NCBI GenBank assembly: GCA_002869615.1
Contig: PKUH01000035.1
Location: 1-36,173 of the forward strand
Source: Desulfuromonas sp.
Lineage (GTDB): Bacteria; Desulfobacterota; Desulfuromonadia; Desulfuromonadales; UBA2294
Direction: 5' to 3'
Length of the DNA: 36,173 nucleotides
Below the pieces are notes generated by a model. That model saw nothing but the letters and a program-made list of their open reading frames with translations, had not been told where the DNA came from and searched no databases. Below are positions 1-36,173 of this stretch, in pieces; within the stretch, counting starts at the first letter, position 1; each line of letters opens with the position of its first letter. A program made the translations under genes and the position numbers.

Positions 1-24
1 AGAGAAATTCCAATCTGAACAAAT

Positions 25-226
25 TTAACGCAAAGGCGCCAAGACGCAAAGAAAAAGACGTAATTCCACAGCAAAAACCGAACAAAAGAGGGCATACTGT
101 TTTTGGTTTTAACCTAAAAGGCTTTTAGGTCCTTCTTTGAAGCGCAGTTCTCTCCCTCTCTCCGCCTCTCCGTTAAATCTGATTTTACGCCTTTGGCCTT
201 TCTTGGTGTCCTTCGTGTCTTCGTGG
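25..226. repeat. Dispersed intergenic repeat, two facing arms
   Basis: The left part (25-53) carries AACGCAAAGGCGCCAAGACG followed by CAAAG. The right part (148-226), read on the minus strand, carries CACGAAG/CACCAAG units, then CCAAAGGCGTAAAA, then TTTAACGGAGAGGCGGAGAG. The same modules in the same order recur at 12082-12300, and a short CGCAAAG copy lies at 3078-3105. The element looks like a non-coding, possibly miniature inverted-repeat family. The stretch between the arms (54-147) is AT-rich and shows no gene. The only long reading frame here (109-291, minus) translates the repeat and is not supported. Confidence 0.7.
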
Positions 227-307
227 CAATATTTGGTTTTGACTAAAGACTTCAGGCCGAAAATTTTATGTCTTTCGCCATAAACTGTCAATGACAGTAT
301 AGCGGAT

Positions 308-339
308 AAAAAAAGCCCCGCAGCGGATGGCTGCAGGGC
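308..339 (-). terminator. Rho-independent terminator of serC
   Basis: On the minus strand GCCCTGCAG pairs with CTGCGGGGC (9 bp, one G-U) around a 7-nt loop, followed by seven T. It lies 20 nt past the serC stop codon and closes the aroF/serA/serC gene run. Confidence 0.9.
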
Positions 340-359
340 CTAAGTTTGCTTCGGATATT

Positions 360-1448
360 TTATCCGTTGTTCTTCTGAAATTCCTTCATGAAATCTGCCA
401 GCTTTTCGATCCCGGCCATCGGCATGGCGTTATAGATCGAGGCGCGGATACCACCGACGCTGCGATGGCCCTTGAGGGCGTAAAGGCCCTGCTCTCCCGC
501 TTCGGCAAGGAACTTTGCCTCGAGCTCCTCGCTCGGCAGGTTGAAGCTGACGTTCATGGTTCCACGGAATTCCGGCTTGATAACACCGCGGAAATAATCA
601 TCGCCGTCGATAAGATCGTACAGCACCTTGGCCTTCTGCTCGTTGACCTTCTCGATGGCAGCGACGCCACACTGCTCCTGCAGCCACTCGAGAACGAGTC
701 CGGTGACGTAGATGGCGAAGGTATTGGCGGTATTGGTCAGCGAGTTGTCCTTGGCGCACTGCTCGTAGTTGAGCAGCACCGGGGTCTGGTCGCTGGCGTG
801 GCCGAGCAGATCTTCCCTGATCACAACAATCGCGGTGCCGGAGGGGCCGAGATTCTTCTGCAAACCGGCATAGACGCAACCGAACTTGCTGTAGTCGAGC
901 TGGCGCGACAGGATCTCCGAGGTCTGATCGGCGATCAGCGGAACATTACCGGTTTCCGGGAATTCATTGTAGCGCGAGCCGTAAATCGTGTTGTTGCTGG
1001 TGATGTGCAGGTAGGCCGCATCCTGATCAACCATGTCGGCAGAGATCGTCGGAATATGGTCGTAGTTGCTGTCGGCGCTCGAAGCGATGATCTTGACATC
1101 GCAAAAGTTACCAGCGTCCTTGTTGGCGAGTTTGGCAAAGTTGCCGGTTTCGGCATAAAGGCATTTCTTGCTGGCGGAACGGGCCGCCAGGTTCATCGGC
1201 AGGGCCGAGAACTGCATCCGGGCGCCACCGTGAACAAACAGGATCTTGTAGTTGTCCGGCAGGTTGGTCAGTTGACGGAATCGTTCCTGGGCCTCAAGCA
1301 GAACTTTTTCAAACTGCCTGGCCCGATGGCTGACCTCGATCACCGAAACACCGAGGTTCTCGAAATTGAACCATTCTTCCTGAATCTTCTGCATAACCGG
1401 TTCCGGCAACATCGCCGGGCCGGCTCCGAAATTATAGACTTTCGCCAT
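360..1448 (-). CDS. serC: Phosphoserine aminotransferase
   Basis: Converts 3-phosphohydroxypyruvate plus glutamate to phosphoserine (serine pathway, step 2); the family also acts in vitamin B6 synthesis. The 362-residue length is standard. The N-terminus has the family signature NFGAGPAMLPEPV. The PLP lysine sits in YAGLQKNLGPSG (about residue 195), and the C-terminus has the conserved KGHRSVGGIRASIYNAM substrate-binding stretch. It is a cytoplasmic class V aminotransferase. It lies 33 nt downstream of serA, which makes the preceding pathway enzyme, so the two are almost certainly co-transcribed. The ATG is preceded by an AGGAGAG-like ribosome-binding site. A strong terminator follows. No oddities seen. 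Confidence 0.97.
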   Translation of the reverse strand: MAKVYNFGAGPAMLPEPVMQKIQEEWFNFENLGVSVIEVSHRARQFEKVLLEAQERFRQLTNLPDNYKILFVHGGARMQFSALPMNLAARSASKKCLYAETGNFAKLANKDAGNFCDVKIIASSADSNYDHIPTISADMVDQDAAYLHITSNNTIYGSRYNEFPETGNVPLIADQTSEILSRQLDYSKFGCVYAGLQKNLGPSGTAIVVIREDLLGHASDQTPVLLNYEQCAKDNSLTNTANTFAIYVTGLVLEWLQEQCGVAAIEKVNEQKAKVLYDLIDGDDYFRGVIKPEFRGTMNVSFNLPSEELEAKFLAEAGEQGLYALKGHRSVGGIRASIYNAMPMAGIEKLADFMKEFQKNNG

Positions 1449-1481
1449 TTATTCTCTCCTTGAAATGTATGCTGTTCGCAA

Positions 1482-2651
1482 TTAAAGCAGCCGCACCTTG
1501 ATGACCCCGTCGATCGCCTCGAGAGCTTCGATCAGATCCGGCTTCGGTTCGCGTTCGACATCAATAAGGTTGTAGGCAACATCGTCACGACTCCTGTTGA
1601 TCATGTCGATAACGTTATGATCGCGATCCGATAGTATGTTGAGGACCTGGTTAAGCATCTTCGGCACGTTGCGGTTGGAAAAGGCGATCCGGTAGCCGCC
1701 GGCGCGCTCCATTGAAATATTCGGGAAATTGACCGAATTCCTGATATTGCCGTTCTCGAGAAAGTCGATCAGCTGCTCAGCCACCATCACGGCACAATTA
1801 TCCTCGGCTTCCTCGGTGCTGGCTCCGAGGTGCGGCATCGCGATGATCTTGTCGTTGCCGATCAGTTCACGGACCGGGAAATCGGTGACATAGCGCCGCA
1901 ACAGACCCTTGTCGAGAGCCTTGAGCAGGGCATCGTTATCGACCAGCTTCTCCCTGGAAAAGTTGAGCAGGACCGAATCTTTCTTGAAACTGTCGACCGA
2001 TTCGCTATTGATCATGTTGCGCGTTGCCTCGAGCACCGGCAGGTGCAGGGAGACGTAATCGGAGCGCGACAGCAACGAATGCAGGTTCTCCATGCGTTTG
2101 ACTTCGCGCGGCAGCCGCCAGGCAGCATCGACCGACAGGGCCGGGTCATAACCGACGACCTTCATACCGAGGGTCAGACCGGTTTCGGCAACCTGCGATC
2201 CGATCGCGCCAAGGCCAACAACGCCGAGGGTTTTGCCTTTCAGTTCGGAACCGCCGTAAGCCTTCTTGCCGCCTTCGACCACCTTGTGCAGGGCCTCTTC
2301 GTCAAGACCCTCGCCTTCTTTCTGCACATAGTTGATGCCGCCAATGATGTCCCGGGCCGACAACAGCATTCCGGTGATGGTCAGCTCCTTGACCGCATTG
2401 GCATTGGCGCCTGGGGCATTGAAAACGACGATGCCCCGATCGGTACAGCTTTCAACAGGGATATTGTTGACTCCGGCACCGGCCCGACCGATCGCCTTGA
2501 CCGAATCGCCGATATCGTCCGACTGCAGCACGTGGCTGCGCAGCATAATGGCATCGGGGTGGCCAAGTTCGCTCGCTACTTCATATTTGTCGCGGGAAAA
2601 CTTGTCCAATCCCTTGACCGAAATTGCATTGTAGGTCAAAACCCTGTTCAT
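1482..2651 (-). CDS. serA: D-3-phosphoglycerate dehydrogenase, short type
   Basis: Oxidises 3-phosphoglycerate to 3-phosphohydroxypyruvate with NAD, the first step of serine synthesis. The protein has 389 residues. The Rossmann signature VVGLGAIGSQVA lies near residue 145, followed by an acidic residue in GYDPAL as expected for NAD. The NFSRE segment supplies the substrate-binding/catalytic Arg and PHLGAST the catalytic His. The usual DVFxxEP segment is replaced by TDFPVREL, as I recall for the short SerA form of clostridia and Geobacter. The C-terminal 75 residues look like an ACT domain (NVPKMLNQVLNILSDRDHNV), suggesting allosteric control, perhaps by serine. The start is preceded by a strong CAGGAGG site. 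serC follows. Confidence 0.93.
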   Translation of the reverse strand: MNRVLTYNAISVKGLDKFSRDKYEVASELGHPDAIMLRSHVLQSDDIGDSVKAIGRAGAGVNNIPVESCTDRGIVVFNAPGANANAVKELTITGMLLSARDIIGGINYVQKEGEGLDEEALHKVVEGGKKAYGGSELKGKTLGVVGLGAIGSQVAETGLTLGMKVVGYDPALSVDAAWRLPREVKRMENLHSLLSRSDYVSLHLPVLEATRNMINSESVDSFKKDSVLLNFSREKLVDNDALLKALDKGLLRRYVTDFPVRELIGNDKIIAMPHLGASTEEAEDNCAVMVAEQLIDFLENGNIRNSVNFPNISMERAGGYRIAFSNRNVPKMLNQVLNILSDRDHNVIDMINRSRDDVAYNLIDVEREPKPDLIEALEAIDGVIKVRLL

Positions 2652-2797
2652 GAAACGCCTCCTGGGAGCGGAATTTAATTATTTAGCGGAAACCGTTAGA
2701 GACCAGAAAAACAAGCTCTTTACTTAACATGCCGACCGATGTCATTCAACAGTTTTTCGTGTTAAATCCCGGTTGGCTGACCACGCCGGCCACAGCT

Positions 2798-3067
2798 TTA
2801 CTTGACGACCTTCAGGTTCCCTTTGCCACCCCCTGCCGGCGGTGCGGTTTCCGGCGGTTCCGGTGGTTTCTCATCGATATCGAGCTCGAGGCCCGGCAGG
2901 GTTCCATCCCGGGCCATTTTTGCAATCGCATCAGCGATGGTCAGGCACTGTTTTGTGCAGACCTTGCGGACCGGGCACATATCGCAATCGGCCTGGCCGC
3001 CGGCTGCCCGCAAGGCATGGATCACCAGCTCGACCGATTCGATCTGATTCAATGGGACAAGATACAT
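2798..3067 (-). CDS. Small Cys-cluster protein, function unknown
   Basis: An 89-residue protein I cannot assign. A compact CDMCPVRKVCTKQC cluster (C-x2-C-x4-C-x3-C) in residues about 29-42 could bind zinc or an Fe-S centre. The C-terminal 25 residues are rich in Pro and Gly (KPPEPPETAPPAGGG) and probably disordered. No signal peptide or membrane segment is seen, so it is likely cytoplasmic. The ATG has a GAGAGG site 8 nt upstream. It sits between aroF and serA on the same strand, 56 nt after aroF, so it may be carried on the aroF transcript. The Cys spacing and ribosome-binding site argue that it is real; the overlapping plus-strand frames have neither. Confidence 0.72.
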   Translation of the reverse strand: MYLVPLNQIESVELVIHALRAAGGQADCDMCPVRKVCTKQCLTIADAIAKMARDGTLPGLELDIDEKPPEPPETAPPAGGGKGNLKVVK

Positions 3068-3077
3068 GGCAAAACCT

Positions 3078-3105
3078 CTCTAACGCAAAGACGCAAAGAA
3101 AAGCG
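3078..3105. repeat. Short copy of the CGCAAAG dispersed repeat
   Basis: AACGCAAAGACGCAAAGAAA occurs here between aroF and the small Cys gene. It matches the left arm of the element at 25-53. It looks like a degenerate or partial copy. Confidence 0.6.
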
Positions 3106-3123
3106 GGGATAACAAAACGAACA

Positions 3124-4143
3124 TCAGATCTTTTTACCGGCAACCCTGGCAAACTCCGCCAGCTTCTTCATCATCGCGGCAAAGTCCTCGGGCCGTAGCG
3201 ACTGCGGCCCGTCACTGGTCGCCTTCTCCGGATGCGGGTGAACCTCGACAATCAGGCCGTCGCAGCCGGCCGCAACCGCTGCGTAGCACATCGACGGCAC
3301 CAGGGACGCATGACCGGTGCCATGCGACGGGTCGATAATCACCGGCAGGTGGGTCTGCTCCTTGAGCACCGGCACGGCCGATATATCGAGGGTGTTGCGG
3401 GTCGCGGTCTCGAAGGTGCGAATACCCCGTTCACAGAGGATGACCCGCTGGTTTCCTTCGCTGAGAATATACTCGGCGCTCATCAGAAACTCCTGGATGG
3501 TCGTCGCCATGCCGCGCTTGAGCAGGATCGGCTTGTCGAGCTGGCCGAGCATTTTCAGCAAGGCAAAATTTTGGGTATTGCGGGCCCCAACCTGCATGAT
3601 ATCAGCATACCTGGCGACCAGCTCAACGTCACGTGGATTCACCACCTCGGTGACAATCGGCAGGCCGGTCTCTTTACGGGCCTGCGCCAAAAGCTTAAGC
3701 CCCTCCTCCTCCATTCCCTGGAATGAGTAAGGGCTGGTCCGCGGTTTGAAGGCGCCGCCGCGCAGCACTGTCGCCCCGGCCGCCTTGACCGCTTGCGCCG
3801 ATTCCATGATCTGTTCCTCGCTCTCGACTGCGCAGGGGCCGGCCATGACAACCAGTTGTTCGCCGCCGACGCTCAACCCGGACTGGATTTCGACAGCACT
3901 CGGCTCCGGCCTGACCTCCTTGCTCGCCAGCTTGTAAGGCTTGAGGATCGGTACGACGTTATCAACGCCCGGCATCGACTCAATCGACTGCAACACCGCC
4001 TTGCCCCGTTCGTCGCCGATGGCGCCAACGACATTGCGGGTCGAGCCGTAGATAACATGCGGCGTGTACCCGAGTTCGGTAATCCTTTTCTCGACATCAG
4101 CCAGTTCATCCTTGCTGGCTCCGGACTGCATGACAATAATCAT
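3124..4143 (-). CDS. aroF: 3-deoxy-7-phosphoheptulonate (DAHP) synthase, type I-beta
   Basis: Condenses phosphoenolpyruvate and erythrose 4-phosphate into DAHP, the first committed step to Phe, Tyr and Trp. It has 339 residues: an N-terminal ferredoxin-like regulatory domain of about 70 residues ([20 protein letters not shown] onward), then a TIM barrel beginning at [10 protein letters not shown]. Also visible are [16 protein letters not shown], the KPILLKRG segment and the metal-binding region around [10 protein letters not shown]. This architecture is that of the Thermotoga maritima enzyme, in which the N-terminal domain mediates Phe/Tyr feedback inhibition. The ATG has a GGGAG site 8 nt upstream. 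Upstream lies a Phe-rich attenuator (4231-4445), so control by Phe is probably both transcriptional and allosteric. Confidence 0.96.
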
Positions 4144-4230
4144 CTCTTTACTCCCTTGGCGGATCGATTCTGTTCTGTAGTTTTGAGCAATACATCGCAG
4201 GCATCTCTTCGCAGTTTACTTTTTCGATCC

Positions 4231-4272
4231 AAAATGAAAAACCACGGAGAGAACGATGTCTGCCCGTGGTTT
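4231..4272 (-). terminator. Attenuator terminator upstream of aroF
   Basis: On the minus strand AAACCACGG (4272-4264) pairs perfectly with CCGTGGTTT (4247-4239) around a 16-nt loop. The T-rich run TTTTTCATTTT follows. It lies after the leader-peptide stop (4296) and 87 nt before the aroF start, the classical place for an attenuator. Its left arm overlaps the antiterminator pairing at 4258-4269. Confidence 0.88.
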
Positions 4273-4326
4273 GATTGCCTGTAAGTTCTGATCCTTTAAT
4301 CCAGCAACAGTTCGCCCCGAGCAGAC
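4258..4326 (-). promoter_or_regulatory. Predicted antiterminator of the Phe attenuator
   Basis: On the transcript GUCUGCUCGGGG (4326-4315, from the third base of leader codon 21) can pair with CCACGGGCAGAC (4269-4258). Eleven of twelve positions pair, one of them G-U. The second arm includes six bases of the terminator's left stem, so the two structures exclude each other. A ribosome stalled at leader Phe codons 10-15 would leave the first arm free and favour read-through. One that reaches the stop codon at 4296 would cover or displace it and allow termination. This model is inferred by hand pairing; no folding energies were computed. Confidence 0.75.
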
Positions 4327-4388
4327 GGCCTAAAGAAAAAGCCGAAGCCAAAAAAGAAAAACCAGAAGCTGGAAAACGAGTGTTGCAT
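4296..4388 (-). CDS. Phe-rich leader peptide of the aroF attenuator
   Basis: A 30-codon reading frame, too short for usual gene finders. Ten of its 30 residues are Phe, at positions 5, 8, 10-13, 15 and 17-19, around one Trp at 9. The core reads FWFFFFGFGFFFRPS. The ATG is preceded by GGAG 9 nt upstream, and a promoter starts transcription about 22 nt before it. It ends 24 nt before an intrinsic terminator. This mirrors the leader peptides of E. coli pheA and pheST, whose translation senses charged tRNA-Phe. Here the downstream gene is DAHP synthase. The peptide itself probably has no function beyond being translated. A longer frame across 4148-4405 in another phase is judged spurious. Confidence 0.88.
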   Translation of the reverse strand: MQHSFSSFWFFFFGFGFFFRPSARGELLLD

Positions 4389-4416
4389 AAAAGTACTCTC
4401 CACAAGATGAAATGCG

Positions 4417-4445
4417 ACTTTAGCAGAGCCCCCTGGCATTGACAA
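4417..4445 (-). promoter_or_regulatory. Sigma-70 promoter of the aroF leader
   Basis: On the minus strand TTGTCA (4445-4440), a 17-nt spacer and TAAAGT (4422-4417). Transcription would begin near 4410, giving a short 5' end before the leader-peptide ATG at 4388. Confidence 0.75.
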
Positions 4446-4453
4446 CAATTTTC

Positions 4454-4482
4454 TTGACAGGCTTTGGCCGTTTCGTTATAAA
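4454..4482 (+). promoter_or_regulatory. Strong sigma-70 promoter of tRNA-Phe
   Basis: TTGACA (4454-4459), a 17-nt spacer, then TATAAA (4477-4482), 15 nt before the mature tRNA 5' end. It is back to back with the aroF leader promoter: the two -35 boxes are 8 bp apart. Confidence 0.85.
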
Positions 4483-4497
4483 CGGAGCTTCCGACTT

Positions 4498-4573
<76 letters not shown>

Positions 4574-4583
4574 GAAGAATCAA

Positions 4584-4616
4584 GGGGTTACGCTTTACCG
4601 CGTAGCCCCTTTTCTT
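4584..4616 (+). terminator. Terminator of tRNA-Phe
   Basis: GGGGTTACGC pairs with GCGTAGCCCC (10 bp, one G-T) around a 6-nt loop, followed by TTTTCTTTT. It lies 10 nt after the tRNA. The livF stop codon converges on it at 4631, so it may also help end the liv operon, though its tail on the minus strand is weak. Confidence 0.88.
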
Positions 4617-4630
4617 TTCTCCGGGAGAGC

Positions 4631-5332
4631 CTAGACCCCGAGATAGCGTTCCTGCAGCATCTCGTTATCGGCAATCTCGTCGGTACTTCCCGACCAGACC
4701 ACCTGGCCTTTTTCCATTATATAGTGCCTGTCGGCGAGCTTCATCAGCGCCTGCAGGTTCTTGTCGATTACCAGGATCGATTGGCCTCGCCTTTTGAGGA
4801 TGCCGAGACCGTGCCAGATTTCCTTGCGCACCAGCGGTGCCAGTCCCTCGGTCGCTTCGTCGAGAATCAGCAATTTGGGAGTAATCATCAGGGCCCGGAC
4901 AATGGCCAGCATCTGCTGTTCACCGCCGGACAACTGGTTGCCGAAATGGCTTCGCCGCTCGCCGAGGCGGGGAAAAATATCGAGGACCTCGTCGAGGGTG
5001 TAGGGCTCGTTGCGGCCGCCATAGTGGGCGGCGGCGACCATGATGTTTTCATGGACGGTCAGGTTGGGAAAAATCTGCCGGCCCTCGGGGACGAAACCGA
5101 TCCCCTGCCGTGCCACCTTGTAGCTCGGCAGACGATGAATATCGGTACCGTTGAAAGATATCCGGCCATGCCGCACCGGGGTCAGCCCCATGATCGATTT
5201 GACCGATGTGCTCTTGCCCATGCCGTTGCGCCCGAGCAGGGTCACCACTTCGCCGTCCTGCACCTCGAAGCTGACGCCGAACAGTGCCTGGCTGCTGCCA
5301 TAGAAGGTCTCTATCTGATCAACGATCAGCAT
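4631..5332 (-). CDS. livF: Branched-chain/LIV-type ABC transporter ATPase LivF
   Basis: One of two cytoplasmic ATPases powering the liv transporter. It has 233 residues, normal for LivF. Walker A is GRNGMGKST (about residue 34), the ABC signature LSGGEQQMLAIVRAL and Walker B LLILDEATEGLAP; the H-loop His appears to be replaced in ILVIDKNLQAL, as is common in LivF. The FYGSSQALFGVSF beginning is typical of the family. It overlaps livG by 7 nt and is the last gene of the operon, followed by the tRNA-Phe terminator on the opposite strand. Confidence 0.95.
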   Translation of the reverse strand: MLIVDQIETFYGSSQALFGVSFEVQDGEVVTLLGRNGMGKSTSVKSIMGLTPVRHGRISFNGTDIHRLPSYKVARQGIGFVPEGRQIFPNLTVHENIMVAAAHYGGRNEPYTLDEVLDIFPRLGERRSHFGNQLSGGEQQMLAIVRALMITPKLLILDEATEGLAPLVRKEIWHGLGILKRRGQSILVIDKNLQALMKLADRHYIMEKGQVVWSGSTDEIADNEMLQERYLGV

Positions 5333-6084
5333 GCTTCGTCCCCATCTCCGAGATAGGCCTGACGGACCAGGTCGTTGCCGCGAATTTCTTCAACCGTTCC
5401 GGTGGCGATGATCTCGCCGTAGACCAGAACCGTGATCCGATCAGCGAGGGCGAAGATCGCCTCCATATCATGTTCGACCAGGAGGATCGTCATCTCCTCC
5501 TTGAGCCGGCGGATCAGCTTGGAGAACTCAACCGTACCGCCCGGGCCCATACCGGCCATTGGCTCGTCTAGCAACAACAGTCTGGGTTTGCAGGCCAGGG
5601 CCATACCGACCTCGAGCTGCTTCTTTTCGCCATGCGAAAGATTGCCGGCCAGGCTGTCGGCCCGCTCGCTCAAATCGACCCGTTCAAGGGCCGGTGCCAG
5701 CTCCCGGCGCAGCTGCGGCACATCCAGGCTTTTTCGCCAGAAGCGGAAGCTGTGACCGTGCTGGGCCTGGATGGCGAGGAGCAGATTCTCGGTAACGGTC
5801 AGGCGCGGAAACACCGAGGTGATCTGGTAGGAGCGTGCCATCCCGAGACGCGACCGGCGATGCGGGGGCAGGCGGGTGATCTCACGCCCGGTGAAGAAGA
5901 TTCCGCCGCGGTCGGGAGCCAGGTCGCCGGCCAGCAGGTTCAGCAGGGTCGTCTTGCCGGCACCGTTCGGGCCGATCAGGGCGTGGACTTCACCGGCGGC
6001 GACAGTTAGATCGAGATCCTGGCAGGCATTGACCGCGCCAAAACTCTTGCTCAACCCCGTGGTGCGCAGAATCGGTTCAGCCAT
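5326..6084 (-). CDS. livG: LIV-type ABC transporter ATPase LivG
   Basis: The second ATPase of the transporter, 252 residues from the chosen start. Walker A GPNGAGKTT, signature LSHGEKKQLEVGMAL, Walker B LLLLDEPMAGMGP and the H-loop in ILLVEHDMEAIF are all intact. I place the start at 6084 (MAEPILRTTGLSKSFG), which overlaps the livM stop by 8 nt as usual in liv operons. An in-frame ATG at 6123 would add 13 residues with no family resemblance. It partners with LivF on the cytoplasmic face of LivHM. Confidence 0.94.
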   Translation of the reverse strand: MAEPILRTTGLSKSFGAVNACQDLDLTVAAGEVHALIGPNGAGKTTLLNLLAGDLAPDRGGIFFTGREITRLPPHRRSRLGMARSYQITSVFPRLTVTENLLLAIQAQHGHSFRFWRKSLDVPQLRRELAPALERVDLSERADSLAGNLSHGEKKQLEVGMALACKPRLLLLDEPMAGMGPGGTVEFSKLIRRLKEEMTILLVEHDMEAIFALADRITVLVYGEIIATGTVEEIRGNDLVRQAYLGDGDEAC

Positions 6085-7072
6085 GGCGCTTCTCCCGTCC
6101 GGCCAGGATGCCATAAAGACCATGCCGGGCGAACAGCACCACGAGGATCAGCAACGGCCCGAAAAAAACAAGCCAGTGCTCGGTGTACATCGACAGGACC
6201 TCCTCAAGCAGAAGAAACGCGGCGGCGCCGAGGACCGGCCCGTAGAGGGTGCCGGCGCCGCCGAGCAGGACCATCACCAGGATAATCCCGGAGCGGGACC
6301 AGTGCATCAGGCCGGGGCTGACGTACTCAACCTGGTTGGCGATCAGGGCGCCGGCCAGTCCGGCAGCGGCGCCGGCCAGAACAAAGCTGAGCAGCTTGTA
6401 TCGATAGGTCGAAAAGCCGATCGACTGCATCCGTTTTTCATTCTCACGACAGCCGCGGATCACCATGCCGAAGCGCGATTGCACCAGGCGGCCGGCCAGA
6501 TAGAGGAAGGTGAACAAAAGCCCCAGGCAGACATAATAAAATTGCGTATCATCGCCAAGGTCGAGCCCGGGCAGACTGTTGCGGGCAAAGAGGGTGATCC
6601 CGTCATCGCCGCCATAGGCTTCAAGTGAGACGAAAAAGTAGTAGAGCATCTGGGCGAAGGCGAGGGTGATCATGATGAAGTGCATGCCGCTGGTGCGCAG
6701 GCTTAAACTGCCGATGATCGCGGCAAGCAGAGCCGCAATCAGGATAGCCACCGGCCAGGTAATCAGGGCACTCTCACTTCCCGGTACCAGGAAAGGCCAG
6801 GCAATCAAGGGGGTCCCTTCAAAGTCGTGGTAAGCGAGGATGCCGACCGCATACGCCCCGGCCCCGAAAAAAGCGGCATGCCCCAGACTCACCAGGCCGC
6901 CGTAACCGAGGATCAGATCAAGGCTGGCTGCCGCCAGGGCGTAAATCAGGATGCGCGAGAAAAGTGAAACAAGATAGGGTTCGCCGGCGATTGATGCGTA
7001 GAGCGGGAGCAAGAGCAGCAACAGCGCACCACTACTGATGGCAATGTTTTTTCGATTGAAGTATTCAGGCAT
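6077..7072 (-). CDS. livM: LIV-type ABC transporter permease LivM
   Basis: Inner-membrane permease of 331 residues with about eight to ten hydrophobic segments. The family motif GYGGLVSLGHAAFFGAGAYA lies near residue 58, and the loop GCRENEKRMQSIGFSTYRYK is the conserved coupling region that contacts the ATPases. The last residues are basic (LAGREKRHG). It starts 22 nt after livH and overlaps livG. Confidence 0.95.
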   Translation of the reverse strand: MPEYFNRKNIAISSGALLLLLLPLYASIAGEPYLVSLFSRILIYALAAASLDLILGYGGLVSLGHAAFFGAGAYAVGILAYHDFEGTPLIAWPFLVPGSESALITWPVAILIAALLAAIIGSLSLRTSGMHFIMITLAFAQMLYYFFVSLEAYGGDDGITLFARNSLPGLDLGDDTQFYYVCLGLLFTFLYLAGRLVQSRFGMVIRGCRENEKRMQSIGFSTYRYKLLSFVLAGAAAGLAGALIANQVEYVSPGLMHWSRSGIILVMVLLGGAGTLYGPVLGAAAFLLLEEVLSMYTEHWLVFFGPLLILVVLFARHGLYGILAGREKRHG

Positions 7073-7094
7073 AGCCGTTCACTTCCTCTCAGCC

Positions 7095-8009
7095 TCAGGC
7101 ATGCCCGGGCAAAAGCCCTCGCGGTCGCCAGACCAGGATAACCGCCATCAGGATGTAGATTGACATCGATGCGACCGAGGCGGCGACACCGTCAGCGTGA
7201 GCCGTCGCAAGGAACAACCGGAAGAAAGCCGGCAAAAAGGCACGGCCGAGTGTATCAACCATACCGACCAGGATCGCCCCGAGGAAGGCGCCGCGCACCG
7301 AACCGATGCCACCGATAACGATGACGACAAAAGTCAGGATCAGAATACTTTCGCCCATACCGGCCTCGACCGCCAGGATCGGCCCGGCCATCACTCCCGC
7401 CAGCCCGGCAAGAAGAGTTCCGAGTCCGAACACCAGGGTGTAAAGCGTCCTGATGTTGATCCCGAGGGCTCCCGCCATCTCGCGGTTACTCGCCCCGGCG
7501 CGGATCTGCATACCGATACGGGTCCGGCTGAACATCAGGTAGAGAAAGAGGGCGACCAGCAATCCGACGACAATGACTGCGATGCGGTAGCTCGGGTAGG
7601 GGATGCCCGGAATCAGCTCGACCGTCCCCGAAAGCCAGGTCGGCACATCCATGAACAGTGGCTGTCGCCCCCAGATGATCCGGGTCAGCTCGTTGAAAAA
7701 CATGATCAGACCGAAGGTGGCGAGGACCTGTTCGACATGGTCCTTCTTGTAAAGGCGGCGTAAAACGGTCACTTCGACCAGCATGCCGACCAGCGCCGCC
7801 GCCGGCAGGGCGGCGGCAAGGCCAAGCAGAAACGAGCCGCTGCGAGCCGTCACCGTCGCCCCGACATACGCTCCGATCATATAGAACGAGCCGTGCGCGA
7901 GGTTGATGACCTGCATGATGCCAAAAACCAGGGTCAATCCGGCCGACATCAAAAACAGCGTCACCCCGAGCTGCAGGCCGTTGAGAATCTGCTCGATAAA
8001 AAGAAGCAT
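7095..8009 (-). CDS. livH: LIV-type ABC transporter permease LivH
   Basis: Inner-membrane permease of 304 residues, hydrophobic throughout. It begins with the family-typical QILNGLQLGVTLFLMSAGLT and carries the motif FGIMQVINLAHGSFYMIGAY. The coupling loop is RAGASNREMAGALGINIRTL. It pairs with LivM to form the membrane channel. The gene is 103 nt downstream of livK, and a GC-rich hairpin (8050-8083) in that gap probably lets livK be expressed more than the membrane components. Confidence 0.95.
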   Translation of the reverse strand: MLLFIEQILNGLQLGVTLFLMSAGLTLVFGIMQVINLAHGSFYMIGAYVGATVTARSGSFLLGLAAALPAAALVGMLVEVTVLRRLYKKDHVEQVLATFGLIMFFNELTRIIWGRQPLFMDVPTWLSGTVELIPGIPYPSYRIAVIVVGLLVALFLYLMFSRTRIGMQIRAGASNREMAGALGINIRTLYTLVFGLGTLLAGLAGVMAGPILAVEAGMGESILILTFVVIVIGGIGSVRGAFLGAILVGMVDTLGRAFLPAFFRLFLATAHADGVAASVASMSIYILMAVILVWRPRGLLPGHA

Positions 8010-8049
8010 GGAAACCTGTCAGGAACCTCTTGCCGGAAGCGGATAAAGC

Positions 8050-8083
8050 CGGGCACGCTCTCCCGTGAAGGAAACCGTGCCCG
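8050..8083 (-). promoter_or_regulatory. Intra-operon hairpin between livK and livH
   Basis: CGGGCACG pairs perfectly with CGTGCCCG across an 18-nt loop, in the only sizeable gap of the liv operon. There is no proper T run after it on the minus strand (GCTTTATCC), so it looks more like an mRNA 3'-end stabiliser or weak attenuator than a full terminator. Confidence 0.6.
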
Positions 8084-8112
8084 ATAAGTCATCATTTTGA
8101 CCGCAACAGAGC

Positions 8113-9282
8113 CTAGTTCATCTTGCAATCTCCGACATAGGTGTTGGCATGGTCGGTAAAAACAGCCTTGAGGGTCTTGTTGGTAAAGCCGCCCTTGCCA
8201 TCCTCAACAACCTCGCGGATGTAAAGATTCTGGACCGGATGCTGGTTGGCGGCAAAAGCAAACTTGCCGCGCACCGAATCGAAATCGGCCTTACGGACAG
8301 CACTGCGCAGCTGCTCGAGTTTCGCCACATCACCGCCGACGCTCTTGAGGGCGCTGCCGATCAGACGGGCTGCTTCGTAACCCTGGCTGGCATAGAGGGT
8401 TGGTGTGCGGCCATAAGCTGCGCGAAAGGCTGAGACGAACTGCTTGTTGGCCGGATTGTCGAGATCGTGGGTCCACTGCGAGCCGTTCTTGACGCCGAGC
8501 GCGGCGGCGCCGACGGCGCCGAGCAGCCTCTCATCAAAGGAAAAGGCCGGCCCGAAGACCGGAATTGTTTTGTTCAGCCCGGACTGGGAAAACTGCTTGA
8601 GAAAGTTAATCCACATGCCGCCGGGGAGGAAGAAAAACACGCCATCCGGTTTGGCGGCTCTGAGGGCAGCGATCTCGGCCGCATAGTCCGACTGCCCGAG
8701 CTTGGTGTAGACCTCGCCGGCGATATTGCCGGTATAGTAGCGCTTGAAACCGGCCAGGTGGTCTTTGCCCGCCGGGTAATTGGGTGCCAGCAGGTAGACA
8801 TTCTTGAAGCCTTCGTCACTGACGTACTTGCCGACCACCTCATCAAGGTTGTCATTCTGGTAGGCGACATTAAAATAGTTCTCGTTGCACCCCTTGCCGG
8901 CAAGGGCCGAAGGACCGGCATTCGGGCTGATGTAAAGCACTTCGCTGCGCACAACCTTGGGCACCACGGCCAGGGCGACGTTTGAGAAGATGATCCCGGT
9001 CATGATCTTGACGCCATCGCGCTTGATGAAGCGGTTGGCAATCTGCTTCGCTTTGCCCGGGTCACGGCCGTCATCCTCAACCAGGAGCTCGACCGGGATG
9101 CCGCCGAGCTTCCCGTCTTCCTGGTCAATCGCCAGCTTGAAGCCATCACGTACTTCTTCGCCGAGATAACCGGCCTTGGTCGAAAGCGTCGTCACCATAC
9201 CGATCTTGACCGGCCCGGCTGCCAAAGCCGCCGATGGCAGTACCATCGCCAAAACAATAAATAACATGCACAGTTTCTTCAT
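8113..9282 (-). CDS. livK: LIV-type ABC transporter substrate-binding protein
   Basis: Periplasmic binding protein (Peripla_BP_6 family) of 389 residues. A signal peptide (MKKLCMLFIVLAMVLPSAALAA) precedes the mature start at about residue 23. The mature chain begins with the family pattern GPVKIGMVTTLS and ends in a Cys-containing tail, GDCKMN. The start at 9282 has an AGGGGGC site upstream; a frame extending to 9417 adds 45 residues ahead of the signal peptide and is rejected. The ligand cannot be read from the sequence. Members of this family bind branched-chain amino acids, amides or aromatic acids, and the gene symbol is by position only. Confidence 0.9.
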   Translation of the reverse strand: MKKLCMLFIVLAMVLPSAALAAGPVKIGMVTTLSTKAGYLGEEVRDGFKLAIDQEDGKLGGIPVELLVEDDGRDPGKAKQIANRFIKRDGVKIMTGIIFSNVALAVVPKVVRSEVLYISPNAGPSALAGKGCNENYFNVAYQNDNLDEVVGKYVSDEGFKNVYLLAPNYPAGKDHLAGFKRYYTGNIAGEVYTKLGQSDYAAEIAALRAAKPDGVFFFLPGGMWINFLKQFSQSGLNKTIPVFGPAFSFDERLLGAVGAAALGVKNGSQWTHDLDNPANKQFVSAFRAAYGRTPTLYASQGYEAARLIGSALKSVGGDVAKLEQLRSAVRKADFDSVRGKFAFAANQHPVQNLYIREVVEDGKGGFTNKTLKAVFTDHANTYVGDCKMN

Positions 9283-9588
9283 TTTTGCCCCCTGAGGCTT
9301 GAGATAAAATTTCCGACCAGTGACAGACAACCCGATAATCTGTTCATATTGCCGATCAACCGTAAGCACAACCGGACGTATCTTCGCACAAATCGTCTTC
9401 CTGTTGCAACAGATCACGCAAGCAGAGATCAGGCTCGACTACCCGAAGCGGATCGAAAAATTAATCATTTCCTGAAAAAAGAGGGCCGGCCTGCTGGACA
9501 ATCCTGCTTGATTGCGTTATCACTCAACTCCGCTTTGCGCTGTCGCGACGACAACCAGAGAGACCGCTGCCAGGAACCGCGAGTATCA
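9283..9588. other. Divergent intergenic region with a 12-bp palindrome
   Basis: A 306-nt gap between the divergent livK and EamA genes. It must hold both promoters, but I find no convincing -35/-10 pair. A perfect palindrome CTGTTGCAACAG lies at 9401-9412 and could be a regulator site. The reading frames through the region have no ribosome-binding site or family resemblance. Confidence 0.45.
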
Positions 9589-10479
9589 ATGAAACAGATC
9601 TTCAGCCTTATTGCAAAAAAACCGGTGGTCAGCCTTCTGCTCGGGACCATCTGCATCAGCCTCGCCCCGATATTCATCAAGGCCTCGGAGATGCCCCCCG
9701 ACAGTTCGGCTTTTTACCGGATGCTCTTCGCCGGGGTCTCGATCGGGGTTCTGTTACGATTACGCCGCGCAACATTCTCTTTCAACAAAAAACAGGTGTT
9801 CCTTCTGGCCGGCGGCGGACTTTTTCTCGCCCTCGATTTTATGGCCTGGCACCGCAGCATCAACCTGATCGGTCCCGGTTTTGCGACGCTGCTGACCAAC
9901 CTGCAGGTTTTCTTTACGGCGATCTTCTCTTTTCTGCTGTTCAGACAGCGGGTCTCGAAGCTCTTCATCCTGGCGGTGCCGGTCGCCCTGTTCGGCCTTT
10001 TTTTGATTACCGGTGCCGATCTCGATGCCATGACGGGCTATCAGGGAAAAGGGGTTCTGATGGGCCTGTTTTCGGCCCTCTTCTATTCCGGATATATCAT
10101 CTTTCTCCATCAAACGATGAAAGCTTCGGCTCTCGACGGAATGTCTTCAATGTTCGTCGTTTCCCTTTCGAGTACCACTCTTCTCGCTATCGCCGGGCCG
10201 ATCAATGGCGCCTCCTTTGTCATTCCCGACCTGCCGACCTTCGGCACGCTTCTCGGTGTCGGCATCCTGAGCACCACAATCGGCTGGACCCTGATCTCTT
10301 CATCGATGCGGGCCGTGCCGGTAACCACTGCCGGATTGATTTTGCTGCTGCAGCCGACCCTGGCTTTTGTCTGGGAAGTTCTCCTGTTCGCCAAACCGGT
10401 CGAGCTGCTGGAGACGGTCGGGGTTCTGCTGATTCTGGCGGCTATCTACTGCGGTTCCTATTCGAAACAGCAAGCCTGA
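9589..10479 (+). CDS. EamA/DMT-superfamily permease
   Basis: An inner-membrane protein of 296 residues made of two EamA repeats, about ten transmembrane helices. Repeat one contains APIFIKASEMPPDSSAFYRM, and repeat two GLFSALFYSGYIIFLHQTMK and ends with the typical LQPTLAFVWEVLLFAKPVE. Drug/metabolite transporters of this kind often export amino acids or metabolites, but the substrate is unknown here. The start at 9589 puts the first helix close to the N-terminus and has AGGAA about 12 nt upstream; the frame is open to 9349, but those 80 residues are charged and unlike the family. It is divergent from livK and followed by the leuC promoter. Confidence 0.88.
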   Translation: MKQIFSLIAKKPVVSLLLGTICISLAPIFIKASEMPPDSSAFYRMLFAGVSIGVLLRLRRATFSFNKKQVFLLAGGGLFLALDFMAWHRSINLIGPGFATLLTNLQVFFTAIFSFLLFRQRVSKLFILAVPVALFGLFLITGADLDAMTGYQGKGVLMGLFSALFYSGYIIFLHQTMKASALDGMSSMFVVSLSSTTLLAIAGPINGASFVIPDLPTFGTLLGVGILSTTIGWTLISSSMRAVPVTTAGLILLLQPTLAFVWEVLLFAKPVELLETVGVLLILAAIYCGSYSKQQA

Positions 10480-10562
10480 ACTGGCGAAAAACAGCTTATA
10501 ATAAAAAGCGGTCCTGTTCCGACCATTCAGACTATGGGTAATTTAGGTCCAATAAATGACTA

Positions 10563-10598
10563 TTCCGGTTTGACATCCGGAACCACTGGTCCATAATA
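10563..10598 (+). promoter_or_regulatory. leuC promoter with palindrome around the -35 box
   Basis: TTGACA (10570-10575) and CATAAT (10592-10597, 16-nt spacer) or ATAATA (17-nt spacer) form a good sigma-70 promoter. The -35 box is enclosed by the palindrome TTCCGG-N8-CCGGAA (10563-10582), a likely operator. The sequence GGTCCA(A)TAA also occurs twice, at about 10546 and 10589. Transcription would start near 10604, about 60 nt before leuC. Confidence 0.65.
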
Positions 10599-10665
10599 AA
10601 AAGCAGGAACATCAGTGATTTCAGGTTTTTATTGTCACCTGGAAAAAACATCAAGGATATATTAC

Positions 10666-12081
<1,416 letters not shown>

Positions 12082-12300
12082 ATCACCAAGGCACCAAGAA
12101 CACCAACAGGTCCAAGGCGTAAAGCATGTTAAACGGAGAGACGGGGAGAGGCGGAGTGAAATTCATAAAGTGCATAAGCTCACCCCTTAAAATCGATGGT
12201 TTTGATCTAATCAATAAATCCAGGTTTTGTTTTTCTCTCCCTCTCAGCGGCTCTCCGTTAACATATTTTTGATTACTTGGTTCCTTGGTCTATTGGTGAT
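12082..12300. repeat. Inverted-repeat element inserted between leuC and leuD
   Basis: The ends ATCACCAA (12082-12089) and TTGGTGAT (12293-12300) are perfect inverted repeats. Inside them, GTTAAACGGAGAGACGGGGA (left) faces the inverse of GTTAACGGAGAGCCGCTGAG (right). The modules match those at 148-226. The centre, 12160-12235, shows no gene. It is non-coding, abuts the leuC stop codon exactly and lies inside an operon, so RNA copies could fold into a long hairpin between the two cistrons. Confidence 0.8.
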
Positions 12301-12329
12301 AAACAGCTTTATGTAAAGAGGATGAATCA

Positions 12330-12989
12330 ATGGAAAAATTTACAACACTGACCGGATTGGTTGCACCGCTCGATCGTTCCAACGTCGATACCGATGCGAT
12401 CATCCCGAAACAGTTTCTCAAGTCGATCAAGCGGACCGGTTTCGGTCCCAACCTGTTCGACGAATGGCGTTATCTCGACCATGGTGAGCCGGGGGTGGAT
12501 TGTACTGACCGGCCGATCAACACCGACTTTGTCCTCAACCGGCAGCGCTACCAGGGTGCCCGGATCCTTCTGACGCGCGCCAATTTCGGCTGCGGCTCAT
12601 CGCGTGAACATGCGCAGTGGGCCCTGCTCGATTACGGCTTCCGGGTGATTATTGCACCGAGTTTTGCCGATATCTTTCAGAACAACTGCTTCAAGAACGG
12701 GATCCTGCCGATCACCCTTCCTGCCGAAGAAATCGACAAACTTTTTGTTGAAGTTGAGTCGACCGAGGGCTACACCCTGAACGTCGACCTGGAACATCAG
12801 CATATCGAAAAACCGGACGGTAAGCAGCTTCCATTTTCTGTTGACGAATTTAAAAAACACTGCCTGCTCAACGGCCTCGATGATATCGGCCAGAGCCTGC
12901 AGCATCGAGACAAGATCACGGCATTTGAAATGTCACGTCGGCAGCAGCGTCCCTGGCTGTTTCAGGACAATCAGGGTCAACAGCCTTAA
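12330..12989 (+). CDS. leuD: 3-isopropylmalate dehydratase small subunit
   Basis: Swivelling-domain partner of LeuC, 219 residues, slightly longer than the usual 200 or so. Family motifs are [20 protein letters not shown] near residue 18, [20 protein letters not shown] at about 81-100 and [18 protein letters not shown]. The ATG is preceded by GAGG. It is downstream of leuC but separated from it by the repeat element at 12082-12300, and it is followed 13 nt later by ilvB. Confidence 0.97.
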
Positions 12990-13002
12990 AGAAAGAGAAA
13001 AC

Positions 13003-14772
13003 ATGACTGGAAAAGAACTTGTTATCAAGGCTTTGAAGGAACAGAAGGTCCGTTACATTTTCGGATATACCGGCGGCGCCATCATGCCGGTGTTCGATGT
13101 CATGGACCAACAGGATGAGATCGTCTTTATCATGTCGCGTCACGAGCAGGGTGCAGGTTTTATGGCCCAGGGTCTCTCCCGGGCCTCCCTGTCGAACCCG
13201 GAACCGCAGATCGGCGTCTGCATGTCGACCTCAGGGCCCGGCGCCATGAACCTGGTGACCGCCGTTGCCGATGCCCATATGGATTCGGTGCCGATCATCG
13301 CCATCACCGGCCAGGTCGCGACCGGGGTTATCGCCACCGACGCTTTCCAGGAAAGCGATGTTGTCGGGGTGATGATGCCGATCACCAAGCAGACCTACAT
13401 GCCCCTGCAGACCGAAGAGATCGAGTCAACAATCCATGAAGCCTTCTATGTCGCCAATACCGGCAGACGCGGCCCGGTTGTGATCGATATCCAGAAAGAT
13501 GTGCAGCAGAACGAAGTCGCGGCCGATTACAGCTTCGATGCGCGCTCATTCCGACCGAATTTGCCCGGCTTTTTTTATCACCCTTCGCCGGAGCGGGAGC
13601 CTGTTCATCGGGCGGTGCAGCTGATCAACAGCAGCGATCAGCCGGTTATCTTCTGCGGGCATGGCGTCATTGACAGCCAGGCCGGAGACCTGTTGCAGGA
13701 GTTTGCCGAAAAGACCAATATTCCGGTCGCCTTCACCCTGCACGGCCTGTCGGCGATGCCGGTCGACCATCGGTTGAGCCTCGGCATGATGGGGATGCAC
13801 GGCACGGTCGAGGCCAACCGCGCCATCATGGAGGCCGACCTGATCATCTCCTTCGGCATGCGCTTCGATGACCGGGTGACCGGCAAGCTCGAGGAATACG
13901 CGGCCGGCGCCGACGTCATCCACGTCGAGATCGATCCTTCGGAAATCGACAAGAACGTTACGACTTCGATCGCCATCAATGCCGATGTCGGCCGCACCCT
14001 GCATGTTTTGTTGAGCGACCCGGAGCTGACCTCACGCCCCCGTCTCAAGTGGTTTTCACAGATCGATGAATTCCGTGAAGAGACCAGGGCCGAAACCGAG
14101 GAAGAGATTGCCACGGCGGTCGGCAGCGGCGGCCAGCTGCTGATGAAGTCGATTGTCCATCGCCTCTCCGAACTGACCGGCGGTGCCGACAACATCATCC
14201 CGGACGTCGGCCAGCATCAGATGATATCGGCCCGCTTCTACAACTTTCAGAAAAACAACACCTGGTTTACCTCCGGCGGCGCCGGGACCATGGGCTGCTC
14301 GCTGCCGATGGCGATCGGGGTCAAGCTGGCGCGGCCGGACGAACGGGTCTGGTCGATCAGCGGCGATGGCGGCTTCCAGATGAACATCCAGGAACTCGGT
14401 ACCATCATGGAACACAACATCGACGTCAAGATCATGATTCTCAACAACGGCTATCTCGGCATGGTCCGCCAGTGGCAAACCCTCTTCTTCGACGGACGCT
14501 ATGCCGGAACGCCGATGCTCAGCCCCGACTTCGGGCAGATCGCCGCCGCCTACAACATTCCTTATCTGAAGGTCGATACTCCGGAAAATATCGATTCAGC
14601 GATCATGGCCGCCATCGAGCATGATGGTGCCTTTATCCTGGAGTTTATCTGCGACCCGTCCGAGATCGTCCTGCCGATGATCCCTTCCGGCGGCGGTTTT
14701 GACAATATGATCATTCGCAAACCGACTGCCGAGCCGAAACCGACAAACAAAGGACAAACCGATGTCGAGTGA
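13003..14772 (+). CDS. ilvB: Acetolactate synthase large (catalytic) subunit
   Basis: Forms acetolactate from two pyruvates, or acetohydroxybutyrate, using thiamine diphosphate; first common step to Val, Leu and Ile. The protein has 589 residues. The catalytic Glu sits in MSRHEQGAGFMAQG (about residue 48). The FAD-region motif FGMRFDDRVTGKL is present, and the TPP-binding stretch runs from GDGGFQMNIQEL to ILNNGYLGMVRQWQ. The start MTGKELVIKALKEQ at 13003 fits the family; the open frame back to 12841 overlaps leuD and is rejected. It overlaps ilvN by 11 nt. Confidence 0.97.
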   Translation: MTGKELVIKALKEQKVRYIFGYTGGAIMPVFDVMDQQDEIVFIMSRHEQGAGFMAQGLSRASLSNPEPQIGVCMSTSGPGAMNLVTAVADAHMDSVPIIAITGQVATGVIATDAFQESDVVGVMMPITKQTYMPLQTEEIESTIHEAFYVANTGRRGPVVIDIQKDVQQNEVAADYSFDARSFRPNLPGFFYHPSPEREPVHRAVQLINSSDQPVIFCGHGVIDSQAGDLLQEFAEKTNIPVAFTLHGLSAMPVDHRLSLGMMGMHGTVEANRAIMEADLIISFGMRFDDRVTGKLEEYAAGADVIHVEIDPSEIDKNVTTSIAINADVGRTLHVLLSDPELTSRPRLKWFSQIDEFREETRAETEEEIATAVGSGGQLLMKSIVHRLSELTGGADNIIPDVGQHQMISARFYNFQKNNTWFTSGGAGTMGCSLPMAIGVKLARPDERVWSISGDGGFQMNIQELGTIMEHNIDVKIMILNNGYLGMVRQWQTLFFDGRYAGTPMLSPDFGQIAAAYNIPYLKVDTPENIDSAIMAAIEHDGAFILEFICDPSEIVLPMIPSGGGFDNMIIRKPTAEPKPTNKGQTDVE

Positions 14773-15244
14773 TATGAAACGGAGAGCCATCCTGATGTTT
14801 ATGCACGACCGCCCCGGCGTGCTGAACAAGATATCAATGATGATCCGCAAAAAAATGTACAACGTCGACACCCTGACCGTCTGTAGTGCCAAGACCCCTG
14901 GCAGTAGCCGCATGACCCTGACCCTGCGCGAGAATGACGACGCCAAGGTGCAGCAGGTGATCCGGCAACTCGAAAAGTTCATCGAGGTGATCTCGGCCAA
15001 GGAACTCGACCGGGATTCAAGCTACTGGCGCGAGGTCGCAATCCTGAAGGTTGAAGCCGACGAGGCGACGTTGAAAAAGTTCGCTCCGAAATACAATTTC
15101 GAAATCCTCGACCAGCAGAAGGAAAACATCACGATTATCCAGATTGTCGGCGCAATACAACACATCGACGACTTCATGGAGGAGATCGGTCAGGAGCATA
15201 TTCTCGAAATTGCCCGCACCGGCGTCACCGCCCTGGAGCAGTAA
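14762..15244 (+). CDS. ilvN: Acetolactate synthase small (regulatory) subunit
   Basis: Regulatory partner of IlvB that confers valine feedback inhibition in the family. It has 160 residues with an N-terminal ACT domain ([20 protein letters not shown], residues about 14-33) and the longer C-terminal ALS small-subunit domain, so it is the IlvH/IlvN long form. Translation starts inside the end of ilvB (overlap 11 nt), implying translational coupling; a second ATG at 14774 is possible. Followed by ilvD after 4 nt. Confidence 0.96.
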
Positions 15245-15248
15245 CCCA

Positions 15249-16976
15249 ATGAAACGCCGCAGCACCGACATCACCGGCCGCAAAGGGAGCGGTCACTGGG
15301 TCCGCCGCAGTGCCGCCCGGGCGATGCTCCGCGCCGTCGGTTTTAATGATACCGATTTTGATAAACCGCTGATCGCTCTCTCCGTCGCCTACACCAACGG
15401 CACCCCCTGTAACGATCACCTCCGCGAGCTTGGCGACCGGCTGCAGCAAGAACTCGAGCAGGCCGGCGGCAAGGTTATCCTGTTCGGTACTCCGGTCGTT
15501 TCGGACGGTATCGCCATGGGGACCGAGGCGATGAAGTACTCCCTGGTCAGCCGTGAAGTGATCGCCGACAGCATCGAGCTGATGACCGAAGGATACCGCT
15601 GTGATGCCGTGATCACTCTCTCCGGCTGCGACAAAACCATACCGGGCTCGCTGATGCCGATCGCCCGCAACAATCTGATCGGCCTGACCCTCTATGGCGG
15701 CAGCATCCTTCCGGGTCGTCATGCCGGTCAAGACATCAACATCGTCAGCGCCTTCGAGGCGATCGGTGCGCATGCAGCGGGCCGGATTGACGACGACGAA
15801 CTGCACGCCATCGAATGCCATGCCTGCCCCGGTGCCGGATCCTGCGCCGGCATGTATACGGCGAACACCATGGCCGCGGCGATCGAGGCGATGGGTATGA
15901 GTCTTCCCGGCTCCTCCTCCAACGTTGCGGTCGATAGCGCCAACCGGCTCTCCGAACAGAAGATCGCAGATTGCAGGAAATCGGCGGAGGCATTGATCAA
16001 TCTTCTCGAAAACGACATTCATGCGGCCGACATCATGACCCGTAAAGCATTTGAAAACGCCCTGACCGTCGTCTGGGCATTGGGCGGGTCGACCAATGCC
16101 GTCCTCCATCTGCTTGCCCTGGCCAGCGAAGCTGAAGTCGATCTGACTCTGGCCGATATTGCCGGCATTACCCGCACCGTCCCGCTGCTCGGCAATTTCA
16201 AACCGTTCGGCAAGTATGTCATGAATGACCTGCATCCCCTCGGCGGTATTCCGATGGTGATGCGCCTGCTGCTCGAAAACGGCTACCTGCACGGCGACTG
16301 CCTGACCGTAACCGGAAAAACCGTAGCGGCCAATCTTGAGCAGGCCGCCCCTTTTCCGGTTGACCAGGATGTCATTTTCCCGCCCGCTGATCCGTATGCA
16401 CCGGCCAATCAGCACATTCGGATCCTGCACGGAAATCTGGCCAGCGACGGGTGCGTCCTTAAAATGAGCGGCAAAGCGCTTAAAAGCATGTCCGGTCCGG
16501 CCCGGGTTTTCGATTGCGAGGAGGACGCGTTATCGACGATTCTCGAGGAACGGATCGAACCGGGAGATGTCGTCGTCATCCGCTATGAAGGACCGTGCGG
16601 TGGCCCCGGCATGCGTGAAATGCTGGCTCCGTCGGCCGCCCTGATGGGAGCCGGTCTCGGCGACAGTGTCGCCCTGATCACCGACGGCCGTTTCTCCGGC
16701 GGTACGCACGGCATCATGATCGGCCATATTACCCCGGAAGCCCACAGCAGCGGACCGCTGGCCGCGGTCAGGGAAGGTGACCGGATTATCATTGATCTCG
16801 AAAAAGATGAATTGAACCTCGACCTCGCACCGACCGAACTGCAAAAACGGCTTGACGATTGGCAACCCGTGGAGAGCCGCTTCACACACGGCGTTCTCGC
16901 CAAATATGCACGGCTTGTCTCTCCGGCTTCAACCGGCGCTGTGACCAGCCGGAACAAGAGCTCGTCAACTCGGTAA
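15249..16976 (+). CDS. ilvD: Dihydroxy-acid dehydratase
   Basis: Dehydrates 2,3-dihydroxyisovalerate and its Ile-pathway homologue to the 2-oxo acids. The protein has 575 residues. Fe-S ligands are visible in [22 protein letters not shown] and [20 protein letters not shown]. The C-terminus shows [14 protein letters not shown] and [18 protein letters not shown]. The chosen start at 15249 ([20 protein letters not shown]) lies 4 nt after ilvN; the longer frame to 15144 lies within ilvN. It is the last gene of the leuCD-ilvBND operon, so the operon makes all branched-chain steps except IlvC, LeuA, LeuB and the transaminase. Confidence 0.97.
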
Positions 16977-17016
16977 ATCGCTTAAAACAACAGGCTCAAT
17001 CTTACCGCTGACCGAC

Positions 17017-17053
17017 TGATATCAGTTGCATTCAAGCTGAGCAACTGATATCA
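17017..17053. promoter_or_regulatory. Perfect 13-bp inverted repeat after ilvD
   Basis: TGATATCAGTTGC and GCAACTGATATCA are perfect inverses separated by 11 nt. Each arm itself contains TGATATCA, an 8-bp palindrome. No T tract follows on either strand, so it is not a standard terminator. It may be an mRNA 3'-end hairpin or an operator for the small ORF at 17098. Confidence 0.6.
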
Positions 17054-17097
17054 TGACAAAAAAGGTAATAATTAAACCTGAATCAATGGAGTAAATC

Positions 17098-17187
17098 ATG
17101 TTTGAAGGATTTCTCATCGGTTTTACATTCTGGGCCCTCCCCGCTGCACTCGCATGGGGCTGGCGCCTTGTCCGTCATTCACAATAA
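17098..17187 (+). CDS. 29-residue single-span membrane peptide
   Basis: A short frame, MFEGFLIGFTFWALPAALAW followed by GWRLVRHSQ. GGAG lies 8 nt before the ATG. About 21 residues form one hydrophobic, aromatic-rich helix followed by a basic tail, so it would sit in the inner membrane with the C-terminus inside. I know no family for it. It is preceded by the 17017-17053 inverted repeat and followed by a hairpin at 17191-17226. Its reality rests on the ribosome-binding site and the membrane-like composition only. Confidence 0.5.
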   Translation: MFEGFLIGFTFWALPAALAWGWRLVRHSQ

Positions 17188-17190
17188 CTA

Positions 17191-17226
17191 ATAATAAAAA
17201 AAGAGCCCGCTTTCAAGCGGGCTCTT
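17191..17226 (-). terminator. Terminator of the tatD-tcdA-tauE-kinase operon
   Basis: AAGAGCCCGC pairs perfectly with GCGGGCTCTT around a 6-nt loop. On the minus strand a TTTTTTTATTATT tail follows, so it chiefly ends minus-strand transcription from the kinase gene. It also lies just after the plus-strand 29-residue ORF. Confidence 0.88.
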
Positions 17227-17248
17227 CCCGTATAAGATCGAGTGTTTC

Positions 17249-17341
17249 CTAAAATCCCTGATTCAGCGTAAACGAAAGCTTGGAGTATTTGAGGAACGGC
17301 TCCCGACGGTGATCCGGCCCTGCACCCAGGCCAGGTTTCAT
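17249..17341 (-). CDS. Possible 30-residue ORF, or gene remnant, after the kinase
   Basis: The frame begins with ATG one codon after the kinase stop and in the same phase, so it could be an extension by stop-codon read-through or a separate peptide. There is no clear ribosome-binding site. The end KYSKLSFTLNQGF has alternating hydrophobic residues and a terminal Phe, as in the last strand of outer-membrane barrels, so it could be a remnant of such a gene. A terminator follows. Support is weak. Confidence 0.25.
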   Translation of the reverse strand: MKPGLGAGPDHRREPFLKYSKLSFTLNQGF

Positions 17342-17344
17342 GAA

Positions 17345-18478
17345 TTATTCGATATTGACAGGTAGAGAGATTCGGAATAGCGTCCCGGTCGATCGACTGC
17401 TCTCGAACTCGACCTCGCCAGAAAGATAGTTACTGAGCAGCCGCATGCTGTATGTGCCGAGGCCCCGTCCAGTCCCCTTGGTTGAATAGGTTCGGCGGAA
17501 GATTTCCGGCCGCACCTCTTCCGGTATCGCACCGGGATTATGTACACTGAACACCAGCGCCTTGCCGTCTGCCTGGCAGTCGAGGATCACCGATTCATCA
17601 GGGGGAATCGCCTCGAAAGCATTGACCACCATATTTCCGAGTATCCGTAACAAAATGCTCTGGTCGGTTAGCAGGTACTCGTTCACAGCGGAAGCATTGA
17701 TCGTCAGATGTCTCCGGGTCGCTGTTTTATGATTTTCATAGAGGCGAACGATACGTTCGAGAAGATCCCGGGATGAACAGAGCTCCTGTTTCAGTTCCAG
17801 CCGCTCATGTTCGGCATCGCTCAGCATCCGCTGGGCCTCGACCTCACCGATCACCTGTTCGGCCGCTTCGCGGATCTGGAAATAAATTTTTTCTTTATCT
17901 TGGTAGTCCCGGGTTTCGAGCAACTCGGCAAACCCCTTGATACTGCCGACAACATTCATGATGTCATTGAAAAAAATTCTCTCCAGCATCTGCCGGCGAT
18001 GTTCGGAGCTTTTATCAACAACCGAAAAGATCGTGAATGTTTCCCCGACATAGACAAACGGAGTTGTTGTCACTTCGAGTTCATGCGCCTGAATCATGCT
18101 CTCGCGCAATCGCGTCATACGACATTCCTCGGTTGTCCTGGTTTCTGAAACGATTGCAACCAAAGCACCGCATGAACGACAGAGCTCCCCCAGACCACAA
18201 CCACTTTCAGAATCGTACGCATTGACGCAGTCAAAAACATCGCCGGGGCGCAAACCAAGCAGAGCTTCTTCGCCATCAAATTCAAGCATTTCGATCAACG
18301 ACTTATTCGCGTAAATAATCTGTCGATCCGAATTCAAAACAGCCAGCAAGGACGGGATCGCATCGAGCATCCGGCGGATAAACTGGTCATTGCGGAAAAC
18401 CTGGATCTGGTTTGAGAGGATCTCCGGCGGTGCCTTGGCCGCCGATATTTCGATATGTTTTTTTGCGCTTTGATTCAT
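17345..18478 (-). CDS. PAS-domain sensor histidine kinase with altered H-box
   Basis: A cytoplasmic two-component sensor of 377 residues with no membrane span. A PAS domain (residues about 32-155; AIPSLLAVLNSDRQIIYANK) contains Cys84, 94, 100 and 103, which could bind a metal or sense redox. The dimerisation box reads ERIFFNDIMNVVGSIKGF: residue 171 is Asn (AAT) where related kinases, as I recall, have FFHD with the phosphorylated His. The ATPase domain looks intact: N-box NMVVNAFEAI, then NPGAIPEE, STKGTGRGLGTYSM and TGTLFRISLP. So it may lack autophosphorylation, or use another residue. It is last of a four-gene run; no response regulator is adjacent. SD-like GGATAAGG precedes the ATG. Confidence 0.85.
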   Translation of the reverse strand: MNQSAKKHIEISAAKAPPEILSNQIQVFRNDQFIRRMLDAIPSLLAVLNSDRQIIYANKSLIEMLEFDGEEALLGLRPGDVFDCVNAYDSESGCGLGELCRSCGALVAIVSETRTTEECRMTRLRESMIQAHELEVTTTPFVYVGETFTIFSVVDKSSEHRRQMLERIFFNDIMNVVGSIKGFAELLETRDYQDKEKIYFQIREAAEQVIGEVEAQRMLSDAEHERLELKQELCSSRDLLERIVRLYENHKTATRRHLTINASAVNEYLLTDQSILLRILGNMVVNAFEAIPPDESVILDCQADGKALVFSVHNPGAIPEEVRPEIFRRTYSTKGTGRGLGTYSMRLLSNYLSGEVEFESSRSTGTLFRISLPVNIE

Positions 18479-18493
18479 GCCTTATCCGAAAAA

Positions 18494-19246
18494 TCAGCCG
18501 ATCAGCAATTTAACGGCAAAAACGAGAACCGTCACCGTCACGAACTTCTTCAGCCAGTCATGCCCTTTTTCAACTGCAAGACGCGTTCCGATTATCCCGC
18601 CGAGGGAGTTCCCGGCGGCCAGAGCCAGTCCGAGGCTGTAATCAACCTCGCCATGGTAGATAAAAACAGACAGGGCAACCACCGTAAAAGCGAAGATGAC
18701 AATCACCTTGACGGCATTGATCCGGACCAGGTCGAGACCGTGCAGCAGCAGCCCGGCAATGACAATAAAACCGACCCCGGCCTGAACGAAACCACCATAG
18801 ACACCGACGCCAAAAAACGTAACCAGCAGCAGGATCAGCCGTCCGCCCGAGATTTTTTCTTCCTCTACTTTCAACTTCTTGACCGGATCGAGTGCCGTAA
18901 AAATCATGACTCCGATCATGATCAGAGCGAGTATCTTCTTGAACAGGGCATCATCGATGTTTATGGCAAGAGTGGCACCAAAGTAACTGCCGAGCAGGGC
19001 CGGCATGGTACAGATCAGGGCGAGCTTGAGTGGAAAGACGCCCCGCTTGCGAAATCCGTTCATCGCAAAGATGTTCTGGCAGAAGATGGCAATCCGGTTG
19101 GTGCCATTTGCGGTCGATGCCGGCAGGCCGACAAAGATCAGAACCGGAAGGGTCAGCAATGAGCCGCCGCCGGCCAGAATATTAAGAATTCCGGCGATCA
19201 GTCCGACCCCGGCCAGTAGCGGAATTTGCCAATACAACGGATCCAT
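18494..19246 (-). CDS. TauE/SafE-family membrane transporter
   Basis: An inner-membrane protein of 250 residues with about seven or eight hydrophobic helices in two halves. The first half has GLIAGILNILAGGGSLLTLP and the motif GLPASTANGTNRIAI; the second half has GVYGGFVQAGVGFIVIAGLL and GNSLGGIIGTRLAV. These are hallmarks of the family (formerly DUF81), which exports sulfite, sulfonates and other organic anions; the substrate here is unknown. I choose ATG 19246, with GGGAG about 10 nt upstream, over the TTG at 19252. It begins 2 nt after the tcdA stop and is followed 15 nt later by the kinase. Confidence 0.88.
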   Translation of the reverse strand: MDPLYWQIPLLAGVGLIAGILNILAGGGSLLTLPVLIFVGLPASTANGTNRIAIFCQNIFAMNGFRKRGVFPLKLALICTMPALLGSYFGATLAINIDDALFKKILALIMIGVMIFTALDPVKKLKVEEEKISGGRLILLLVTFFGVGVYGGFVQAGVGFIVIAGLLLHGLDLVRINAVKVIVIFAFTVVALSVFIYHGEVDYSLGLALAAGNSLGGIIGTRLAVEKGHDWLKKFVTVTVLVFAVKLLIG

Positions 19247-19248
19247 AA

Positions 19249-19986
19249 TCAATCAGCTCCCAGCAGATCCCGGATAACCTCGCCGGCCATAGTCAATCCG
19301 AACATCGGGGGAATGACTGAAGAGCTGCCAAGCGGCGCCCGGCGATCCTGGTAGCTCGCATCTTCTTCGGCATCGCGCCGCCCCTCCGCCAATGGGCGGA
19401 AACCCTCGAGCGAGTAGACAACCTTGATGCCATGTTCGATCCCCCGCTTGCGCAACTCTTTTCTGATAATCCGCGCCAGCCGGCATTTCCGGGTCTTCTC
19501 CAGATCATCAACCCGGATCCGGGTCGGGTCGATTTTGTTGGCCGCTCCCATCGATGAAATCAACTTCAAATCGCTATTATGACAACTTTCAATCAGGTGC
19601 AGCTTGGCCGTCACCTGATCTATACAGTCGAGCACATAATCGTATCCTGGCGCCAGAAGTTCAGAGCTGTTTTCGGCCGAAAAAAGAATCTCGATCGGTT
19701 CAATCTGCGCATCCGGGTTGATTGCCCGGCACCGTTCGGCCATGGCCCGGGCCTTCGCTTGTCCGACTGTCGCCGCAACCGCATGAACCTGGCGATTCAG
19801 GTTGGTGATATCGACCTGGTCAAAATCGATCAGTGTCAGCCGGCCGAGGCCGCCGCGAACCAGTCCTTCGGCCGCATAGGATCCGACCCCGCCGAGGCCG
19901 AAAACCGCAACCGACTTGTTGCGCAATTTTTCAAGGCCGGCCGCTCCGTAGAGCAGGTTCAGCCGGTCAAATCGATCTACTCTCAT
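19249..19986 (-). CDS. tcdA: tRNA threonylcarbamoyladenosine dehydratase (ThiF/MoeB-like)
   Basis: An E1-like ATP-dependent enzyme of 245 residues that cyclises t6A at position 37 of ANN-decoding tRNAs to the hydantoin form ct6A. It opens with RLNLLYGAAGLEKL and carries the nucleotide-binding loop VFGLGGVGSYAAEGLVRGG, then DFDQVDITNLNRQVHA and the adenylation-site region VLDCIDQVTAKLHLI. SSMGAANKIDPTRI and the C-terminal GSSSVIPPMFGLTMAGEVI are as in E. coli TcdA (CsdL/YgdL). Adjacent to tatD with no gap, and 2 nt before tauE. Confidence 0.92.
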   Translation of the reverse strand: MRVDRFDRLNLLYGAAGLEKLRNKSVAVFGLGGVGSYAAEGLVRGGLGRLTLIDFDQVDITNLNRQVHAVAATVGQAKARAMAERCRAINPDAQIEPIEILFSAENSSELLAPGYDYVLDCIDQVTAKLHLIESCHNSDLKLISSMGAANKIDPTRIRVDDLEKTRKCRLARIIRKELRKRGIEHGIKVVYSLEGFRPLAEGRRDAEEDASYQDRRAPLGSSSVIPPMFGLTMAGEVIRDLLGAD

Positions 19987-20757
19987 TTACCGTTCATCCA
20001 GTTTGAGGGCCCGCCTGGCATTTCTCGTTGTCATGGCGGCTGCCTGCTCCAGGCTCCACCCCCTGATTTCAGCCAGCCGCTCGAGAACAAGATTAAGCCA
20101 GAGCGGCCGGTTCGCGCAACCCCGATGCGGATGCGGCGCCATATCCGGGGCATCGGTTTCAATAACAATGGCATCACCGGGTGCCTTTTGCAAAACCTCA
20201 ACGACACGCCGCGCTTCAGGATAAGTCAGCGATCCGCCAAAGGAAAGAACAAAACCGAGCGAAATCGCCTTCCTTGCCGTCTCGTAGCTGCCACCGAAGG
20301 CATGCATGATTCCGCCGACCCGGTTAATCTTTTCTTCCTGCAGGATCTCGAGTATCCGCCCGGTTCTCCTGCGACAATGGATCAGGACCGGCAAGCCCTC
20401 GGCAACGGCAATCTGTAACTGTTCGCGAAACACCCGCTCCTGCACTTCGCGTACAACATCAACATAGCGGTCGAGACCGATTTCACCGACTGCGACTGCT
20501 TTTTCGTCGCGCAAAAAATTCTGCAGTTCGTCGCCACAGGATTGATCCCACTCTTCGCCGGCCAGCGGATGCACTCCGTAGGCCGCCAAACCGCCGTCGA
20601 TTGAGGCAACCATCTTTTTCAACCGTGGCCAGTCACAGCGGTGCACGCCGGGGACAACAAAACGGGCGACCCCGCTTTTCCGGGCGGCAATAAGTTCTTT
20701 TTCAAGATCGAGTTCGGCGGAAAAACGGTCGAGATGGATATGCGTATCAATCAACAT
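19987..20757 (-). CDS. tatD: TatD-family metal-dependent hydrolase
   Basis: A TIM-barrel hydrolase of 256 residues. Metal ligands are visible in DTHIHLDRF (HxH near the N-terminus), GEIGLDRY (Glu), PVLIHCRRRTGRI (His), GIMHAFGGSYE (His) and VIETDAPDMAP (Asp). Family members are magnesium-dependent 3'-5' exonucleases or deacylases. It is cytoplasmic. First gene of the tatD-tcdA-tauE-kinase run on the minus strand; its stop and the tcdA start are adjacent. Confidence 0.92.
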   Translation of the reverse strand: MLIDTHIHLDRFSAELDLEKELIAARKSGVARFVVPGVHRCDWPRLKKMVASIDGGLAAYGVHPLAGEEWDQSCGDELQNFLRDEKAVAVGEIGLDRYVDVVREVQERVFREQLQIAVAEGLPVLIHCRRRTGRILEILQEEKINRVGGIMHAFGGSYETARKAISLGFVLSFGGSLTYPEARRVVEVLQKAPGDAIVIETDAPDMAPHPHRGCANRPLWLNLVLERLAEIRGWSLEQAAAMTTRNARRALKLDER

Positions 20758-20882
20758 TTACCGATTGTAGCATAGGTTCTGCAGGCAGGTGAATTCCGGC
20801 TTTTATCTTGTTTTGGCCAGATAACTGTGCTACTTCTATCTGGTTGGATTACAATTATTTCATGTTTTATTGAGGGTTTGTC

Positions 20883-22595
20883 ATGGCTCTTCCCGGAATC
20901 AGCAACGTCCCCTATATCCGCAAGGTTTTTTTCTTTACCCACGGCGTCGGCATGGTTGCCGGGCTGCTTTTCCCGATAATCACCGCACCGGTACTCGGCG
21001 ACACTGTTTTCACCCTGCCCTTCTTTCTCGTCTGCCTTCTCATGGGCTATGGCACCGGCGCCTGCATGTACTTTTTTGTCAGAATCACACTCAAGAAACA
21101 GTTGCGCCTGCAACTCAACATGCTGCAGCCGCTGACCGGGAAAACGGAAGCCGATGACGAGTCGCTCGAATCGCTGAATGGCCTGCTGGCGAAATCAGTC
21201 GAACAGGTAGAGATGCTGGTCCAGACAATTACCGATACGATTGAAGAACTGGCGCCGCACCATTCCGGCATATCCGAGCGGAGCCATTTCCTTTCGGAAC
21301 AGGCAATGGCCGGCCTGAAAGCAGCCTCTTCCAACCGCGAGATTGCCGTCAGCCTTGAGGAGCAACACAGTCAAATTGCCGAGCAGATGGAGAAGCTTTC
21401 CAGCCGCACCCAGGATGAAGCAGCCTTGTCTCGCGAACTCTTCGCTTCGCTGCAGGAGATGGCCTCGGCGATGGAACACTCCAACATGAAGTTTCTCGAA
21501 ACCACATCCAGTGTCGACCAGATGTCGTCCAGCACGCGTAAGGTCTCGGAGCAGGCAAGTGAATTCTCGCATCTGATTGAAACGACAGTCAACGATCTGC
21601 AAACCATCCAGAATGCCCTGAACACTATCCGTGACGGTGCAACGTCCAGCGCCGAGGTTGTCACCCTCGTCACGAAGAACGCTGAGGGCGGTATTGAAAT
21701 CATGGATGAGTCAATCGAAGAGATGGACCGGATCGATGAGGAGAGCCGAAAAGCAACCGCGGCCATGCAACGGCTTGTGCAGCAGACCGAGGAGGTCACC
21801 AAGATTATCGAGGTCATCAAGGATCTTGTTTCGGATACCGAGCTTCTCGCCTTTAACGCTGCCATCATAGCCGCCAAAGCCGGGGCCGAGGGCAAAGGCT
21901 TTTCCGTTGTCGCCGGGGAGATCCGTGACCTGGCTGATCGCACAACAACCAGTGCTGAGGATATTCATAATATTATTACCGCTATTGCCAATGACACCGG
22001 CGAGGTGACGGAAGCGGTTAATGCAACCGCGGCCCGCATTGCCCGTGGCAAGCAGCTTTCAATGGAGACCGGCGCCGCCCTGCGCAAGATCATGGAGAGT
22101 GCACGGCAGTCGACAAACAAGGCACGCGACATAGCCAACCAGACCGAAGAGCAGTCAAGCCGGGCCGAGGCCCTGATTGAAGATTCTTCACAGAGCCTGA
22201 TGTCGGTCCATGCCATCACCAACGCAATGAATGAACAGATGCTCTCGATTCAGCGGATTCAGGAAGGGACAACCGAGATGAAGTCGGCGGCCGACCAGAT
22301 CACCCGCGGCATGGAAGAGCAGGTCCGCGCCAACCGCGAATTCGATCATGGCCTGACCGAACGCGAAGATCAGATTGTGTCGATTAACCAGGCGATTAAA
22401 ATCCAATCGGAAACGGTCCAGAAGATATACGATCTGATCTCCGCCTCGGAAAACCGGCTGAAGAACAACAAGGTGAAATTATCGGAAAACGATTATGACC
22501 TTGACGAAATGGAGATCCTTTCCGGCCGGCTCAAGGAACTGGCCGATGTCTTCCGCATGCACAAGGACGATGCGATTGAAAGCAAGGGCGTCTGA
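20883..22595 (+). CDS. Methyl-accepting chemotaxis protein without a large sensor domain
   Basis: A 570-residue chemoreceptor. Two hydrophobic segments (about residues 19-38 and 43-66) form a short membrane hairpin with almost no periplasmic part. A long cytoplasmic coiled coil follows. The signalling tip reads VIKDLVSDTELLAFNAAIIAAKAGAEGKGF and then SVVAGEIRDLADRTTTSAEDI. The tip has AAIIAAKAGAEG where AAIEAARAGE is common. I do not recognise a HAMP or Cache domain, so it may sense membrane state or an internal signal. The ATG has a GAGGG site. No che genes are nearby. A strong terminator follows. Confidence 0.92.
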   Translation: MALPGISNVPYIRKVFFFTHGVGMVAGLLFPIITAPVLGDTVFTLPFFLVCLLMGYGTGACMYFFVRITLKKQLRLQLNMLQPLTGKTEADDESLESLNGLLAKSVEQVEMLVQTITDTIEELAPHHSGISERSHFLSEQAMAGLKAASSNREIAVSLEEQHSQIAEQMEKLSSRTQDEAALSRELFASLQEMASAMEHSNMKFLETTSSVDQMSSSTRKVSEQASEFSHLIETTVNDLQTIQNALNTIRDGATSSAEVVTLVTKNAEGGIEIMDESIEEMDRIDEESRKATAAMQRLVQQTEEVTKIIEVIKDLVSDTELLAFNAAIIAAKAGAEGKGFSVVAGEIRDLADRTTTSAEDIHNIITAIANDTGEVTEAVNATAARIARGKQLSMETGAALRKIMESARQSTNKARDIANQTEEQSSRAEALIEDSSQSLMSVHAITNAMNEQMLSIQRIQEGTTEMKSAADQITRGMEEQVRANREFDHGLTEREDQIVSINQAIKIQSETVQKIYDLISASENRLKNNKVKLSENDYDLDEMEILSGRLKELADVFRMHKDDAIESKGV

Positions 22596-22599
22596 ACAC

Positions 22600-22630
22600 A
22601 AAAAAGGTGCCGATGGCGGCACCTTTTTTT
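22600..22630. terminator. Bidirectional terminator between the MCP and the 69-residue gene
   Basis: GGTGCCG pairs with CGGCACC over a 4-nt loop, flanked by a run of A before and TTTTTTT after. It serves the MCP gene (plus) and, from the other side, the small gene ending at 22651 (minus). Confidence 0.9.
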
Positions 22631-22650
22631 CTATTGCTATTCACTAAAAT

Positions 22651-22860
22651 TCAGGCCTGATAACTCTTCGGCATATCCTGGCCGCTCGGCATCATGTCAT
22701 CGTGCGGCGGTTCGCCATGTTCGGCGCGATACTTCTTGCGCATGCATTCATCCATTCTTTCACCTTTGCAAAAGGACTTGATAAAGCCGCGGCAGGCCAG
22801 ATCGAGGGTTCCTTCATACTTTTTAAAAAATCCGCACTTATCGAGAAGCTCGCACTCCAT
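22651..22860 (-). CDS. Small Cys-containing protein, function unknown
   Basis: A 69-residue protein with four or five Cys: MECELLDKCGFF at the start, then LACRGFIKSFCKGERMDECM. The spacing C-x5-C-x13-C-x7-C-x7-C suggests a metal site. The C-terminal 20 residues are rich in Pro, Asp and Met. No signal peptide or membrane segment. I recall similar short hypothetical proteins in Desulfuromonadales, but no function. The ATG is preceded by an excellent AGGAGGT site, which lies in the inner arm of a long inverted repeat (22862-22918). Terminator 22600-22630 follows. Confidence 0.75.
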   Translation of the reverse strand: MECELLDKCGFFKKYEGTLDLACRGFIKSFCKGERMDECMRKKYRAEHGEPPHDDMMPSGQDMPKSYQA

Positions 22861-22861
22861 T

Positions 22862-22928
22862 GTTACCTCCTGGAAATAAACTTTGCTTTTGGGGGTGTAT
22901 GCTATTTCCGGAGGTTACTCAAAGTCAA
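22862..22928 (-). promoter_or_regulatory. Inverted repeat over the promoter and ribosome-binding site
   Basis: On the minus strand GTAACCTCCGGAAATA (22918-22903) is the inverse of TATTTCCAGGAGGTAAC (22878-22862), with one bulged A and one mismatch; the loop is 24 nt. The inner arm contains the whole ribosome-binding site of the 69-residue gene. A possible promoter, TTGACT (22928-22923) and TAGCAT (22904-22899) with an 18-nt spacer, would place the outer arm between -35 and -10. It is then an operator if this promoter is used, or a site-masking RNA hairpin if transcription starts further upstream. Confidence 0.6.
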
Positions 22929-22976
22929 GAATTTTAATGTCGGAGTTTTCTGAAAATCCCGATTGCTGACCCGATT

Positions 22977-23396
22977 TTATTTTTCTTCTAACAGGCGAGC
23001 GACCATATCGGCTGTCGCAGCGGTCAATTCCCGGCAGTTTTCGAGATGTTCCTGCCCGAGCCAATCATAGCGAGCGGTCAAGCCCTTGCAGCAGGTGGTT
23101 TTGAATCTTTCTTTGAATTCATCAACCACATCCGACGCCCTGTCGCCCCTGCCCTGCAGACTCAGGGACATCGCAGCACCGGCTACCGCGCCACAGAGAC
23201 ATTTGCTGTTATCGATGCCGCCGCCAAAGACATCGGCCATTTCAACCAGCTCTTCGCGGACTCCCGGGCAGGTCGCCTGCAGTACCGCCTGGGCACAATT
23301 GTCACCGGCCCGGAAGAGCTTTCCGGCTTTTTCTCCGGCGGTCAAGTCATCATTGTTGGCGATCCGGAACCGTTTTCTTTTCCTGAATATCTGCAT
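22977..23396 (-). CDS. C_GCAxxG_C_C family protein
   Basis: About 139 residues from the start chosen here. The family Cys pattern is visible: DNCAQAVLQATCPG, then SKCLCGAVAGAAMSLS, then TTCCKGL and a last ENCRELT. These Cys probably bind a metal or Fe-S cluster; the role is unknown. The frame is open to 23528, but that extension runs through the terminator at 23421-23454, so the start must lie downstream: 23396 (MQIFRKRKR, GGAG very close upstream) or 23411. Start confidence is low. Probably its own promoter lies in or near the terminator. Confidence 0.8.
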   Translation of the reverse strand: MQIFRKRKRFRIANNDDLTAGEKAGKLFRAGDNCAQAVLQATCPGVREELVEMADVFGGGIDNSKCLCGAVAGAAMSLSLQGRGDRASDVVDEFKERFKTTCCKGLTARYDWLGQEHLENCRELTAATADMVARLLEEK

Positions 23397-23420
23397 ATCT
23401 CCACTATACATCAGTCGAAA

Positions 23421-23454
23421 TAAAAAAAGAAACCGCCGGTTATGCCGGCGGTTT
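23421..23454 (-). terminator. Terminator after the DUF2892 gene
   Basis: AAACCGCCGG pairs with CCGGCGGTTT around a 5-nt loop; on the minus strand CTTTTTTTATTT follows. T residues also follow on the plus strand, so it can act both ways. Confidence 0.85.
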
Positions 23455-23479
23455 TTCTCCACTCTGCCTTGTCCTGTTG

Positions 23480-23671
23480 TCAGGCGTCCCGGACCCCCAT
23501 TTTTTTGAGGATGGTGATCAGCGGACACCAGTTGGTGAACGCGCTCTGGAACAGGTTGAGCCCGACAAAAGCGGTAAACCAGAGCCAGTTCGGGTTATGG
23601 TAATGGGCGAGCGCAAGGCTCAGCATGATAAAAAATCCGGCGACCATTCTCAGGTAACGATTGACAGTCAT
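23480..23671 (-). CDS. DUF2892 (YgaP-type) small membrane protein
   Basis: A 62- or 63-residue protein. [20 protein letters not shown] gives the first hydrophobic segment, [20 protein letters not shown] the second, and [15 protein letters not shown] is the typical end. This is the two-helix inner-membrane module that in E. coli YgaP is fused to a rhodanese domain; here it stands alone. The start at 23671 has GGAG 9 nt upstream; a longer frame to 23740 adds unrelated residues. Downstream of the RND operon by 119 nt, possibly co-transcribed. Confidence 0.87.
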
Positions 23672-23789
23672 GATTGGGTTTCTCCTTTGCAGTGCTCCCA
23701 GCTCCTTACTGCCAGGTGGCCATAAGCGGGCGCAGGGCAACCGGAAGCAAGTTAATAAACGAATCGGCGTTTGCCATTACGGATCAGGA

Positions 23790-26700
23790 TCAGGCACTCG
23801 CCGTTTTTGGCCCTCTCTTCTTAAGCATGTAGTAAAGCACCGGTACCGCCATCCGGCTGACCAGCAACGAGGCGATCTCGCCGAACATCAGTGAGATGGC
23901 CAGCCCCTGGAAGATCGGGTCAGCTAGGATGACTGAGGCACCCACGACCACGGCCAGGGCCGTCAGCAACATCGGACGGAAACGAATAGCACCGGCCTCG
24001 ACCACCGCCTCGTCCAGCGGCAACCCATGACCGATGCGCAATTCAATGAAATCGACCAGTATGATCGAGTTTCGGACCACGATACCGGCACCGGCCATAA
24101 AACCGATCATCGAGGTTGCGGTGAAAAAAGCGCCGAGAGCCCAATGCGCCGGCAGAATACCGATCAGCGAAAACGGGATCGCGGCCATCACCACCAGCGG
24201 CGTGAAGTAGTCTTTGAACCAGCCGACCATAAACATGTAAATCAGTATCATCACCACCGCAAATGCCAGGCCGAGGTCGCGGAACACCTCGAGAGTGATA
24301 TGCCATTCACCGTCCCATTTAAGCGCCGGCTCACTGGTGGTGAACGGCTGGTTCATGTTGAAAACCTCGATCTCACCCCCTTCGCCGCCGTAGTCGCCGG
24401 CTTTAAGTTTGGCGAGGCTTTCATTCATATCGAAGATCGCGTAGACCGGGCTCTCGACGCTGCCGGCCACGTCACCGGTAACATAGATCACCGGTTTGAG
24501 GTTCTTGTGGTAGATCGGCTGATCAACCGGTTCTTCGCGAACGCTTACCAGCTCACGCAGCGGTACCAGCCTGGCTTTCGGATTGCCGGTCGAACGCAGC
24601 GAAATATTCAACAGCCCGTCGACCCGCGCCCGCAAGTGCTTCGGCAGCTGCAGCACGACGTTGACTTCCTCTTTGTCGCGTGGCTGATGGAAGAGGTCGA
24701 TCGGCATCCCCTGGGTTGCCAGCTGCACCGTACGGGTGATCTCCTCTTCGCTGATCCCGTTAAGCGCCGCTTTCTCCTTATCGATTTTCAGCACCAGGCG
24801 GGTGCGCTCGGCCTCACGGTACCAGTCGACATCGACGACGCCTTCGGTCGACTTGAAGATCTGGCGCACCTGTTTTGCCAGTTTGACCCGTGAATCGTCA
24901 TCGGGGCCATAGATCTCTGCGACCAGGGTCTGCAGCACCGGCGGTCCGGGCGGAACCTCGGCCACCGCTACCGCTGCACCGTATTTTTCTGCAATTTTGG
25001 CGATCGCCGGGCGCATGCGGACCGCGATGTCGTGGCTTTGTAATTTTCGTTCACCTTTCGCAAGCAGGTTGACCTGGATATCGGCAACGTCGGGACCGCT
25101 CCGCATGAAATAGTGCCGCACCAGGCCGTTGAAATTGTAGGGCGATGCGGTGCCGACATAGACCTGGTAATCGACCGTGGTCGGATCCTGTTTGACCACC
25201 GCTGCCATCTCACGCACGACCCGCGCAGTCTGCTCCAGGGTCGAGCCCTCGGGCATATTGAGAATCACCTGAAATTCGCTTTTGTTGTCGAACGGCAGCA
25301 TCTTGACCTTGACCGCACCGAAGTAGACCATCGTAAAGCTGCCGAGCAGCAGCACGATGATCCCGGCGAAGAAAACACTGCGCCAGAGTACGCTGGCCAG
25401 GAGCGGGTCCATGATGCGATGGTAGAGTCGTGTAAAGAAGTCGTCTGGGGCATGATCGTGGTCATCGTCGAGCGGGCACTCGGCGGGATCGACGTCGGGT
25501 TCCTTGCAATGCTTGAGCAGACGGATCGCCGCCCAGGGCGTTACGGTGAAGGCGATCACCAGCGAAAAAAGCATTGCTGCCGACGAACCGATCGGGATCG
25601 GCCGCATATAGGGACCCATCAGTCCGCCGACAAAGGCCATCGGCAGGATCGCCGCGATCACCGCCCAGGTTGCAAGGATGGTCGGGTTGCCGACCTCGGC
25701 CACCGCCTCGATCGCGATCTTGGCCACCGACTTGTTGCTCGCGCCGGGCAGGCGCATGTGACGCACGATATTCTCGACCACCACAATGGCGTCGTCGACC
25801 AGGATACCGATGGAGAAGATCAGGGCAAAGAGAGTAATGCGGTTTAGCGTGTAGCCGTAGAGATAAAAGACCAACAGGGTCAGCGCCAGGGTCGACGGGA
25901 TCGCCAGCAGAACCACCAGCGATTCGCGGAAGCCGAGAAAGAACAGGATCAGCAGCGAGACACCGAAGACCGCGATCCCCATATGCAGCAGCAGCTCGTT
26001 CGACTTCTCGGCTGCAGTCTCACCGTAGTTGCGCGTCACGCTGACCTCGACATCGGCCGGGATCAGCTTCCCCTTGAGGGTATCGATCTTGGCCTCGACC
26101 TCGTGTACCACATCAATGGCGTTGGAACCGGGACGTTTGGCAACCGACAGGGTTACTGCGGCCTCCTCGTCCTGGCCGGGCTGTCCGTAGAGCACGTAAT
26201 TGTCAGGTTCCTGCGGGCCATCGCTGATCGTGGCGACGTCCTGCAGGTAGACCGGACGGTCGCCGTAGACACCGACGACGATGCGCTTGATTTCCTCGGC
26301 CGTGCTGAAGAATTCGCCGGTCTGCAACAGCACCTGATGATTCAACGATTCGAGGTTGCCGGTGTACTGCTGTTGGTTGGCCTGCTGCAGCGCCCGGATC
26401 AGTTGCCCCGGGGCAAGGTCGCGCGCGGCGAGCTTCAGCGGATCAAACTCGACCCGTACCTGACGGCGGGTGCCGCCGATCAGCTTCGTCTCGGCGACGT
26501 TGTGAATGTTCTTGATCTCGTCATCTACCTGGGCGGCGAGCCGCCGTAGAATGAAATGATCGTAGCCGCCGCCGTGGAAGGTCAGCGCCAGAATCGGCAC
26601 GTCGTCGATGGTGTGCGGTTTAACCAACGGTTTCGACACCCCGTGCGGGATGCGATCGAAGTTGGTCTGCAGCTTCTGGTTCAGCCGCACGATCGCCGTC

Positions 26701-27038
26701 TCGAGGTCCTCACCGACGTAGAAACGCACCACCAGCATGCTCTGGCCGCGGCTCGAGGTCGAGTAGATATATTCGACCCCGGGCAGCTCGTAGAGAATTT
26801 TTTCGATCGGGACCGAGACGCGCTGCTCGATCTCGGCCGGGGTGGCGCCGGGCATGCTGACCATCACGTCGATCATCGGCACCTTGATCTGCGGCTCCTC
26901 CTCGCGCGGCAGCAGGGTGATCGCCAGCAGGCCGAGCAACAACGAGAAGATAATCGCCAGTGCGGTCAGGCGCGAGTTGATGAACATCGCGGCGACGCGT
27001 CCGGCAAATCCCGGGTTGTCGATCAAAGGCTCCTTCAT
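23790..27038 (-). CDS. RND-family efflux transporter permease
   Basis: The inner-membrane pump of a tripartite efflux system, 1082 residues with the AcrB-like layout: a first helix ([19 protein letters not shown]), large periplasmic loops and two sets of TM helices. The proton-relay Asp pair is in [18 protein letters not shown]. An extra hydrophilic, acidic stretch rich in Asp and His ([20 protein letters not shown]) follows TM6 at about residue 515. Substrate cannot be read; this branch is annotated as general RND efflux. It overlaps the adaptor gene by 4 nt (ATGA). The antisense frames across it have no support. Confidence 0.95.
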
Positions 27039-28072
27039 TGTAGCGGCTCCGGCGCAACGATCTTCAGCGGCTGGCCGTCATGCAGTTGTGTCGCTGCGTG
27101 GATAATCACCTGATCTCCGGCCGTAAGTCCCGAGAGGATCTCGACCTGTTCACCGTGACGGGTGCCGACGCGCACCAGGCGCAGATGGGCGGTGCCATCC
27201 TCAACGACAAAAACCTGGTCCATCTGGCCGTTGACGCTGATCGCCTCAGCCGGAACCAGCAGGGTCTTGGCCCTGCGGTCGACCAGGGAAACGCGTGCGA
27301 ACTGGCCACTGCGCAGCCCGGCACGAGCCGGTAATGTCAGCTTGATCCGGGTCGTGCGCGTTTCAGGATCAACGGTCGGCTCGATTTCGCGGATCCGGGC
27401 ATCCAGATCGAGCCCCGCGGCGGGGATCGATATCGGCAGGGGATCTTCGAGCTTCAAACCTTGAGCCAGGGCCCCGGGTACCTGGATCTGCACTTCGAGA
27501 GCCTTGCTGTTTTCAAGTTGCAGCAGCGGTGCGCCCGGAGTGGCGAGGTCGCCAACCTCTATCAATTTGCGCGTCACCGTGGAGTTAAAGGGGGCGCGTA
27601 CCCGGGTATATTCGAGCATGGCCCGGACCTCACGCTCGCCAGCCGCGGCAATCTGTACCTGTTCCTCTAATGTATTGACCCTCTCGGCCGTTGAAGCCCC
27701 GGCCGGCAGCAGCTTGCTCTCGCGCTCGAGGTTGCGCCGCGCCTGGGCGAGCCGGGTTTCGGCCTGACGCAGCTTGGCCTTGATTTCGTCGGCGCTGATC
27801 GCCACCAGGAGGTCACCCTTGTTGACCCTGGAGCCAACTTCCACCGGTAGCCTGGAAACCTGGCCGGCAACACGTGACGAGATCAGCGCGTGCTCGACCG
27901 CTTTAACGGTGCCGGCAACCTCGACCTGAAACGGGACATCGACCTGCTCCAGAATTTGCGTCTGTACCTCAACCGTCGGCATCTTGACGGTCTCATTTTT
28001 TTCGGCCGAACCGCCACAACCGAGTAAAAGCAATGGAGCGAGCAATAATAGGAATAATTTCATTGGTTTCAT
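27035..28072 (-). CDS. RND efflux periplasmic adaptor (membrane-fusion) lipoprotein
   Basis: Links the RND pump to the outer-membrane channel. It has 345 residues. The N-terminus is a lipoprotein signal with lipobox LLLGCGG, so it should be anchored in the inner-membrane outer leaflet. Then come the biotinyl-lipoyl half motifs ([20 protein letters not shown] and KGDLLVAI), a helical hairpin around [20 protein letters not shown], and the beta-barrel domain with [20 protein letters not shown]-like [15 protein letters not shown]. The ATG at 28072 has GGAG 9 nt upstream; the GTG at 28075 is less likely. It follows tolC by 5 nt. Confidence 0.93.
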
Positions 28073-28077
28073 CACAC

Positions 28078-29424
28078 TTATTTCTCCAGGGAAACTTGGG
28101 AATCGGATTCGCCAAACAGGGGGAGCCCGGCAGCACGGCGCAGATCGGCGATGGCCACTGCGACCGCCGAGGTCGCCAGGGCGTTGCCGACCCGGGCATC
28201 GGTCAGCCGTTTTTCACTGTCGATCAGTTCGGACGTCAACAGAACACCGGCATCGAAACGGGCTTTGGTCAGTCTTTCGCTTTCGGCTGCCTGTTCCACC
28301 ATCTTCTGCGAGACCTTAAGACGTTCCCGTGCCAGGTTCAAGGCCAGTTCAGCCTGACTCAATTCAAGACCGAGCGCCAGTTCCAGCTTCTTCTTTTCGG
28401 CACGGACTTCTCCGAGGCGAGCTTCGGCCAGGGCAATATCGGCGGCAGATTGATGACCATCAAACAGTTTGAAGTTCAAATTCACCCCGGCGATCCACGA
28501 GTCACCATCACCATCGAGGACAGTCCCCTGATCATAGTTATACCGGGCAAAACCATCAACCGTCGGCAAGCGACTGCCGCGCGCTGCCGCCAATCGCGAT
28601 TCAGCGGCCTGCAGGGCAGCGGTCAGCTTCTTCATTTCCGGGCGTTGAGCCGAATCGGGTTCGGTTGGCAGAACCGGGCTTTCGCCTTCCTCAATCTCTA
28701 TCCGCAAACCATCTCCGGGCAGACCCAAAAGGGTCAGGAATACCCTTTTCGCCATTTCAAGATCGTGTTGCGCCTGGACCAGGTTCTCGGTTGCCTGCGA
28801 TTGCTCCACCTCAAGGTTCAGCAGGTCAGACTTGAGAAGATCCCCGGCTTCGAAGCGGGACCGGGCGACCGCAAGCGAAGAGGAGATCGCCTTCAGGGCC
28901 TTTAAGCGGGTCTCTATAACTTTGCGACTGGCTAAAATTCTCTGAACCGATTGGAAGAGCTTGAATTCGAGACGGAGGAGAACAGCTTCGCTCTCTGCGG
29001 CCGAGAGATCGATGCCAGCCCGGGCGGCCTCCTTCTGTGCCATATCCCGACCACCGTTGTATAAACGGTACTGCACACCGACTCCCAGGTCCAGGTTGTC
29101 GGTGCGGCCTGGATTGTTAAAGTCTATGCCCGGAGAAAACTCTCCCTGGTTGAGAATATTACCGAAGGAATACATCGGGTTGTTGGTCTGGCTGTAACGA
29201 CCTGTCAGCTCAAGCTGCGGGTAGAAGCCGACCTCTGCCTGCTGCAGCATAGCCTCGGCCTGGAGTATTCGTTGCGTTGCCTGTTGACTGTCCGGGTTGT
29301 TCTTTCTGGCAAATTCGATCGCCCGGCGCGCCGTCCAGATATCAGGACCATCCAGACCAGCGGCGAAGCCCGGTGCACTGAGCAATAAGGTCAAAAAAAG
29401 AAATAAGAATGGTCTTGCTTTCAT
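28078..29424 (-). CDS. TolC-family outer-membrane efflux channel
   Basis: The outer-membrane exit duct of the tripartite pump, 448 residues. A signal peptide (KARPFLFLFLTLLLSAPGFA) is followed by two OEP repeats with long coiled-coil helices such as KKKLELALGLELSQAELALN and ARERLKVSQKMVEQAAESER. The inner turn YNGGRDMAQKEAARAGID in repeat one and FDGHQSAADIALAEARLGE in repeat two are typical. The start at 29424 has AGGGTG upstream; 29439 is an alternative. First gene of the operon tolC-adaptor-RND. Confidence 0.93.
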   Translation of the reverse strand: MKARPFLFLFLTLLLSAPGFAAGLDGPDIWTARRAIEFARKNNPDSQQATQRILQAEAMLQQAEVGFYPQLELTGRYSQTNNPMYSFGNILNQGEFSPGIDFNNPGRTDNLDLGVGVQYRLYNGGRDMAQKEAARAGIDLSAAESEAVLLRLEFKLFQSVQRILASRKVIETRLKALKAISSSLAVARSRFEAGDLLKSDLLNLEVEQSQATENLVQAQHDLEMAKRVFLTLLGLPGDGLRIEIEEGESPVLPTEPDSAQRPEMKKLTAALQAAESRLAAARGSRLPTVDGFARYNYDQGTVLDGDGDSWIAGVNLNFKLFDGHQSAADIALAEARLGEVRAEKKKLELALGLELSQAELALNLARERLKVSQKMVEQAAESERLTKARFDAGVLLTSELIDSEKRLTDARVGNALATSAVAVAIADLRRAAGLPLFGESDSQVSLEK

Positions 29425-29820
29425 TACGCACCCTGTCATTTGCAGTCAATGTATAGGCCGGTGCTCCGGGACAGAATCAGCTGATCCGTAAAACTATCTT
29501 CCCGGCACCAGGCCATTATCAGTTAAACAGTTCCATTTTTCTTATTTTCATGAAACAACTACATTCAAAAAACAATATATTCAAATCAATCCACTCAGTC
29601 AACCCCCAATCAATACAATTAGTGTCTGCCAATATTTAAACATATACCTGCACCGATTTCTATTCGAACACCTTAAAAAAAGTAAAGAACCAGATCGAAA
29701 TTTTAAATTGATATAAAACGCAGTTTGTACTAGTATAACAGGCCTGTAAATCGTCGTATTTTCAGTATGTTAGGCCATGCTGAATTAATTTTTGATATCC
29801 CCAAACAAAGGAGCTGTCCA
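29425..29820. other. AT-rich divergent intergenic region
   Basis: A 396-nt gap between the divergent tolC and dctP genes. Near tolC it contains an imperfect inverted repeat, GGTGC-tc-CGGGA (29460-29471) against TCCCGGCACC (29500-29509), enclosing the palindrome ATCAGCTGAT (29476-29485), a candidate operator for the efflux operon. The middle (29515-29720) is AT-rich with no gene. TATAAC at 29734-29739 is a possible -10 box for dctP, without a good -35. Confidence 0.5.
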
Positions 29821-30864
29821 ATGAAAAGAGTATTCTCCCTGCTGACCGTACTGCTGCTGACGGTCTGTCTGTCGACCGCTGTCGCTGCTGAAAAGAAAAA
29901 AGACCCGCTGGCGGCGTGGAAACCGAAGTTCGATCCGAGTGGTGCCAAGTACACCTACATCCTCTCCAACATCTCGCACCCGGTCATCGAAGGGGTCGCC
30001 GTCGGCTACCGGATCCGCGATGCGGTCTGGGAAAAATCGAACGGCCAGATTTACGTCGACTACCGGCCGCTGGCCCAGCTCGGCGGTGAAAAGGACGTTA
30101 TCGCCAAGCTCAAGCTCGGCGCTGTTCACGGCATGCTGAGCTCTTCGGTCGCCGCTCAGAACGTTGCCGACCGTCTCGGCATTGTCAACCTGCCGTATGT
30201 TGTCGACACCTTCGACAAGCTCGACAAGTTCCGCAACACGCCGGAGCTCTGGAAGCCGTTCACCGAAAGCGCGCTGGCCAGCGGCATCATGACGGTCGAC
30301 GTCACCGGCTACGGTCCGTACGGCTGGGCGACCAACACCCCGGTTAGAACCATCGCCGACGCCAAGACCATCAACTTCCGCATCGCCCAGGCACCGCTTA
30401 ATGCCGACTTCTATAAGGCCTGGGGCCTGAAGTTTACGGTCATGCCGTGGCCCGACGTGCCGCAGGCTCTGCAGACCGGCGTCATCACCGGCCTCGACCA
30501 CACCGCCATCGTCTGCAACATCACCAAGAAATTCAACATAGCCAAAAACTTCACCGAGCTCGACTACGCCCAGGGCCTTTTCATCCACCTGATGAACAAG
30601 CGCTGGTTCGACAAGTTGCCGGCCGACCTGCAGAAGGTCATGATCGACGTTATTGCAGAAGAGAGCGCCAAGACGCGTGAACTGACAAAGAAGCAGCACA
30701 CCGAGCAGGTCGCCAAGGCGAAAGAAGCGGGCGTCCAGTTCTTCAAGCTCTCGGCTGCCGAGCAGCAAAGTCTGGTTGACATGGCGGCCCCGGTTCTCGA
30801 AAAATGGGGCGAGAAGATCGGTGCGGATTACCTGAAAACCGTACAGACGGCTCTTGCCAAGTAA
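29821..30864 (+). CDS. dctP: TRAP transporter substrate-binding protein (DctP family)
   Basis: The periplasmic receptor of a TRAP transporter, 347 residues. A signal peptide (MKRVFSLLTVLLLTVCLSTA, cleavage near AVAA) precedes the mature protein. The conserved Arg that contacts the substrate carboxylate is in KTINFRIAQAPLNADFYKAWG, and the family stretch PWPDVPQALQTGVITGLDHT is present. The substrate is probably an organic acid but is not readable. AGGAG lies 9 nt before the ATG at 29821; an open frame back to 29767 is rejected. A terminator-like hairpin separates it from dctQ. Confidence 0.92.
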   Translation: MKRVFSLLTVLLLTVCLSTAVAAEKKKDPLAAWKPKFDPSGAKYTYILSNISHPVIEGVAVGYRIRDAVWEKSNGQIYVDYRPLAQLGGEKDVIAKLKLGAVHGMLSSSVAAQNVADRLGIVNLPYVVDTFDKLDKFRNTPELWKPFTESALASGIMTVDVTGYGPYGWATNTPVRTIADAKTINFRIAQAPLNADFYKAWGLKFTVMPWPDVPQALQTGVITGLDHTAIVCNITKKFNIAKNFTELDYAQGLFIHLMNKRWFDKLPADLQKVMIDVIAEESAKTRELTKKQHTEQVAKAKEAGVQFFKLSAAEQQSLVDMAAPVLEKWGEKIGADYLKTVQTALAK

Positions 30865-30899
30865 TTATATTTCATATATATTTGCACGACGTTAAATCG

Positions 30900-30931
30900 G
30901 CCGGGGAGGCACCAATCCCCGGCTCTTTTTT
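30900..30931 (+). terminator. Partial terminator between dctP and dctQ
   Basis: GCCGGGGA pairs with TCCCCGGC over an 8-nt loop, followed by TCTTTTTT. It lies 35 nt after dctP and 11 nt before dctQ. Such a site would let the binding protein be made in excess over the membrane subunits, read-through supplying the rest. Confidence 0.82.
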
Positions 30932-30941
30932 GGGATGAAGC

Positions 30942-31463
30942 ATGCTGAAAAAGTTCGTTCGTGTCATAGACCGGTCATTTGCTTTCTTTGAAGACTGGAC
31001 GTTGTTTCTGACCGTCACGCTCGCCCTGGTGACGGCGATGGCCAATGTCATCCTGCGCAAGACGACCAGCACCTTCAGCATCTACTGGTCGGATGAGGTC
31101 GTCCGCAAGGCGATTTTCTTTTCGACCTATATCGGCTGCGTCGCCGCTATCCGCAGCCGCTCACTGATCCGCATTGATGCCCTGCCGCAAATATTCCCGA
31201 TCCTGAAAAAACCGCTGACCCTGATCAGCCATATTGCGGTTCTCATTTTCTCCGGAGCGATGATCTGGCTTGGTGGCATGATGACAACCCAGGCCTATCA
31301 CGATCAATACCTGAAGACGGTCTCCCTGCAGATCCCGGAATGGATCTTTTATGCCGTACTGCCGCTGATGGGCGTGATGATGTTTATCCGCACCCTGATC
31401 GTGATGGTCGAGGACTGGCGCGGCAAATCCCTGACCGAAGCGGACGAGGAGCCCCCGGCCTGA
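30942..31463 (+). CDS. dctQ: TRAP transporter small permease (DctQ family)
   Basis: The small inner-membrane subunit, 173 residues with four hydrophobic helices: roughly residues 16-36, 48-68, 85-108 and 130-150. The family motif is SIYWSDEVVRKAIFFSTYIG followed by CVAAIRSRSLIRIDALP. It links DctP to the large permease. The stop shares one base with the dctM start (TGATG), so the two are translationally coupled. Confidence 0.92.
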   Translation: MLKKFVRVIDRSFAFFEDWTLFLTVTLALVTAMANVILRKTTSTFSIYWSDEVVRKAIFFSTYIGCVAAIRSRSLIRIDALPQIFPILKKPLTLISHIAVLIFSGAMIWLGGMMTTQAYHDQYLKTVSLQIPEWIFYAVLPLMGVMMFIRTLIVMVEDWRGKSLTEADEEPPA

Positions 31464-32749
31464 TGGATGTCCAGTATCTGCTCATTCTCGCGGTCATGCT
31501 CGGCGCCCTGGCGGCCACCGTCCCGGTCTTCATGGCACTCTTCTTTACCGGCACCATCGGCCTGGTCTGGCTGATCGGCATCGACGCCCAGATCGTCATT
31601 GAAGTTCTTTACCGCAGCATGGACAAGTTCGCCCTGATCGTCGTCCTCTTTTTCGTTTTGTGCGGCAACATCATGACTACCGGCACGATCGTCCAGAAGC
31701 TGATCAAGACCGCCAATGCCCTGGTCGGCTGGCTGCCGGGCGGCCTGGCAATGGCCGGTATCCTCGCCTGCGGATTTTTCGGCGCGATTTCCGGTTCGAC
31801 CGTTGCCACCGTTGTCGCGATCGGCGGCTTCATGATCCCGGCCCTGATTGAAAACGAGTACGACGAACCGTTCTCGGTCGGCATCATGACAACAGCACCG
31901 ATCCTCGGGGTCATAATCCCGCCGTCGATTGCGATGATTCTTTACTCGATGATCAGCAACGACCCGCTCGAGGCGCTTTTTCTGACCGGCTTCATTCCCG
32001 GGATCATGATCATGGCCGGCATGTCGCTCTATGCCTATATCTACTGCAAGAAGAAAAAGTTCAAGACGGCCGAGCGCCCCACCTTTAGCGAATTGCTTAA
32101 GATCATCAGGGAGAGCGGCTGGGCCCTGTTTCTGCCGGTCCTGATTTTCGGCGGCATCTACTCCGGCTTTTTCACCGCCAATGAAGCCGCGGTCGTCGCC
32201 TGCTTTTACGCCTTCTTCGTCGAGATTGTCATCCACAGGGACATGCAGATTCGCGATATCAAGAAGGTCGTTGTCTCATCGGCCGTCACCTCGGCGACCC
32301 TGCTGGTGATTGTCGCCGGCGCCTCGGTTTTCGGCGAATATCTCACCTTTGAGCAGATCCCGAACAAGATCGCCAGCGCCGTCGTCGACAGCATCCATTC
32401 GCCGTGGGTCTTCCTGCTGGCGGTCAATATCCTGCTTCTGGTGGTCGGCATGTTCATGGACATCATCTCGGCGACGCTGATCCTGACGCCGATTTTCCTG
32501 CCGCTGCTCTCGAGTTTCGGCATCGACACCATGCACTTCGGCCTGCTGATGACGATCAACCTCGGCATCGGCTACTGCACGCCGCCGCTCGGGGTCTCGC
32601 TCTATATCTCCGGCGCCGTCGTCGACCGCAACCTGGTCTACGTTTCAAAAGCGGTCATGCCGTTTCTCATTATTCAAATTGTGATACTCTTGATACTGAC
32701 CTACTGGCCCGACCTCGTGCTCCTGCTGCCGCGGCTGGTTTACGGTTAA
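31463..32749 (+). CDS. dctM: TRAP transporter large permease (DctM family)
   Basis: The ion-coupled transport subunit, 428 residues with about twelve hydrophobic helices. Family motifs include ACGFFGAISGSTVATVVAIG, PILGVIIPPSIAMILYSMIS, VNILLLVVGMFMDIISATLI and NLGIGYCTPPLGVSLYISGA. The start at 31463 overlaps the dctQ stop by one base; a frame back to 31340 lies in dctQ and is rejected. Followed after 30 nt by a universal stress protein. Confidence 0.95.
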   Translation: MDVQYLLILAVMLGALAATVPVFMALFFTGTIGLVWLIGIDAQIVIEVLYRSMDKFALIVVLFFVLCGNIMTTGTIVQKLIKTANALVGWLPGGLAMAGILACGFFGAISGSTVATVVAIGGFMIPALIENEYDEPFSVGIMTTAPILGVIIPPSIAMILYSMISNDPLEALFLTGFIPGIMIMAGMSLYAYIYCKKKKFKTAERPTFSELLKIIRESGWALFLPVLIFGGIYSGFFTANEAAVVACFYAFFVEIVIHRDMQIRDIKKVVVSSAVTSATLLVIVAGASVFGEYLTFEQIPNKIASAVVDSIHSPWVFLLAVNILLLVVGMFMDIISATLILTPIFLPLLSSFGIDTMHFGLLMTINLGIGYCTPPLGVSLYISGAVVDRNLVYVSKAVMPFLIIQIVILLILTYWPDLVLLLPRLVYG

Positions 32750-32779
32750 TATCTCACTGCACCACCGGGAGGTCTCGCC

Positions 32780-33205
32780 ATGCTTCCGAAAATTCTGATA
32801 CCGGTTAACGACTCGCAAGCATCGGATCGCACGATCGCGGCGATTATCGCCAACAAGGAGCGCTTTCCGGTGACCCTGACCCTGCTCCATGTTGTTGACG
32901 TTGACAAGCTCGCCTACCGGATGATCCCCGATTTCCAGGTCGACATGGTGCAGGAAAAAGCGATGTCGATCGGCGAGATCACCCTCAACAAGATCAAGGA
33001 ACGGTTCAATACGGCCGGCATCAGTACCATTTCCCGCCTCGAAGCCGGGGCCCCGCGCGAGGTCATTACCCGGATCGCCAATGACGAGGGCTTCGGACTG
33101 TTGGTGATCGGCCGTCGTGGCATGGGTGAGATCCGCGATGTTCTGTTCGGTTCGGTTTCGAACCATGTCCTCCACCACGTCACCTGCCCGGTCCTTCTGG
33201 TATGA
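32780..33205 (+). CDS. Universal stress protein (UspA family)
   Basis: A cytoplasmic protein of 141 residues. The nucleotide-binding signature G-2x-G-9x-G-S is present in GRRGMGEIRDVLFGS near the C-terminus, so it probably binds ATP. It starts with KILIPVNDSQASDRTI and ends in TCPVLLV, both typical. GGGAGG precedes the ATG. Its place right after dctPQM recalls TeaD, the ATP-binding Usp encoded with the TeaABC TRAP transporter of Halomonas elongata, which modulates transport; a similar role is an inference. Confidence 0.93.
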   Translation: MLPKILIPVNDSQASDRTIAAIIANKERFPVTLTLLHVVDVDKLAYRMIPDFQVDMVQEKAMSIGEITLNKIKERFNTAGISTISRLEAGAPREVITRIANDEGFGLLVIGRRGMGEIRDVLFGSVSNHVLHHVTCPVLLV

Positions 33206-33212
33206 GAATAAA

Positions 33213-34679
33213 ATGACTGACAAAACCTTCATCGAATCCGACAGAGAGCAACTTGCGCAGCGGGAGATCAACCCGCAGGAAGCACAACGGCAACTCGACC
33301 TGTTGCGCCGGGGCAAGGCCTTTTTGAGCATAGACCGGCCCTGCACCGTCAACGATGGCATCACCCGATTGACCGAAACGGCGCCGATCGAATTCTGCCG
33401 GGCTTTTGCCGAGGACCGACAACGTTTCACCCGCTTCGTGCCTGCTTCGGGCGCCGCCAGCCGGATGTTCCAGGGTCTCTTTCCCGGTGAATTCGATCCG
33501 GACAAAGTCGCACAACTGCGGAATAACATCGAACAGTTCCCCTTTTATTCCGATCTTGCCGCACTCACCGGTGACAAACCTGATGCGACCGACGACGAAA
33601 CCCTGTTCCGCCTGATGCTTTCGGATGACGGCCTCGGCCTTGCCAGCAAACCGAAAGGGCTGCTGCCGCTGCACCGCGGAGAAGATTACAACCGGACCGC
33701 TTTTGCCGAACATCTGCACGAAAGCAGTCGCCTCGGTATCACCCGGTTCCATTTCACGGTCAGCCCCGACCATCTCGAACTGTTCGAAAAGGAACTGGAG
33801 AAGGTCAAATCAAACCTCGAAGCAGGGGACGACATCGAGGTCAGCTTTTCCCTGCAGTCACCCGGGACCGATACCATAGCCCTCGACCAGAGTACCGACG
33901 GACCATTCCGCAATACAGATAACGATCTGCTCTTCCGCCCTGCCGGACATGGCGCGCTTCTGCAGAATCTCGAGAACTGTCGGGGCGACCTGGTGCTGAT
34001 CCGCAACATCGACAATGTCGTGCCGAAGCGACTGCAGGAGCCCTACCAGTTCTGGACCGAGATTCTCGGCGGCATGCTGCTCAAAACCCAGCAACAGGTT
34101 TTCACCTGGTTGAGAAAACTCGAGAGCAATCCCGACAACCAGACCCTGGTACTGGCCGGACAATTTCTGCAAGAGAGATTTGGCCGGTCGGTCGACAGCA
34201 CCTTGCCACCAGAAGAGCTGAGCGGTCAACTTATCGGCTTGCTCGACCGCCCGATCCGCGTCTGCGGCATGGTCCCGGTCAGCGGTCAACCGGGCGGCGG
34301 CCCGTTCTGGGTCAGAGGTGACCACGAACAGCAGACACCGCAGATCGTCGAAGGGGTGCAGATCGATCCGGATGACCTGGAACAACAGAAAATCCTCGGC
34401 GAGTCGACCCACTTCAATCCGGTCAACATCGCCTGTTCACTGCGTGACCGCCAGGGCCGCCCGTACAAGCTCGATCAATTCGTCGATCCGCAGGCGGCTA
34501 TCATTACAGCCAAGAACCACTCCGGCCGCGATCTCCTTGCGCTCGAACGCCCCGGCCTCTGGAATGGTGCCATGGCAGACTGGAACACGCTCTTTGTCGA
34601 AATGCCGGAGACGACCTTTAATCCGGTCAAAACGGTTTTCGATCTTCTGCAGTCGACCCACCAGCCGGACCACAAATAG
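33213..34679 (+). CDS. DUF4301 family protein
   Basis: A cytoplasmic protein of 488 residues, recognised from its overall character (RFVPASGAASRMFQGLFPGE near residue 75, then KPKGLLPLHRGEDYNRTAFA and NIDNVVPKRLQEP). The first of these resembles the nucleotide-sugar pyrophosphorylase loop, and the family is thought to have a nucleotidyltransferase-like fold; its reaction is unknown. The end AMADWNTLFVEMPETTFNPV-KTVFDLL is typical. The start at 33213 lies 7 nt after the usp stop; the longer frame to 33117 overlaps usp. The ribosome-binding site is weak (GAG), suggesting coupling to usp. Confidence 0.85.
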   Translation: MTDKTFIESDREQLAQREINPQEAQRQLDLLRRGKAFLSIDRPCTVNDGITRLTETAPIEFCRAFAEDRQRFTRFVPASGAASRMFQGLFPGEFDPDKVAQLRNNIEQFPFYSDLAALTGDKPDATDDETLFRLMLSDDGLGLASKPKGLLPLHRGEDYNRTAFAEHLHESSRLGITRFHFTVSPDHLELFEKELEKVKSNLEAGDDIEVSFSLQSPGTDTIALDQSTDGPFRNTDNDLLFRPAGHGALLQNLENCRGDLVLIRNIDNVVPKRLQEPYQFWTEILGGMLLKTQQQVFTWLRKLESNPDNQTLVLAGQFLQERFGRSVDSTLPPEELSGQLIGLLDRPIRVCGMVPVSGQPGGGPFWVRGDHEQQTPQIVEGVQIDPDDLEQQKILGESTHFNPVNIACSLRDRQGRPYKLDQFVDPQAAIITAKNHSGRDLLALERPGLWNGAMADWNTLFVEMPETTFNPVKTVFDLLQSTHQPDHK

Positions 34680-34742
34680 CGCTTGCGTTCTTGCGGCAAC
34701 CGATATATATTGAAAATTGAATGCAAGAGAGAGGAGTAAACT

Positions 34743-34829
34743 ATGGATATCCTTTTTATCCTCGGAATTGTCGTCGTCTGGTTTATACTCAACAAGTGGG
34801 TGCTGCCCCGGATGGGTATTCAGACCTGA
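34743..34829 (+). CDS. 28-residue single-span membrane peptide
   Basis: A short frame, MDILFILGIVVVWFILNKWV followed by LPRMGIQT. AGAGGAG lies 8 nt before the ATG, a strong site. Residues 3-20 form one hydrophobic helix, with the motif W-x-LPR-x-G after it. I recall similar very short proteins in Geobacter relatives, with no known role. A terminator follows at 34883. The good ribosome-binding site and composition support it. Confidence 0.6.
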   Translation: MDILFILGIVVVWFILNKWVLPRMGIQT

Positions 34830-34882
34830 CTGTCCGGAGCATGCGAACTCCCGGTGCGGGAGTCAGAAAATAAAAGTAAAGA

Positions 34883-34913
34883 AAAGGCCGGCGAATAATC
34901 GCTGGCCTTTGTA
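34883..34913 (+). terminator. Terminator after the 28-residue ORF
   Basis: AAAGGCCGGCG pairs with CGCTGGCCTTT (11 bp, one G-T) over a 6-nt loop; the T run is short (TTTGT). A smaller hairpin ACTCCCG-GTG-CGGGAGT sits at about 34845-34861. From 34914 to 35040 the sequence is AT-rich with no gene seen. Confidence 0.7.
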
Positions 34914-35046
34914 CTAAACAACTTGACACTAAAAATATGGCCCACTAGATCCACAGAATATCAACTACACCACTCCGAAAAAAACCGTCGTTAAAAATTT
35001 CATTTCCCTCTCCATGCTAACGCTGCCATCGTTGACAGACGAATCT

Positions 35047-35120
35047 TATACTCACATTTATGAAACCTGAGTATATTTAATTGATTTTTATACTCGGTTT
35101 TGTTAAAAACGAGTATAAAA
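35047..35120 (+). promoter_or_regulatory. Two TATACTC/GAGTATA inverted repeats before the nucleotidyltransferase
   Basis: First pair: TATACTC (35047-35053) and GAGTATA (35069-35075). Second pair: TTTTATACTCG (35086-35096) and CGAGTATAAAA (35110-35120), 11 bp perfect, only 11 nt before the start codon. TTGACA at 35032-35037 could be a -35 box just upstream. Four copies of one 7-bp half-site suggest a repressor operator, possibly autoregulatory. The second pair could also fold in RNA next to the AAGGA ribosome-binding site. Confidence 0.7.
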
Positions 35121-35131
35121 GGAATGTTAAA

Positions 35132-36173
35132 ATGAATGAAATCCCCCTGACAACCCAGACCCTCTACGCTGAGCTACTGGAACAGTTAACTATCTTCGAG
35201 GCGAATCGGTCAATCGGACACCTGCGAGGTGGCTTTACTACCAAAAAATCGGGCGATAACCTCTACTATTACTTCCAGTACTCCGAGCCGGGCGGCGAAC
35301 GTAAGCAGGTTTATATCGGCAAGAAAAGTCCGGCCATACTCAAGCTGGTTGAACTGCATAAACAGAATCAGGAGCACGCGACTGCCGACCGCAAAGAGAT
35401 TGAGCGACTCTGTGCGCAGATCAGGGCTGGTGGCGCCGTGGTGACAACTTCGGGCCAGGCCAGAGTGTTGCGGGCGCTTGCCGATGCCGGAGTTTTCAGA
35501 ATGGGAGGCGTTCTGGTCGGCACGAATGCCTTTGCGGCAATGGGTAATATGCTCGGCTATCGCTGGGAAAAAGCAGGCATCCAGACAGCTGATGTCGATA
35601 TCGTCCCGGAACGCAATCTTGATATCGCCCTGCCCACACAAGCGAAAATCAACATCAAGGACACCCTCGACAAACTTAAACTCGGATTTTTCCCGGTGCC
35701 AACAATGGATCGAGAAAGTGAATCGACCTCGTACAAAGTCCGCAAAAAGGAACTGCGCGTCGACGTTTTGACGCCGGCAAAAAAAACCGAAGAGAATTAC
35801 AGGCCGGTCAAGGTCCCCGGCTTTGAAACTTCTGCACAGGCGCTACCGTACCTTGATTTTTTGATCGAGCAATCACATCCGGCGGCAATCATCAACGGCG
35901 GCGGAATCCTGGTCAACATTCCCGATCCGGCCCGCTATGCCCTGCACAAGTTGATCGTCTCCCGGGAACGGCCGATCACCGAGCAGGGCAAGAAAAAGAA
36001 AGATTTGCGGCAAGCATCCTTGTTGATAGAGATTTTATATGAAGAAAGGCCGGGCGATCTGCAGCTGGCCTGGGAAGCTCTGCAGAAGCGGGGAGCGTCG
36101 TGGAAGAGAAAAGCAAGAACCGGTTATGACGATCTGCTCAAGTTCCATCCCGAAACCCCGGATGTCCTTGGTC
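35132..36173 (+). CDS. GSU2403-like nucleotidyltransferase-fold protein, 3' end beyond window
   Basis: An open frame of 347 codons without a stop up to the window end, so truncated only by the boundary. The N-terminal 100 residues (IGHLRGGFTTKKSGDNLYYY, then GGERKQVYIGKKSP) are followed by a nucleotidyltransferase-like core: GGVLVGTNAFAAMGNMLGYRW near residue 130, then TADVDIVPERNLDIALP with the DxD-type acidic pair. This matches my recollection of NTP_transf_8 proteins such as Geobacter GSU2403. Substrate and role unknown; such folds occur in tRNA-modifying, antibiotic-modifying and toxin-antitoxin proteins. AAGGA precedes the ATG, and paired operator-like repeats lie just upstream. Confidence 0.75.
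   Translation, partial: MNEIPLTTQTLYAELLEQLTIFEANRSIGHLRGGFTTKKSGDNLYYYFQYSEPGGERKQVYIGKKSPAILKLVELHKQNQEHATADRKEIERLCAQIRAGGAVVTTSGQARVLRALADAGVFRMGGVLVGTNAFAAMGNMLGYRWEKAGIQTADVDIVPERNLDIALPTQAKINIKDTLDKLKLGFFPVPTMDRESESTSYKVRKKELRVDVLTPAKKTEENYRPVKVPGFETSAQALPYLDFLIEQSHPAAIINGGGILVNIPDPARYALHKLIVSRERPITEQGKKKKDLRQASLLIEILYEERPGDLQLAWEALQKRGASWKRKARTGYDDLLKFHPETPDVLG

Follow-up and report, generated by a model that had tools for sequence, protein, structure and literature searches.

The region upstream of the DAHP synthase gene aroF of Desulfuromonas sp. carries a Phe-rich leader ORF, an intrinsic terminator and alternative RNA pairings, which we read, with a probability of roughly 0.93, as a ribosome-mediated transcription attenuator of aroF, of the leader-peptide type, with charged tRNA-Phe as its signal. 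The analysis started from the window, i.e. the whole stretch of 36,173 nucleotides of contig PKUH01000035.1, and was extended to aroF orthologues and to genomes drawn from the phylum. The parts of the leader, their conservation and the covariation of three helices were directly observed.

Anatomy of the aroF leader and its neighbourhood

All the elements that a preliminary description had read from the window (a promoter, a ribosome-binding site, a 30-codon Phe-rich ORF, a terminator and an alternative pairing at 11 out of 12 positions) were found where it had placed them (Table 1). The leader promoter presents a 17-nt spacer and 9 out of 12 consensus matches, and the consensus scan found one such promoter when 0.2 were expected in shuffled sequences. 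The leader peptide contains ten Phe, one Trp and no Tyr among its 30 residues. At the Phe frequency of the window genes, a 30-residue peptide would hold ten or more Phe with a probability of 2.4e-7, and the next Phe-richest of the 524 small ORFs in the window has seven Phe in 49 amino acids. In addition to the elements already described, we found a 1:2 hairpin and a divergent tRNA-Phe gene. The hairpin is short (6 bp) and overlaps the control codons; with it, all four regions of a classical attenuator are present.

Table 1. Features of the aroF locus in the window (positions are those of the window).
Feature	Position	Strand	Details
serC, possibly on the same transcript	360..1448	-	Terminator 341-313 after serC
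serA-like dehydrogenase, possibly on the same transcript	1482..2651	-	Gene reading, terminator scan
89-aa ORF with CX2CX6CX3C	2798..3067	-	Four cysteines; steady aroF neighbour
aroF, DAHP synthase, proposed regulated gene	3124..4143	-	Ferredoxin-like N-terminal domain plus DAHP_synth_1
Covariance model R1 match	4233..4362	-	96 bits; by construction, the sequence being part of the model
Intrinsic terminator	4237..4272	-	5' arm AAACCACGG 4272-4264, 3' arm CCGTGGTTT 4247-4239; T run to 4237; -15.7 kcal/mol
Region 3, antiterminator 3' arm	4258..4269	-	CCACGGGCAGAC; overlaps the terminator 5' arm; pairs with region 2 at 11/12 positions
Leader peptide ORF	4296..4388	-	ATG 4388 to TAA 4296; MQHSFSSFWFFFFGFGFFFRPSARGELLLD
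Region 2, antiterminator 5' arm	4315..4326	-	GUCUGCUCGGGG; sequence, covariation
1:2 hairpin	4326..4344	-	CGGCUU (4344-4339) / AGGCCG (4331-4326); -6.7 kcal/mol
Control codons	4332..4361	-	FFFFGFGFFF; upstream of region 2; expected site of ribosome stalling
Shine-Dalgarno of leader ORF	4398..4401	-	GGAG; sequence, comparison with orthologues
Sigma-70-type promoter of leader	4417..4445	-	-35 TTGTCA 4445-4440, TG-extended -10 TAAAGT 4422-4417
tRNA-Phe(GAA), divergent from leader	4498..4573	+	Only match found in the 98%-complete genome

The folding energy of the whole leader was no better than that of shuffled sequences (z -0.18). An ordinary energy is expected of a bistable switch; significance was taken from the comparison with relatives. 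In the window, the energies of the two states are nearly equal (-22.4 for the terminator plus the 1:2 hairpin versus -22.2 for the antiterminator), as expected for a switch that is decided by the ribosome.

From this anatomy and the established trp/his/pheA attenuation mechanism, modelled in PMC1183508, we infer how stalling, termination and the response to Phe would proceed. RNA polymerase would start near position 4410 and a ribosome would begin the leader peptide. With charged Phe-tRNA available, the ribosome would pass the Phe run and region 2 up to the stop codon, blocking the 2:3 pairing, and the 3:4 terminator would form and end transcription before aroF. When charged Phe-tRNA is short, the ribosome would stall in the Phe run and cover region 1, leaving region 2 free to pair with region 3, so that no terminator would form and aroF would be transcribed. 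The readthrough transcript would include the 89-aa ORF and perhaps serA and serC. If translation were absent, the 1:2 hairpin would form and so would the terminator.

The reach of this control was overstated in the preliminary description, which had placed entry into the whole aromatic pathway under it. The genome carries a second DAHP synthase, 54% identical to aroF and without a leader, and pathway entry would therefore be only partly under attenuator control; no convincing leader was found before this gene, pheA or the two trpE-type genes of the genome. As to the genes downstream of aroF, the proposed extension to the small gene agrees with a conserved linkage, and that to serA and serC does not. 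Across relatives, only aroF and the 89-aa ORF form a steady pair, the latter lying directly after aroF at most loci of the order (~58-76% identity) and matching no Pfam or NCBIfam family; serA and serC vary. Co-transcription of aroF, serA and serC is nevertheless possible in this genome, where the scan found no credible minus-strand terminator in the aroF-to-serC interval.

The tRNA-Phe gene has its own promoter, as read from the sequence (TTGACA 4454-4459, TATAAA 4477-4482), so placed that the promoter elements of the leader and of the tRNA gene stand back to back. Among the 105 orthologous loci for which the available sequence was long enough, 60 have a divergent tRNA-Phe gene within 700 nt; no tRNA of another kind was found at that distance. 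This gene might be part of the circuit, a weaker reading than that of the regulon proposed below, or else might reflect old synteny.

Conservation, covariation and control codons among relatives

We analysed the upstream regions of 114 aroF orthologues, which represent 21 families of the Desulfuromonadales-type order. An aromatic-rich (F/Y/W) leader ORF was present in nearly all of them; it typically begins ~240 nt and ends ~155 nt before aroF, and a terminator followed the leader in 108. The scan found no terminator in the remaining six, some of which correspond to cut contigs or divergent stems. Among the paralogous DAHP synthases (~51-55% identical to aroF), none of the 16 with a candidate ORF had such a leader. 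Judged by these sequences, the leader arrangement before aroF is not due to chance.

The pairing between regions 2 and 3 was examined in the orthologues with a terminator, in which the mean energy was -22.5 kcal/mol for native arms, -19.3 kcal/mol for arms swapped between families and -14.5 kcal/mol for shuffled arms. Many families have identical letters here, which weakens the swap test, and in families f2, f16 and f19 the native pairing could not be separated from the swaps. In several families, the letters had changed on both sides with the pairing kept; family f18 maintains it with unrelated letters (CAUCGACCCG:CGGGUUGAUG). Pairs were then counted in 39 diverse sequences and compared with slid controls. 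The terminator helix was paired in 98.3% of cells with 19 double-change cells, the antiterminator helix in 95.1% with 13, and the 1:2 helix in 82.3% with 10. In all three, both the paired cells and the covariation score exceeded those of every slid control, and the three covarying helices are mutually exclusive. The core reading of the preliminary description, a Phe-tRNA-sensing attenuator of a DAHP synthase, is thus supported by Phe- or aromatic-rich leaders and terminators in almost every relative and by covarying arms in all three helices.

Another hairpin with a T run (AAGGCCGCCGGG..CGGGCGGCCTTTTT) occurs in 74 out of 108 orthologues (e.g. L004, L145 and L179), downstream of the attenuator and before aroF, and is absent from this genus. 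Its letters would permit pairing with region 2, but the 1:2 hairpin uses the same letters and we do not claim this interaction.

Codon usage was determined in the 14 codons before region 2, in the leader frame as compared with the other frames and with shuffled sequences. Aromatic codons accounted for 54% of the codons in the leader frame, 22% and 24% in the other two frames and 24% in shuffles, with in-frame enrichment in 97 out of 101 leaders. Because the enrichment is confined to the leader frame, it is the codons, and not U-richness alone, that have been selected. This bears on the idea that the U-rich stretch is itself an RNA element (for protein or S1 binding, or polymerase pausing) with the Phe codons as a by-product. 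Phe codons are indeed U-rich and TTT is the commonest aromatic codon of the leaders (419 out of 737), but the in-frame enrichment includes TGG and TAC, and leader composition varies with the downstream gene, being Tyr-rich before two transporters and Phe-rich before paaK (see below), so we give this explanation hardly any credence. The small ORF could alternatively encode a working hydrophobic micropeptide with its own short terminated transcript, aroF being separately promoted. The ORF is conserved and has a good ribosome-binding site, as such a gene would; nevertheless, the peptide is free to drift except at its aromatic residues, the frame of its C-terminal part differs from clade to clade with the RNA pairing intact, and a peptide gene has no need of a covarying pairing between the terminator 5' arm and an ORF segment. 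Most clades read the region-2 element as RPSARG and others, in a different frame, as VCPSLRR, and it is therefore the RNA, not the peptide, that is conserved there. Moreover, the consensus scan found no second promoter between the terminator and aroF, and a micropeptide gene is very improbable.

Sensing of tRNA-Phe could also be direct, as in a T-box-like riboswitch. Although the Bacillota orthologues of aroF (L085 and L111) have T-boxes and a tRNA-Phe gene adjoins the leader, the Rfam search returned only tRNA in the window stretch and, apart from the Bacillota T-boxes, no T-box or other leader match among the representative leaders, which makes direct binding the least probable of these alternatives. 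A greater chance, still a small one, belongs to the same attenuator sensing Phe, Tyr and Trp generally, also in this genome. Both Tyr and Trp occur in 88 out of 108 leaders, and most relatives have leaders with codons for all three amino acids, those for Tyr and Trp often lying where stalling would occur. In contrast, the window leader lacks Tyr. Between 9 and 24 nt upstream of region 2, only Phe codons occur in this genus, and the single Trp codon of the window leader, at 35 nt, falls outside this zone and is probably too distant to act. The Phe specificity proposed in the preliminary description would hence apply to this genus, of which a near Phe-only leader is a property, and not to most relatives. 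The comparison points to an ancestral sensor that probably served several aromatic amino acids and was narrowed to Phe in this genus.

A wider set of aromatic leaders

A covariance model, R1, was built from 39 aroF leaders; its Infernal calibration was shortened and its E-values are rough. Within the order, R1 matched 115 out of 136 genomes, nearly always with a single hit; in a sample of 395 genomes of the phylum, it matched 88. It also matched contigs of Thermodesulfovibrionales (L071 and L081). In this genome, R1 gave no second credible copy besides the aroF leader. The window also holds a Liv/Urt-type ABC transporter operon (4631-9417, minus strand), convergent with the tRNA-Phe gene, for which R1 found no aromatic leader.

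We inspected 89 of the phylum matches. DAHP synthases of the aroF class, or of a variant of it, followed 55 of them, and the others preceded DAHP synthases of the E. coli-like class (3), ADTH synthases (8), paaK (9), ABC substrate-binding proteins (11) and other or unclear genes (3). Altogether, the downstream gene belongs to amino-acid-type ABC uptake, aryl-CoA ligation or the synthesis of aromatics in 86 out of 89 cases. The operons, read out and assigned by family searches, include paaK-ACT-livKHMGF, Liv-type importers with CoA ligases, and one that begins with ADTH synthase, DHQ synthase II and pheA and continues with apparent aroE, aroA, aroK and aroC. The mean codon make-up differed with the target: DAHP synthases have mixed F/Y/W leaders, paaK and one importer class have Phe leaders, and another importer class (two cases only) has Tyr leaders.

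Several of these loci deserve separate mention. Operons of paaK, an ACT-domain protein and a Liv-type ABC transporter were found at L308, L309 and L317, and a Phe-rich leader of the R1 family precedes those of L308 and L309, which suggests a role in the acquisition of aryl acids or Phe. The operons of L312 and L313 combine a Liv-type transporter with a paaK-like ligase behind a Tyr-rich leader (YYYYGY and YSYYGY) and are candidates for a Tyr-responsive importer. At L314 and L315, an aromatic leader precedes a shikimate operon headed by an archaeal-type ADTH synthase and DHQ synthase II. The match at L316 (L259) has the leader NFYYFYYYSF and lies upstream of a GNAT-domain protein, not of an aromatic gene; it may be a chance match or a new target.

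These observations make it fairly likely that, in Desulfobacterota-type bacteria, an old leader-peptide RNA element forms an aromatic amino acid regulon that spans the phylum, with F/Y/W codons retuned to the target. As part of this reading, DAHP synthases would respond to Phe, Tyr and Trp, ADTH synthase to Phe and Tyr, and paaK and ABC importers to Phe, or to Tyr. If so, the paaK and Liv-type transporter operons would serve the supply of aromatic amino acids or aryl acids, and the first step of aromatic synthesis could be adjusted without TyrR or TrpR in anaerobes such as metal and sulfate reducers and syntrophs. R1 would then mark further genes under the same control, providing testable functions for paaK-transporter operons and for transporters that resemble branched-chain importers.

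Relation to known attenuators

In E. coli, aromatic amino acids likewise control the DAHP synthases, but aroF, aroG and aroH are regulated there through TyrR and TrpR, which are repressor proteins, and not by attenuation. The gammaproteobacterial Phe_leader, the leader of pheA, has a Phe-rich peptide and follows the 1:2 / 2:3 / 3:4 logic. The aroF leader shares both with Phe_leader (RF01859), which precedes a different gene, pheA. At the gathering cut-off, RF01859 gave no match at the aroF site or anywhere in this genome, and it exceeded the cut-off in one of 14 control genomes. The element family is absent from Rfam and distinct from its Phe_leader. The T-box (RF00230) of the Bacillota aroF likewise senses tRNA charging and controls the orthologous gene, but it binds tRNA directly and has no leader peptide.

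Attenuators before aroF have been described elsewhere. The aroF leader of Corynebacterium glutamicum (aroR; PMC4046766) similarly joins an aromatic leader peptide and an attenuator to a DAHP synthase gene; it belongs to the Actinobacteria and, by its description, has an F-Y-F (Phe-Tyr-Phe) motif in place of the long Phe run found here. The Acholeplasma uORFC-13-1 motif (PMC8632094), likened by its description, also combines a leader uORF containing Phe codons (at least one) with a terminator and a downstream aroF, in a different lineage. Both PMC8632094 and PMC2659441 cite an old proposal of an attenuator for E. coli aroF. Relative to known aroF attenuators, the divergent tRNA-Phe neighbour is a new feature.

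The preliminary description knew of no such arrangement for aroF in this bacterial group, and our literature search likewise found none, although subscription papers were mostly outside its reach and a prior mention is possible; a regulatory survey of the delta-proteobacteria (PMC545781) makes no mention of phenylalanine, aromatic or DAHP. A survey of the leader families then in Rfam (PMC3766115) proposed that amino acid attenuators may have a gammaproteobacterial origin, and the element family described here shows another leader class that is widespread outside gammaproteobacteria. Like trp/his/pheA-type attenuators, the aroF locus combines a control-codon leader, an intrinsic terminator, an exclusive covarying antiterminator and a 1:2 protector hairpin. 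Classical ribosome-mediated attenuation is thus known, including that of aroF in Corynebacterium, while the element family and the proposed phylum-wide regulon are apparently undescribed.
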